Assembly: GCA_903825035.1 (NCBI GenBank) | Contig: CAIJYV010000036.1 | Coordinates: 1-52,487 of the forward strand | DNA length: 52,487 nt | Source: an uncultured Actinomycetes bacterium | GTDB lineage: Bacteria; Actinomycetota; Acidimicrobiia; Acidimicrobiales; RAAP-2 | Direction: 5' to 3' | Shown: positions 1 through 52,487 of the stretch, in pieces | Numbering within the stretch: position 1 is the stretch's first letter | Layout of the letters: each line of letters opens with the position of its first letter | The notes under the pieces: generated by a model | Database searches by the model: none | Seen by the model: only the letters and a program-made list of their open reading frames with translations | Told to the model about the DNA's origin: nothing | Made by a program: the position numbers and the translations under genes

Positions 1-443
1 ACGGCGCGGCCCACTTCGTGAAGTCGATTACCAATGGTGAGTTGTTCGATCCCGGCCCACATCGAGCGTTCGGTTACTTCAATGAGCTTTTTCGCTACCG
101 CGGAAATCTCGCCGACGCCCGCGGTATAGGCCGCGTCACCGTGATAGCCCTCAACGATGGCGCCACAGTCAACGGAGATGATGTCACCCTCTTTGAGGAC
201 GTAGTCACCAGGAATCCCGTGGACAATCATGTCATTGGGGCTCGTGCAAATAACCGCCGGGAACCCGTGATAATTCAAGAAGTTTGAGCGAGCACCGCGC
301 TTTTCGATTACTGCCGCGGCGACCTTATTGAGGTCCATCGTTGTTATGCCAGGGCGAATAGCCGCTCGGGTGGCTTCGTGCATTTCGGCGACAACCTTGC
401 CGGCTTTGCGCATCTTGTTCAGCTCGTCAGCGTTGCGCCTCAC
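1..443 (-). CDS. map: Methionine aminopeptidase type I, 5' part (cut by window edge)
   Basis: This gene encodes the cytosolic metallopeptidase that removes the initiator methionine from new proteins. Reading the minus strand from a GTG at 443-441 gives 147 codons before the window ends, so the C-terminal half, with the His/Glu/Glu metal ligands, is outside. Visible landmarks are His75 (V-H-G-I-P) and the first two metal-binding aspartates, Asp92 (S-V-D-C-G) and Asp103 (H-G-D-A-A). The GTG overlaps the adk stop as GTGA (443-440), which fixes the start and implies translational coupling. The order secY-adk-map is the usual end of the spc-type ribosomal operon, with infA/rpmJ/rpsM expected further out. 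The family assignment is secure; only the missing half is unknown. Confidence 0.93.
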   Translation of the reverse strand, partial: MRRNADELNKMRKAGKVVAEMHEATRAAIRPGITTMDLNKVAAAVIEKRGARSNFLNYHGFPAVICTSPNDMIVHGIPGDYVLKEGDIISVDCGAIVEGYHGDAAYTAGVGEISAVAKKLIEVTERSMWAGIEQLTIGNRLHEVGRA

Positions 444-1099
444 GCGAGACCTCGCTCGGCGAGGACCTTTTCGATCTCGGCGGTGACTTCGTCCACGCTC
501 TGGTCGGCGTTCAAAGTAACGAGCAGCCCTCGCTCTTCGTAGTAGTGCAGGAGTGGTGCAGTGTCGCGCTCGTAGAGCGAGAGGCGTTGACGAATGGAAT
601 CGGCGGTGTCATCCGAGCGCTGAATGACCGGTCCCCCACAGTTCTCACACTCACCCGAGATGGCTGACTGGTCTGAGTCCTTGTAGATGTGACCACATTC
701 CTGGCAGACGCGACGGCGTGAGAGTCGCTCGGTCACAAGTTCAATCGGCGCGTCGAGGTTGATGCAGAGCTTGATGCCATCGTCACCGAGAATCTCGTCG
801 AGAGCTTCGGCTTGACCGATGGTGCGAGGAAAGCCGTCGAGGAGTGCTCCCTTGGCCGCGTCGGGCTGGGTGAAGCGTTCATCGACGAGACGATTCACGA
901 GTTCGTCATTGACCAATCCACCCTCAGCGAGGATGCCCTCTACCTCGAGGCCCAGTGGAGTTTGGTCCTTAATGGCGGCTCGAAGAATGTCACCGGTCGA
1001 GACGTGAGGAATCCCGTAGGTTGCGCTCAGGCGCTTGCACTGGGTCCCCTTGCCCGCTCCTTGAATACCAAGGATCACGAGGTTTAGTCGTGACGTCAT
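440..1099 (-). CDS. adk: Adenylate kinase, zinc-LID type
   Basis: It interconverts ATP + AMP and 2 ADP in the cytosol. The 219-residue protein has the P-loop G-I-Q-G-A-G-K-G-T at 11-19, the AMP-site D-G-F-P-R-T at 88-93, and a long LID with Cys132/Cys135 and Cys151/Cys154, a four-cysteine zinc site that stabilises the lid. The long zinc-LID form is known from Gram-positive and other bacteria, whereas many actinobacterial Adk proteins have a short LID, so its presence here may be lineage-informative. It follows secY by 2 nt and overlaps map by 4 nt. The length is normal for the long form. Confidence 0.97.
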   Translation of the reverse strand: MTSRLNLVILGIQGAGKGTQCKRLSATYGIPHVSTGDILRAAIKDQTPLGLEVEGILAEGGLVNDELVNRLVDERFTQPDAAKGALLDGFPRTIGQAEALDEILGDDGIKLCINLDAPIELVTERLSRRRVCQECGHIYKDSDQSAISGECENCGGPVIQRSDDTADSIRQRLSLYERDTAPLLHYYEERGLLVTLNADQSVDEVTAEIEKVLAERGLA

Positions 1100-1101
1100 A
1101 A

Positions 1102-2391
1102 CTAGCGCTTCAAGAAGCCTTCGTAGTTACGCATCATGAGTTGTGAGTCAATCTGACGCATGGTTTCGAGCGCGACACCTACCGCGATCAACAAGGTTGT
1201 TCCGTAGTACGGGAACTTATTAATCGACCAGAGGGCCATAAGGATTGATGGCACCACCGCGACGGAAGCCAAGAAGAAGGCTCCCACGACGGTCAAGCGG
1301 CTAAGCATCTTGGCGAAGTAGCGCTCGGTGGGCTGTCCGGGGCGGATACCAGGGACGAAGCCACCTTGCTGGCGCAACATCTCGGCCTGCTGGTGAGGCT
1401 CGAAGGCGATGTAGACGTAGAAGAAGGTGAAGGCCAAGATGAGCAAGAAGTCAGTGCCGATGTAGAAGAAGCTCGTTGGGCGAAGTGAGTTGTTCACGAA
1501 AGAGGTGAAGCTCGCCCAGGGCACGATGTTCGACAAGAGAACGGGGATGTAGAGAACCGAGGAGGCGAAGATAATCGGAATAACACCCGATTGGTTGACC
1601 TTCAACGGAATGTAAGTGGAGTTTCCACCCATCTCCTTGCGACCGACTACCCGTCGAGCGAAGGTGACCGGGATTCGACGCTGACCATTGTCCATAAAGA
1701 CAATGAGTACGAGCAGCGCAAGTGAAACGAGCAAGATGATGGTGAACTTAGCGGGTCCACCTTCGAGCCAAACGGCGTGACCACCAGAAGGCATTCCCGC
1801 AACCACGTTCGCGAAAATGAGCAGGGACATACCCTGACCAATTCCACGTTGGGTAATGAGTTCAGCGAGCCACATAACAAAAGCGGTTCCCGCCGTCATG
1901 GTGAGCACCATAAACAGGCCCAACCAGAGGTTGAACTTGGGAATCAGGTCAATGGTGTAGCCCAAGAGAGCTTGGTCGTGACCGTGGAAGGCGTAGACCA
2001 GTCCGGTGGACTGCAACAGGGCCAAACCAATGGTGAGGTACCGCGTTGTTTGCGTAATCTTCTTTTGACCCGTCGCGCCCTCGTCACGCCAGACGGCGAG
2101 CTTTGGAATTACTCCGGTCAAGAGCTGGATAACGATTGACGAGGTGATGTAGGGCATCACGCCAAGGCCGAAGACGGCCAAGCGAGTCAGCGCTCCACCC
2201 GAGAAGAGGTTCAAGAAGCCCAGTACGCCTGACGAACTTGCCTTGGCCTGCAACAGCGTGACCTGGCTCCAGCTAACTCCGGGGATCGGTAAGTTGGCAC
2301 CTAACTGGTACAAACAAATTACCGAGACGGTGAAGAGGACCTTGTTGCGAAGATCCGCAACACGGAAGATATTGGCGAGACGACTGAACAC
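1102..2391 (-). CDS. secY: Protein translocase channel subunit SecY
   Basis: This is the pore-forming subunit of the SecYEG translocon in the plasma membrane. The 429-residue protein has about ten hydrophobic segments, with the conserved N-terminal part N-K-V-L-F-T and L-P-I-P-G-V, the cytoplasmic loop around Q-R-R-I-P-V, and the C-terminal R-P-G-Q-P-T / Y-F-A-K-M-L loop. It lies downstream of rplO (9 nt gap) and upstream of adk, the canonical spc-operon position. Its partner SecE is encoded at 28291-28590 in this window. Length and motifs are ordinary. Confidence 0.97.
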   Translation of the reverse strand: MFSRLANIFRVADLRNKVLFTVSVICLYQLGANLPIPGVSWSQVTLLQAKASSSGVLGFLNLFSGGALTRLAVFGLGVMPYITSSIVIQLLTGVIPKLAVWRDEGATGQKKITQTTRYLTIGLALLQSTGLVYAFHGHDQALLGYTIDLIPKFNLWLGLFMVLTMTAGTAFVMWLAELITQRGIGQGMSLLIFANVVAGMPSGGHAVWLEGGPAKFTIILLVSLALLVLIVFMDNGQRRIPVTFARRVVGRKEMGGNSTYIPLKVNQSGVIPIIFASSVLYIPVLLSNIVPWASFTSFVNNSLRPTSFFYIGTDFLLILAFTFFYVYIAFEPHQQAEMLRQQGGFVPGIRPGQPTERYFAKMLSRLTVVGAFFLASVAVVPSILMALWSINKFPYYGTTLLIAVGVALETMRQIDSQLMMRNYEGFLKR

Positions 2392-2400
2392 TTAAAAAAC

Positions 2401-2886
2401 CTACCGGTTCTGGTGCTGGTTGCCCGACGCGGCGGGACGCACCTTGAAGGGCTTGTCCAAAACAGTGGTGGTGCCACCAGCGTTCTCAATAGCGGCCTTG
2501 GCCGACTCTGAGAAGGCGTGAGCGGAAACGTTCAGCTTGGCGCTGAGCTCTCCACGACCGAGGATCTTGACGAATTCCTTCTTGCCCACGAGGCCCTTGG
2601 AAACCAAGAGGTCGAAGGTGATCTCCGAAACGCCCAATTGGGCGAGGGCGTCAACGTTGACGGGCGTGTACTCAACGCGGAAGGGGTTGGTGAAACCCTT
2701 CAGCTTGGGGATGCGCTGCATCAAGGGCAACTGTCCACCTTCGAAACCCGCAGGAATCTGGCGACGTGCCTTCTGACCCTTGGTACCACGGCCAGCGGTC
2801 TTACCGCCCTTACCGGCGATACCACGACCGACGATGCGCTTGCGCTTAATCGAGCCTTCGGGTGACTTCAGTTCGTGCAACTTCAT
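2401..2886 (-). CDS. rplO: 50S ribosomal protein L15
   Basis: L15 binds 23S rRNA late in assembly of the large subunit. The 161-residue product has the Gly/Lys/Arg-rich N-terminus (K-R-I-V-G-R-G-I-A-G-K-G-G-K-T-A-G-R-G) and the G-F-E-G-G-Q-L-P-L segment typical of L15. Its ATG overlaps the rpmD stop by one base (TAATG at 2888-2884), so translation is probably coupled. There is nothing unusual in length or context. Confidence 0.96.
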   Translation of the reverse strand: MKLHELKSPEGSIKRKRIVGRGIAGKGGKTAGRGTKGQKARRQIPAGFEGGQLPLMQRIPKLKGFTNPFRVEYTPVNVDALAQLGVSEITFDLLVSKGLVGKKEFVKILGRGELSAKLNVSAHAFSESAKAAIENAGGTTTVLDKPFKVRPAASGNQHQNR

Positions 2887-3068
2887 TAGTTGACCTCTTC
2901 TACGTTTACAAGGTGCGGAACTCGGGCAATCATGCCGCGAATTTCCGGACGGTCGGGCAAGAGATTGCTCTGGCCAATGCCACGCAGGCCGAGCGCGCGC
3001 AAGTTAGCGCGGTGCTTGGGCTTGGTGCCAATGCCGGAACGAGTCTGGGTTACTTTCAACTGAGCCAT
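2886..3068 (-). CDS. rpmD: 50S ribosomal protein L30
   Basis: This 60-residue protein of the large subunit begins M-A-Q-L-K-V-T-Q-T-R-S-G-I-G and contains the L-G-L-R-G-I-G-Q-S-N signature of bacterial L30. It sits between rpsE and rplO, its normal position, with a 2-nt gap after rpsE and a 1-base overlap with rplO. Length is typical. Confidence 0.95.
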   Translation of the reverse strand: MAQLKVTQTRSGIGTKPKHRANLRALGLRGIGQSNLLPDRPEIRGMIARVPHLVNVEEVN

Positions 3069-3070
3069 GA

Positions 3071-3631
3071 TTATTCCTCACTCACTTTGAACAGGTCGTT
3101 CTCGCGCTGACGCTCGCGGTAGGCGCGCAAGGTACCCGATGGGGTGACCTCGTCGAGGGCCTTGCCACGTGCCGCAGCGATCTGCTCGGGGGTACGAAGC
3201 TGCTTCAAACCTTCAATCGTGGCGTGGGCCACGTTGATCCCGTTGGCCGAACCGAGTGACTTAGCGATGATGTCCTTAACTCCAGCCATTTCCAAAATGG
3301 CGCGAGCGGCACCACCGGCAATAACACCGGTACCGGGAGCGGCGGGCTTCATGAGTACGCGACCAGCCCCGGCTTCGCCGAGAACTGGGTAAACAATGGT
3401 GGTGCCAGCGAGTGGTACTTCGAACAGGTTCTTGCGAGCCTCTTCAATACCCTTTTGAACGGCGAGACCAGCTTCTTTGGCCTTGCCGTATCCCAAGCCC
3501 ACACGACCCTTGCCGTCACCGATGACCATGAGTGCGGTGAAGGAGAAACGACGTCCACCCTTTACCACCTTGGACACGCGGTTCACCTTGATGGTGCGCT
3601 CTTCAAATTGTTCGAGATCAGTTGTAGTCAT
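3071..3631 (-). CDS. rpsE: 30S ribosomal protein S5
   Basis: S5 is a small-subunit protein involved in decoding fidelity and mRNA unwinding. The 186 residues include the N-terminal double-stranded-RNA-binding fold ([24 protein letters not shown]) and the C-terminal domain with [12 protein letters not shown]. The start overlaps the rplR stop by one base. It is slightly longer than E. coli S5 (166) but normal for actinobacteria. Confidence 0.96.
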
Positions 3632-3987
3632 TAGAACTCCAATCCGCCTTCACGTAGCGTGTCAGCAAAAGCCGCAACACGGCCGTGGTAGTCGAAACCA
3701 CCGCGGTCAAAGACCACGGAAGAAATCTGGGCAGCCTTCGCGCGCTCCGCCAAGAGCTTCGCGACAGCCTTCGCACCGTCGATGTTTCCACCGTTGGTGC
3801 CCTTCAACCCAGCTTCCACCGATGAAGCGGCGGCCAACGTGCGGCCCGCCTCGTCGTCGATGATCTGAGCGGAGATGTGCTTGTTCGTGCGGCTTACCGC
3901 CACGCGAGGACGAGCAGCGGTACCGGCGAGACGGCGACGAATGCGCTCGTGTCGACGGATGCGCAGTTCACGAGTAGTACGTGCCAT
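3631..3987 (-). CDS. rplR: 50S ribosomal protein L18
   Basis: L18 binds 5S rRNA with L5 and L25. The 118-residue protein has the basic N-terminus ([13 protein letters not shown]) and the C-terminal [12 protein letters not shown] signature. It shares single bases with the rplF stop and the rpsE start, consistent with tight coupling within the spc operon. Confidence 0.96.
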
Positions 3988-4526
3988 TACTTCGCAGCCT
4001 TTCCAGCCTTGCGCATAACTCGTTCACCGAGGTAGCGCACACCCTTGCCCTTGTAGGGCTCGGGCTTACGGATCTTGCGGATAGACGCAGCCACCTGGCC
4101 GACGACTTCCTTGTCTGGTCCCTTGACGATCACGCGAGTTGGCGCGGGAACTTCAAAGGTCACACCCTCGGGTGCTTTGTATTGAACGGGGTGAGAAAAG
4201 CCCAACGAGAGGTCCAGCACACCGGGTGCACCGGCGGCGGCGCGGTAACCCACGCCCTGAATCTCGAGCTCCTTGGTCCAACCCGTTGTCACGCCGACCA
4301 CCATGTTGGAGATCAGGGTGCGGGTAAGTCCGTGCAAAGCCTTGTGCTGAGTCTCTTCACTGACTCGGTCCACGGTAAGTACGTCGCCCTCTTGAGCCAA
4401 GGTAATTCCACCCGGCAGAGTGCGGACCATCGTGGCGTTCGGGCCCTTGACGGTGACCTTGCCACCAGCTACGTCAATGGTGACGCCGCTGGGGACGGTG
4501 ATTGGGTTACGGCCGATGCGCGACAT
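3987..4526 (-). CDS. rplF: 50S ribosomal protein L6
   Basis: L6 lies at the base of the L7/L12 stalk near the sarcin-ricin loop. The 179 residues begin M-S-R-I-G-R-N-P-I and end with the conserved [12 protein letters not shown]. The two-domain length is normal. A 30-nt gap separates it from rpsH upstream, one of the few non-overlapping junctions in this operon. Confidence 0.97.
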
Positions 4527-4556
4527 TAGCGACCTTCCTTTGTCATCAGAGTTGCG

Positions 4557-4961
4557 TTACCAGACATAACAAAGCACCTCACCACCGAGCTTGGCCTTGC
4601 GGGCTTCGCGGTCGGTCATAAGACCATGGCTGGTTGAGACGACGGCAACGCCGACTCCACCAAGTACCTTGGGCATCTGGTCGGACTTGCGGTAAATGCG
4701 AAGTCCTGGCTTCGAGACGCGCTTGATACCAATAATGGTCTTTTTGCGGTCCTCGGAGTACTTCAGGGTGATCTCCAACTGGTTGCCGGGCTTGCCTTCA
4801 ACCTTGTTGACGACGTAGGAAGCGATGAAGCCTTCCTTGAGCAGCAGCTTGGCGAGGTTCTCCTTGAGCTTCGATGAGGGCATCGAAACGGTGTCGAACA
4901 TCGCCGAGTTGGCGTTGCGAATGCGGGTAAGCATGTCGGCGATTGGGTCAGTCATTGTCAT
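4557..4961 (-). CDS. rpsH: 30S ribosomal protein S8
   Basis: S8 organises the central domain of 16S rRNA and in E. coli is the spc-operon repressor. The 134-residue protein starts [17 protein letters not shown] and ends with the family hallmark around [12 protein letters not shown]. Whether S8 autoregulates here cannot be read from the sequence. It is preceded by rpsN (10 nt gap). Confidence 0.97.
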
Positions 4962-4971
4962 AACAGTCCTC

Positions 4972-5157
4972 CTACCAACTTGCCTTCGTCACGCCGGGAA
5001 CTTCGCCGGCGTGGACCATCTGACGCAAGCAGATACGGCATAGGCCGAACTTGCGGTACACAGAGCGTGGACGACCACAACGCTCACAACGCGTGTAGGC
5101 ACGAGTTGAGAACTTAGGCGTCTTGGCCTGCTTGATACGAAGTGCTTTCTTCGCCAT
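4972..5157 (-). CDS. rpsN: 30S ribosomal protein S14, type Z (zinc-binding)
   Basis: This is the short 61-residue S14 of the small-subunit head. Cys24-x2-Cys27 and Cys40-x2-Cys43 form a C4 zinc site, so this is the primary zinc-dependent (C+) form rather than the longer zinc-free paralogue used under zinc limitation. Its location between rplE and rpsH is standard for this type. Confidence 0.97.
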
Positions 5158-5159
5158 GA

Positions 5160-5723
5160 CTATCGATTCTCCTGCTTGAAGGGGAAGCCGTAGGCACGCA
5201 AGAATGCGCGCCCCTGCTCGTCAGATATTGCGGTGGTGACAATGGTGATGTCGAATCCACGAGGGGCATCAATCTTGTCGTAGTCAATCTCGGGGAAGAT
5301 CAACTGGTCATTGATACCGAAGGTGTAGTTGCCACGGCCGTCAAAGGACTTGGGCGACAAACCACGGAAGTCACGGATACGTGGAATCGCCAAGCTCAAG
5401 AGGCGGTCAAAGAACTCCCAGGCGCGGTCGCCACGCAAGGTGACCTTCACGCCGATGGGCTGCTCTTCACGCAACTTGAACGAAGCAATGGACTTCTTGG
5501 CCCGAGTCACGATTGGCTTTTGGCCGGTGATGAGCTCGAGGTCACGCTGCGCGCCTTCCAGCAGAGATGCCTGCTGGGTGGCACGGCCCACACCGGAGTT
5601 AAGAACAATCTTCTCCAGGGTTGGAACCTGCATGATGTTGTCGAGACCCAAGTCGGCCTTGAGCTGCTCACGCAACTCAGAGTCGAAACGAGCCTTTAGA
5701 CGTGGACGCTGTGTCGTTGTCAT
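5160..5723 (-). CDS. rplE: 50S ribosomal protein L5
   Basis: L5 contacts 5S rRNA and the P-site tRNA. I place the start at the ATG 5723-5721 (187 residues, M-T-T-T-Q-R-P-R-L). It overlaps the rplX stop as ATGA and is preceded by a GGAGAG Shine-Dalgarno sequence 4 nt upstream. The reading frame is open for 8 more codons (to 5747), but that extension lies inside rplX and adds no family-typical residues. Internal landmarks are [11 protein letters not shown] and the R-D-F-R-G-L region. Confidence 0.96.
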
Positions 5724-6025
5724 AGTGTCTCTCCACACTTGCGGCAAACACGAGTCTTCGTGTCGCCTTCAACCTTGAAACCAACCTTCGCTGGTCCCTT
5801 GTGCTTGCCACACCACAGTGCAACGTTGCTGACGTGCAGGGGCATCACCTTGTCGATGATTCCCGCCTGCATGGTCGCACCGGTTTGCTTGGTGTGGCGC
5901 TTGGCTACGTTGAGACCTTCCAGGATCACCTTGTTGGCACCTGGCAAAGCCTCTTCAACCTTCGCGCGCTCGCCGCGGTACTTGCCCGCTAGTACGAGCA
6001 CGTCGTCACCCTTACGAATTTTCAT
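5720..6025 (-). CDS. rplX: 50S ribosomal protein L24
   Basis: L24 is an assembly initiator with a KOW motif ([14 protein letters not shown] near the N-terminus). The 101-residue protein ends with a zinc-ribbon-like arrangement: W-C-G-K-H near residue 68 and V-C-R-K-C-G at the end. Such a C-terminal cysteine pair is known in actinobacterial L24. It overlaps rplN by one base and rplE by four (ATGA). Confidence 0.96.
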
Positions 6026-6393
6026 TAGAGCACCTCAGGGGCTAGAGAAATAATGCGCATGAACTTCTTGTCACGCAGTTCACGTCCGACTGGCCCAAAG
6101 ATACGGGTACCGCGGGGCTGCAACTGGTCGTTGATCAACACGGCGGCATTCTCGTCGAACTTGATGTATGAACCGTCGGGACGACGCTTTTCCTTGGCGA
6201 CGCGAACGACGACGCAGCGAACCACGTCACCCTTCTTAACGGCCGCACCGGGAATAGCGACTTTCACCGTGGCGATGAAAACATCACCAATCGATGCGTA
6301 ACGACGGCGGGTACCGCCCAACACGCGAATGCAAAGGACTTCCTTTGCACCGGAGTTGTCGGCAACCTTGAGACGGGATTCTTGCTGAATCAT
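6025..6393 (-). CDS. rplN: 50S ribosomal protein L14
   Basis: L14 sits at the inter-subunit face of the 50S subunit. The 122-residue length is the standard one, and the protein begins [16 protein letters not shown] with a conserved F-G-P-V-G-R-E-L-R near the C-terminus. Its ATG overlaps the rpsQ stop by 4 nt. Confidence 0.97.
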
Positions 6394-6743
6394 CGAGCAC
6401 GCTCCACAATTTCGGTCAAGCGCCAGCGCTTGAGCTTGGACAATGGACGAGTCTCTTGGACGCGTACACGGTCACCGATCTTGGCCTCGTTCTTCTCGTC
6501 GTGAACGTAGAGCTTCTTGGTGCGCTGTACGGTCTTGCCATAGACGGCGTGACGAACACGCTCGACGATGGCGATGACGATGGTCGAGTCCATCTTGTCC
6601 GAGACCACAATGCCCTCACGGATCTTGCGGGGGTTCTCGCGTGACTCGGTAGCGTCAACTGCTGGAGCAGCCTTCACTACGGGAGCCGCCGCGACAGTCT
6701 CGACGACAGTTTCGGTGACTTCGTTGGTCATTTCATCACTCAT
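6390..6743 (-). CDS. rpsQ: 30S ribosomal protein S17 with an N-terminal extension
   Basis: S17 is a small-subunit body protein of the OB-fold type. The conserved core starts near residue 37 ([18 protein letters not shown]) and runs through V-Q-E-T-R-P-L-S-K. The first 36 residues are an acidic, Val/Ala/Thr/Glu-rich addition ([13 protein letters not shown]) that makes the protein 117 residues instead of the usual 80-95. The start is supported by a one-base overlap with the rpmC stop. The extension resembles the tails on L22 and L10 in this window. Confidence 0.95.
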
Positions 6744-6976
6744 TAGTTGTTACCTTCCTGAGCTTCGGCCGCCGCAATCTCGCGCTCGCGCAAGAAGGTG
6801 GTGAGGCGGGCGATGTCCTTGCGAACAGCGCCGAGGCGTGATGAGTTATCCAGCTGGCCGGTGGCGAGCTGGAAGCGCAAGTTGAACAACTCGCGACGTG
6901 CTTCGGCCAAACGACCGACCAAGTCGGCGTCGCTCAGACCGCGCATCTCTTGAACCTTTTCTGACGTGGTTGTCAT
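6743..6976 (-). CDS. rpmC: 50S ribosomal protein L29
   Basis: L29 lies near the peptide exit tunnel and contributes to the SRP/trigger-factor docking site. The 77-residue protein contains the family core [13 protein letters not shown] and the V-R-K-D-I-A-R segment, on a helical-hairpin scaffold. It shares one base with rplP and with rpsQ. Confidence 0.95.
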
Positions 6977-7413
6977 TAGATTGTGACCTCCGGGGTCCCG
7001 TGAGTTCCGGGACGAATAATGAACTTGGCCTTAATAGGCAATTTCTGGATGGCGCGCTCCATAGCGGCACGGGCCAAAGCCTCGTCCACACCACCGAGCT
7101 CGAACATCACGCGACCTGGCTTCACCACGGCAACCCAGAACTCGGGGTTACCCTTACCCGAACCCATGCGGGTTTCCGCGGGCTTCTGGGTTACTGGCTT
7201 GTCAGGGAAAATGCGGATCCAGACCTTTCCACCACGCTTCACGTGACGGGTCATGGCAATACGGGCCGCTTCAATCTGGCGAGCCGTAATCCAACCGCGC
7301 TCGAGCGCTTGGATGCCGAAGTCACCGAAGTTCAGCTCAACGCCGCCCTTGGCCTCTCCGGTCATACGACCACGCTGTTGTTTGCGGTGCTTAACCTTGC
7401 GGGGCATCAACAT
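6976..7413 (-). CDS. rplP: 50S ribosomal protein L16
   Basis: L16 helps position tRNA in the A site. The 145-residue protein begins [12 protein letters not shown], the usual N-terminus, so the first ATG is kept although an internal ATG (7407) would also serve. The conserved [16 protein letters not shown] segment is present. A 2-nt gap separates it from rpsC upstream. Confidence 0.97.
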
Positions 7414-7415
7414 GA

Positions 7416-8333
7416 TTACTCAGCGTCCTTTCGAAAGTGTGGAGCGTCGGTGTGATCCGTAGCGGTACGACGCTCGATGTCCTCTTCAACGCTCAACTGC
7501 GCCTCGACCTCAGGGGTAACGGCCAAGATGTCGGCTGGTGCATCAGCGAACTCGGTCGTGGTGGCCTCAGCTTCGCCAACACGACGACGTCCACCACCGG
7601 CACGAACAACACCCTTCGGTGCAGCGGGCGTAGCGGTTACGGGAACAACATCACCGGCGGCCATGGCCGCTTCACGAACGATCTTCTCGTCGTTGGTGAC
7701 CGAGTAGGGCAAGACGTCACCCTTGTAGATCCACACCTTGACACCAATACGACCGGTTGAGGTACGAGCCTCACGGAAGCCGTAGTCAATGTCAGCGCGC
7801 AGGGTGTGCAGTGGCACGCGACCCTCACGGTATGACTCGCGACGTGACATTTCAGCGCCACCCAAACGACCTGAGGCCTGGATGCGGACACCCAAGGCGC
7901 CAGCCTTTTGAACGGTCTGGATACCACGCTTCATCGCACGGCGGAAGGCCACGCGGCGAAGCAACTGGTCGCAAATTCCCTGGGCAATCAACGCAGCGTC
8001 GAGTTCGGGCTGCTTGATCTCTTGAATGTTCAACGAGATGTGCTTTTGACCGGTGATCTTCTCAAGGTCCTTCTTGAGGCGCTCAGCCTCAGCACCACGA
8101 CGACCAATGACGATGCCGGGGCGTGCGGTGTGGATGTCCACGCGAATTCGGTCCGAGCTGCGCTCGATCTCGATGCGGCTAACCATGGCGCTCTCGAGCT
8201 GCTTGGTTAGGTAGTCGCGGATCTTCCAGTCTTCGATTACGAGCTCTTTGTAGCCGCGCTCTTTGAACCAGCGCGACTTCCAGTCAGTCGTAATTCCGAG
8301 ACGGAAACCGTAGGGGTTTACCTTCTGACCCAT
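7416..8333 (-). CDS. rpsC: 30S ribosomal protein S3 with a long C-terminal tail
   Basis: S3 lines the mRNA entry channel. Residues 1 to about 210 are normal: [13 protein letters not shown], then the KH domain with V-I-G-R-R-G-A-E-A, and the C-terminal R-A-D-I-D-Y-G-F core. After V-W-I-Y-K-G-D about 90 residues follow with no family counterpart. The tail has a basic patch (G-G-G-R-R-R-V-G) and then an acidic, threonine-rich end. The total of 305 residues compares with about 220-275 in relatives. The start overlaps the rplV stop by one base. Confidence 0.95.
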
Positions 8334-9007
8334 TATTTGGTCTCCTCGTTCTTCTCTTCAGCTGCAGCCTCTGCAACCTCTTCGGTAGCGACTTCCGCAG
8401 ACACCTCTTCGGTGGCAACTTCCGTAGCGACTACCTCGGTCTCCGGGGCGACAACCTCGGTCACGATCTGATCCTCTACAACGGCCTCATTGGCCTCGGC
8501 CTCGAGAGCAGCGGCCTCAGCGGCAGCTTCACGCTTGTTCACCGAAGCGGTCTGGTCGGCACGGCGACGTGACGACGCGACACGCTGGGTGCGTGAACTC
8601 TGCGCCTTAGCGCTGCGGGCGTTGGAGAGAATTTCTAGGCGGTCATCGTCCATCTTCGAAACAATGACGGTGATGTGGCAGGCACGCTTGCGAATGGCAC
8701 CGGCGCGTCCACGAGCACGTGGGGTGAAGCGCTTCATGGTGATGCCCTCGTCGGCGTAGCAAGCCGAAACGTACAGCTCTTCGGCAACCATGCCGTCGTT
8801 GTTTACCGCGTTGGCGATCGCCGAGTTCAGCACCTTGGCGATGACGTCAGCGGCCTCACGGGTGGTACCGGCCAGGATCTCACGGGCGGTCTGGATGTCT
8901 TCACCGCGGATGTTGTTCAAAACAACACGAGCCTTGGTGGCGGACATCTGGTAGCCACGCACCGAAGCGCGGGTACCTGGACGTTCGTTGGTCTTCGCAG
9001 CAGTCAT
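8333..9007 (-). CDS. rplV: 50S ribosomal protein L22 with an acidic C-terminal tail
   Basis: L22 lines the peptide exit tunnel. Residues 1-118 form the normal protein ([14 protein letters not shown], then R-A-R-G-R-A and C-H-I-T-V-I-V-S). The remaining ~105 residues are a low-complexity tail, first basic/serine-rich (S-S-R-R-R-A-D-Q), then strongly acidic with repeated E-V-A-T-E-E units. The total of 224 residues is about twice the usual 110-120. The gene overlaps rpsS and rpsC by one base each, so the tail is not an artefact of a missed stop. Confidence 0.95.
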
Positions 9008-9285
9008 TAGCGCTTACCCGTCTTCTCTTGTCCGGCGTGAAACTTGAAGGTACGCGTTGGAGCGAACTCGCCAAGCTTGTGGCCGACCATTGATTCGTTA
9101 ACAAATACCGGTACGTGACGGCGACCGTCGTGTACGGCGAAGGTGTGACCGACCATGTCGGGGATGACCGTCGAGCGACGGCTCCAGGTCTTGATGACCT
9201 TCTTCTCGTTGGCGGCGTTCATCGCGTCAACCTTCTTAAGAAGGTGGCCATCGATGAATGGTCCTTTTTTCAAACTACGTGACAT
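9007..9285 (-). CDS. rpsS: 30S ribosomal protein S19
   Basis: S19 is a small-subunit head protein near the A-site finger bridge. The 92-residue protein begins [10 protein letters not shown] and has the conserved [14 protein letters not shown]-terminal motif. It has normal length and context between rplB and rplV. Confidence 0.97.
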
Positions 9286-9292
9286 GTTCTAC

Positions 9293-10126
9293 CTACCTCC
9301 GCGATCCGCGACCACGGCGACGACGAATAATGAGTGCATCCGACTGCTTGGGCAAACGGGTACGACCTTCTGGCTGACCCCATGGTGATACTGGGTGACG
9401 TCCACCGGAGGTCTTACCTTCACCACCACCAAGTGGGTGGTCGACTGGGTTCATCGCCACACCACGAGTCTGGGGACGAATACCCTTCCAACGGTTACGT
9501 CCGGCCTTACCGATCTTGATCAGTTCGTGCTCGGAGTTTCCGATGATGCCCAAAGTGGCGCGGCAGTCAATTGGCACGCGGCGCATTTCGGTCGAAGGAA
9601 GACGCAAGGTGGCGTATCCGCCATCTTTAGCGACGAGCTGCACGCCCATACCGGCGGAACGGGCCATCTTGCCACCGCCACCAGGGCGAAGCTCGACGTT
9701 GTGCACCGTGGAACCGGTGGGGATGAAACGCATTGGTAGGGCGTTGCCGGTACGAATGTCAGCCTTGGGACCGGACTCGACCTTGTCGCCTACCTTGAGG
9801 CCGTTAGGCGCCAAGATGTAACGCTTCTCGCCATCTGCGTAGTGCAAGAGGGCAATGCGGCAGGTGCGGTTCGGGTCGTACTCAATCGAGTGGACCTTCG
9901 CGGGAACGCCGTCTTTGTTGCGCTTGAAGTCGATGATGCGGTACTGCTGCTTGTGACCACCACCGCGGTGACGCGAGGTCTTGCGGCCATAGTTGTTACG
10001 ACCACCAGTCTTGGGCTTGGAGTCGAGCAACGACTTTTCTGGCGTCGACTTGGTGATTTCGGCGAAGTCCGAGACCGTCTGGAAACGACGGCCTGGGCTA
10101 GTTGGTTTACGGTGACGAAGTGCCAT
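9293..10126 (-). CDS. rplB: 50S ribosomal protein L2
   Basis: L2 is needed for subunit association and peptidyl-transferase assembly. The 277 residues show the R-G-G-G-H-K segment, the C-terminal [19 protein letters not shown] signature and a basic end. The conserved histidine of H-P-L-G-G-G, implicated in peptidyl transfer, is present. It is preceded by rplW (11 nt gap). Confidence 0.97.
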
Positions 10127-10137
10127 GTTCTTAGCCT

Positions 10138-10428
10138 TTAGTTCTCGAAGAGGTTGATCGTGTCGCCCGTCTTAAGGGTGACGATGGCGCGCTTGGTGTC
10201 GGGACGTGATCCGCGCACACCGGTGCGACGGTTACGAGTTGACTTGCCCTTGCGGTTCAGCGTGTTCACGTTGGTAACGGTCACGTTGAAGGCCTGCTCG
10301 ACGGCGTTACGCACATCGATCTTGGTGGCGCGAGGGTCTACGACGAAGACGTAGGTTCCCTTGTCCATCAAGGCGTAGGTCTTCTCTGACACCACGGGGC
10401 GCAGTAGGACGGTCATTGCGTCAAGCAT
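10138..10428 (-). CDS. rplW: 50S ribosomal protein L23
   Basis: L23 is the main docking protein for trigger factor and SRP at the tunnel exit. The 96-residue protein contains [10 protein letters not shown] and the basic loop K-G-K-S-T-R-N-R-R. The chosen ATG overlaps the rplD stop (TAATG). An internal ATG four codons later (M-T-V-L-L-R-P) is a possible alternative start. Confidence 0.95.
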
Positions 10429-11108
10429 TAGTTGGTCTCCTTAGCTTGGGGCAACGTGGCGTCGGTGAAGAGAATCCACTCGGCGTCCAACACGTCGTAG
10501 GTGTTGAGTTCGCCAGCGTCAACGGTCTTCACGTTGGGCAGGTTGCGGAAAGAGTGGAAGGCAACGACATCGTCCTTTGCGAGGACTACGAGTACCTTGC
10601 CGTTGAGGCCGAGCTTCTCGATCGCCGAGATTGCGTCCTTGGTCTTTGGAGCGGACCAGGTGGCGAAGTTGTCAATGAGCGCGACACGCTCGAGTGAAGC
10701 ACGGTCTGACAGAGCCGAGTTGAGAGCCAAACGGATCATCTTCTTGGGCGTCTTCTGGTCGTACTTACGAGGACGAGGTCCGAGCGCAATTCCACCACCG
10801 GGGTAGTGAGGCGCGCGGATGGTTCCCTGACGAGCACCACCAGTTCCCTTTTGGTTGAACGGCTTGCGTCCACCACCACGAACCTCTTTACGGGTCTTGG
10901 TGCTCTGAGTACCGGCACGCTTAGCAGCGAGCTGCGCCTTAACAACCTGGTGCATAACAGCCATGTTGGGCTCAATACCGAAAATGGTTGGCTCGAGAGC
11001 AACCGATCCGAGTTCTTTACCGGAGATGTCGCGACGAGTTACCGAACGCTTAGTGGGCTCTGGACGGTCCTTCTTAACTGGACCACGAAGTGTTAGCAAC
11101 TGGGTCAT
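10428..11108 (-). CDS. rplD: 50S ribosomal protein L4
   Basis: L4 contributes the tunnel constriction with L22 and in E. coli represses the S10 operon by binding its leader RNA. The 226-residue product has the extended-loop region with K-T-R-K-E-V-R-G-G-G-R-K-P and Q-K-G-T-G-G-A-R-Q-G-T. It overlaps rplC by 4 nt. The structured leader upstream of rplC (11788-11889) is where an L4-type control element would be expected, but no direct evidence for L4 binding exists in the sequence. Confidence 0.96.
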   Translation of the reverse strand: MTQLLTLRGPVKKDRPEPTKRSVTRRDISGKELGSVALEPTIFGIEPNMAVMHQVVKAQLAAKRAGTQSTKTRKEVRGGGRKPFNQKGTGGARQGTIRAPHYPGGGIALGPRPRKYDQKTPKKMIRLALNSALSDRASLERVALIDNFATWSAPKTKDAISAIEKLGLNGKVLVVLAKDDVVAFHSFRNLPNVKTVDAGELNTYDVLDAEWILFTDATLPQAKETN

Positions 11109-11764
11109 CGCTTACCTCCCGCCTTCATTGGATTCTTCACTGACGTGCGGATAACAACGGTGCCACCACGTGGACCGGGAACCGCACCTTTGACGAGAAC
11201 GATTTGACGCTCGAGGTCGACGCTCACAACTTCCAGGTTGGTAGTTGTTACTTGCGATCCACCCATACGGCCGGCCATCTTGGTGCCCTTGAAGACACGA
11301 CCCGGTGTTGAGCAGGCTCCAATGGAACCAGGTGCACGGTGGTGCTTGTGGTTACCGTGGGAGGCACCTTGACCACCGAAGTTGTGACGCTTCATACCAC
11401 CAGCGAAACCCTTACCCTTCGAAACGGCGGTGACGTCAATCATCTCGCCCTTCTCGAAAGCGTCGGCGACAATCTCTTGTCCGACTTCGTATCCCGAAAT
11501 GTCATCCAGGCGAAGCTCTACGAGCTTCTTGCCAGGAGCAACTCCTGCGGCGTCGAAGTGTCCGAGCTCACCCTTGGTGAGAGTCGACACGCGACGGGTA
11601 CCCCAGGTCACCTGGAGCGCTGAGTAGCCCTCCTTCTCCGGAGTCTTTACTTGTACGACTCGAGCTGGGCTGACGCGTACTACCGTCACTGGTACGGCCC
11701 GGTTTTGGTCATCCCAAACCTGGGTCATGCCCACCTTCTCGCCGACGATCGCTTTGAACGCCAC
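11105..11764 (-). CDS. rplC: 50S ribosomal protein L3
   Basis: L3 is an early assembly protein reaching the peptidyl-transferase centre. The 219-residue product starts at a GTG (11764-11762; M-A-F-K-A-I-V-G-E-K-V-G-M-T) preceded by a purine-rich AGAGGAAGAGGA ribosome-binding site. The central G-F-A-G-G-M-K-R-H-N-F and H-R-A-P-G-S-I-G motifs are present. It is the first gene of its transcription unit here, because rpsJ upstream is closed off by an intrinsic terminator. Confidence 0.96.
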   Translation of the reverse strand: MAFKAIVGEKVGMTQVWDDQNRAVPVTVVRVSPARVVQVKTPEKEGYSALQVTWGTRRVSTLTKGELGHFDAAGVAPGKKLVELRLDDISGYEVGQEIVADAFEKGEMIDVTAVSKGKGFAGGMKRHNFGGQGASHGNHKHHRAPGSIGACSTPGRVFKGTKMAGRMGGSQVTTTNLEVVSVDLERQIVLVKGAVPGPRGGTVVIRTSVKNPMKAGGKR

Positions 11765-11787
11765 GTTGTCCTCTTCCTCTTAATTCC

Positions 11788-11889
11788 TGTACGTCGGTTC
11801 TCCCGACATACAGACGCTCCGCCGGGCTGAAAGACCCGAACGGAGCGCTCGACTGTTTCGGTGCGGTGTCCCCTTTCGGGCGGCCGCAC
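11788..11889 (-). promoter_or_regulatory. Structured 5' leader of the rplC operon (three consecutive stem-loops)
   Basis: Between the rpsJ terminator and rplC the minus strand can fold three hairpins in a row. In transcription order they are 11889-11884/11866-11861 (6 bp plus an inner CCC/GGG), 11847-11841/11821-11815 (7 bp, with an inner 4-bp CGGG/CCCG stem), and 11812-11803/11797-11788 (10 bp with one mismatch, 5-nt loop). The last ends about 24 nt before the GTG. Structured leaders that bind L4 or another ribosomal protein are known at this position in other bacteria; that this one is autoregulatory is inference. No convincing -35/-10 pair was recognised. Confidence 0.5.
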
Positions 11890-11932
11890 ACATCTGTTCT
11901 CCCCCAAAAAGCAGGGATAACTACCGTACAGC

Positions 11933-11971
11933 AAAAAGCCCCGCCAGCGCAAATGCGCCGGCGGGGCTTTT
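11933..11971 (-). terminator. Intrinsic terminator after rpsJ
   Basis: A 13-bp GC-rich stem with one mismatch (11938-11950 with 11955-11967, loop AAAT) is followed on the minus strand by five T residues (11937-11933). It is also flanked by TTTT on the plus strand, so it could act in both directions. It lies 17 nt beyond the rpsJ stop and separates rpsJ from the rplC-to-map operon. Confidence 0.9.
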
Positions 11972-11984
11972 AGCAAAGTCTGCC

Positions 11985-12308
11985 TTAGTGTTGGCGGATC
12001 TTGATCTCGATGTCCACACCCGCTGGCAAGTCAAGACGCTGAAGCGCATCGACCGTCTTGGGGGTCTGGTCCACAATGTCCAAGAGACGCTTGTGCACGC
12101 GCATTTCGAAGTGCTCGCGCGAGTCCTTGTGCTTGTGGGGTCCACGAACCACGGTGTACCGGTGCTTTTCGGTGGGCAGCGGAACTGGCCCTTGCACCCG
12201 AGCATTCGTGCGCTCGACCGTCTGAACGATCTTCGCGGTGGACTGATCCAAGATGCCGTGGTCGAAGGCCTTCAGCCGGATTCGAATTGATTGACGGTTG
12301 TCGGCCAT
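11985..12308 (-). CDS. rpsJ: 30S ribosomal protein S10 (NusE)
   Basis: S10 is a small-subunit head protein and, as NusE, a partner of NusG/NusB in transcription-translation coupling. The 107-residue product has [10 protein letters not shown] and the conserved loop [13 protein letters not shown]. It follows tuf by only 6 nt and is closed by a strong terminator, so it is the last gene of the str-type unit (rpsL-rpsG-fusA-tuf-rpsJ) rather than the first gene of the S10 operon. Confidence 0.97.
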
Positions 12309-12314
12309 ACTCGA

Positions 12315-13502
12315 CTACTTCAGGATCTTTACAACGCGGCCTGAACCGACGGTGCGGCCACCCTCGCGGATTGAGAAGGTCAAGCCCTCTTCCATCGCGA
12401 TTGGCTTACCCAAGGTAACGGTCATTTCGGTGTTGTCACCGGGCATAACCATCTCGGTACCAGCTGGCAGGTCTACGGTTCCGGTCACGTCAGTGGTGCG
12501 GAAGTAGAACTGTGGACGGTAGTTGGTGAAGAAAGGCTTGTGACGGCCTCCTTCTTCCTTGGTCAACACGTAGACCGAAGCCTCGAAGTTGGTGTGAGGG
12601 GTGATGGAACCTGGCTTGCAGAGTACCTGACCGCGCTCGACGTCTTCCTTCTTGGTACCACGGAGCAGGGCTCCGAGGTTGTCTCCAGCCTGACCTTCGT
12701 CAAGGAGCTTACGGAACATCTCGATACCGGTAACGGTGGTCTTGGTGGTGTCACGAAGACCCACGATCTCGACTTCGTCACCGACCTTTACGATGCCCTG
12801 CTCTACCTTGCCGGTAACCACGGTGCCACGACCGGTGATTGACATAACGTCCTCGATTGACATCAAGAAAGGCTTGTCGGTAGCGCGCTCGGGCTCTGGG
12901 ATGTAGCGGTCAACTTCGGCCATGAGGTCCATAATCTTGTCGCCCCACGCCTGGTCGCCCTCGAGGGCCTTCAGTGCGGAAACGCGAACGATTGGAGTGT
13001 CATCGCCTGGGAAGTCGTAGCTCGTGAGGAGCTCGCGAACTTCCATCTCAACGAGGTCGAGCAACTCTTCGTCGTCAACCATGTCGGACTTGTTAAGGGC
13101 CACCACGATGTATGGAACACCAACCTGACGAGCGAGCAGAACGTGCTCACGAGTCTGGGGCATGGGACCGTCAGTAGCGGATACCACCAAGATGGCACCG
13201 TCAACCTGAGCAGCACCAGTGATCATGTTCTTCACATAGTCGGCGTGACCGGGCATGTCCACGTGAGCGTAGTGACGGTTTGGCGTCTCGTACTCAACGT
13301 GAGCAATTGAAATGGTGATACCGCGTTGGCGCTCTTCAGGGGCCTTGTCGATCTGGTCGAAAGGGGTGAAGGCTGAACCGGGTACGCGGTCTGAAAGAAC
13401 CTTGGTAATTGCCGCGGTAAGAGTGGTCTTACCGTGGTCAATGTGGCCCATGGTTCCGATGTTTACGTGCGGCTTAGTGCGCTCGAACTTCTGCTTTGCC
13501 AT
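12315..13502 (-). CDS. tuf: Elongation factor Tu
   Basis: EF-Tu is the GTPase that delivers aminoacyl-tRNA to the ribosome. The 395-residue protein has the P-loop G-H-I-D-H-G-K-T-T (19-27), D-M-P-G-H in switch II, N-K-S-D for guanine recognition, and the beta-barrel domains 2 and 3 ending V-G-S-G-R-V. Here N-K-S-D replaces the common N-K-C-D. It is the only tuf copy in the window. The start ATG lies just downstream of a hairpin (13528-13550). Confidence 0.97.
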
Positions 13503-13527
13503 TGTCGGGGACTAACTTTCTCTTTGT

Positions 13528-13559
13528 GAGACACCCACCTTGGGTGCCTCGGTTTTTTT
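13528..13559 (+). terminator. Terminator-like hairpin in the tuf leader, U-tract on the plus strand
   Basis: The stem is CACCCA/TGGGTG (13532-13537 with 13541-13546), extended by GAG/CTC across a mismatch, and is followed by GG and seven T residues on the plus strand. All genes here run on the minus strand, so as a terminator it would stop antisense transcription entering fusA. On the minus strand it is a hairpin in the tuf 5' leader preceded by an A-run. Which role it plays is open. Confidence 0.4.
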
Positions 13560-13612
13560 CGGCCCGCCCCGACTACGGTTTGGACCATGGTGCTGGTTGC
13601 CCAGCGGTTTTC

Positions 13613-15700
13613 TTACGCGCCCGTAGCCTTGGCGACGATCTCCTTAGCGATCGACTCAGGTACTTCTGCGTAAGAGTGGAACTGCATGGTGTACGACGCG
13701 CGACCTTGAGTGCGCGAGCGCAGGTCTGTAGCGTAGCCGAACATGTCAGAGAGCGGCACAAGTGCCCGAATTGCTTGGCTATTGCCGCGCTGCTCCATGC
13801 CCTCGACACGACCACGGCGACTGGAAAGGTCACCGATTACGTCGCCCATGTAGTCCTCAGGAGTAACCACCTCTACGGCCATGACGGGCTCCATGAGCAC
13901 CGGGCTGGCCAAGCGGGCGGCCTTCTTGATCGCGATTGAACCCGCGATTTTGAAGGCCATTTCTGAGGAGTCAACATCGTGGTAGCTACCAAAGGTCAGG
14001 CGAACGCGAAGGTCCACCATTGGATAGCCCGCCAAGACACCAGAGGTCAAGGCCTCGGTAATACCTTGGTTAACCGGTCCGATGTATTCCTTGGGAATAA
14101 CACCACCGGAAATCTCGTCCAAGAATTCGTAGCCGCCACCAGGGCCCGTGGGCTCAACGGTGAGAACAACGTGTCCGTACTGACCCTTACCACCGGTCTG
14201 ACGTACGTACTTCTCTTCAACCTTTTCGACCTTCTTGCGAATCGTCTCACGGTAGGCCACCTGGGGCTTACCCACGTTGGCGTCTACGGAGAATTCACGA
14301 AGCATGCGGTCGACTAGCACTTCGAGGTGCAACTCGCCCATACCCGAGATAACGGTCTGGCCGGTCTCTTCGTCGGTGCGTACACGGAAGGTGGGGTCTT
14401 CTTCAGAAAGCGAGTACAGCGCCTTCGAGAGCTTCTCCTGGTCGGCCTTGGTCTTGGGCTCCACGGCCACGTGAATAACGGGCTCGGGGAAGACAAGGTT
14501 TTCCAACTGAATTGGGTGATCCATGCTCGACAGGGTGTCACCGGTGTGAACCTGCTTGAGACCCACGGCAGCAACAATGTCTCCGGTGCGGATGGTGTCG
14601 ATGTCTTGGCGCTCGTTGGCGTGCATCAAGAGGAGACGTCCAAGACGCTCCTTCTTGTTACCTTCGGTGGTGTTGTAAACGGTGTCACCCTTTTCCAAGG
14701 TGCCCGAGTACACGCGAAGGTAGGTCAACTTACCGACGTAGGGGTCGGTCATGATCTTAAAAGCCAGCGCTGAGAAGGGTTCGGCGTCGTCGGCATTGCG
14801 CTCGAGGACATCTTCCTTGCCAGGCTTGGTGCCCTGGGTTGGCGGAAGGTCGAGCGGGCTTGGCAGGAAGTCCACCACGGCGTCGAGCATGGGCTGAACA
14901 CCCTTGTTCTTAAAGGCCGTACCGTTCAGAATTGGAACACAGAATCCTTCGAGCGTTCCGCGGCGGAGTGCCTTGCGAACGTCGGCGGTAGTGATCTCTT
15001 CGTCTCCGAGGACCTTCTCCATCAAACCGTCGTCGAAGGTGGTCAAGGTGTCGAGCAAGCGGGTGCGGTACTCGTCAGCCTGAGCCTGGTACTCAGCGGG
15101 GATGTCAACAACTTCGAGCTTCTCGCCCTTGTCGTCGTGGTAGATCGTTGCCTTCATCGACGTGAGGTCAATGATGCCGAGGTACTCCGCCTCAGCGCCG
15201 ATGGGCAGCTGAATAACCGCTGGAACACAGTCCAGGCGGTCACGAATCATCTCTACGCATCGGAAGAAGTCCGCACCAACGCGGTCCATCTTGTTGACGA
15301 AGCAGATACGAGGAACGTTGTACTTGTTGGCCTGGCGCCACACGGTCTCAGTCTGGGGCTCAACACCGGCTACGGCATCGAATACAGCAACCGCACCGTC
15401 GAGTACGCGCAGTGAGCGCTCCACTTCCACCGTGAAGTCCACGTGGCCGGGGGTGTCGATGATGTTGATTCGGTGTCCATCCCACATACAGGTGGTGGCG
15501 GCGGAGGTGATGGTAATTCCACGCTCTTGCTCTTGAACCATCCAGTCCATGGTGGCGGCACCTTCGTGCACTTCACCGATTTTGTAGTTCTTACCGGTGT
15601 AGTACAAAATGCGCTCAGTCGTCGTGGTCTTACCCGCGTCGATGTGAGCCATAATGCCAATGTTGCGTACTTTGTCGAGCGAAATTTCGCGAGCGGTCAT
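13613..15700 (-). CDS. fusA: Elongation factor G
   Basis: EF-G is the translocation GTPase. The 695-residue protein carries the P-loop A-H-I-D-A-G-K-T-T (18-26), D-T-P-G-H, N-K-M-D, and the full set of domains II-V, ending in the domain V region S-Y-T-M-Q-F-H-S-Y. Length is normal. It lies between rpsG (21 nt gap) and tuf (110 nt gap), the standard str-operon position. Confidence 0.98.
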
Positions 15701-15721
15701 GGGCGTGTGATCTCTCTTTGC

Positions 15722-16192
15722 TTACCAGCGGTAGTGGGCGAATGCCTTGTTGGATTCGGCCATCTTGGCCATGTCTTCGCGACGCTTCACCGCTGCACCA
15801 ACGCCATTAGCGGCGTCAATGATCTCAGCAGCCAAACGCTCGGCCATGGTCTTCTCGCGACGCTTCTTAGCGAAGTCGGTCAACCAGCGAATAGCCAAAG
15901 TGGTGGCACGACGAGGACGAACCTCGACGGGCACCTGGTAGGTCGTTCCACCAACGCGGCGAGAACGAACTTCGAGCTCGGGGCGTACGTTTTCCAACGC
16001 GCGCTTCAGCGTGGCGACGGGGTCGGAGCCAGTCTTTTGCTCCACGCTCTCGAGTGCGGTGTAGACAATGCGCTCAGCGATGGTGCGCTTGCCGCGCTCA
16101 AGAATCTTGTTGGTGATCTGCGTAACGATGACCGACTTGTAGATCGGGTCAACCGGTACTTCACGTCGAACTGCGGGTCCCTTACGAGGCAT
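15722..16192 (-). CDS. rpsG: 30S ribosomal protein S7
   Basis: S7 nucleates assembly of the small-subunit head and contacts the E site. The 156-residue protein begins M-P-R-K-G-P-A and contains [15 protein letters not shown] and the helical C-terminus ending H-Y-R-W. In E. coli S7 represses the str operon; no such site was recognised here. Only 3 nt separate it from rpsL. Confidence 0.97.
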
Positions 16193-16195
16193 GGC

Positions 16196-16567
16196 TTACT
16201 TCTCCCTCTTGGCGCCGTAACGGCTACGGGCCTGCTTGCGGTCACGAACACCGGAGGTGTCGAGTGCGCCGCGAATGATCTTGTAACGCACACCGGGGAG
16301 GTCCTTAACACGACCACCACGCACGAGCACAATGGAGTGCTCTTGCAGGTTGTGTCCCACACCGGGGATGTACGCGGTGACTTCCACGCCCGAGGTCAAA
16401 CGCACACGTGCGACTTTGCGCAACGCCGAGTTTGGCTTCTTAGGTGTGACGGTGTGCACGCGAGTGCAAACACCGCGACGCTGTGGCGCACCCTTCAGTG
16501 CTGGCGTCTTGGTCTTGGATACTTTGTCCTGCCGGCCCTTGCGGACTAGCTGTGCAATTGTTGGCAC
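16196..16567 (-). CDS. rpsL: 30S ribosomal protein S12
   Basis: S12 acts in decoding and is the target of streptomycin-resistance changes. The 123-residue protein starts at a GTG (16567-16565; [10 protein letters not shown]). It keeps the [11 protein letters not shown] segment with the drug-sensitive lysine, and [12 protein letters not shown]. It heads the str-type unit after a hairpin-rich 136-nt gap downstream of rpoC. Confidence 0.97.
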
Positions 16568-16602
16568 GCGGAACCTCTCTGTTAAAACTACGAACTGGTT
16601 GC

Positions 16603-16652
16603 CTCGAGGAACCTCGAGACAGGGAATAACAACTTTAGGGCATAGCCCCTAG
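16603..16652 (-). repeat. Two small inverted repeats in the rpsL leader
   Basis: CTCGAGG-AA-CCTCGAG (16603-16618) is a perfect 7-bp inverted repeat. A second near-perfect one, TAGGGC...GCCCCTA, lies at about 16636-16652. Both fall between the rpoBC terminator-like stem and rpsL. They could be leader-RNA structure or operator-like dyads, and neither matches a regulator I recognise. Confidence 0.35.
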
Positions 16653-16661
16653 AAAGAGCAA

Positions 16662-16690
16662 ACCCGCCCCCGGGGGTACCGGAGGCGGGT
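16662..16690 (-). terminator. Probable terminator after rpoC
   Basis: The stem ACCCGCC (16662-16668) pairs with GGCGGGT (16684-16690), and the loop is itself G/C-rich. On the minus strand TTT follows, then GCTCTTTC, so the U-tract is imperfect. It sits 14 nt beyond the rpoC stop and probably attenuates rather than fully ends rpoBC transcription before rpsL. Confidence 0.55.
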
Positions 16691-16703
16691 CGGATCTAAC
16701 GAA

Positions 16704-19700
16704 CTACGCGCCGAGGCCATCCTCTAGAGGGGTCTCTTCTTCGGGAACATCTGCGGCGTTGTAGGTGGCTCCAATGTTCTGGAAATCAGCCATCTCACGG
16801 GCAAATGAACCGTCATCGCTGGTGAATTCGCCCAAAATATCGGCCAATTCCTGGTCTGCTTCGCTCGAGTGCAGCCAATCAGGCAGCAATTCGGCGTCGG
16901 GCATGCTCCAGCGGAGGTTGCGCTCGTTGTAGTACTCAAGGCCAGAACCGGCAGGAATCAACTTACCGATAATGATGTTTTCCTTCAGACCAATGAGGTT
17001 GTCGCTCTTGCCTTCAATTGCGGCCTCGGTGAGTACACGGGTCGTTTCCTGGAAGGAAGCGGCCGAGAGCCACGAGTCGGTCGCGAGCGAAGCCTTGGTA
17101 ATACCCATCAACTGGGCACGACCATCAGCTGGCTCCTTGGAGGCATTTTCGAGTTCGACGTTCATGTCGTTAAAGACCTTGGCGTCAACCATCGCACCGG
17201 GCAACCAACGTGATTCACCAGCGCTAACCACCTGAACACGACGAGTCATCTGGCGAACAATGAGTTCGATGTGCTTGTCGTGGATGGATACTCCCTGGTC
17301 GCGGTATACATTCTGGACCTCTTCGGTCAAGTATTGCTGAGTCTCGCGAGTACCGCGGAACTTCATCATCAACTTGGGGTCGAGCGGACCGTCGTGCAGT
17401 GGCATACCAACTTCTACCTCTTGGCCGTCTTCGACCAATAGGTGGCGGGCAATGGAGATGGACTCTTCTTGGATCTCGCCATCGTTGCCGACGACGGTGA
17501 GCTTGCGCTCACGACCCACGAGTTCCACACGAACCGTTCCAGAGAACTCCGCTACCGCCGCCGCACCCTTTGGGGTACGAGCTTCGAAGAGCTCAACTAC
17601 GCGAGGAAGTCCGTGGGTAATGTCCGACTCGGATACTCCACCGGAGTGGAAGGTACGCATGGTGAGCTGAGTACCAGGTTCACCAATGGACTGAGCGGCG
17701 ATAACACCAACGGCTTCACCGAGCTCCACCATCTGGTGGGTCGCGAGGGAAAGTCCGTAACAGGTGGCACAAACGCCCTGTACTGCGTCACAGGTCAAAG
17801 TGGTCCGAACACGCACGCGTGAAACCTTGGCGTCATCGCGCAAGCGCTCGACATCTTCGGTCATCAACATGGTGCCCTTGGGCAGAATACCGTTGCTGGT
17901 CTCGACGTCCTCAGCGGTCACGCGACCCCACAACTTGGTCTCCAAGTGTGAGCGGTGTCCACGGGTGTCGGGCTCAACGTGCTCAATCCACATACCACGA
18001 GCGGTTTCACAGTCCATCTGTTTAACAATCAGCTCCTGGGCGACGTCAACGAGACGTCGAGTCAGGTAACCAGAGTCAGCGGTACGCAAAGCGGTGTCAC
18101 CCAGTCCCTTACGGGTACCGTGAGTCGAAATGAAGTACTCGAGAACCGATAGGCCTTCACGGAAGGAAGACTTAATCGGACGAGGGATCATTTCACCACG
18201 AGGGTTCGAAACCAAGCCCTTCATAGCGCCAATCTGACGAATCTGCTGGGAGTTACCACGAGCACCCGAGTCCACCATCATGCGGATGGGGTTGTCGAAG
18301 GCGGCGTTCATGGCCTTGTCGGTGGCGTCACCGACCTCCTTGTTCGCGTTGGTCCAGATCTCAATCTGCTGCTGGCGACGCTCGTCGTCGACGATGACAC
18401 CACGGCGGTAGTTGGTCTCAACCTTTTCGGCCTGCAACTCGTACTTGTTCAAGATCTCTGCCTTGTCCGATGTGGTGACAACGTCATCAATCGAAATGGT
18501 CAGGCCTGAACGAGTGGCGTACTTGAAGCCAAGGTTCTTGATTGCGTCGAGCGCTTCAGCAACCTCTTGGCGGCTGAAGTTACCGGAAATCTCTTCGACG
18601 ATGGTTCCGATTGGCGTGGCGTTCTTACCAATGAGCTCGTCAACAAAACGGAAGCCGAATGGCAGTGCTTCGTTGAACAAGACGCGACCAGTAGTCGTAC
18701 GCAAGCGGCGTGATGCACCAGTTGCGGCGATGCCGGAAGCCTCTAGTCGAGCGTCAAGTGATGAGTCCACGGCGGGACGAATCTCGATGAGCGAACGTAA
18801 GCCAATTGACTTATCGGCCAGTGCGTTCTCGATTTCGAACATGTGACGGAAGACCGGTGGGTTCTCTACTTCGGACTCTGCGGGCAGGGTCAGGTAGTAG
18901 GCGCCAAAGACCATGTCCTGAGCAGGTTCGGTGATGGGACGACCAGTAGCGGGCGTGAAGATGTTGTTGGTCGACAACATCAAGATGCGCGCCTCCGCCT
19001 GTGCTTCAGCGGAGAGTGGTACGTGAACGGCCATCTGGTCACCGTCGAAGTCAGCGTTAAACGCCTTACAAACGAGCGGGTGAATTTGAATGGCCTTGCC
19101 ATCTACGAGTACTGGCTCGAAGGCCTGGATACCCAAACGGTGCAAGGTCGGAGCGCGGTTAAGCAGTACCGGGTGCTCGCGAATGACCTCTTCGAGAACG
19201 TCCCAGACGAAGGTCTTGCGACGCTCGACCATACGCTTGGCGCTCTTGATGTTGGGCGCAATCTGAGTCTCGATCAGGCGCTTCATAACGAAAGGCTTGA
19301 AGAGTTCGAGGGCCATCATCTTGGGCAGACCACACTGGTGGAGCTTCAGAGTCGGTCCAACCACGATTACGGAACGACCGGAGTAGTCCACGCGCTTTCC
19401 GAGCAAGTTCTGACGGAAACGTCCCTGCTTACCCTTCAACATGTCCGACAAGGACTTGAGGGGGCGACCAGACTGACCGGCCACGGGGCGTCCACGACGA
19501 CCATTGTCAAACAACGCGTCGACTGCCTCTTGAAGCATGCGCTTTTCGTTGTTCACGATGATGTCCGGAGCCTGGAGGTCGAGCAGACGCTTCAGTCGGT
19601 TATTGCGGTTAATGACACGACGGTACAGGTCGTTCAAGTCCGAGGTCGCAAAGCGGCCACCGTCAAGCTGCACCATTGGACGCAAGTCCGGTGGGATGAC

Positions 19701-20717
19701 GGGAACGGCTTCGAGAATCATCGCACGAGGGTCGTTCATGCGGTTGCCGTCAGCGTCGCGACGGTTGAAGGACTGCACAATGGCGAGGCGCTTCAAGAAC
19801 TTCGCGTGGCGCTGCGCGGAGAGAGGCTTGCGCCCATCCTTCGCGTCAATCATCTCGCGCATCTTGACCTCTTCTTCATCCAGGTCCATGCGGTCAATCA
19901 AGTTCAGAATCGCGTCAGCACCCATGCCGCCTTCGAAGTACTCGCCGTAGCGGAACTCCATCTCGCGGTACAGAACTTCGTCTTCGATGATCATGCGAGA
20001 GTGCATGCCTTCAAAGGTGTCGAAGGCCTGCTTGGCTACTTCGCGCTCTTCAGTGAAACGTGAACGAACACCGTCGAGTTCCTTTTCGGTTCCGCGCTGT
20101 AGGGCACGGAGCTCAGTCTCTTTGGCGCCGTCGGCTTCAAGCTTTGCGGCACGCTCTTCGATTTCCTTGAGCTTGCGCTCGAGAGCCTTCGCTTCACGCT
20201 CGTTAATTTCGAGGATTTCCTCGTTCAACGCTTGGCGAAGTTCAGCCAAGTCTTCATGACGCTTGTTGATGTCGATGTAGGTGACCATGTGGGCAGCGAA
20301 GTAGATGACCTTCTCCAGCTGCTTGGCCTTCAACTCTTCTTTAGGGGCGGTACCCATCAAGAGGTAGGCCAACCATGAACGGGTACCGCGCAGGTACCAG
20401 ATGTGCACTACTGGAGCGGAAAGCTGGATGTGACCCATGCGCTCACGGCGCACCTTGTCACTGGTTACTTCAACGCCACAGCGCTCACAAACGATTCCTT
20501 TAAAGCGGACTCGCTTGTACTTGCCACAAGCACACTCCCAAGCCTTTTGTGGTCCGAAGATCTTCTCGCAGAAGAGTCCGTCCTTTTCTGGCTTGAGGGT
20601 GCGGTAGTTGATGGTCTCGGGCTTCTTAACTTCTCCCGAGGACCAGCTTCGAATATTTGAAGCAGTGGCGAGACCAATGTTGATCTCACTGAACTGATTT
20701 ACGTCAAGCGGGCTCAT
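16704..20717 (-). CDS. rpoC: RNA polymerase beta' subunit
   Basis: This is the beta' subunit of the multi-subunit RNA polymerase. Residues 62-80 form the N-terminal zinc site (Cys62, Cys64, Cys77, Cys80). The catalytic Mg-binding loop N-A-D-F-D-G-D lies at about 554-560. The second zinc site includes [11 protein letters not shown] near 976-986, and the bridge-helix/trigger-loop region contains [14 protein letters not shown]. The 1337-residue length fits the actinobacterial form without large lineage insertions. Its ATG overlaps the rpoB stop (ATGA). Confidence 0.98.
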
Positions 20718-23700
20718 AGTGCAGCCTTCCTTTCAGCAGCGCGGCGGGCGTCTTCTTCGTCAGATCCACGCTCGGGTCGAGAAATATCGATCCCGAGTTC
20801 GCGGGTCACCGAGAAGAAGTCCTCTTCGGTGTCGGCGAGGTCAACACGATGTGCGTTCTTGTCACGGACCTCAACGTTGAGGCACAGTGACTGCATTTCC
20901 TTGATCAATACCTTGAAGGACTCGGGGATACCGGGCTCGGGCAAGTTTTGACCCTTAACAATTGCTTCGTAGGCGCGCTCGCGACCCTTCATGTCGTCTG
21001 ACTTGACGGTCAAGAGCTCCTGGAGTGCGTACGCCGCACCATAGGCCTCGAGGGCCCATACTTCCATTTCTCCAAAGCGCTGACCACCGAACTGCGCCTT
21101 ACCACCGAGTGGCTGGGCAGTGATCATTGAGTATGGACCAGTGGAACGCGCGTGAATCTTGTCGTCGACCATGTGAGCGAGCTTCAAGATGTAGGCGTAG
21201 CCCACCGAGATCGGGTTGTCGTAGGCCTCACCGGTGCGACCGTTGTACAACACGGCCTTACCGTTGTTCTCTGCGGTCAACAGGCGCTTGCCATTGGCGC
21301 CGTCGATGTTCAGAGTCTCGAAAGTCTCTTGGATCGTGGGCTTGTCCTTGGCGCGGTCCTTTTCGTCCCAGTGTGCACCGTCGAAAGCAGGTGTCGCTAC
21401 GTAGACCGCTGGCTCGACGCGAGGGCGAGACTTGCGGAATGGACGAGTGGCGCTGCCCTGGTCGGTGTGGCCCGAGGTACCCACAGCGGGGTTGACCTCA
21501 ACACCCTTCCAACCGTGACGAGCGGCGTAACCCAAGTGTGACTCGAGTACCTGACCGACGTTCATACGGCTCGGTACACCGAGTGGCGACAAGATGATGT
21601 CGACTGGGGTTCCGTCAGCCATGTACGGCATGTCCTCTTCAGGGAGAATCTTCGAGATAACACCCTTGTTACCGTGGCGACCGGCGAGCTTGTCACCTTC
21701 GGAGATTTTGCGCTTTTGGGCCACGTAGACCTTCACGAGCTGGTTAACACCGGGCTGCATTTCGTGATCTTCGTCACGGCTGTACACCTTGACGTCGATG
21801 ACCTTGCCGGACTCACCGTGAGGAACCTTGAGTGAGGTGTCTCGAACTTCGCGAGCCTTTTCACCGAAGATGGCACGAAGCAGTCGCTCTTCTGGGCTCT
21901 GCTCGGTCTCACCCTTCGGGGTGACCTTTCCAACGAGAATGTCACCGGGGTTCACTTCGGCACCGATGCGCACAATTCCGCGGTCATCGAGGTCAGCCAA
22001 AATGTCTTCGGGCAGGTTCGGAATGTCTCGGGTGATTTCTTCGCCACCGAGCTTGGTGTCACGGGCGTCGATTTCGTATTCCTTAACGTGGATCGAAGTC
22101 AAGACGTCGTCACGAACCAAACGCTCGTTCAAGATAATGGCGTCTTCGTAGTTGTAACCCTCCCATGGCATGTACGCCACGAGCAGGTTCTTACCCAGAG
22201 CCAACTCACCATTCGAGGTTGAGGTGCCGTCAGCTAAGAGGTCACCCTTGACGACCTTTTGATCAACGTCGGCCACTGGCTTTTGGTTGATGGAGGTGTC
22301 TTGGTTCGAACGGCGGAATTTGTTGAGGTTGTACTGCTTGGTGCCGAGCCTCTTGCCGTAGCGGTCAACCTGGTCAGCCTCGTACTTAACGACGACACGG
22401 TTACCGGAGACTTCCGAAACCACACCGGTTCCCTCAGCCAAGAGCATGTCACCGGAGTCGAAGGCCGCGCGACCTTCCATACCGGTTCCCACGAAAGGGG
22501 CCTCGGGCATAATGAGTGGCACAGCCTGCTTTTGCATGTTCGCACCCATGAGTGCGCGCTGGGCGTCGTCGTGCTCAACGAATGGAATCAGTGAGGTCGC
22601 CACGGAGATGACCTGCTTGGTCGATACGTCCATCAACTCGACTTCGTCAAACTTCACGAAGTCGATTTCGGAGGTGGTCGACGATGACTTGTTGGCTGAA
22701 CCAACGCGCAGACCAGTTCCGGCTGGACCACGACGGACCAACACGCGGTCGGCCTTAATCTTGCCCGACTCGTCGAGTTCGGTGTTGGCCTGAGCAATAA
22801 CGTAACGCTCTTCTTCGTCCGCGGTGAAGTACTTAATTTCACCGGTGACGCGACCGTTCTCAACTACGCGATAAGGAGTCTCAATGAATCCGTATCCGTT
22901 AATGCGCGCGTAGGAAGCCAAGTAGCCAATCAGACCTACGTTCGGACCTTCGGGGGTTTCAATTGGGCACATACGTCCGTAGTGCGAGGAGTGGACGTCT
23001 CGAACTTCAAGTCCGGCACGCTCACGGCTAAGTCCACCAGGTCCCAGCGCTGAGAGACGGCGCTTGTGGGTTAGACCCGACAAGGGGTTGTTCTGGTCCA
23101 TGAACTGCGAGAGCTGCGAGGTCGCGAAGAATTCCTTGATCGCCGACATCACGGGACGAATATTCACGAGACCCTGAGGGTGGATTGACTCCACGTCCTG
23201 GGTGTTCATGCGCTCACGAACGACGCGCTCCATACGAGACAGACCCGTACGCAGGGCATTTTGGATCAATTCACCAACGCTGCGGATGCGGCGGTTCGCG
23301 AAGTGGTCCTGGTCATCGATGTGATACGTGGTTTCCTTGGCGGTGCGGTCGCGAGCCAGGTTTAAGAGGTAGGTCGCAGTAGCGAGTACTTCGGCCTTGG
23401 ACAAAACGTGGAGGTCAGGGTTTGGACGGTCCAAGATGTCGCCAAACAACTCGACGTTCTTGGCGACTTCGTCACCGAGCTTGCGGTCGAGCTTGTAACG
23501 GCCAACGCGTGACAGGTCGTAACGCTTGTCGGAGAAGAAAGCTCCCTCGAAGTACTGACGAGCAGCCTCGACGGTCTGAACTTCACCCGGACGGGCGCGA
23601 CGATAGATTTCGAGCCAAGCGGTTTCCTGGCTGGCGCGAGCCCAACCTTCAGGAGAATCTTCGATGCCGAACTTCTCCATGTGCTTGATCATTTCGGTCT

Positions 23701-24397
23701 GAGCCTTCTTGCCATCCACGTGGAACTGGTCCTCGAGGAAGTCGAATTGCTCGACAAACTTGGTTAGGAATGCTTCGTCGACGCGCTGATCAAGAGCACG
23801 CAGCAGAGTGAAGATTGAAATGCGGCGCTTGCGAGCAATGCGCGCACCAGCGTTAGCGGACTTGTTCTTCTTCTCTTCGAGGTCAACCTGCAACCACTCA
23901 CCACGGCTGGGGTGGATGGTTCCTTCGAAAGCAACCTTCTCATCCTTACCGGGCTGGAACAAAACACCAGGTGAACGAACGAGCTGTGAAACAACCACAC
24001 GCTCCGTGCCGTTAATGATGAAGGTTCCTTCAGGGGTCATGATTGGGAAGTCACCCATGAAGACGGTCTGCTCTTTAATTTCTCCGGTCTCGGAGTTTAA
24101 GAAGCGAGCGCGAACGAAAATTGGACGCGAGTAAGTTGTCGCGCGCTGACGACAGTCTTCGATGCTGAACTTCGGAGGACCAGCGAGGTCTTCGTCGTCG
24201 GGATCGAATTCCAATTCGAGCGACAGTCGACCGGTGAAGTCTTGGATCGGCGAGATGGCGGCAAAGGCGTCACGCAGTCCTTCCTTCTGGAACAGGTCGA
24301 AGCTCTCTCGCTGAATCTCGAGAAGGTTGGGCAGGGGGAAAGATTCACCCAGTGCCGAAAAGTTAAAACGCTCTGGGCTAGTGGACCGTGACGTCAA
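20714..24397 (-). CDS. rpoB: RNA polymerase beta subunit
   Basis: This is the beta subunit of RNA polymerase (1227 residues). The rifampicin-binding cluster around residues 423-450 is wild-type-looking ([15 protein letters not shown], then [12 protein letters not shown]). The C-terminal part has [12 protein letters not shown] and [16 protein letters not shown] strong promoter-like sequence lies about 175 nt upstream (24573-24601), so rpoBC can be transcribed independently of rplJL. Confidence 0.98.
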
Positions 24398-24572
24398 CAG
24401 TCATCCTCCGTGTGAGTGGGTGGTTAAGAATGCCGTGGCTCATCTGCAAACTTGCGTCAAGGGATGACGAAATAGGGGTCAAGAGCACGGTAGATAAACA
24501 ATAGTGGCTCGAGGCAGGAATTAGCAAGTGGCGGTCCCAAAGGGATCGCTCACCGGCTCTGCGGTTGGAGCC

Positions 24573-24601
24573 ACAATAGGCACAGTTGGCAGGTCCGTCA
24601 A
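24573..24601 (-). promoter_or_regulatory. Sigma70-type promoter for rpoBC
   Basis: On the minus strand TTGACG (24601-24596) is followed by a 17-nt spacer and TATTGT (24578-24573), a near-consensus housekeeping promoter. The -35 box lies inside a dyad GGTCC-n5-GGACC (24592-24606), which could be an operator or chance. Predicted transcription starts near 24566, giving a leader of about 170 nt before rpoB. Confidence 0.7.
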
Positions 24602-24614
24602 GGACCCCACTGCC

Positions 24615-24923
24615 CTATTTCGCTGGCTCTAGGTCAGTCAGCCCGAGGAAATGTGCGAACTTTTTGGCCGTTCCGACCTGATCGACCTCTTCCTCGTCGT
24701 CAGTAAGTCCAAGGAAACTCATGCCTTTGCGAACTACCCGCTTGAGTTCAGAAGGGTTTTCGGCAGGCACGTCACTGGCCTCAGTAGTGTCCTCGCCCGT
24801 CAGTAGTGCCTTCTTGGCCTCTTCGAGGGTCTGGATCTGGGAATTAAGCGCATCGAGAGCGGCCTTCTTGGTCTCTTCAAGGTTGAAAGACTTCTCGCAG
24901 TTGGGGCAGGTAATGGTGCTCAT
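24615..24923 (-). CDS. Small zinc-ribbon protein of unknown function between rplL and rpoB
   Basis: I do not recognise this 102-residue family. It opens with a single zinc-knuckle half, C-P-N-C at residues 6-9, followed by K-S-F-N-L-E and a predicted helix rich in Ala/Glu/Lys (about 14-42), an acidic linker, and a C-terminus with a duplicated F-L-G-L-T-D motif (about 70-75 and 91-96). The start has a good AAGGAG ribosome-binding site. It lies after the rplL terminator and before the rpoB promoter, so it is either read through from rplJL or has its own weak promoter. A two-cysteine knuckle suggests metal binding as a dimer. No function is assigned. Confidence 0.75.
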   Translation of the reverse strand: MSTITCPNCEKSFNLEETKKAALDALNSQIQTLEEAKKALLTGEDTTEASDVPAENPSELKRVVRKGMSFLGLTDDEEEVDQVGTAKKFAHFLGLTDLEPAK

Positions 24924-24974
24924 GGGACTCCTTTAGTGGTTTATGCCCAATGTTGCTCTACGGGTGTGACACAC

Positions 24975-25009
24975 CAAAAAAAGCCCCCAGCCGTTACCGG
25001 CTGGGGGCT
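24975..25009 (-). terminator. Strong intrinsic terminator after rplL
   Basis: A perfect 12-bp stem (24982-24993 with 24998-25009, loop TTAC) with a GGGGG/CCCCC core is followed on the minus strand by a run of T residues (about 24982-24975). It lies 21 nt past the rplL stop and should end most rplK-rplA-rplJ-rplL transcripts before the zinc-ribbon gene and rpoB. Confidence 0.93.
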
Positions 25010-25030
25010 AATTCCTTGAGTTTGTATGAA

Positions 25031-25423
25031 CTACTTGAGCTCTACAGTGGCGCCAGCGGCCTCGAGGGCAGCCTTAGCCTTGTCGGCGTCAGCCTTGGAA
25101 ACCTTCTCCAAGATGGGCTTGGGAGCACCATCTACGAGGTCCTTAGCTTCCTTCAGACCCAGGTTGGTCAAGGTACGAACTTCCTTAATTACCTGAATCT
25201 TCTTGTCTCCACCATCGGTCAAGATGACGTCGTAGTCGCTCTTCTCTTCAGCAGCGTCAGCACCTGCGCCGGCTCCGCCAGCGGCAGGAGCAGCAGCAAC
25301 AGCTACAGGAGCTGCGGCAGTTACGCCAAACTTCTCTTCGAACGCCTTGAGGAGCTCGGAGAGTTCAATCACTGACAAGTCAGCGATACCGTCGAGAATC
25401 TGATCCTTGGTCAAAGTTGCCAT
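25031..25423 (-). CDS. rplL: 50S ribosomal protein L7/L12
   Basis: This is the stalk protein that recruits translational GTPases, present in several copies per ribosome. The 130-residue protein has the N-terminal dimerisation helices, an Ala/Gly-rich hinge ([11 protein letters not shown]) and the conserved C-terminal domain with [16 protein letters not shown]. It follows rplJ by 37 nt and is closed by a strong terminator. Confidence 0.97.
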
Positions 25424-25460
25424 TGTTTTGATTCCTTTCTTTCTTTGCTACGTGGGTTGG

Positions 25461-26231
25461 TTATTCGGCCGGTTCGCTCGCGGCGCCTTCTTCTGGCGCT
25501 GCGGCCGGTGCTTCAGAGGCCGGGGCCTCTTCTACAACAGCCTCGGTGGTTTCAACTTCGGCAACTACCTCAGGGGCAGCCTCCTCAGTTGCGACCTCCG
25601 CGACAGGTGCCGCGGCGTCGTCGCTCGCTGCTGGTGCAGCTTCCTCGACCCCGGCCGGAGTCTCGGCGACCACTTCTTCCTTGGCTTCGACTGGGGCAGC
25701 TTGTGGGCCACCCTTGGAGTCGATCAAGGCCGAAAGGCCGTAGGCGAGGTTTTGTGGCACGGCCTTGAACAAGGCGGCCATCTGACGCATGGGCTGAGCC
25801 AACAAACCAGCGAACTGTGCCAAGAGCACTTCGCGTGGTGGCAGTTCGGCGAGAGCAATAACGTCCTTAACGGTCAAAGCCTTGCCGTCGAGTACGCCAC
25901 CTTTGATAACGAGCGTTGGTGTGGCCTTGGAGTAGTCCTTCAGCGCCTTCGCGATTGCCGAGATGTCACCGTCGATAAAAGCAATGGCGGTTGGTCCCTC
26001 GAGGAACTCACCCATTGGCTCGACCAAGGTGCCAGCAATGGCGCGCTTAACGATCGTGTTCTTGAAGACCTTGTAGTCAGCACCCATGGTGCGCAGTTGC
26101 TTGCGCAGGGTGGAGATCTCGGCCACGGTCATACCGCGGTACTCGGTAACGACGGCGGTCGTGGTGGATTCGACTTTGGCCTTGACCTCGTCGACGGCAG
26201 CGACCTTATCGGGGCGAACCTTGGTTGTCAT
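25461..26231 (-). CDS. rplJ: 50S ribosomal protein L10 with a long acidic C-terminal extension
   Basis: L10 anchors L7/L12 dimers to the ribosome and represses its own operon through the leader RNA. The core (residues 1 to about 176) has V-T-E-Y-R-G-M-T-V-A-E-I-S-T-L-R, F-K-N-T-I-V-K-R-A and the L7/L12-binding C-terminal helix. About 80 further residues are an Ala/Glu/Val/Pro-rich acidic tail beginning after S-K-G-G-P-Q-A. The total of 256 residues compares with 165-175 normally. The ribosome-binding site GAAGGAG precedes the ATG. Confidence 0.95.
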   Translation of the reverse strand: MTTKVRPDKVAAVDEVKAKVESTTTAVVTEYRGMTVAEISTLRKQLRTMGADYKVFKNTIVKRAIAGTLVEPMGEFLEGPTAIAFIDGDISAIAKALKDYSKATPTLVIKGGVLDGKALTVKDVIALAELPPREVLLAQFAGLLAQPMRQMAALFKAVPQNLAYGLSALIDSKGGPQAAPVEAKEEVVAETPAGVEEAAPAASDDAAAPVAEVATEEAAPEVVAEVETTEAVVEEAPASEAPAAAPEEGAASEPAE

Positions 26232-26263
26232 ATGAACTCCTTCACCGGATGCCGCCCGGTAAC

Positions 26264-26376
26264 GGGCCGAGACAACAAAGTGAACGAGTGACCCGAAGGT
26301 AACTCGAACTCCTCGTCAGGCGAACCAACTGGTTCCTTAAGTGCTTTCGCACACCGGATGTCTTCGGCGTTCTCTT
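26264..26376 (-). promoter_or_regulatory. L10 (rplJ) leader RNA
   Basis: The rplJ 5' region on the minus strand contains G-C-C-G-A-A-G-A-C-A followed by the C-C-G-G-T-G element, and a downstream C-C-T-G-A-C-G-A-G-G-A segment. These resemble the conserved kink-turn and loop elements of the L10-binding leader found before rplJ in most bacteria. By analogy L10(L12) binding here would repress rplJL translation. Exact ends are approximate. Confidence 0.65.
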
Positions 26377-26410
26377 TAAAACGTGAGCACAGACTTCGTG
26401 CGGTACAACA

Positions 26411-26437
26411 GACTAGCCACCAGTGTGGTGGCTAGTC
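26411..26437 (-). repeat. Perfect 12-bp hairpin between rplA and rplJ
   Basis: GACTAGCCACCA (26411-26422) pairs perfectly with 26426-26437 around a 3-nt loop, starting 7 nt after the rplA stop. No U-tract follows on the minus strand (TGTTGT), so it is not a standard terminator. An attenuator or an RNase processing site between rplKA and rplJL are the likely roles. Confidence 0.6.
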
Positions 26438-26444
26438 AAAACCT

Positions 26445-27155
26445 CTAGGCGCTAACGAGCTCGGTGTCGCTAGTGCGCTGAGGGTCGATCTTTACTCCAG
26501 GTCCCATCGTTGAGCACACGGTGATGCTCTGGACGTAGCGGCCCTTCGCCGAAGCTGGCTTCACGCGAAGGATTTCGTCGATAACGGCCTGAACGTTCTT
26601 GTTGAGGTCATCGGCTGAGAAGGAAACCTTGCCCACGCGCAATTGGATATTGCCAATCTTGTCGGTGCGGTACTCCACCCGTCCGCCCTTGAACTCGGTA
26701 ACGGCCTTCGCCACATCCAAGGTCACGGTACCGGTCTTCGGGTTAGGCATCAGTCCACGGGGTCCAAGTACTCGACCAAGTCCACCGACCTTACCCATGA
26801 AGTCTGGGGTAGCGATAGCGACGTCGAAGTCCAAGAATCCGCCAGCGACCTTTTCGACGAGGTCATCTCCGCCGACAATGTCGGCGCCTGCGTCACGAGC
26901 CTGCTGAGCGTACTCACCGGCGCAGAACACTGCGACGATGTTGGTCTTACCGGTACCGGCGGGCAGCGCGAGGGTGCCGCGAACGATCTGCTCGGCCTTG
27001 CGAGGGTCTACACCCAAGCGCATTGAAATTTCGACGGTCTCGTCAAACTTCGCGGTTGAGATTTCCTTCACCTTGGCCACAGCCTCGGCAACGGTGTACA
27101 TCTCTTCGCGCGAGAACTTAGCGAGTGCGTTGCGGTAGTTCTTTCCGTGCTTCAT
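26445..27155 (-). CDS. rplA: 50S ribosomal protein L1
   Basis: L1 forms the mobile stalk at the E site and in many bacteria represses the rplKA mRNA. The 236-residue protein has the conserved [13 protein letters not shown] motif and R-A-E-Q-I-V-R-G-type segments (here [14 protein letters not shown]). It follows rplK by 11 nt. Length is normal. Confidence 0.97.
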
Positions 27156-27166
27156 GTTTGTTCTCC

Positions 27167-27592
27167 TTAGCCCTGAACCGAGATGCCCATGGAGCGAGCG
27201 GTGCCCGCTACTTGGAGCTTGGCCTGCTCGAGGTCATCGGTGTTGAGGTCCTTCAACTTGGTCTGTGCGATTTCGGCAACCTGTGCCATGGTGACTGAAG
27301 CCACGGTCTCTCGACCAGCGGTGTGGGCACCCTTCTCAATGCCAGCGGCCTGACGAAGCAGAACTGGCGTTGGTGGGGTCTTCAGAATAAAGGTGAAGGT
27401 GCGGTCGTCGTAGATCGAGATTTCGACCGGGATGACCGTGCCCTTCATTGATTCGGTAGCTGCGTTGTACTGCTTGCAGAATTCCATGGTCTGAATACCA
27501 TGGGGTCCGAGCGCGGTACCCACTGGTGGCGCTGGGGTGGCGCCGCCCGCTTCGAGCTGAATCTTTACTACTGCGGTAACTGACTTAGCCAT
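27167..27592 (-). CDS. rplK: 50S ribosomal protein L11
   Basis: L11 is part of the GTPase-associated centre and is required for stringent-response sensing by Rel proteins. The 141-residue protein shows [21 protein letters not shown] and the conserved C-terminal domain ending G-T-A-R-S-M-G-I. It follows nusG by 12 nt in the usual secE-nusG-rplK-rplA order. Confidence 0.97.
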
Positions 27593-27604
27593 TGCTATTT
27601 CTCC

Positions 27605-28285
27605 TTAAAGCTTCGTAACTTGTGTGAAGTCAAGCTCCACTGGGGTTTCGCGACCAAAGATGTCAACCAAGACCTTGACCTTGGCTTGGTCATCATTGAT
27701 CTCAGCAACGTGACCAGAGAAGGTGGCAAAGGGGCCGGACTTGATCTGGACGGTGTCGTTGATTTCGAACTCGTGCTTGGGCGCGCGACGCTTGGCGACT
27801 GGCTGCTCCACGCCCTCAATAACGGGGCGAATGATGTTGTCAACCTCACGGCGAGTTAACGCGGTGGGCTTAGTCTTTTCAGCACCGACGAAACCAGTGA
27901 CGCCGGGGGTTGAACCAATGACGTAGAAGATTTCGGGGTCTGGCTCACAGCGAATCAAGAGGTAGCTCGGGAACATCTTCTTCGAGACAGTCTTTTTCGC
28001 GCCGGACTTGAATTCGGTAACGTCCTCTTCGGGAACGTGAATTTCGTAGATCTGGTCTTGCAACTCGCGAGACTTCACGATGTTGTTCAGCGCCGATATG
28101 ACCTTGGCCTCGTGTCCGGCGAAGGTGTGAACGATGTACCAGCGTCCGGGGCGGTCAAAGGCTGACTCAACCTCGGGCTCGTCCTCTTCGTCGTAGATAA
28201 CGACGTCGTCGAATTCGGTTTCGACGACCTCTTCGAGAACTTCGGTGTCGAGTACTTCGTCGGTGGTTGCTTCGATATCGCTCAT
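27605..28285 (-). CDS. nusG: Transcription termination/antitermination factor NusG
   Basis: NusG binds RNA polymerase through its NGN domain (R-W-Y-I-V-H-T-F-A-G-H-E near residue 48 onward, then the F-P-S-Y-L-L-I-R segment) and S10 or Rho through the KOW domain (K-S-G-P-F-A-T-F-S-G). The 226-residue protein has a 46-residue acidic N-terminal extension rich in Glu/Asp/Val. N-terminal extensions are known in actinobacterial NusG, and this one matches the acidic theme of several ribosomal proteins here. It is 5 nt from secE. Confidence 0.97.
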   Translation of the reverse strand: MSDIEATTDEVLDTEVLEEVVETEFDDVVIYDEEDEPEVESAFDRPGRWYIVHTFAGHEAKVISALNNIVKSRELQDQIYEIHVPEEDVTEFKSGAKKTVSKKMFPSYLLIRCEPDPEIFYVIGSTPGVTGFVGAEKTKPTALTRREVDNIIRPVIEGVEQPVAKRRAPKHEFEINDTVQIKSGPFATFSGHVAEINDDQAKVKVLVDIFGRETPVELDFTQVTKL

Positions 28286-28290
28286 TAGTC

Positions 28291-28590
28291 CTACTTTGCG
28301 TACAGGAAGGTCACGAACTTAGAAAAGCCGTAACCCAATCCAAAGATCAAGAGCGTCATGAAGATCAAGACGAACAAAACGATGCCGGTGTAGTTGCGAA
28401 CCTCCGCGCGAGTTGGCCAGGCGACCTGGCGCATCTCTTCGCGAATTTCACGGAAGAACTGTTTGATTGAAGTGCGCTCACGGCTGCGGCGCTGCTGAGC
28501 TGAAACGGCTGCGTCACGACGTGTCGAAGCACCGCCCTCGGCGGGCGCTTGTCCTTGTCGTGCCATCATGCGCTTTTGTTCGCGGTTCAT
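28291..28590 (-). CDS. secE: Preprotein translocase subunit SecE
   Basis: SecE clamps SecY in the plasma membrane. The 99-residue protein has a basic, disordered N-terminal half, the conserved amphipathic helix F-F-R-E-I-R-E-E-M-R-Q-V-A-W-P-T-R, and one transmembrane helix (about 68-90). It is the single-span form typical of most bacteria. It lies between tRNA-Trp and nusG. The start ATG has only a weak AAGAAG ribosome-binding site. Confidence 0.95.
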   Translation of the reverse strand: MNREQKRMMARQGQAPAEGGASTRRDAAVSAQQRRSRERTSIKQFFREIREEMRQVAWPTRAEVRNYTGIVLFVLIFMTLLIFGLGYGFSKFVTFLYAK

Positions 28591-28624
28591 TTCAATCTTC
28601 TTGTTTCGTTGGTTTTTAATTCCG

Positions 28625-28697
28625 CAGGGCAGGAGGGACTCGAACCCCCAACCACCGGTTTTGGAGACCGGTGCTCTACCAATTGAGCCACTGCCCT
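28625..28697 (-). tRNA. tRNA-Trp (CCA anticodon)
   Basis: The cloverleaf closes with acceptor AGGGCAG/CTGCCCT, D-arm GCTC...GAGC, anticodon loop CTCCAAA with CCA, and T-loop TTCGAGT. The discriminator is G and the 3' CCA is not encoded. It sits 34 nt upstream of secE, the common arrangement. Confidence 0.96.
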
Positions 28698-28772
28698 AAT
28701 GGTCGAAGCCACGGTTTGCCATGGTCCCGACTAGGGATGAAAAGCCTACCACCCCTCGAAGGGGACTACTTT

Positions 28773-28937
28773 TTAGCGAGTCTCCTTGTGCGTCGTGTGG
28801 CGACGCTCCCACTGGCAGTACTTCTTCATCTCAATACGCTCACGATCGTTCATCTTGTTCTTCATCGTGATGTAATTGCGACGCTTGCACTCCTCGCAGG
28901 CCAAGGTCACCTGGACTCGCTTTTCGTTCTTAGCCAT
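28773..28937 (-). CDS. rpmG: 50S ribosomal protein L33, missing the fourth zinc cysteine
   Basis: This 54-residue protein ([12 protein letters not shown]) has the L33 pattern: Cys14-x2-Cys17, R-R-N-Y-I-T, E-M-K-K-Y-C41, and H-T-T-H-K-E-T-R at the end. The second zinc half is C-Q-W-E instead of the usual C-P-x-C, so only three of four cysteines remain. Two ATG codons lie in tandem; I use the second (28937), whose distance to AAGGAG is better. It lies upstream of tRNA-Trp and secE, the normal place for the primary rpmG. Confidence 0.93.
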
Positions 28938-28984
28938 CATTTCTCCTTAACAACACTGGTACTTCTAGGACTTTCGGTCCTGCC

Positions 28985-29061
28985 TGGTAGCGGCGGCGGG
29001 AGTCGAACCCGCGACACCACGATTATGAGCCGTGTGCTCTAACCACCTGAGCTACGCCGCC
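28985..29061 (-). tRNA. Elongator tRNA-Met (CAT anticodon)
   Basis: The acceptor GGCGGCG pairs with CGCCGCT (G1-U72), the anticodon loop is CTCATAA, and the discriminator A is followed by an encoded CCA. The G1-U72 pair and D-arm match elongator Met rather than initiator (which has an unpaired C1-A72). An Ile2 tRNA read with lysidine cannot be fully excluded from sequence alone. Confidence 0.92.
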
Positions 29062-29066
29062 TGGCG

Positions 29067-29140
<74 letters not shown>

Positions 29141-29206
29141 ACGCGCCTAGTTGGCGCGAGGGGAAAGTCTAACGCTTGAAACCCTGCCATTTCCAACCGA
29201 TGCCGG

Positions 29207-29212
29207 TACCCT
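29207..29212 (+). promoter_or_regulatory. -10 box of the GNAT gene (leaderless configuration)
   Basis: TACCCT ends 8 nt before the ATG at 29221, leaving no room for a 5' untranslated region or ribosome-binding site. It is a TAnnnT match, so the mRNA probably begins at or next to the start codon. Confidence 0.4.
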
Positions 29213-29220
29213 TGAGACCT

Positions 29221-29745
29221 ATGAGAACTCGTCAGGTCGAACTCGAGGATGCTCCCGCGCTCCTGGCCATTTATAACCCCGAAGTTATTGAAACTACCGT
29301 CACTTTTGACCTGGTTCCGCGCACCCTGGCCGAGCAGGAGGAGTGGATTCGGATCCACCAGGGCACCCACCCGGCGCTCGTGGCTATCAATGACGAAGAC
29401 CAGGTTGGCGAGCCCGGGGCGCGCGGCGAACTCGTCGTGGGCTTCTCGGTCGTCTCGCCCTTTCGCGAGCGGCCCGCCTATTACACCACCGTCGAGAACT
29501 CCGTCTACGTCCACCGTGAGGTTCGCGGTCGCGGCGTCGGCGAACTCCTCATGCGTGACCTCTTAGTGACCGCGAAGGAGATGGGCTTTCACTCGCTAAT
29601 CGCCCGAATCGTTGGCGAGAATCATGGATCAATTCGCCTGCACGAAAAGGTTGGCTTCACTTTGGTGGGAACCGAAATCGAAGTGGGACGCAAGCACGGC
29701 GTCTGGCTCGATGTTGTCGAGTATCAGTACGTCATGGAGAGCTAG
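29221..29745 (+). CDS. GNAT-family N-acetyltransferase (phosphinothricin-acetyltransferase-like)
   Basis: The 174-residue protein transfers an acetyl group from acetyl-CoA to an unknown amine. The GNAT fold is recognisable by the acetyl-CoA loop R-G-R-G-V-G-E-L-L-M near residue 102 and the preceding strand with S-V-Y-V-H. The N-terminal L-E-D-A-P-A-L-L-A-I-Y-N and the N-H-G-S-I-R-L-H-E-K-V-G-F region resemble the Pat/Bar subgroup. I use the ATG at 29221; an upstream in-frame ATG (29176) adds 15 non-conserved residues. It converges on the mannosyltransferase gene, sharing CTAG at the stops. The substrate is not deducible. Confidence 0.85.
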   Translation: MRTRQVELEDAPALLAIYNPEVIETTVTFDLVPRTLAEQEEWIRIHQGTHPALVAINDEDQVGEPGARGELVVGFSVVSPFRERPAYYTTVENSVYVHREVRGRGVGELLMRDLLVTAKEMGFHSLIARIVGENHGSIRLHEKVGFTLVGTEIEVGRKHGVWLDVVEYQYVMES

Positions 29746-31367
29746 CGACGCTGCGGTACTTTTTTCAGGGGTCGATCTTCGGGCCAACTCCACTGCGTCC
29801 ACGAACCCATGGGCGCCGCGAGGAACACCAACAAGATGGTGCACGACAACACCACGAGCCAAATACTCGCGTGCCGAAAGCCATTCACTAACTCCCCCGC
29901 ACCCGGTAGTCCCATGAATGGGCTGGCGATAGAAAGTGCGAGCAGCCAAAAGTGTTCGCGTCCCTTGTAACACGCAGCCAGCAATAGCAAGCCCCACACT
30001 AAGTACCAAGGTTGCACCACGGGACCGAGCATCACGAACAGCACGAGAGCCACCCCGAGTGATCGCAACCAGCCTCGTTTGGTTGAGTGCCAGAGCAGCC
30101 AGAGTGAAGAGGCCACGGCGATGGCGAGTCCCACTGAACGCGTCACCGTCAACACACTGTCTTCACTCCAGTTAAGTCCGAGTGAATTGCCGAGCTTCGT
30201 GAGCGAAAGCCCGATGCCGGTGGCGGGTGCGGCCCACGAGCGCACCGTTCCATTGGACAAGAGATTTCTGACCCAGCCAAAGCCAAAGCCGGCCATCCAT
30301 GAGGTGACGCTCAGGGTGACAAAACCAATGAGTGAGCCAATAAGAATGGGCCGCCAGCGCTCACGCTTCTTGGCCTGGTCGTCGCGAACCCAGTTCCAGG
30401 CGATAAAGGCCAGGCCGAGAGCGGCGGGGGCCTTGATGGCGGTAGCCAGGGCACAGAAGAAAAAGGCCCAGTAGAAGTGCTTTCGCAGAGCGAGGGCAAT
30501 GCCGACCAAGAGCAGCCCCGTCATAATCGCGTCGTTGTGGCCACCGGCAATCAAGGTGAGGATCACCAGAGGATTTAGGACTCCGAGTACGAGCGCCTCA
30601 CCCGGGTCTCGCTTCAGGGAACGAGCAATAGCCGTTACCGCCCAGCCAATCAGCCCTACGCCGAGTACCTCGAGAAGTCGCAGGCAGACCACGGTGGCGA
30701 GTTGATTGTGATGAGTCAATCGAGCGAAAGATCCATCGAGGAATAAAAAGAATGGCCCGTATGGGGTGGGGGCGTTGCCCCACAGAGGATCAACGGGTGA
30801 CACGTAGGGGCTCGACCCCATAGCGAAGGGACCATAGATGTAGGGGCTGATGTGGTGACTAGTCAACTCACCTTGCGCGGCGTAGGAAAAGATGTCTCGA
30901 GAAAACAGTGGCGGCGCAATCAGCATGGGCGTTGCCCACACCACCATCATCCACCACAGCTGTTTCACCGATGCGCCCTTGTGTAGTTTCACAATTTCGG
31001 CCAGTCGAAGCCACACGCGCATCAACAAAATGATGCCGGCGTAGGTCAGCACAATGGCAAAGATCAATTTGGTCTCGGATGGGGCGACCCCGAGATTTTG
31101 AACTGGCTCACCGAAGAACCAGGTCTTGTCCATGTTGAGTTTGAAGGGCGAGTTCGTAAAGGAACATCCCGCAAGAATCATCGAAGAGGCAATGAAACCC
31201 AAGAGACCGGGCGCCCACAAAAAACGCCAACCCTGAAAGGGGCCCGGCGTGAATCGGCCGAGTGGGGTATAGCGACGCTCACCCATTTGAATGAGCGCCT
31301 CGAGATGATTAATTCCGTAGACGTAGGCCCGGTAGGGGGCGCGCATCAGGTGCGACACTCGCTGCAT
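29742..31367 (-). CDS. MptB-like polyprenol-phosphomannose alpha-1,6-mannosyltransferase
   Basis: This is a 541-residue GT-C-fold membrane protein with about 12-13 hydrophobic helices. The first extracytoplasmic loop contains the family hallmark S-R-D-I-F-S-Y-A-A-Q-G (156-166), with the acidic residue expected for GT-C catalysis, then the H-I-S-P-Y and P-T-P-Y-G-P-F-F motifs. Known MptA/MptB proteins use polyprenyl-phosphomannose to build the mannan core of lipoglycans in Corynebacteriales. I start at the ATG 31367 (GGGAG 2 nt upstream); the open frame continues 52 codons further only by reading through tRNA-Tyr. The substrate here is inferred. Confidence 0.8.
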   Translation of the reverse strand: MQRVSHLMRAPYRAYVYGINHLEALIQMGERRYTPLGRFTPGPFQGWRFLWAPGLLGFIASSMILAGCSFTNSPFKLNMDKTWFFGEPVQNLGVAPSETKLIFAIVLTYAGIILLMRVWLRLAEIVKLHKGASVKQLWWMMVVWATPMLIAPPLFSRDIFSYAAQGELTSHHISPYIYGPFAMGSSPYVSPVDPLWGNAPTPYGPFFLFLDGSFARLTHHNQLATVVCLRLLEVLGVGLIGWAVTAIARSLKRDPGEALVLGVLNPLVILTLIAGGHNDAIMTGLLLVGIALALRKHFYWAFFFCALATAIKAPAALGLAFIAWNWVRDDQAKKRERWRPILIGSLIGFVTLSVTSWMAGFGFGWVRNLLSNGTVRSWAAPATGIGLSLTKLGNSLGLNWSEDSVLTVTRSVGLAIAVASSLWLLWHSTKRGWLRSLGVALVLFVMLGPVVQPWYLVWGLLLLAACYKGREHFWLLALSIASPFMGLPGAGELVNGFRHASIWLVVLSCTILLVFLAAPMGSWTQWSWPEDRPLKKVPQRR

Positions 31368-31444
31368 AACTCCCCCTCTTTTTAGTCTCGTCAGTCTTGC
31401 CGAGGCACTACGGGCGTGACCAATCCAGCCGAAGTTGGATTGGT

Positions 31445-31529
31445 TGGTGGGCCAGGAGGGATTTGAACCCCCGTAGGCTAAGCCGTCTGGTTTACAGCCA
31501 GATCCCATTGGCCACTCGGGCACTGACCC
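31445..31529 (-). tRNA. tRNA-Tyr (GTA anticodon), long variable arm
   Basis: A class II tRNA: acceptor GGGTCAG/CTGGCCC with one G-U pair, anticodon loop CTGTAAA (GTA), an extended variable arm (about 12 nt), T-loop TTCAAAT, discriminator A and encoded CCA. It lies 77 nt upstream of the mannosyltransferase start, in the same orientation. Confidence 0.95.
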
Positions 31530-31579
31530 GTGGAAGAGCCTAGTTGGTTTGCCCTACCCCCTTCCAACCCAGTCAGCCC

Positions 31580-31585
31580 TAACAT
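31580..31585 (+). promoter_or_regulatory. -10 box of yajQ (leaderless configuration)
   Basis: TAACAT ends 6 nt before the ATG at 31592. No Shine-Dalgarno sequence is present between them. No clear -35 box was found. Confidence 0.45.
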
Positions 31586-31591
31586 TGAGCC

Positions 31592-32080
31592 ATGCCAAGT
31601 TTTGATGTCGTTTCCGAAATTGACCACCAAGAGGTTCGTAACGCCGTTGACCAGGCGAACCGCGAAGCCACGACCCGTTTTGACTTCAAGGGCACGGACG
31701 CCAAGATTGAAGTAACGGACAAAGAGCTCACCCTGAGCGCCTCGACCGAAGATCGCTGCAAGGCGCTCTACCAGCTTCTCGAAGAGAAGATGGTCAAGCG
31801 TTCCGTTTCACTGAAGACTCTCGACCCGGGCAAGATTGAGGTAGCGAGCCACAACTCCGCTCGCCAAAAGGTAGCCCTGAAGGCCGGTATCACTCAAGAG
31901 GTCGGCAAGAAGATCAACAAACTGATCAAGGAGATGGGCGCGAAGAACATCACCTCTTCAATTCAAGGTGACCAAGTTCGTATCACCGGCAAGCAGCGTG
32001 ACGATTTACAACAAGCAATCGCGATGTTAAAAGAGTCCGACATCGAGACTCCGTTGCAGTTCACTAACTTCCGCGACTAA
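31592..32080 (+). CDS. yajQ: YajQ-family nucleotide-binding protein
   Basis: The 162-residue protein begins M-P-S-F-D-V-V-S-E-I-D and contains the family signatures T-R-F-D-F-K-G, Q-E-V-G-K-K-I-N-K-L-I-K and Q-V-R-I-T-G-K-Q-R-D-D-L-Q. YajQ proteins have two ferredoxin-like domains and have been reported to bind nucleotides, including cyclic di-GMP in Xanthomonas; the role in actinobacteria is unknown. It converges on a GtrA-family gene, sharing CTAA at the stops. Confidence 0.93.
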   Translation: MPSFDVVSEIDHQEVRNAVDQANREATTRFDFKGTDAKIEVTDKELTLSASTEDRCKALYQLLEEKMVKRSVSLKTLDPGKIEVASHNSARQKVALKAGITQEVGKKINKLIKEMGAKNITSSIQGDQVRITGKQRDDLQQAIAMLKESDIETPLQFTNFRD

Positions 32081-32598
32081 GCGGAGGGCGTTGACTTTTC
32101 TTCCTGCTCTTCAATGAGCAGGTGCGCTTCAATGTCTTCGGCCACGTGCACGTGGAAAATCTTGTTGAACACGGCCAGCTTCAACACCCAGAAGATTGCG
32201 AAGCTCGCGAGGTTCATGCCCGCTACCAATCCCGTGTTCACAATGTGCGCCCAGTGGTGCGAGTGAACCTGATTTCGAGCCCACCACGCGCCGAGTTGGC
32301 TAAATCCAATTCCCAAAAAAGACATCGACCAGAACGGGATAATTTCGCTGCGAAAGTGGCTGCGCCCCTTTTTGCCCCACGTCCAGGTTCGGTTCAGTTG
32401 ATACGCCGGAACCGAGGCGATGAGGTTGCCTGAGAGGGTCGCCCACATAACACCGGGCACAATTCGAAGGCCGTAGAGCAGGGCAATTGATACAAAGGAG
32501 ACCGAGGTCGTAATGGCCGAAACCGCGGTGAAGCGAATCAGCTTTTTACCCTGGTGGGTCTTAGACCAGTCGAGGGCCTTGGCGATGGGCGAAGTCAC
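32077..32598 (-). CDS. GtrA-family membrane protein
   Basis: The 173-residue protein has four predicted transmembrane helices and the GtrA pattern (F-T-A-V-S-A-I-T-T near residue 23, then Y-Q-L-N-R-T-W-T-W after the second helix). GtrA proteins are thought to help flip or scaffold polyprenyl-linked sugars for cell-surface glycosylation. That would fit the MptB-like enzyme nearby, but they are not in one operon. The start is a GTG with GAGGAG about 12 nt upstream. The C-terminus is acidic and cytoplasmic. Confidence 0.85.
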   Translation of the reverse strand: MTSPIAKALDWSKTHQGKKLIRFTAVSAITTSVSFVSIALLYGLRIVPGVMWATLSGNLIASVPAYQLNRTWTWGKKGRSHFRSEIIPFWSMSFLGIGFSQLGAWWARNQVHSHHWAHIVNTGLVAGMNLASFAIFWVLKLAVFNKIFHVHVAEDIEAHLLIEEQEEKSTPSA

Positions 32599-32636
32599 TG
32601 TAGAAGACTACTCCTCAACTTCGCCAAAACTCAGGT

Positions 32637-33905
32637 CTAGCGCTGGGCCAGTGGAACGTAGTCGCGCTCTTCGTTACCTACGTAGAGTTGACGAGGCCGT
32701 GAAATCTTGGCTCCCTGGTCGAGCAATTCCTTGTAGTGCGCTAACCAGCCCGACGTACGTGGAATAGCGAAGAGCACCGTGAACATCTCTGGTGGAAAGC
32801 CCATGGCCTGATAGATCAAACCGGAGTAGAAGTCCACGTTTGGATACAGGCGTCGAGAGACGAAGTAATCGTCCTGTAGGGCCACCTCTTCAAGTTTCAG
32901 CGCGATATCGAGCAACGGGTTCACTCCGGTCACGGCGAAGACGTCGTGGGCGGTCTTTTTGATGATCTGAGCGCGGGGGTCAAAGTTCTTGTAAACACGG
33001 TGACCAAAACCCTCGAGCAACATTTCGCCGCGCTTGACGCGATCAATGTAGGCGGGAACGTTTTCCATCGTGCCGATGGTCTTGAGCATCTTGAGGACCG
33101 CTTCGTTCGCCCCACCGTGGCGAGGACCGTAGAGCGCGGCGGTAGCAGCAGCGGTAGCGGTGTAGGGGTCAGCGTGGGCCGAACCAACCGTGCGCATCGC
33201 GGTCGTTCCGCAGTTTTGCTCGTGGTCGGCGTGGAGAATAAAGAGGACTTCGAGGGCGCGAGCCAAAACTGGGTGTGCTTCGTAACGAGGCTCGGCTACC
33301 TTCCACATCATCGACAGGAAGTTCTCCGCGTAACCCAAGTTGTTGTCGGGGTAGATAAAGGGCATACCGACTGAGAAGCGGTGGGCCGCCGCGGCCAAGG
33401 TTGGCATCTTGGCAATGAGTCGAACCGTCTGACGGTGCAGGTTCTCGGGGTCTTCAATGTCTTTCGCGTCTTTGTAATAAGTCGAGAGTGCGCCAATTGC
33501 CGAGACCATCATGCCCATGGGGTGAGCGTCGTAGTTGAAACCTTCCAAGAAACGCTTGCGAACGTTTTCATGGATGAAGGTGTGGAAGGTAACTTCCGTT
33601 TCCCAAACCTTGGATTGCTCGGCGGTTGGGAGTTCGCCATGAATCAAGAGATAGGCCACTTCGAGGTAGGAGGCTTTTTCCGCCAACTGTTCAATCGGAT
33701 AACCGCGATAACGAAGAATGCCCGCGTCACCGTCGAGGTAGGTAATCGACGACTTAGCCGCGGCCGTAGCCATGAATCCAGGGTCATAGAACCAAACACC
33801 GGGCACCGCCTTCAGAAAATCCTTGGAGGCAATCCCTCCATCTTCAATTGGAATTTCGACCGTATTGCCGGTGCGGTTATCGGTGATGGAAATTGACTCG
33901 CTCAC
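32637..33905 (-). CDS. gltA: Citrate synthase
   Basis: It condenses oxaloacetate and acetyl-CoA at the entry to the TCA cycle. The large domain has H-A-D-H-E-Q-N-C (active-site His), then G-P-R-H-G-G-A-N-E-A-V and G-F-G-H-R-V-Y-K-N-F-D-P-R (second His), and the catalytic aspartate in V-D-F-Y-S-G, all in order. I choose the GTG at 33905 (422 residues, M-S-E-S-I-S-I-T-D) with a weak GCGAGG site 4 nt upstream. A TTG at 33935 would add ten basic residues. A -10-like TATCAT lies at 33937-33942. The type is the hexameric bacterial form. Confidence 0.94.
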   Translation of the reverse strand: MSESISITDNRTGNTVEIPIEDGGIASKDFLKAVPGVWFYDPGFMATAAAKSSITYLDGDAGILRYRGYPIEQLAEKASYLEVAYLLIHGELPTAEQSKVWETEVTFHTFIHENVRKRFLEGFNYDAHPMGMMVSAIGALSTYYKDAKDIEDPENLHRQTVRLIAKMPTLAAAAHRFSVGMPFIYPDNNLGYAENFLSMMWKVAEPRYEAHPVLARALEVLFILHADHEQNCGTTAMRTVGSAHADPYTATAAATAALYGPRHGGANEAVLKMLKTIGTMENVPAYIDRVKRGEMLLEGFGHRVYKNFDPRAQIIKKTAHDVFAVTGVNPLLDIALKLEEVALQDDYFVSRRLYPNVDFYSGLIYQAMGFPPEMFTVLFAIPRTSGWLAHYKELLDQGAKISRPRQLYVGNEERDYVPLAQR

Positions 33906-33968
33906 GAGGCCTCGCTTTTTCTGAACCTTTGCCAATGATAGAAGAACTGGCCGGTAACTAAATCAGCC

Positions 33969-34952
33969 CTATCCCCCGGGCGTGGTGAGGATTGCGTAAG
34001 TGCGCCCCGTGGCAACCCCCGGCAGGTGCGGGGCATTGATGAGAGTGATGGAAAGTGTGGCGCGCTCATTACTGGAAACCTTGAAATCGGCTGGAACAAA
34101 GGCGTGCGAGCCCGATGGCGCAAGTACCGCGCGCAGGAGTTCGCTCTGGACGCCGCGGTGTCCCGAGAGGTCGGTGAGGGTTATGCGCAGGCTGACGGGC
34201 TGTTCGGCGTAGGCCGAATTAGAGACGACAACTCCCATATGCATCAAACCGGTGGCCGGAACGACCAAGGTGCTTCCTACCCGAGGCAGCGGCGAGGGTC
34301 TGATCAGCACCGCCGAAATCGAAGTTCCGCGCACCAGTCGAAGTGACGACGAGTGAGTGAGATTCGCAAAGCCCACCGAGCGCAAATAATCAGCGGTCTT
34401 CGTCGTGGTGCTTATCAGCCTCACGTGACCAGGTTGGTTGTTGAGCTGGTGGCGAAGCGTGCTCCAAGCGAGATGGGTACTACGAAGTGTCGCCTCGGGA
34501 TTCGCTACCGATACCTTTGCGGTAATCGGCAACTGCAGTCGAACTTCAAGGTCATGGATAAGAGTCAACCAAGCGCCAGCGCGCTGTTCGGTAATGGTCT
34601 GGAGTTGCAGATTTAAATCGTGCGCAATTTTTGGATCGGCCAAGTGTGCTGAACCCACTACTAACGCGTTCGCTTCTCCCTGCAATACTGAAAGTCGACT
34701 GGCTACTTGCGCTCGATTCATCACAGCGCCGTGGCTCAAGAGGTACTGAAATTCACCGTCCAGAAAATTCTGTGAGCGAAGCAGGTTAGTAGCGAGGCCC
34801 CCAAAGTTTTTATTGACGTTCGAAAGTGGACCGGACGAATGGTGGGCGGCAGTTCTCACATCGCTCACGAAGGCGCTCAATACGCTGACCGCCAGGAGGC
34901 TGGCTACAAAGAGCAGGAGTCGACGGCGACGCGAAGCGCGAGAGCGGGGCAC
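33969..34952 (-). CDS. Exported or membrane-anchored protein of unknown function
   Basis: I do not recognise this 327-residue protein. It starts at a GTG with an Arg-rich N-region (P-R-S-R-A-S-R-R-R-R), then a hydrophobic stretch (about 12-30) acting as signal or anchor, a helical region to about residue 180 with several leucine-rich segments, and a beta-rich C-terminal domain (about 195-320) whose alternating hydrophobics and N-x-x-Y-A-E-Q-P-V-S-L-R pattern look Ig-like. It starts 11 nt after the rmuC stop, so it is probably co-transcribed with rmuC. Confidence 0.8.
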   Translation of the reverse strand: MPRSRASRRRRLLLFVASLLAVSVLSAFVSDVRTAAHHSSGPLSNVNKNFGGLATNLLRSQNFLDGEFQYLLSHGAVMNRAQVASRLSVLQGEANALVVGSAHLADPKIAHDLNLQLQTITEQRAGAWLTLIHDLEVRLQLPITAKVSVANPEATLRSTHLAWSTLRHQLNNQPGHVRLISTTTKTADYLRSVGFANLTHSSSLRLVRGTSISAVLIRPSPLPRVGSTLVVPATGLMHMGVVVSNSAYAEQPVSLRITLTDLSGHRGVQSELLRAVLAPSGSHAFVPADFKVSSNERATLSITLINAPHLPGVATGRTYAILTTPGG

Positions 34953-34963
34953 GCTCAGAGAAT

Positions 34964-36280
34964 TTAGTCCTCAGATTCCTCGGCGAGTTCGCCCTCAATG
35001 ATTGACCCATTCTCGAAGGTCTCATCACCCTCTTCAATGGTGTCCCACTTACCATCGTTGAAGGTTCGCGGGAGCTGATCGACTGGCTTTAGCTGAGGCA
35101 ATTCCTTGGATTTAGCAATGCCCACCTTGTCGCGTACCGAGCGGGCAAAGGGGATCAGTCGCTCTTCCATTGACCCCAGCAACTTGTTGTATTCCTGAGA
35201 GGTCTTCGCAATGGAGCGGCCCATCTCGTGCAGCGGCTTGGCCATATTTAAGATTCGGTCGTAGAGCTGCTCGGCGACCTCGCGAATCGCTTCGGCGTTC
35301 ACCGCGATTTCCGCCTGACGCGTGAGCATCGCTACCGAGAGCAGCAGCGACATCACGTTGGTGGGGCCAGCCAAGAGCACGTGGGATTCAATAGCGTCAC
35401 GAACGATATTGGGATCGACCTCAATCGCTGCCCCCAGCATGTAGTCACTGGGCAAGAACAGCACCACCGCCTCGGGTGATGGCTCGATGGCATTCCAATA
35501 GGCCTTGGTCGTCAGGGTCTTGATGTGATCTCGAAGAGCCTTGGCGTGCGCCTTCATCATCTCTTTGCGCTTAGCGAGGTCTTCAACCTGCATTGCTTCT
35601 TCGAATGCTTTGTAGGGAAACTTCGCGTCAACGGCCATCGAAACACGGTTCGGTAGTTTGACTACGAAGTCGGGACGCTGACGTTTGTCATCAGAGTTCG
35701 TGCCCGAGTGTTGAGTTGTGTAGTGAACGTTCTTAATAAGGCCCGCTTGCTCGAAAAGCTGTTCGAGCTGAAACTCCCCCCACTCACCTCGCTGCTGGCT
35801 GCGACCCAAGATCAAATTCAATCGAGCGGTCTCTTCAATGCTTCGTGCTTGAGTTTGAGTCAAATTCTCTGTCGCGGATTTGACCTCACTCAGGGCGTCC
35901 TTTTGCTGAGCGGCAAACTCTTGAACCTTCTGGGCGTATTCCTTCGCCAGGGCGACCATCGGGTCAATTTGAGCTTGGAAGGTATCGGTGCGCGACTGGT
36001 TCAGGCGAGCTTCAGCTTGAGCCTGACGCTCGAGCGCCTCTTGAACCGAGGTCAACGTGACACTCGAAACCGAATCCTTTATTCGATCCACGATGGCAGC
36101 GGAGTCCTGTCGAGCAGTTTCTAATGCGACCCGGAGGTCGGCGATTGTGGCCTCGGCCGACTTCTTGCCCTCAACGGCCACCGCTTCACTCTGGCGCAAC
36201 CCGCTCATGCGGGCGCTAAAGAAGACCCACGCGAGTAAGACCCCGACAACAAATCCCGCTGCACCGATAATGCCGACCAT
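34964..36280 (-). CDS. rmuC: DNA recombination protein RmuC
   Basis: RmuC proteins limit DNA inversions at short repeats in E. coli and carry a nuclease-like fold. The 438-residue protein has an N-terminal membrane helix (about 3-22), a long coiled coil (to about 150), and the RmuC domain with Q-R-G-E-W-G-E-F-Q-L-E, R-P-D-F-V-V-K-L-P, D-A-K-F-P and the F-L-P-S-D-Y segment. It is divergent from phoU across a 65-bp gap. A likely ribosome-binding site AAGGTAGG precedes the ATG. Confidence 0.92.
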   Translation of the reverse strand: MVGIIGAAGFVVGVLLAWVFFSARMSGLRQSEAVAVEGKKSAEATIADLRVALETARQDSAAIVDRIKDSVSSVTLTSVQEALERQAQAEARLNQSRTDTFQAQIDPMVALAKEYAQKVQEFAAQQKDALSEVKSATENLTQTQARSIEETARLNLILGRSQQRGEWGEFQLEQLFEQAGLIKNVHYTTQHSGTNSDDKRQRPDFVVKLPNRVSMAVDAKFPYKAFEEAMQVEDLAKRKEMMKAHAKALRDHIKTLTTKAYWNAIEPSPEAVVLFLPSDYMLGAAIEVDPNIVRDAIESHVLLAGPTNVMSLLLSVAMLTRQAEIAVNAEAIREVAEQLYDRILNMAKPLHEMGRSIAKTSQEYNKLLGSMEERLIPFARSVRDKVGIAKSKELPQLKPVDQLPRTFNDGKWDTIEEGDETFENGSIIEGELAEESED

Positions 36281-36332
36281 AGATACCTACCTTTTTGACT
36301 CCCTCACCTTAGGGACCGGTTGTGACACTGAC

Positions 36333-36338
36333 TAGCCT
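36333..36338 (+). promoter_or_regulatory. -10 box of phoU (leaderless configuration)
   Basis: TAGCCT ends 7 nt before the ATG at 36346. A possible TTAGGG -35 box lies 18 nt upstream of it. There is no ribosome-binding site. Confidence 0.45.
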
Positions 36339-36345
36339 GTTTCCC

Positions 36346-37011
36346 ATGTCCCCGCTCTTTAAGTCTGCTCGCGAAGCGCAGCCGGTGCCCGCCACCTCAA
36401 CGGTCACCGACGACCTCCAGCGACAGGTGGTGCGGGTTTTTGCCCTCGTGGGAGAGGCCATCGCTGAGGCTACCCACGCCCTCTTGGCCGGTGATCGAGA
36501 GTTGGCCAAACGGGTCGTTGATCAAGACATTGAGATTGACAAGATTGTCAATGATCTCGTTAAGCAGCTCGAAACGGCTCTGCTCTTAACGGAAAATCTT
36601 TCGGTGGAGGACAAGCGAATCTACCTGACCCTGATGCGCATTCTGCCCGAAGTCGAACGAAATGGCGATCTCGCCGAACACATCGCCCGGCGCGCCGCTC
36701 GTAATCTCGGCTCCGAAATGTCACCAAGAAGTCGTGGGCTAATTGAACGCATGGGCGAGGTCGCCTCCATGATTTGGCGTGAAGCCACTGACGTCATCAT
36801 TGACGGGAAGATTGAAGCGGCTGGAGCCATCGAAGACATCGACGACGAACTTGATGACCTGCACGTGTCGCTCACCGCTGAATTGACCTCAGGGGCAATG
36901 AGTGTTCCCGTTGCCGTGGAGGTGGCGCTAATGGCGCGCTTCTACGAGCGCTTTGGTGACCACTGCGTGAATTTGGCTCGTCGCCAAATCGGCCGTGACG
37001 GCGCCGACTGA
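36346..37011 (+). CDS. phoU: Phosphate-signalling protein PhoU
   Basis: PhoU links the Pst phosphate transporter to PhoR-type sensor kinases and restrains phosphate uptake. The 221-residue protein is all-helical with two similar halves, each carrying metal-binding acidic patterns (D-Q-D-I-E-I-D-K and E-R-N-G-D-L-A-E-H-I in the first half, F-Y-E-R-F-G-D-H-C-V-N in the second). A GTG at 36322 would add eight residues, but a TAGCCT box just upstream of the ATG favours 36346. No pst genes are in the window. It abuts asd tail to tail with no gap. Confidence 0.92.
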   Translation: MSPLFKSAREAQPVPATSTVTDDLQRQVVRVFALVGEAIAEATHALLAGDRELAKRVVDQDIEIDKIVNDLVKQLETALLLTENLSVEDKRIYLTLMRILPEVERNGDLAEHIARRAARNLGSEMSPRSRGLIERMGEVASMIWREATDVIIDGKIEAAGAIEDIDDELDDLHVSLTAELTSGAMSVPVAVEVALMARFYERFGDHCVNLARRQIGRDGAD

Positions 37012-38037
37012 TTACAAAATTTTCAGTAGTTCTTCGGCGATTTGCACCGCATTAAGCGCTGCGCCCTTGCGAAGGTTGTCGTTGGAAATGAAGAACGAAA
37101 GTCCGTGTTCGAAGACTTCGGATTTCCGGATTCGCCCGACGTAACTGGGATCCTTACCCGCCGCCGCACGAGGCATCGGCAAATCGGTGACAATAACCCC
37201 GGGGGCGTCTTCCAGAATCTTCGTTGCGGCCGCGACTGAGACGGGACGATCGAAGCTCGCGGTAATCGAGAGCGAGTGCCCCGTAAAGACCGGCACGCGC
37301 ACACAGGTCGCGTCAACCAGCAGATTGGGAATCTCGAGAATCTTGCGGCTCTCGTCGCGCAACTTTTGTTCCTCGACAGTTTCGAATGATCCATCATCAA
37401 CAAGCGAACCAGCCAGAGGAATGACGTTGTGCGCAATCGTTGCGGGGAACTTCACCCCCTGGTCGAGAGGCCACGCGGCCCCATCGAAGGTTAAAACTCG
37501 AACATTGTCACTCTTGGTCAACTCAAGCTCGGTAGCGAGTTCATCGACCCCTTCGCGACCGGCACCCGATACGGCCTGGTAGGTCGAAACGGTCAATGCC
37601 GTGAGTCCATAGGCGAGGTGCAATGGTTTTATGATCGGCATCGCCGCCATGGTGGTGCAGTTGGGGTTGGCGACAATTCCCTTTGGAATGTTGCGTAGGG
37701 CGTGCGGGTTCACTTCGGAGACAACCAACGGAACCTCGGGGTCCATGCGCCAGGCCGAAGAATTGTCAACCACTATCGCACCCGCGGCAGCGAGTTTCGG
37801 TGAAAGGATTCTCGACGAGGTCGCGCCCGATGAGGCCAGGGCAATGTCAATGCCAGTGAAGTCAGCGGTGGCCGCATCTTCAACCTCGATCTGCTGCCCG
37901 TTCCAATCCAAGAAGGTGCCCGCTGAACGTGACGAGCCGAAGAAGCGAATTTCGTCAGTGGGGAAATTACGCTCGCGAAGAATCGCACGAATAACTGTGC
38001 CAACTTGACCGGTGGCGCCTACGACTGCAATTTTCAT
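37012..38037 (-). CDS. asd: Aspartate-semialdehyde dehydrogenase
   Basis: It reduces aspartyl phosphate to aspartate semialdehyde for lysine/diaminopimelate, threonine and methionine synthesis. The 341-residue protein has the NADP loop G-A-T-G-Q-V-G-T near residue 8, the catalytic cysteine in N-P-N-C-T-T, and the G-H-S-L-S-I-T histidine region. I start at the ATG 38037 (M-K-I-A-V-V-G-A-T-G), six codons inside the open frame, because TACACT lies 6 nt upstream. Its pathway partner lysC is separated from it by the helicase gene. Confidence 0.95.
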   Translation of the reverse strand: MKIAVVGATGQVGTVIRAILRERNFPTDEIRFFGSSRSAGTFLDWNGQQIEVEDAATADFTGIDIALASSGATSSRILSPKLAAAGAIVVDNSSAWRMDPEVPLVVSEVNPHALRNIPKGIVANPNCTTMAAMPIIKPLHLAYGLTALTVSTYQAVSGAGREGVDELATELELTKSDNVRVLTFDGAAWPLDQGVKFPATIAHNVIPLAGSLVDDGSFETVEEQKLRDESRKILEIPNLLVDATCVRVPVFTGHSLSITASFDRPVSVAAATKILEDAPGVIVTDLPMPRAAAGKDPSYVGRIRKSEVFEHGLSFFISNDNLRKGAALNAVQIAEELLKIL

Positions 38038-38043
38038 AGATTT

Positions 38044-38049
38044 AGTGTA
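38044..38049 (-). promoter_or_regulatory. -10 box of asd (leaderless configuration)
   Basis: TACACT (minus strand) ends 6 nt before the asd ATG, so asd has its own promoter independent of the helicase and lysC upstream. No ribosome-binding site lies between. Confidence 0.5.
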
Positions 38050-38093
38050 GGGCAAGTTACCGCAACGCCACTAGTGCGCACTCCCCGATGGCC

Positions 38094-39974
38094 TTAGAAG
38101 CGGTCGGGTCGAAGAAACTCTCGAAATTCATCAACTTGCTCCGGAAGGTCGAAGAGATCTGATTCTCGCGCCACCGCTACCAGATCATCGACAAAGGCCG
38201 CGTGGGCTCCTAGGCGAGGGTCCTCGTCGGTATCGCGAACGAAGACAATCACAAAGCGTGCATCGCGCCCATCGCTTTTGCGTCTCATGACACGACCCAT
38301 GCGTTGAATCATTTGTCGTTGTTGTTTAGAGGCGGCAATGATTACGGCCAGGTCAGCGTCTGGAACATCCACGCCCTCTTCGAGGGTTTGCACCGAGACC
38401 AGGGCCTTGGTTTCACCGGCCGAGAACCGCTCCATCACCTCTGAGCGCTCGGCGGTATCAACCTGCGAGTGATGGACCTCAGAACTTATGGTCGCGCCCA
38501 CTAGGGTCTCGTTGAGCGAGGTCGCCGAAGCGATCGACTGAGTAAATATCAAAGAACGATCTGCGTCTCGCAAAATTGGAGCCATGTGTCTGAGTGCGTC
38601 GATCTTGGCCGGTGTTTCAGCGAGGAGATTGCGCTTCTCCCGCCAACCCGAGAGCCATCGATTCGCGGCTATGCCGGCCTTCATTGTTCCGCCGCGCAGG
38701 CGAATGACGTCGTCAAGAAATACGGCGAACGGTGCGGGGCGACATCCGTACTCTCGAATCAAGGACTTGCGGAGCTTCGCGAGTTGCTTCACCAATACCG
38801 TGTAGCGCTCAGCCTCTTCGGGGGTGAAATCTACTCCCACGAAGGCGACTCGAACTTGTGCGACAACGCCCGCGCTAATCGCAGCGTCATAGCCCAACTC
38901 GTAGATCACCTTGTCGAAATACGGCATCAGAACTGTGTCGTGTGCTCCATCAGATCGTTCGTGCGTGGCCGATAGTCCGAGGCGACGAGCGAATCGCTCA
39001 TCGAGGGAGAGCTTGTTCATCTCTGAAGCGGTGCGGTGGCACTCATCAGCCACGAGTAACCCAATCGTTTGCGGCGGCAAGGCAAAGGTCCTCTGGCGAG
39101 CGGTGGCGACGGTAGTGACTACGACGTCATGACGATTTAAATCGTCATCTCGACCGTTGCCCGCTCGCCCAACACGCACCTGCGGCAGAGCATCTTCGAC
39201 CAGCTCCGCCCACTGTTTTAACAGCACCACCGTTGGCACCACGACGACGCACTTTCCCCCTTCGGCGAGTAGATCGCGAATCGCCGCGAGAGCGAGGCGA
39301 GACTTACCAGCTCCGGTCACGGCATTAGCAATACCTCGATAGTTGTTGGCCTTCCAGTTGACCAGGGCTTGAGACTGCCACTCGTAGAGTGAAAAATGAT
39401 CGCTCACCCCACTTGATGATTCAGTCGGAACGGCTCGATCGGGAGGATCACGCTTGATAAATCGCTTTAGCGCCTCGGGGTCAATCGGCTCGGGTTCAAC
39501 TGTTGCGTCGTCCTCCTCGATCTCTTCATCGGGTATCTCCTTGTCAATTACGAGATACCAAAGCGGAGGCGAACTAAAGCGGTGAGCGAAAGTATCGATG
39601 GCGGCGTAGAGAACGCTGTTTATCTGGGCGCGCTCGAGGCCAAGCTCCTCGGCGAGTTCGAGGGCGCTCTGGCCGGTCCGATTGAGCAACAACCCAACTA
39701 TCTGGTTGAGTACTTCGTCTCGCACTGAATCGCTGGGTCTCGCGCTTTTTTTCGGAGCATTCTCGGTGGCAATCTGATTCGAGTTCAGCCGCCACTTCGG
39801 TGGGGTCCCGCCAAGATTCTGAAATTGCGAATTACCGTAGAGGATCGGATTCACATCGGTTTTGTGCGCACCAATACTGGCGGCAATTTGTTTGGCGGTG
39901 AGGACCGGAAAACTTTCGAAGGCTTCGAGAATTTGTGCAGTTAGCTGCGTCTTCGTCATGGAATCAGAACTCAT
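38094..39974 (-). CDS. SF2 helicase with two N-terminal Z-alpha-like winged-helix domains
   Basis: The 626-residue protein has two small winged-helix units, then a DEAD/DEAH-type helicase. Unit 1 (about 8-65) has Lys38, Asn42, Tyr46 and P58-P-K-W61. Unit 2 (about 84-145) has Arg115, Asn119, Tyr123 and P136-P-L-W139. This spacing mimics the Z-alpha recognition set (K169, N173, Y177, P192-P193, W195 in ADAR1). An acidic linker (147-167) follows. The motor has a Q-like E-W-Q, Walker A A-V-T-G-A-G-K-S (218-225), D-E-C-H (310-313), S-A-T (335-337) and Q-R-M-G-R-V-M-R-R (557-565), closest to XPB/type III restriction-like helicases. The start has GAGAGG 5 nt upstream. It lies between lysC and asd. 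Z-form nucleic-acid binding is inference. Confidence 0.88.
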   Translation of the reverse strand: MSSDSMTKTQLTAQILEAFESFPVLTAKQIAASIGAHKTDVNPILYGNSQFQNLGGTPPKWRLNSNQIATENAPKKSARPSDSVRDEVLNQIVGLLLNRTGQSALELAEELGLERAQINSVLYAAIDTFAHRFSSPPLWYLVIDKEIPDEEIEEDDATVEPEPIDPEALKRFIKRDPPDRAVPTESSSGVSDHFSLYEWQSQALVNWKANNYRGIANAVTGAGKSRLALAAIRDLLAEGGKCVVVVPTVVLLKQWAELVEDALPQVRVGRAGNGRDDDLNRHDVVVTTVATARQRTFALPPQTIGLLVADECHRTASEMNKLSLDERFARRLGLSATHERSDGAHDTVLMPYFDKVIYELGYDAAISAGVVAQVRVAFVGVDFTPEEAERYTVLVKQLAKLRKSLIREYGCRPAPFAVFLDDVIRLRGGTMKAGIAANRWLSGWREKRNLLAETPAKIDALRHMAPILRDADRSLIFTQSIASATSLNETLVGATISSEVHHSQVDTAERSEVMERFSAGETKALVSVQTLEEGVDVPDADLAVIIAASKQQRQMIQRMGRVMRRKSDGRDARFVIVFVRDTDEDPRLGAHAAFVDDLVAVARESDLFDLPEQVDEFREFLRPDRF

Positions 39975-40021
39975 TACTACCTCTCGATAGAGACGACAGT
40001 AGCCAGAGGTTGTTACAGGAC

Positions 40022-40498
40022 CTAGGCGTCGAGGCCGAAGGCGGTGTGCAACGCTCGCACCGCTTCACCGACTTTTTCGGCGGCCACTACACAAGAAATT
40101 CGAATCGAGGAGGTCGAGATCATCTCAATATTGATGCCGTGGGCGGTCAGAGTCTCAAACATCTGAGCGGTAACGCCAGGACTCGATTTCATACCAGCGC
40201 CAATCACCGAGACTCGGCCAATCTTCTCGGTGGATTCCACACTCGTTGCACCAATCTCCGTCGCCACCGCATTGCATACCCCAAGCGCACTCTCGAGATC
40301 GGTGGTAGCGACCGTAAAGGAAATGTCCGTGTGACCTTCAATTGAGGTGTTCTGCACAATCATGTCTACGTTCACTCGCGCATCAGCGAGCGCCCGAAAC
40401 AGCTTGGCCGCGATACCGGGCTTGTCCGGTACGCCAGCCACCGTAATTTTTGATTCCGACACGTCGTCGGTAATGGCGGTAACTACTGCTGCTTCCAT
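40022..40498 (-). CDS. LysC beta subunit from an internal start
   Basis: Met247 of LysC (ATG 40498-40496) is preceded by GAGGA with a 7-nt spacing. It opens the ACT-domain half as [12 protein letters not shown]. In Corynebacterium and Bacillus an equivalent in-frame internal start yields the regulatory beta subunit of an alpha2-beta2 aspartokinase. This 158-residue product is therefore likely, though not proven. Confidence 0.7.
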
Positions 40499-41236
40499 AG
40501 TGGGTTCCTCATCTACTATCCAAGTTCCTGGCTCCCAGGTAAAGCTCGATCGCACGTGCAGTGGCACCTTGTGCCGACTCGCGAACTCTACCGAGCGAAG
40601 CATCAACACTCGCCCACCAGTTGCGGCCATCTCCATCATCTCGTCGAAGGAGACCTTAGGGATTCGGCGCGCGCTCGGCACCACGCGCGGGTCGGCGCTA
40701 AAGACGCCGGTGACGTCGGTGTAAATCTCGCAGCTGTCCGCTTTCAACGCCGACGCCAGCGCGACGGCCGTGACGTCCGAACCACCGCGACCCAAGGTCG
40801 TGATGTCGCGGTCCGTTGACATTCCTTGAAATCCAGCCACTACTGGAACGAGTCCTTGTTCGAGCGCTTCGATAATCCGGTCGGGTCGCATCTCAAGAAT
40901 TTTGGCTTTGGTGTGATCGTTGTCGGTAATAATCCCCGCTTGCGAGCCAGTAAAGCTCGCTGACTGCACTCCACGAGCACCGAGGGCCATCGAAACGAGG
41001 GCCATCGAGATTCGTTCACCGGCGGTGAGCAACATATCCATTTCCCGGGGCGGGCGAACGGGTCCAATAGCGTTGGCCAGGGCGATCAGTTCATCGGTGA
41101 ATTTGCCCATCGCCGAGACCACAACCACGACCTGGTTGCCCCGTTCACGGGTTTGGGCGACGTGCTCGGCTACGGCGCGGATGCGCTCCGCGTCACCGAC
41201 TGAGGTGCCACCGTACTTTTGCACTACTAGGGCCAT
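40022..41236 (-). CDS. lysC: Aspartate kinase (alpha subunit, full length)
   Basis: It phosphorylates aspartate, the first step towards lysine, threonine, methionine and diaminopimelate. The 404-residue protein starts [10 protein letters not shown] near residue 4 and has G-R-G-G-S-D at 149-154. Two C-terminal ACT domains (from about 260) contain [10 protein letters not shown] and [10 protein letters not shown], which bind feedback effectors. TATCCT lies 6 nt upstream of the ATG, so it is likely leaderless. It is divergent from the PPIase gene across 57 bp. Confidence 0.96.
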
Positions 41237-41242
41237 ATCCCA

Positions 41243-41248
41243 AGGATA
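41243..41248 (-). promoter_or_regulatory. -10 box of lysC (leaderless configuration)
   Basis: TATCCT on the minus strand ends 6 nt before the lysC ATG. It lies back to back with the -10 of the divergent PPIase gene, 32 bp away, so the two promoters overlap. Confidence 0.5.
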
Positions 41249-41280
41249 CTGGAGTGAACTTTGTCCTTAGATTTGGCTAG

Positions 41281-41286
41281 TAAAGT
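41281..41286 (+). promoter_or_regulatory. -10 box of the membrane PPIase gene (leaderless configuration)
   Basis: TAAAGT ends 7 nt before the ATG at 41294. No ribosome-binding site is present in between. Confidence 0.45.
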
Positions 41287-41293
41287 CGCACCC

Positions 41294-42166
41294 ATGGCAA
41301 CTACCAAACGTCAACGTCAAAAGGCCGCTCGTCGAAACAAGATTGAGCGCGAAAATAAGGAAGCGAAGCGTCGCCAGATGCTGCGCCGTTCGGTCATCGG
41401 CATCGTCGTGGCCGTGCTCGTGCTGGGATCAGGCGCCCTGATCTTCCAAGGTGGCGGCACAACGACCACCACTCTGGCTTCAACTACGACCACCTCGAGT
41501 GCCCTCACGACTTCAACCACCGCACCAGTAACGACCACCACCGGCGTGCGAGCTCCTTCGGTGACTCAGGCCCAGGCTGATGCGTTGGCTACCCAAGCAG
41601 GATGCCCCGCCTCGACCGCACTGCGAGTCAACAACCTGACTTGGTCTCACGCTCCGGCCATGACCATCGATCGCTCGAAGACCTACACCGCGAACTTTGT
41701 TACGACCGCGGGTAACTTCTCGGTGCGACTGAACGCCTCGACTGCGCCCCAGACGGTGAACAACTTCGTGTTCTTGGCTCAGCACAATTACTACCACTGC
41801 GTTATCTTCCACCGCGTCATTCCTGGTTTCATGGAACAGACCGGTGACCCCACTGGTTTGGGTACTGGTGGCCCTGGGTACACCATCGCTGACGAGAACC
41901 CCAAGGCTGGCAACCCGACATACCCATTGTTCTCAGTTGCCATGGCCAACACTGGTGCCCCTCACTCGGGTGGCTCACAGTTCTTTATCGTGACCGGCAC
42001 CACTGGCGAGACCCTGCCTAACTCCTATGCCCTCTTCGGTCAAGTAGTCAGCGGCACCGCAGCGGTCATGACAATCAACAACGCTGGTAACCCCAGCTCA
42101 TCATCCAACGGTATGCCACCAGTGGTGACCCACCGCATCCTCTCGATTACGGTGACCCACAACTAA
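41294..42166 (+). CDS. Membrane-anchored cyclophilin-type peptidyl-prolyl isomerase
   Basis: It catalyses cis-trans isomerisation of proline bonds, presumably outside the membrane. The 290-residue protein has a basic, helical cytoplasmic N-terminus, one membrane helix (about 33-52), a threonine/serine-rich linker (about 54-90) and a cyclophilin domain with V-I-F-H-R-V-I-P-G-F-M, Q-T-G-D-P-T-G and S-G-G-S-Q-F-F. The catalytic arginine (F-H-R) is present. The start is the ATG at 41294; the open frame extends 11 codons upstream without a plausible start. It overlaps the next PPIase gene by one base. Confidence 0.92.
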   Translation: MATTKRQRQKAARRNKIERENKEAKRRQMLRRSVIGIVVAVLVLGSGALIFQGGGTTTTTLASTTTTSSALTTSTTAPVTTTTGVRAPSVTQAQADALATQAGCPASTALRVNNLTWSHAPAMTIDRSKTYTANFVTTAGNFSVRLNASTAPQTVNNFVFLAQHNYYHCVIFHRVIPGFMEQTGDPTGLGTGGPGYTIADENPKAGNPTYPLFSVAMANTGAPHSGGSQFFIVTGTTGETLPNSYALFGQVVSGTAAVMTINNAGNPSSSSNGMPPVVTHRILSITVTHN

Positions 42167-42717
42167 TGAGCGACCTGATCCCAAACCCCGACGGTTCGAG
42201 CGAGAAGCGCCAGAAGTTCGACGCTGCTCCCCCCATGATCATTGACCCAGCGAAGAACTACTCGGCGACGATGGTGACTTCCAAGGGAACGCTCGAGATG
42301 GTCCTCGACGCCGCCGCAGCGCCGGTAACCGTTAACAGTTTCGTGTTCCTGGCTCGCTGGCACTACTACGACGGCATTGTCTTTCACCGCGTTATTCCTG
42401 GGTTCGTCTTGCAAGGCGGCGACCCCACCGGAACTGGAGCGGGAGGTCCTGGATACCGTTTCGATGATGAACTTCCCAAAGCTGGTCGTTACGAGCTCGG
42501 TAGTTTGGCCATGGCTAACGCTGGACCCAACACCAACGGATCACAGTTCTTTGTGATCTCTGGTCCTGACGGCATGCGCCTGCCTCCGCTCTATGCACTG
42601 TTCGGCAAGGTGGTTAAGGGACTTGATGTTGTTCAGGCTATTAACGACATTGGCACCGCTTCGGGTCGCCCGAACGAGCAAGTCGTTATTGAATCAGTAA
42701 CGATTCACGAGAATTAA
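42166..42717 (+). CDS. Cyclophilin-type peptidyl-prolyl isomerase
   Basis: The 183-residue protein has no signal peptide or membrane helix, so it should be cytoplasmic. It keeps F-H-R-V-I-P-G-F-V-L-Q-G-G-D-P-T-G, N-G-S-Q-F-F and Y-A-L-F-G-K-V. It is clearly homologous to the preceding membrane-anchored copy, and the pair overlaps as TAATG at 42164-42168, so one arose by tandem duplication and they are translated together. Confidence 0.93.
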   Translation: MSDLIPNPDGSSEKRQKFDAAPPMIIDPAKNYSATMVTSKGTLEMVLDAAAAPVTVNSFVFLARWHYYDGIVFHRVIPGFVLQGGDPTGTGAGGPGYRFDDELPKAGRYELGSLAMANAGPNTNGSQFFVISGPDGMRLPPLYALFGKVVKGLDVVQAINDIGTASGRPNEQVVIESVTIHEN

Positions 42718-42838
42718 AAGCGCTTCATTTTCGCCTCTTATTTTTCTTAAAATCGCCCTTGTCTGAGTAAAGAAAACACGCCACCTTTTGGTATTGCTAC
42801 TTATTTAGAGTAGTCATTGCGTTAGGGGGCATTGAAAA

Positions 42839-43807
42839 ATGAAATTTCGCGGACTTGGAAAGTGGGCTAGTTACTTAGCACTTGCTTCATCCCCAGTTTT
42901 GGTGTCGTCAACCGCTTCGAACGCGATACCGAGTGCGCCAATGCAAACATTCAGCTATTAGATGCAAACCGTGTCACCAACTAGTTTGTATAACTTAGGG
43001 TATGCCATCGGTGCTCGAGCGCTAGCTGGAACAATTCCCCAGACCGCGCTTGTGGTACTAGATTGGGGTGCGCCATACTGTTCTTCAGCTTCGAACTGTG
43101 GCACGACGCTTTTTTCAGGCGCATACCAGACTACTAATGCCGAGCTAGCAGCTGCCGAGCAATTTGGACTTGGTTTTTACACCGGTTCCGGGGTTGATGT
43201 TACCGCAAGAGTTTTTGTGGCAATGGGTACTTCCAATAACGGAAGTTGGATGGCCTCAGGTTCTAACGCATTCCAACATGGTGTCGCTTGGGCCAACATG
43301 GTAACTAATGGAAATAATTGGCTTCAAACCAACGGATACATTTCTCAAGTTCAGCTTCGTGCTGCAATCGATGCCGAGCAAGGTTGGAATACTTATCCTC
43401 CAACACGTCAGTGGGCAGTCGGTTATACGAGCGTCTCGACAACATATTTTTGGAACTTCGGGAGCGCATCCGGATGCCCACCAATTGGCACCTGCAATAA
43501 TGGGTGGACTCAAGCCGACATACATGAGATTTCATATGGCTTTGCCCCTGCGGAACCGTTACCTGAAATTTACAATCAGAGTACCGCCTCGGAATGGGCA
43601 GCGATCGCAAATAGTAATTACATGCAATTCTTAGGCGCGATGTCTCAGTGGCAAGCATGTGCTGATCAAGGATCGTCTTGCGTTGGTGAAGACTTCACTC
43701 CAACTGCCGTGTGGAACGCCCTCTACACATCCCTCAACTGCTCTGGATGTGCCGCTCAAACACCCCCACATGTAACTGACATTAGATGGAAACTTTTAGC
43801 GAATTAG
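42839..43807 (+). pseudogene. Secreted cysteine-rich protein gene interrupted by an in-frame TAG
   Basis: An ATG at 42839 with GGGGGC upstream starts a 40-codon signal peptide (M-K-F-R-G-L-G-K-W-A..., cleavage likely near S-N-A). The frame then meets TAG at 42959-42961 and continues immediately at ATG 42962 for 281 codons to 43807. The second part alone has no ribosome-binding site and no signal peptide, so the two are one gene. The mature part has eight cysteines in four close pairs (40/46, 172/178, 233/240, 260/263) and strands L-V-V-L-D-W-G and A-A-I-D-A-E, a D-x-E pattern seen in GH25-like TIM barrels. The fold is a guess. Readthrough or a sequence error are alternatives to a true pseudogene. 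Confidence 0.75.
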
Positions 43808-43842
43808 CCGACAATACAAACATAGAAAGAGGAATTGAGATT

Positions 43843-44391
43843 ATGAAAAGGTTTTTTACCGTACTTGCAGTATTTGCAGTTTCGTTATGCATTACCCTCA
43901 CAGGAATTAATCACGCAAAGGCGTCCCTACTTTGCCCGGATTCAAAGTCCGGATTTGCTGGTTGCTGGACTGCACCTTTCGGCTATGTCCCCGCTGCAAA
44001 AAATATTTCAGGTTTAAGTTCCCCTGTTGTTAATTCAGTGGCTCAAAACACCTTACCCCGGGGTCTTGGCACGATAAATGATTTAATTCCAAGCCCCTTC
44101 TCGTCAGAACAATACTTGATTTCAAATGAGTACGTAACTTTGGAAGGGCCGCTAACTGCAATTTACTTTGCTGGGTTTAACGCTCAAAACCCTTCGCAAG
44201 GAATTGTCGCCGAACTCACAACGCCTACCAATGAGAATGACCAGGCGACTCAGCCAACGCTTAAGGTTTTTGATGCCCCCGGTACTGTTGGCAAACTTAC
44301 TTTCACGTCTGTCAAGGGCAACATCTTGACAATAGCGACCCAAGGCGCATCGACGATCACTTTCGACTTAATCGCTCATTCATTCGGATGA
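43843..44391 (+). CDS. Secreted protein of unknown function
   Basis: I do not recognise this 182-residue family. It has a clear Sec signal peptide (M-K-R-F-F-T-V-L-A-V-F-A-V..., cleavage near H-A-K-A-S, about residue 27) and two cysteines just after it (L-C-P-D, G-C-W). The rest is beta-prone with T-L-K-V-F-D-A-P-G and I-L-T-I-A-T. The start is the ATG at 43843 with AGAGGA about 9 nt upstream; the longer open frame overlaps the preceding gene. It overlaps the next gene by 4 nt (ATGA). Codon use is more AT-rich than in flanking genes. Confidence 0.75.
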   Translation: MKRFFTVLAVFAVSLCITLTGINHAKASLLCPDSKSGFAGCWTAPFGYVPAAKNISGLSSPVVNSVAQNTLPRGLGTINDLIPSPFSSEQYLISNEYVTLEGPLTAIYFAGFNAQNPSQGIVAELTTPTNENDQATQPTLKVFDAPGTVGKLTFTSVKGNILTIATQGASTITFDLIAHSFG

Positions 44392-44927
44392 ATAATTTCT
44401 GGCGCGAAATAGGAGTACCCCTAATTCGCAAAGCGAGTGCGTCAATTTTGGTTGCAGTTTTAATTTCGTGCTCGAATCTAAACATGGAATTGGCTAGAGC
44501 AAGTAATTTTCCAGGTAAATCAGCTAGGCCAAATTTTTACAGAGTGCTGGGCGTTAAACCTAGAACAGTTTCATCAAAAATGGGGCTTGAATTTATTCCG
44601 ACCTCGCAGACGATTAAAACAAGAGTGTCTAGACAAGTTGCGCTGAATCTGGTACGAGGCAACTACTTTCCATCAAATGGAAGAGTGCCCGTTCTAACTA
44701 TGTTCAAGTCGCAGGCACTTGTCTTAAAAACCAATGGGCCATTGGGTGCATTTCAGGGTCGTACAATTTCGTTGTGGATTGTCGTCATGAAAGCCAATGA
44801 AACTCTCGATACTTGGCTGTTGACAGCCATAAAGGGGCCGACCGCCTGGGATGCAGTGATTTTTAACGCGGACACCAGAAAATTCTTCGGTGTGGCAAGC
44901 GGCACAACACGCCTTAACTTTAACTAA
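44388..44927 (+). CDS. Putative secreted lipoprotein of unknown function
   Basis: This 179-residue product is unrecognised. A basic N-region (residues 1-15), a hydrophobic stretch (18-27) and the lipobox L-I-S-C with Cys28 suggest a lipoprotein, although a signal-anchor is possible. The mature part is basic, with the repeated T-S/T-I-K-T-R and beta-strand patterns such as I-S-L-W-I-V-V-M-K. It is translationally coupled to the gene before it (ATGA at 44388-44391), so both products probably act together at the cell surface. No terminator hairpin was seen after it. Confidence 0.7.
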   Translation: MNNFWREIGVPLIRKASASILVAVLISCSNLNMELARASNFPGKSARPNFYRVLGVKPRTVSSKMGLEFIPTSQTIKTRVSRQVALNLVRGNYFPSNGRVPVLTMFKSQALVLKTNGPLGAFQGRTISLWIVVMKANETLDTWLLTAIKGPTAWDAVIFNADTRKFFGVASGTTRLNFN

Positions 44928-44945
44928 AACCTTGTTGTGAGCCGT

Positions 44946-45143
44946 CTAGCGACTACTTGCCAAAGGACGACGGTTCGCATACGGGCCGGCGTTAAACCAG
45001 CGGCCGGAGAATCGCCAGATTGGAACTTCGTATTCTTCGATGGCCAGTAGCTCTTGTTCCTTCAAGAGCTCTTCACTCACGGCTTGTAGGGCGAAGAGTT
45101 CTTCTTCGCACAATTCAGGACGCGGAGCAAGACCGTGACTCAT
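44946..45143 (-). CDS. Acyl-CoA carboxylase epsilon subunit
   Basis: The 65-residue protein matches the small epsilon subunit that stabilises actinobacterial acyl-CoA carboxylases: a helical N-terminus, then the signature V-P-I-W-R-F-S-G-R-W near residues 40-49. It overlaps the beta-subunit gene by 4 nt, the normal arrangement. An alpha (biotin/BCCP) subunit gene is not in the window. Confidence 0.88.
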   Translation of the reverse strand: MSHGLAPRPELCEEELFALQAVSEELLKEQELLAIEEYEVPIWRFSGRWFNAGPYANRRPLASSR

Positions 45144-46684
45144 AGAGGCATGTTCCCGTGCTTGCGCTTCGGCAACTCTTCACGCTTTCCGCGCAAGAGA
45201 TCCAGCGAACGAGCAATCACTCGGCGAGTTTCAGCGGGGTCAATGACGTCGTCGATGAATCCACGTTCGGCTGCAATGTAGGGATTCGAGTACTTTTCTT
45301 CGTACTCTTCGGTGAGCTCAGTGCGAAGGGTCGCTGCATCTTCGGCTCCCGCGAGGGCGCGACGGTGCACAATCTCGACTGCACCTGCGGCACCCATAAC
45401 CGCAATCTCTGCAGTTGGCCAGGCAAAGGCTAGGTCCGCTCCTACTGACTTTGAGTTCATCACGATGTACGCACCGCCGTAGGCCTTGCGGGTGATCACC
45501 GAAATACGTGGGACCGTGGCCTCACAGAAGGCGTAGAGCAACTTGGCCCCGTGGCGGATAATGCCATTGTGTTCTTGATCGACTCCGGGCATGAAGCCGG
45601 GAACGTCCACGAAACTCACGATGGGGATATTGAATGCGTCACAGGTGCGGACAAATCGAGCGGCCTTTTCGCTGGACTGGATGTCGAGTACCCCCGCCAT
45701 AATCTGAGGCTGATTGGCCACAATTCCGATGGTGTGTCCGTCGATGCGAGCAAAGCCCACGGTGATTTGCTGGGCGTAGCTGGCGTTTACTTCCATGTAG
45801 TCCCCACCGTCGACGACCGCCGCGATGACCTTTTTCATGTCGTAGGGCTGGTTCGGTGACGCGGGGAGGATGTCACGAAGCTTTTCAGTACTGCGCTCGG
45901 GGTCGTCACCAGTCAAGATGCGTGGTGGCTCTTCCATGTTGTTCGACGGCAAGAATGACATGAGGTAGCGAACTTCGTCGAGGACGCTCTTCTCATCGGG
46001 CAAAACGAAATGGGCCACGCCCGACTTGGTGGCGTGCGCGTTGGCACCACCGAGCTCTTCGAGAGTTACCTCTTCGCCGGTGACGGCCCGAACGACATCG
46101 GGGCCAGTAATGAACATGTGGCTCGAGTCGCGAACCATGAAGATGAAGTCAGTCAGCGCTGGCGAGTAGACCGCGCCACCGGCCGTTGGGCCGAGGATGA
46201 CCGAGATCTGAGGAACCACTCCCGAGGCTCGAGCGTTGCGGCGCATGATGCCACCGAAAGCGTTCAGGGCGGAAACGCCCTCTTGAATGCGCGCGCCTCC
46301 ACCATCGTTGAGGCCAATAATCGGCAAGCCCATTGTGGTCGCGAGATCCATAATCTTGTGGATCTTTTCACCGTGAGTCTCACCCAGCGCACCACCGAAG
46401 ACGGTGAAGTCTTGCGAGAAGACGCAGACCTTTCGGCCATCGATTTTGCCAAAGCCCGTGATAACCCCATCGGTGTAGGGACGGTTGTCTTCGAGACCCA
46501 TACCTGAAGCTACGTGGCGGTTGAGCATGTCGAGCTCTTGGAAGGAATCTTCGTCAAGGAGATATTCGATGCGCTCGCGCGCAGTCATTCGCCCCTTGGC
46601 GTGATGGCGATCAATTGCGGCTTGTCCACCCGCAACGCGTGCTTCGCTTTTTCGGCTGTTTAGTTCGGCGAGTCGGTCGGCCAT
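45140..46684 (-). CDS. Acyl-CoA (propionyl-CoA) carboxylase beta chain
   Basis: This is the carboxyltransferase subunit that moves CO2 from biotin to acetyl- or propionyl-CoA. The 514-residue protein has both crotonase-like halves, with G-L-N-D-G-G-G-A-R-I-Q-E-G and A-Y-G-G-A-Y-I-V-M as oxyanion-hole regions, and ends K-R-K-H-G-N-M-P-L like PccB/AccD5. I start at the ATG 46684 with GGAG 6 nt upstream. Two earlier in-frame starts exist (46696, 46705), and the promoter TTAGAC-N16-TAGCCT (46732-46705) makes a leaderless start at 46696 possible. Confidence 0.93.
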   Translation of the reverse strand: MADRLAELNSRKSEARVAGGQAAIDRHHAKGRMTARERIEYLLDEDSFQELDMLNRHVASGMGLEDNRPYTDGVITGFGKIDGRKVCVFSQDFTVFGGALGETHGEKIHKIMDLATTMGLPIIGLNDGGGARIQEGVSALNAFGGIMRRNARASGVVPQISVILGPTAGGAVYSPALTDFIFMVRDSSHMFITGPDVVRAVTGEEVTLEELGGANAHATKSGVAHFVLPDEKSVLDEVRYLMSFLPSNNMEEPPRILTGDDPERSTEKLRDILPASPNQPYDMKKVIAAVVDGGDYMEVNASYAQQITVGFARIDGHTIGIVANQPQIMAGVLDIQSSEKAARFVRTCDAFNIPIVSFVDVPGFMPGVDQEHNGIIRHGAKLLYAFCEATVPRISVITRKAYGGAYIVMNSKSVGADLAFAWPTAEIAVMGAAGAVEIVHRRALAGAEDAATLRTELTEEYEEKYSNPYIAAERGFIDDVIDPAETRRVIARSLDLLRGKREELPKRKHGNMPL

Positions 46685-46704
46685 TGAGTGCTCCATAACA
46701 ATCA

Positions 46705-46732
46705 AGGCTACCCAAGGGTCGAGTTTGTCTAA
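46705..46732 (-). promoter_or_regulatory. Promoter of the acyl-CoA carboxylase operon
   Basis: On the minus strand TTAGAC (46732-46727), a 16-nt spacer and TAGCCT (46710-46705) precede the carboxylase gene. The -10 ends 8 nt before the ATG at 46696 and 20 nt before the ATG at 46684. The rest of the 246-bp gap to the divergent thiolase gene is AT-rich, with a -10-like TATGCT at 46892-46897 for the thiolase. Confidence 0.55.
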
Positions 46733-46930
46733 CTGTGAAAAATGTCAGTTACTTGAGAGTCATCTGATATTCACTAAGAAAAATCGCGTCTTACTCTCAA
46801 GTAGGAATTTCGGGACGTGTTGTTTTTGCGTGCACTTTGAGCGAGATTCGGCCAGATGGAAACGCAGAAAAAATATTTTGCCCTTGAGCCCTATGCTCGT
46901 TTCATCGAGTTTTCTTAAGTGAGGTTTGCA

Positions 46931-48109
46931 GTGACCAAGTCCGTCTTAGTAGCCGCGGGTCGCACCGCCATTGGAAAACTTTCCGGTCAGTTCGCTTCAC
47001 TTTCGGCGATGGACCTCGGCGGTATCGCTATTCAAGGAGTAATGGGCCGCGCTGGCGTTGACCCTTCGCTCGTCGACGCGGTACTGATGGGCCACGTTCT
47101 GCAAGCAGGGCAAGGTCAAATCACCGCTCGCCAGGCGGCGGTAAAGGGTGGAGTGCCGATGTCAGTTCACGCCACCACCATTAATAAAGTTTGTCTTTCG
47201 GGGCTGCAGAGCATCTACCTCGCTGATCTCATGATCCGCGCTGGCGATGCCGAGGTCGTGCTGGCCGGTGGGATGGAGTCAATGACTCAGGCGCCCTACC
47301 TGTTGCCCGGAGCGCGGGCGGGCTATCGGCTCGGCGACCAGTCGGTCATTGATTCAATGATGTTCGACGGACTCACCTGCGCTCTCGACCACTGCTCGAT
47401 GGGAATCGCGACCGAGCGCTACAGCGACGGCCAGCTAAGCCGCGCGCGCCAAGATGAGTTCTCCGCTCGCTCGCACCAACTCGCCGCCGCCGCCCAGGCG
47501 AGTGGAAAGTTTGACGAGGAGATCATTCCCGTCTCGGTGCCCCAGCGAAAGGGTGAACCACTCGTGGTCGTCACCGATGAAGGAGTTCGAAAGGACACGA
47601 CCGTCGAGTCGCTGGGCAACTTGCGTCCCGCCTTTGATAAAGCCGGCACCATCACCGCCGGAAACGCTTCGCAAATCTCCGATGGCGCAGGAGCAATTTT
47701 GGTGATGAGCGAAGAAAAGTGCCGTGAGTTGGGTCTCACCCCGCTCGGTGAACTCGTGAGTTATGGACAGGTGGCTGGACCCGACACCTCATTGTTGACC
47801 CAACCATCACGTGCCATCAAACAAGCGCTCGCCAAGAGTGGGCTGGAGTTGAGCTCGGTCGATCTGTTCGAAATCAACGAGGCGTTCGCCGCTGTTGGTT
47901 TGGCCTCTATGGATGACCTAGGAATCAGCGAAGAGAAGGTCAACGTCAACGGTGGCGCGGTCGCTCTCGGACACCCCATTGGCATGTCCGGCACTCGCCT
48001 AGCGATGACCGCCCTTTACGAACTCAAGCGTCGTGGTGGTGGCGTGGCTGCGGTGGCACTCTGTGGTGGTGGTGGGCAAGGTGACGCCGCTATCTTGCGT
48101 GTCAACTAA
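46931..48109 (+). CDS. Thiolase (acetyl-CoA C-acetyltransferase)
   Basis: It cleaves or forms acetoacetyl-CoA-type thioesters in fatty-acid, polyhydroxyalkanoate or isoprenoid metabolism. The 392-residue protein has the active triad Cys88 (N-K-V-C-L-S-G), His348 (G-H-P-I-G-M-S-G) and Cys378 (A-L-C-G-G-G-G-Q-G), at positions matching the biosynthetic thiolase fold. I use the GTG at 46931 with GAGG 6 nt upstream; a GTG four codons earlier is possible. It is divergent from the carboxylase operon. Direction (degradative or biosynthetic) is not clear. Confidence 0.93.
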   Translation: MTKSVLVAAGRTAIGKLSGQFASLSAMDLGGIAIQGVMGRAGVDPSLVDAVLMGHVLQAGQGQITARQAAVKGGVPMSVHATTINKVCLSGLQSIYLADLMIRAGDAEVVLAGGMESMTQAPYLLPGARAGYRLGDQSVIDSMMFDGLTCALDHCSMGIATERYSDGQLSRARQDEFSARSHQLAAAAQASGKFDEEIIPVSVPQRKGEPLVVVTDEGVRKDTTVESLGNLRPAFDKAGTITAGNASQISDGAGAILVMSEEKCRELGLTPLGELVSYGQVAGPDTSLLTQPSRAIKQALAKSGLELSSVDLFEINEAFAAVGLASMDDLGISEEKVNVNGGAVALGHPIGMSGTRLAMTALYELKRRGGGVAAVALCGGGGQGDAAILRVN

Positions 48110-48114
48110 GAACT

Positions 48115-48402
48115 GTGCGCTTCGAGTTTTCCAATCCGGTGTTCGAATGGCGCGGTCCATCGCCCTTTTATTTTGTGGCTCTGTCGCCTGAAGTAAGCGC
48201 TGAGGTTAAAGAGCTCGCCCCCGCCGTTACCTTCGGATACGGAATGATTCCAGGTGTCGCGACTATTGGTCGCAGCGACTTTACAACGGCTCTCTTTCCA
48301 AAAGATGGGGTCTACCTACTACCGCTTCGCAAGGCGGTCCGCGAGGCCGAAGAGATTGTGACGGGAAAAATCGTCAGCGGCAGTTTGATTGTGGGGATTT
48401 AA
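48115..48402 (+). CDS. DUF1905-like small protein
   Basis: The 95-residue protein resembles DUF1905 domains: an N-terminal F-E-F-S-N-P-V-F-E-W-R-G-P-S-P-F-Y-F strand pair, G-Y-G-M-I-P-G-V-A-T-I-G-R-S-D-F-T-T-A-L-F-P-K-D-G in the middle and L-P-L-R-K-A-V-R at the end. Their function is unknown. It starts at a GTG 5 nt after the thiolase stop and is likely co-transcribed. Its stop overlaps the convergent phosphatase gene at TTAA. Confidence 0.8.
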   Translation: MRFEFSNPVFEWRGPSPFYFVALSPEVSAEVKELAPAVTFGYGMIPGVATIGRSDFTTALFPKDGVYLLPLRKAVREAEEIVTGKIVSGSLIVGI

Positions 48403-48920
48403 TCCAGGGCCGGCACAAAACTTGCCACCAGCTCGTATTCCTTCAAACCAATCTGTTCGTCTTCGGGTAAAGCTAGGACGAAGGCGCCAGCGAGTGGGAA
48501 GCCTTCTTTCAGCATTTCGCTTGGAATCGAGCCCGCGAGTTGCGTTAAGAGCTCGTGAACCGTTGGATTGTGAGCCACCACCAAGAGCGAGGTGAATACC
48601 GGATCAATGGCCGCCAAATCAACGAGCAGGTCCTCTCCGGTGACTTCGCGTACTCCGTTGTAAATCAACTCGCTGAAGTGGACGTCCTGTACAAACTTTG
48701 TTCCCGCGAAGGAGCGTTCGAACGTTTCTCTAGTGCGCGCGGCGCCAGAAACGAGGGCCGTGACGGGGCCAAATTTACCCAACTCGTCACGGTCACTCGC
48801 CCACCGGCGAAGCTGCTCACACTGGAGAACCCCGTCTTCGCTGAGCGTTCGATCCTTATCGCTGGCCCCCGGTGGGGCAACAAGGGCGTGTGCGTGGCGG
48901 ACAATAGTGAGATAACGCAT
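48399..48920 (-). CDS. SixA-type histidine phosphatase
   Basis: The 173-residue protein belongs to the histidine-phosphatase superfamily: R-H-A at residues 8-10 with the catalytic His9, R-T-R-E-T for phosphate binding, and V-V-A-H-N-P-T with the second histidine. SixA in E. coli dephosphorylates phospho-His of HPt or PTS proteins; the target here is unknown. I use the ATG at 48920 (M-R-Y-L-T-I-V-R-H). The open frame reaches 49004, but that would run into the divergent uppP start region. Confidence 0.88.
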   Translation of the reverse strand: MRYLTIVRHAHALVAPPGASDKDRTLSEDGVLQCEQLRRWASDRDELGKFGPVTALVSGAARTRETFERSFAGTKFVQDVHFSELIYNGVREVTGEDLLVDLAAIDPVFTSLLVVAHNPTVHELLTQLAGSIPSEMLKEGFPLAGAFVLALPEDEQIGLKEYELVASFVPALD

Positions 48921-48926
48921 GGCCCT

Positions 48927-48932
48927 AGTCTG
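48927..48932 (-). promoter_or_regulatory. Possible -10 box of the SixA-type gene
   Basis: CAGACT on the minus strand ends 6 nt before the ATG. It keeps only A2 and T6 of the consensus, so support is weak, but the position matches the other leaderless genes here. Confidence 0.3.
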
Positions 48933-48965
48933 CCCTGAGAACACCGACCGCTCGTGTTTCTCGTT

Positions 48966-48971
48966 TAGCGT
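48966..48971 (+). promoter_or_regulatory. -10 box of uppP (leaderless configuration)
   Basis: TAGCGT ends 6 nt before the uppP ATG at 48978. AGAGGT lies in between, too close to the ATG to act as a normal ribosome-binding site. Confidence 0.45.
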
Positions 48972-48977
48972 AGAGGT

Positions 48978-49865
48978 ATGCACGCAACTATTACTTTGCT
49001 TCAAGCCATTGTGCTCGGACTAGTTCAGGGCTTTACCGAGTTATTCCCAGTCTCGAGTTTGGGCCACGGTGTTCTCATCCCCGCCCTCTTCGGCTGGCAC
49101 AACTTGGCCGCGCACACCAATTTCTTCTTGGTCTTTTTGGTGGGAACTCACGTGGGCACCTCCATCGGACTTCTGTATTACTACCGTGCTACTTGGATCT
49201 CTGTCTTCCAGGGGTTCATTCGTCAACTCGCCCAGAGCCGCACCCAAGGCGTCGCCTCACTCTGGCGCTTAAACGCCCCTGGGGTCAACCCCTATTACCG
49301 ACTGTTCGTCATGTTGTTGATTGGCACAATCCCCGTTGGGCTAGTCGGAGTCGTTTTCGAGCACAAGCTTCGTACCTTGTTTGCCAAACCCCTCGATGCG
49401 GCTATTTTTCTGACCGTTAATGGCTTCATTTTGTTATTCGCCGAGTACCTTCGCACGAACCGCGGACGTCGCGTGAAAGAAAAGACCGTTAATCAATTGA
49501 GCATCCGGAACGTGTTGTTCGTGGGCGGCTCGCAAATTCTTGCTTTGTTCGCCGGCATCTCGCGATCCGGAGTGACCATGGTGTCTGGATTAACCGCCGG
49601 GTTAAGCCATGAAGAGTCCGCGAACTTTTCTTTCTTGCTCGCTACGCCAGTTATTCTGCTTGCGGGCCTCTACAAGTTGCCTTCGCTGCTCGGAACATTG
49701 GGTCAGGGAGTTCGAACCCAGACTTTGATTGGCGCCCTGTGCGCGCTAGTGGGTTCATACATCTCAGTGCGATTTCTCACCAGGTGGTTCACGACCAAGA
49801 CTCTGAAGCCCTTCGGCATCTATTGCTTGGTCTTGGGCGCAATCTGTATTGTGCGCTTCGCTTAG
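48978..49865 (+). CDS. uppP: Undecaprenyl-diphosphatase
   Basis: It dephosphorylates undecaprenyl diphosphate, recycling the lipid carrier for peptidoglycan, and gives low-level bacitracin resistance. The 295-residue membrane protein has seven to eight helices, the Q17-x3-E21 motif (the known E/Q-x3-E pair), V-S-S-L-G-H at 25-30 (usually V-S-S-T-G-H) and G-I-S-R-S-G at 193-198 with the catalytic arginine. It converges on recR, sharing TTAG at the stops. Confidence 0.93.
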   Translation: MHATITLLQAIVLGLVQGFTELFPVSSLGHGVLIPALFGWHNLAAHTNFFLVFLVGTHVGTSIGLLYYYRATWISVFQGFIRQLAQSRTQGVASLWRLNAPGVNPYYRLFVMLLIGTIPVGLVGVVFEHKLRTLFAKPLDAAIFLTVNGFILLFAEYLRTNRGRRVKEKTVNQLSIRNVLFVGGSQILALFAGISRSGVTMVSGLTAGLSHEESANFSFLLATPVILLAGLYKLPSLLGTLGQGVRTQTLIGALCALVGSYISVRFLTRWFTTKTLKPFGIYCLVLGAICIVRFA

Positions 49866-50464
49866 TCCTCGAGGACTTGGCGCTCTTCGAGCGCCTGCGC
49901 CAAAGTAACGCCATCGACGTATTCGATGTCGCCACCCATCGGAAGCCCTCGGCGCAACTTACTAATCGTCGCGACGCGGCCACGAAGTAGTTCTTGTAGG
50001 TAGAGCAAGGTGTGGTCGCTTTCGACGTTCGAACTCAATCCCAAAATCACTTCGGTCACTGAACCGTCGAGTCGATTCATTAGTTCTTGGATTTTCAATC
50101 GATCAGCAGTAATTCCCTGCAATGGGCTCATCACCCCGTGCAGCACGTGATACGTCATGTGTTTATTGGAGAAACTTTCAAAGGCCGCTACATCCGGTGG
50201 GCTTTCGACCACGCAAATAATCGAATGGTCGCGCTTGGGATCGGAGCAGATCTCACATAATCCTCCAACCTCCGCAATATTGCAGCATCGTTCACAGAGC
50301 TCGAGTTTCTGTGTCATTTCGATCAATGTCTGGGCCAGTCGTTGGACATCCTCATTGGGTTGGCGCATCAGCCAGAAGGCAATTCGTTGCGCTGACTTTG
50401 GACCAACCCCGGGAAATCGACCAATTTCGTCGATGACACCTTGCAGCGCGGGAGGGAATGACAT
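49862..50464 (-). CDS. recR: Recombination mediator protein RecR
   Basis: RecR works with RecO in RecA loading at gaps. The 200-residue protein has the helix-hairpin-helix F-P-G-V-G-P-K-S-A-Q-R near residue 17, a C4 zinc finger (Cys57, Cys60, Cys70, Cys73) and the Toprim domain with V-V-E-S-P-P-D-V and G-H-type S-P-L-Q-G-I segments. Its ATG overlaps the dnaX stop (TAATG), the widespread dnaX-recR pairing. A ybaB gene, often between them, is absent. Confidence 0.95.
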   Translation of the reverse strand: MSFPPALQGVIDEIGRFPGVGPKSAQRIAFWLMRQPNEDVQRLAQTLIEMTQKLELCERCCNIAEVGGLCEICSDPKRDHSIICVVESPPDVAAFESFSNKHMTYHVLHGVMSPLQGITADRLKIQELMNRLDGSVTEVILGLSSNVESDHTLLYLQELLRGRVATISKLRRGLPMGGDIEYVDGVTLAQALEERQVLED

Positions 50465-52155
50465 TAGACCTCGGTGGCGTTAGGAAATATCGAGGTGATG
50501 AGGTGCTCGGCGCCGTTGGCAATTTGGACGCTCTCAACTACTTCACTCTCGAACACCAGTTCTTCATCTTCTTCGACTGCCACTGGGGCCGGAGCTGGCG
50601 CTTGCGCAACTGGTGCCACACCTTCACCAACAACCCAGTTCAGTTGAAAGTTGGTTTTGAACTCGTGCTCTAACGCTTTGCGAAGGCCCGGCGCCACTCG
50701 TTCGGTGTTTTGCATGAACGAACTATTTTCCAACGAGAGCGTAAGAGTTCCCGCCGCAAATGCCACAACCTTGGTTGTCTTCAAGAACAATTGCGAGCCC
50801 TTGGGCAAGGTTCCCATCACCTTGCTTTCAAATCTTGATTTGATGTCGTCGAGCGTCACGTTCGCTCCAGTGACTGACGTTGATGCTGGAGCTGGCGTGG
50901 GGGTTGGTTCCTGTGGGGGTGCAACTTGTTCAACCGCGGCTGGGGCAACTGCCTTAGCGGTGACCGGTGCGCTCGGGCGCATGGCTGGGGTGGCTGAATT
51001 CGAACCAATCTTGCTCAGTGTGGGTGCTGGAGCGGGGGCGGGAGCGGGGGCGGCTGATACACCGCGCTCTAACTTCGTGAGGCGCTCGGCCAGGGCGGCG
51101 ACGTCGTTATCTAGGTCTGGTCGAGTCAAGCGGACCATGGCAACCTCGAGCATGGCAATTTTGTCGGGGGCGCTTTTCATCTCTCGCATACTTCGCCCAA
51201 CGGTCTCAAGAATTCGTACGGTTTTGGCAAGTCCGAGCTGCTGTCCCCAAGCACTCAGACGAGTGGCCTCATCATTGACCGCACTCGCTACATCAGCAGC
51301 GACCAGAAGCAAGAACACCTGGCGAACTTGGGCGGCGAAGGATTCGGCGAGTTGCTCAGGGTCCCAACCATCGTGTTGCAACCTTGCCAGAGCGCGAATA
51401 GCGTCGCCCGCTTCGTTGGCGACGAGGGAACTAAAAAGTTCTTCAAAGACCGGCTCGCTCGCCGATGACTCTCCAGTCGCGACTAGTTGGTCTAGAGCGC
51501 TGAGTGCATCGCGGGCCGAGCCTTTTCCCAAACGGACAGCGGCGGCAATGGTGCCATCCTCAACACCGAGACCGGCAGCTTTTTGCACCTCTTCGAGTAA
51601 GTCGTTAAGTGTTTCTCCGTTTAGGAGTCGAAACTCCAAATGTTGCGTACGACTACGAATGGTTGGAATGACTTTGTGCGGATCGGTGGTGGCGAGGACG
51701 AAGACAACGCGTGATGGAGGTTCTTCGAGCGTCTTCAATAAGGCTGCCGAGGCGGACTTCGAAAGCTGGTGGACCTCGTCGAGGATGTACACCTTCCAGT
51801 GTCCCGGAGATGTTTGCCACGCATTAGCGGTGAGGTCGCGTATGGCGTCAACGCCGTTGTTCGAAGCTGAGTCCAATTCGAGGACGTCGAGTGATCGTCC
51901 TTGGGTGATAGCGACACAGCTGGCGCATTCATTGCACGCATCCCCTTCGTTGGGATTTTCACAGTTAAGTGCTTTAGCCAGGATCCGAGCGGTCGTGGTC
52001 TTGCCCGTTCCGCGTGGACCAGAGAAGAGATAGGCGTGGTGAACCTTGTTAGAAGCGACCGCTCCTTGGAGGGCGCGAACAATATGGTCCTGGCCACGAA
52101 GTTCACTGAATCGTCCGGGACGAAAGCGGCGATAGAGGGAGGTGGCGTCAGACAT
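50464..52155 (-). CDS. dnaX: DNA polymerase III subunits gamma and tau
   Basis: This is the clamp-loader ATPase of the replisome. The 563-residue protein has Walker A G-P-R-G-T-G-K-T (46-53), four zinc cysteines (65, 74, 77, 80), D-E-V-H and the sensor region S-R-T-Q-H-L-E-F. A low-complexity Ala/Pro stretch (alternating A-P, about residues 375-385) links the C-terminal tau part. I start at the ATG 52155 (M-S-D-A-T-S-L-Y-R-R-F-R-P); the longer open frame runs towards the SRP RNA. TACGCT lies 6 nt upstream. Confidence 0.95.
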   Translation of the reverse strand: MSDATSLYRRFRPGRFSELRGQDHIVRALQGAVASNKVHHAYLFSGPRGTGKTTTARILAKALNCENPNEGDACNECASCVAITQGRSLDVLELDSASNNGVDAIRDLTANAWQTSPGHWKVYILDEVHQLSKSASAALLKTLEEPPSRVVFVLATTDPHKVIPTIRSRTQHLEFRLLNGETLNDLLEEVQKAAGLGVEDGTIAAAVRLGKGSARDALSALDQLVATGESSASEPVFEELFSSLVANEAGDAIRALARLQHDGWDPEQLAESFAAQVRQVFLLLVAADVASAVNDEATRLSAWGQQLGLAKTVRILETVGRSMREMKSAPDKIAMLEVAMVRLTRPDLDNDVAALAERLTKLERGVSAAPAPAPAPAPTLSKIGSNSATPAMRPSAPVTAKAVAPAAVEQVAPPQEPTPTPAPASTSVTGANVTLDDIKSRFESKVMGTLPKGSQLFLKTTKVVAFAAGTLTLSLENSSFMQNTERVAPGLRKALEHEFKTNFQLNWVVGEGVAPVAQAPAPAPVAVEEDEELVFESEVVESVQIANGAEHLITSIFPNATEV

Positions 52156-52161
52156 AGGACA

Positions 52162-52167
52162 AGCGTA
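52162..52167 (-). promoter_or_regulatory. -10 box of dnaX (leaderless configuration)
   Basis: TACGCT on the minus strand ends 6 nt before the dnaX ATG. No ribosome-binding site is present. A promoter here would uncouple dnaX-recR from the SRP RNA upstream. Confidence 0.45.
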
Positions 52168-52198
52168 ATGGTCACCACTGACATTTTCAGGGTGAGTT

Positions 52199-52328
52199 CC
52201 GAGGTTCAAAGCGATGGCCAGGCGATCCGTGGCACCCGACTCAACCCGCTGAGAGCTGCTGGCTTCCGCCCCTGACTCGGTTCACGAGCGGCCGTCGCAC
52301 GGGACCCGACCACCGCTTTCAACCTCGG
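52199..52328 (-). ncRNA. ffs: Signal recognition particle RNA, small bacterial (4.5S-like) type
   Basis: The minus strand folds into one long hairpin: a 19-bp base stem (52310-52328 with 52199-52217, two mismatches). The tip carries the domain IV signature, a GGAA tetraloop in G-G-C-G-G-A-A-G-C-C followed by A-G-C-A-G-C, the Ffh-binding site. At about 130 nt it is somewhat longer than E. coli 4.5S RNA. Its position between tRNA-Ser and dnaX is common in actinobacteria. The ends are estimates. Confidence 0.88.
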
Positions 52329-52339
52329 ATAAATAAGGC

Positions 52340-52369
52340 TACCGGAAGTCGCCCCGGTGGTTTCCGGTA
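52340..52369. repeat. Inverted repeat between the SRP RNA and tRNA-Ser genes
   Basis: TACCGGAA (52340-52347) is repeated in inverted form at 52362-52369 with a 14-nt spacer. It lies 12 nt upstream of the predicted SRP RNA 5' end and 30 nt before tRNA-Ser on the other strand, so it could be an operator or a structural element of the divergent promoters. Confidence 0.4.
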
Positions 52370-52398
52370 ACCTCTTGTTCCGGACTTTTGTTCGGGAT

Positions 52399-52486
52399 GG
52401 AGAAGTGCGAGAGCGGCCGAACCGGCACGCTTGGAAAGCGTGTGAAGGGCAACCTTCCGTGGGTTCGAATCCCACCTTCTCCGCCA
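52399..52486 (+). tRNA. tRNA-Ser (GGA anticodon)
   Basis: A class II tRNA: acceptor GGAGAAG/CTTCTCC, anticodon stem CACGC/GCGTG with loop TTGGAAA (GGA), a long variable arm (AAGGGCAACCTT), T-loop TTCGAAT, discriminator G and encoded CCA ending one base before the window edge. Confidence 0.96.
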
Positions 52487-52487
52487 T

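Follow-up and report, generated by a model that had tools for sequence, protein, structure and literature searches.

A bacterial XPB-like SF2 ATPase with two predicted Zα-type winged helices that keep the residues of Z-form recognition

Z-DNA probably arises in bacterial cells, and the locus described here raises the question of whether a bacterial motor protein carries domains that read it. The locus lies in a window of 52,487 nucleotides, the whole stretch of DNA that we analyzed, from an actinobacterium with a small genome. An earlier note on this DNA had described two Zα-like units, fused to a helicase, each with the contact residues of ADAR1 Zα. Judged from sequence and predicted structure, the gene product is an XPB-like SF2 ATPase with two Zα-type domains that have the Asn, the Tyr, the Pro-Pro, and the Trp of the Z-form recognition set. 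The gene, its parts, and its neighbors are as follows.

38094..39974, minus strand: the whole gene, ATG start, 626 amino acids, with two Zα-type winged helices and an SF2 ATPase (ORF translation, Pfam)
39780..39953, minus strand: unit 1, residues 8-65, predicted winged helix (best PF02295 stretch 14-64; AF2)
39540..39731, minus strand: unit 2, residues 82-145, predicted winged helix (PF02295; AF2; 4kmf superposition)
39408..39539, minus strand: linker, residues 146-189, acidic and partly disordered (sequence; full-length model)
38220..39407, minus strand: XPB-like SF2 ATPase core, residues 190-585 (Pfam, phmmer, Foldseek)
40022..41236, minus strand: ask, aspartokinase-type gene, upstream neighbor (named by eye; context only)
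37012..38055, minus strand: asd, aspartate-semialdehyde-dehydrogenase-type gene, downstream neighbor (named by eye; context only)

The helicase gene is separated from ask by 47 nt and from asd by 38 nt, and residues 8-145 of its product correspond to nucleotides 39953-39540. Within these residues, the motif is exactly where it had been reported. In unit 1, K38, N42, and Y46 lie on a helix that AF2 places at 38-47, followed by T57-P58-P59-x-W61 with the Trp on strand 60-63. In unit 2, R115, N119, and Y123 lie on helix 115-124, followed by P136-P137-x-W139 with the Trp on strand 138-141. Both units share [KR]xxxNxxxY, carried by helix 3, and a PPxW element at the wing. Residue counts bore out the description of the order and of the N-to-Y and PP-to-W spacings as those of ADAR1, and also that of the shorter wing: 11 residues lie between Y46 and P58 and 12 between Y123 and P136, compared with 14 between Y177 and P192 of ADAR1 (numbering from PMC11298590), so that the wings of units 1 and 2 are 3 and 2 residues shorter.

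We scanned the 407 six-frame ORFs of at least 60 aa in the window (50,192 residues) with the strict pattern [KR]xxxNxxxY(9-14)PPxW and found two matches, both in the helicase N-terminus. When this 161-residue N-terminus was shuffled, one match arose in 1 of 200,000 shuffles and two matches in none of the 200,000. At two positions the units depart from ADAR1, which in the phmmer alignment has K and R, both nucleic-acid contacts, opposite T39 and P43 of unit 1; unit 2 has A116 and S120 there. The NxxxY element is essential for binding by Zα, the N173/Y177 double mutation abolishes it, and W195 and P192/P193 contribute (PMC11298590).

The earlier note had named, as grounds for refutation, a predicted fold in which these residues do not cluster on helix 3 and the wing. 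In the AF2 model of the tandem (mean pLDDT 88), the Asn and Tyr are indeed on helix 3 and the Trp on the wing strand, as in Zα, and unit 2 superposes on solved Zα domains: on that of PKZ (4kmf) with Z 10.9 and an rmsd of 0.8 Å over 60 of 62 residues, and on that of ADAR1 (1qbj_A) with Z 10.4 and an rmsd of 0.9 over 60 of 65 residues. This superposition is not decisive, because IclR domains tie for unit 1: the IclR regulator TtgV matched this unit, which was modeled in tandem only, with Z 10.5, level with Zα on unit 2. When Foldseek was run with the tandem, four multi-winged-helix proteins (11-18 Å over both units) ranked above PKZ Zα. In a viral-structure library, the Zα proteins recovered (Solumvirus, ORF112, poxvirus E3-type) stood among numerous winged helices, with the best at about 15-17 Å over both units. 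The winged-helix fold predicted for the two units is generic. The full-length helicase model had a pLDDT of 87.4, falling below 50 in the linker region at 145-159.

Profile searches agreed with the Zα assignment for the protein, and its units taken singly stayed below the cut-off. The Pfam z-alpha model, PF02295, scored 26.7 bits against the whole protein and 32.7 bits against the N-terminus alone, where it matched two stretches; both scores are above the cut-off of 21, which was exceeded only with both units counted together. In a search of the genome, unit 1 scored 18.4 and unit 2 scored 16.5 bits, both below 21. These were the only matches listed in the window's own genome at E≤10; none was listed there at E≤0.001, and the phylum-wide search at E≤0.01 listed none for this genome. 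In the phylum sample, 19 of 396 matched at E≤0.01, a lower bound because the phylum run missed the window's own genome. In 16 of these 19 listed matches the NxxxY-plus-PxW set is absent, and the model lacks specificity in this phylum. As to a rival family, unit 2 scanned alone fitted HTH_9 (18.5 bits) and z-alpha (18.3 bits) alike, both under the cut-off. ADAR1 and ORF112 headed the phmmer matches of the N-terminus in the PDB (best E 1.3e-5). Neither NCBIfam nor PHROGs named the N-terminus informatively; from PHROGs, a partial match to a Ren-like exclusion protein (E 3.7e-4) was the best.

A profile of 31 related bacterial domains (A3) returned 34 PDB rows at E≤0.031. Twenty-nine of them are entries of ADAR1, PKZ, E3, ORF112, I73R, 34L, or ZBP1/DLM-1, one being an H5-ADAR1 chimera; two have uninformative names (4hob, 2l4m), and three are others (8vd6, 6f8s, 6f8h). 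E-values were 4.5e-11 for ADAR1, 2e-9 for PKZ, and 1.3e-7 for E3, and weaker for ORF112 (2.5e-6), I73R (5.4e-6), and ZBP1 (4.8e-3). This result is partly circular, since presence of N and Y was the selection criterion for the A3 rows; the W and the preceding P were unselected, and 28 of 30 rows share just 18-37% identity with unit 2. With a control profile (A5), built from 19 relatives in which the N-Y pair is missing, ADAR1 still came first (E 0.0011). When K, N, Y, P, P, and W were hidden, PKZ fell to E 0.0075 and ADAR1 to E >1, behind two designed proteins. Masking the motif columns thus nearly abolishes the Zα signal, so that support for homology beyond the motif is weak. With a generic fold, an unspecific PF02295, and a masked signal nearly gone, the case therefore rests on the recognition residues.

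Are these residues kept among relatives? Among 14 homologues from the same taxonomic family, the window's included, we found the Asn in 12 and the Tyr in 12 (Phe in the other 2), and all 14 keep the Trp together with the P at W-2. The duplication reported for the window's protein is there, but only 3 genomes among these homologues have the tandem, which is not the general state. Presence in the family is patchy (14 of 172 genomes). Among more distant relatives of the helicase, N and Y are variable: of 73 distinct domains, a set that favors look-alikes because the search profile was seeded from the window's family, 33 have both N and Y, 38 have neither, and 2 have Y only. The two residues are both present or both absent in 71 of the 73, and the Trp is kept in 71 of the 71 that reach its column. 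Co-conservation of N and Y was considered as proof of function and dropped: on a quick tree with long branches that meet, co-loss amounts to 3 independent pairs and is not significant. Numerous helicase relatives retain the winged helix with its Trp but lack N/Y, and no such domain was found in 39 of 107 tree rows. The motif-bearing fusion occurs in records of five phyla. Units have multiplied more than once, with the tandem in 3 genomes and three units at locus L030; at L038, a separate one-unit ORF ends at the likely start of the helicase.

The core has the features of an SF2 helicase or translocase. GAGKS, DECH, SAT, and QRMGRVMRR supply Walker A, DExH, SAT, and QxxGRxxR in two RecA domains, and Pfam matches ResIII and Helicase_C; G223, K224, D310, E311, H313, A336, T337, Q557, R558, G560, R561, and R564 are invariant in 39 rows. 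The core matched archaeal XPBII with phmmer (E 9.4e-37) and 6p4w with Foldseek (E 1.5e-24), and the NCBIfam XPB model NF045503 scored 89.9 bits, below its cut-off of 610. Going by these matches, the helicase probably works like XPB yet is not filed as XPB. The dnd_restrict_1 model (TIGR04095) likewise scored below its cut-off (159.4 versus 600 bits; E 1.5e-46), and the PbeA model matched residues 180-572 with E 3.2e-65.

A phage-related role had also been suggested, and here the genome context speaks on both sides. In the small clade to which the window belongs, ask and asd flank the helicase gene; ask adjoins asd in 14 of 16 genomes, and the position of the helicase gene has moved within the genus. 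We searched neighbors with PADLOC at E≤1e-20, excluding ORFs of >1500 aa and calling genes by length/GC3 choice. Outside the window's family, the neighbors of 14 motif-bearing loci (97 ORFs) matched 103 families, and neighbors of 14 loci with a domain-less helicase (104 ORFs) matched 70; these are counts of families, not proteins, and one protein can match many. At motif-bearing loci, we observed DrmB and DrmC (L030), a DrmD-like protein (L047), a type III methylase directly upstream of the helicase (L048; E 1.3e-178), DrmMI/type IIG (L034), RTasNERD-Hel and DruK (L067), and NsnB (L083). Matches at domain-less loci include BrxL, DndB/C, mREase_IV, and DruE. Some PADLOC models resemble housekeeping proteins, and 10 of 20 neighbors scanned individually had no PADLOC match at 1e-20. 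Because domain-less loci also have defense-type neighbors, the defense link belongs to the helicase family and not to the Zα domain; the idea of Zα as a mark of defense islands was weakened by this control, and support for the suggested phage-related role is weak. The whole protein had no match at E≤1e-20 in 50,697 phage records, and a plasmid search gave 8 records, all at <37% identity and mostly over the helicase part. Among the 25 largest clusters of neighbors at 80 loci, we found only close relatives and apparently spurious long ORFs.

We lean, on balance, toward a twin-Zα SF2 ATPase that binds left-handed stretches and acts there. With the N/Y of helix 3 and the PP-x-W of the wing, the twin domains would bind a left-handed or easily flipped duplex stretch, such as alternating purine-pyrimidine DNA that is negatively supercoiled, whether in the wake of a polymerase or within DNA that invades the cell. 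The presence of two units could add avidity, as in the animal Zα proteins that have tandem units. The flexible acidic linker might let the ATPase load beside the bound stretch, and ATP would then be spent to strip, rewind, or open it; alternatively, where the gene sits in a defense island, a partner nuclease or methylase may be brought in. Z-form binding by the units is somewhat more likely than not; ATPase action at the Z form or at B-Z junctions is plausible, if somewhat short of probable. The biological role may be topology upkeep or defense.

The units may instead be Zα-derived or Zα-like but read another ligand (B-DNA, dsRNA, a G-quadruplex, or a ds-ss or Holliday junction) and help to load the helicase as an ordinary accessory module would, with N/Y/PPxW touching the right-handed backbone or stacking on G-tetrads. 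The fold is common to right-handed DNA binders, many relatives lack N/Y or show no such domain, and ADAR1/ZBP1 Zα and Zβ are reported in a 2026 paper to bind G-quadruplexes (PMC13136903). A non-Z reader needs no Zα contact set, yet the set is kept across five phyla and, with N/Y by selection, at the low identities of the A3 rows, and we regard this alternative as rather unlikely. That a chance motif sits on an ordinary TrmB/MarR/IclR-type winged helix unrelated to Zα would fit the weak matches to other winged-helix Pfam families, the unspecific masked profile, and the generic fold. It is very improbable given that the set is missing from most z-alpha matches listed in the phylum sample, occurs twice in the helicase and never twice in its shuffles, and recurs in five phyla, and that relatives without N-Y still give ADAR1 first.

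A further possibility concerns the role and is compatible with the twin-Zα ATPase that we favor: an anti-phage or anti-plasmid effector whose Zα senses Z-form or underwound foreign nucleic acid, with restriction/modification neighbors, the window's copy having settled in a housekeeping operon. The defense-type neighbors of motif-bearing loci, the PbeA-like core, the patchy presence, and the moved gene position are consistent with it. The matches at domain-less loci, the unmatched half of the individually scanned neighbors, the place between ask and asd (named by eye), and the phage search argue against it, and we consider it possible without being probable. More broadly, a true Z-form-reading Zα in bacteria could serve to target SF1/SF2 motors, predate the animal/viral set and exceed it in spread, form a surveillance module for left-handed DNA (or RNA) partly in defense islands, and be a possible source of animal/viral Zα; this we think unlikely. 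A bacterial family that keeps N, Y, P, and W and is fused to an ATPase would itself give a first handle on readers of left-handed DNA in bacteria and bear on the origin of animal Zα.

Among known systems, XPB (archaeal XPBII/RAD25) is the closest solved relative of the core by sequence and fold; its own N-terminal part is unmatched in the helicase, since the phmmer match begins at residue 190, and Zα units stand there instead. The PbeA/dnd_restrict_1 family of phosphorothioate-linked SF2 proteins has a similar ATPase core. PbeA, which in PbeABCD goes with the PbeB-D genes, carries an HKD/PLD nuclease domain (PMC10853773, PMC6459918), whereas a Pfam scan found no PLD domain here and the immediate neighbors look like ask and asd. 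The Zα domains of ADAR1, ZBP1, PKZ, E3, ORF112, and I73R share with the units the winged helix, the order and spacing of N-x3-Y and PPxW, the basic residue at N-4, and, in the animal proteins, an arrangement in tandem. Animal and viral Zα domains differ in their longer wing and in being fused to a deaminase, kinase, or dsRNA-binding domain, whereas the units are bacterial and fused to an SF2 ATPase. The Zα label has been used before for prokaryotic winged helices: the DprA C-terminal domain has been called Zα/DLM-1 (PMC5817196), and ArsR/TFE have been described as Zα-related folds with N replaced by R (PMC11293857). ArsR/TFE differ from the units in this replacement, and DprA has a Rossmann-fold core where a helicase core is found here. 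Bacterial Zα-like domains of sigma-54-interacting regulators have the winged helix, the Zα fold, and the Trp; in some, Ser and Asn replace N173 and Y177, and two such bacterial domains, both without N and Y, neither bound nor flipped Z-nucleic acid (PMC11298590). In the parts of the literature that we searched, we came across no bacterial protein in which the Zα recognition set is intact. The window's units differ from the domains of the sigma-54 regulators in keeping both N and Y, and they belong to an ATPase-fused bacterial family that retains N, Y, P, and W in records of five phyla.

The helicase carries two winged-helix units within its N-terminal 145 residues and an SF2 ATPase at residues 190 to 585.

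38094-39974, minus strand: helicase ORF, 626 aa

The earlier note had named a Zα-type motif in both units (K38, N42, Y46 and PPxW at 58 to 61; R115, N119, Y123 and PPxW at 136 to 139), and all of these residues lie at those positions in the translated ORF. Among 407 six-frame ORFs of at least 60 aa in the window, both occurrences of the strict pattern [KR]xxxNxxxY(9-14)PPxW fall in the helicase N-terminus. In 200,000 shuffles of that N-terminus, the pattern appeared once in a single shuffle and twice in none.

Against Pfam z-alpha (PF02295, cut-off 21), we obtained 26.7 bits for the whole protein and 32.7 bits for the N-terminus alone; with unit 2 alone, HTH_9 fitted as well as z-alpha. A phmmer search with the N-terminus matched ADAR1 and ORF112, among others. 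In that alignment two further ADAR1 contact positions, K and R, fall on T39 and P43 of unit 1. PMC11298590 describes an ADAR1 N173/Y177 double mutant as dead, W195 as important for stability and binding, and P192 and P193 as contacts.

We also built a profile, A3, from 31 motif-bearing domains. It matched 34 PDB rows at E<=0.031, of which 29 were ADAR1, PKZ, E3, ORF112, I73R, 34L, ZBP1 or DLM-1 (one an H5-ADAR1 chimera), two had uninformative names, and the other three were two sequences of XRE regulators (0.006 to 0.007) and a partial match to a designed CAP repeat (1.2e-6). PF02295 was the Pfam family most often matched by the members (21/31 at E<=1; the next, 9/31). Because the members were picked for N and Y, these PDB and Pfam results lean toward Zα. 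Masking the K, N, Y, P, P and W columns weakened the PKZ match to E 0.0075 and pushed ADAR1 above 1. When a profile was built from 19 relatives without the N-Y pair, the top PDB row was still ADAR1 (E 0.0011).

PF02295 is unspecific in the phylum Actinomycetota. At E<=0.01 it matched at least 19 of 396 genomes, 9 above the cut-off, and at that setting it missed the window's own genome. Read to 15 residues past the match, 16 of the 19 stretches lacked the NxxxY-plus-PxW set, three of them having the NxxxY string and no PxW. The set was present in two members of the helicase family (L136 and L200) and in a 187-aa protein from another family of the same order, which ends in KxxxNxxxY...PPMW and has no helicase. 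Thus, the domain has a second architecture.

1480-2043, minus strand (locus L137, genome G316): 187-aa motif protein

The AlphaFold2 model of the N-terminus (33 rows, mean pLDDT 88) has two winged helices. In both, the K/R, N and Y residues fall on helix 3 and W61 and W139 on the last wing strand, where the earlier note had looked for Asn, Tyr and Trp to cluster. Unit 2 superposed on ADAR1 Zα (1QBJ) with Z 10.4 and 0.9 Å over 60 residues, and on PKZ Zα with Z 10.9 and 0.8 Å over 60/62 residues. IclR-type regulators share this fold and tie with Zα in Z (10.5 for TtgV against unit 1). In Foldseek four multi-winged-helix proteins outranked PKZ, but at 11 to 18 Å over both units. PMC11293857 proposes ArsR and TFE folds as related, with N replaced by R, and PMC5817196 calls the DprA C-terminal domain Zα.

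The Zα identity proposed for the tandem units is supported by Pfam, the PDB profile matches and the model, while the masked profile is weak and the fold generic. We read the units as Zα-related winged helices, with a complete recognition set in part of the helicase family. Deep homology to Zα is likely, short of proof.

The helicase was found in 14/172 genomes of the window's taxonomic family (E<=1e-20). In these 14 sequences P137 and W139 are constant, and N and Y are each kept in 12 (F replaces Y in the other two). We pooled this set with the best 80 of 199 relatives from named genomes and with 32/396 phylum genomes (E<=1e-60); 124/130 loci, some genomes being fetched twice, had a recognisable helicase ORF. 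Among 73 distinct N-terminal domains, 33 had N and Y, 38 neither, two Y only and none N only, while W was present in all 71 that extend to that column. The conservation anticipated for the motif holds for W throughout and, within the family, for P and largely for N and Y, but N and Y vary in more distant relatives.

By record name, motif-bearing fusions occur in Actinomycetota, Bacteroidota (L048, L083), Verrucomicrobiota (L034), Gemmatimonadota (L050, L057) and Bacillota (L066). Most of these records consist of one contig from an uncultured or metagenome-derived assembly, and one or another may therefore be misbinned. A quick tree of 107 helicase cores required five changes for the motif-bearing state and held three independent N/Y pairs, below what a test needs. 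The domain is rare: at E<=0.001 it was found in 8/396, 3/299 and 7/296 genomes of three phylum samples, centre genomes included, and four of the last seven were partial HTH matches only.

Zα-like winged helices also head large SF1-type helicases (type by eye, ORFs at matched ends) at L163, L170 and L165, from the phyla of genomes G563 and G560; the N position is occupied by S or N, LY and W are present, and PP is missing. L165 is UvrD-like by eye. Another protein, at L139, joins an NxxLY winged helix to a weakly NERD-nuclease-like region (12.6 bits, under the cut-off).

1462-2232, plus strand (L139): 256-aa protein

Three of the 14 family sequences have tandem units, those of the window's genome (G000), G158 and G160. 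In the helicase of Actinobacteria bacterium IMCC26256 (L030) there are three units, and K and V replace N and Y in the middle, degenerate one. At L038, a separate one-unit ORF closely resembling the helicase's own unit ends, in another frame, where the helicase probably starts; it would stem from either recent duplication or faulty assembly.

5995-8226, plus strand (L030, CP011489.1): three-unit helicase
5863-6189, plus strand (L038): one-unit Zα ORF

Animal Zα proteins are often tandem as well, and this shared state suits avidity.

In the window, the helicase is flanked on its own strand by an aspartokinase-type gene (ask, 47 nt away) and an aspartate-semialdehyde-dehydrogenase-type gene (asd, 38 nt), both named by eye, an arrangement that makes a single ask-helicase-asd operon probable. 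We found ask and asd adjacent in 14/16 chosen genomes of the genus; there the helicase was elsewhere in six and absent at the search thresholds in eight. It precedes asd in G158 and G160, and ask lies upstream of it on named contigs L021 and L029, which encode the same two-unit proteins. Since ask and asd are mostly adjacent with no helicase between them, the helicase has moved into the operon in one small clade. Two cyclophilin-type proline isomerase genes adjoin ask on the opposite strand.

41261-42166, plus strand: cyclophilin-type proline isomerase (by eye)
42166-42717, plus strand: cyclophilin-type proline isomerase (by eye)
42962-44927, plus strand: three adjacent ORFs (281, 201 and 179 aa) without a name by eye; the 201- and 179-aa ORFs start like secreted proteins

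The earlier note had raised a possible stress or phage role. Around 14 motif-bearing loci outside the window's family, 97 ORFs matched 103 PADLOC families at 1e-20, including DrmB and DrmC at L030, a type III methylase immediately upstream of the L048 helicase, and DrmD-like (L047), DrmMI/IIG (L034), RTasNERD-Hel and DruK (L067) and NsnB (L083) genes; 10 of 20 neighbours scanned individually had no match at 1e-20. In the control, 104 ORFs flanking 14 helicases that lack the domain matched 70 families. Therefore, the helicase family seems to live near defence genes with or without Zα.

At L030 the DISARM genes DrmB and DrmC lie upstream of the helicase, as do two genes that no Pfam family matched at E<=0.001. 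At L066 (Bacillota), two genes directly downstream of the Zα-helicase perhaps form a three-gene system with it.

1803-2870, plus strand (L066): 355-aa NxxLY winged-helix protein
2927-4117, plus strand (L066): PDDEXK_4 nuclease (E 1.9e-35)

The Zα units may dock on left-handed or flip-prone duplex, and the ATPase would load beside the docked site and then remodel the duplex or recruit partners. The job could be either topology upkeep or defence. In the full-length model (pLDDT 87.4, pTM 0.71) confidence is low for the linkers at 68 to 76 and 145 to 159, so the model does not fix the units on the motor.

PMC11298590 places Zα in eukaryotes and giant viruses, with archaeal homologues in its tree, and also describes Zα-like domains from bacteria. 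Some of these carry Ser/Asn instead of N/Y, and two showed no Z-form binding when tested. No bacterial Zα-helicase fusion appears in the available parts of PMC12839542 and PMC12784952, or among the matches listed from open-licence literature.

The PADLOC model for PbeA fits the helicase core (E 3.2e-65). PbeA is an HKD nuclease-helicase according to PMC10853773 and PMC6459918, whereas a Pfam scan found no nuclease domain in the window's helicase. The protein stays below the NCBIfam cut-offs for XPB and dnd_restrict_1. Its motor's closest solved relatives are XPB helicases, both by sequence (XPBII, E 9.4e-37) and by fold (6p4w, 1.5e-24), with FANCM and MDA5/LGP2 further down.
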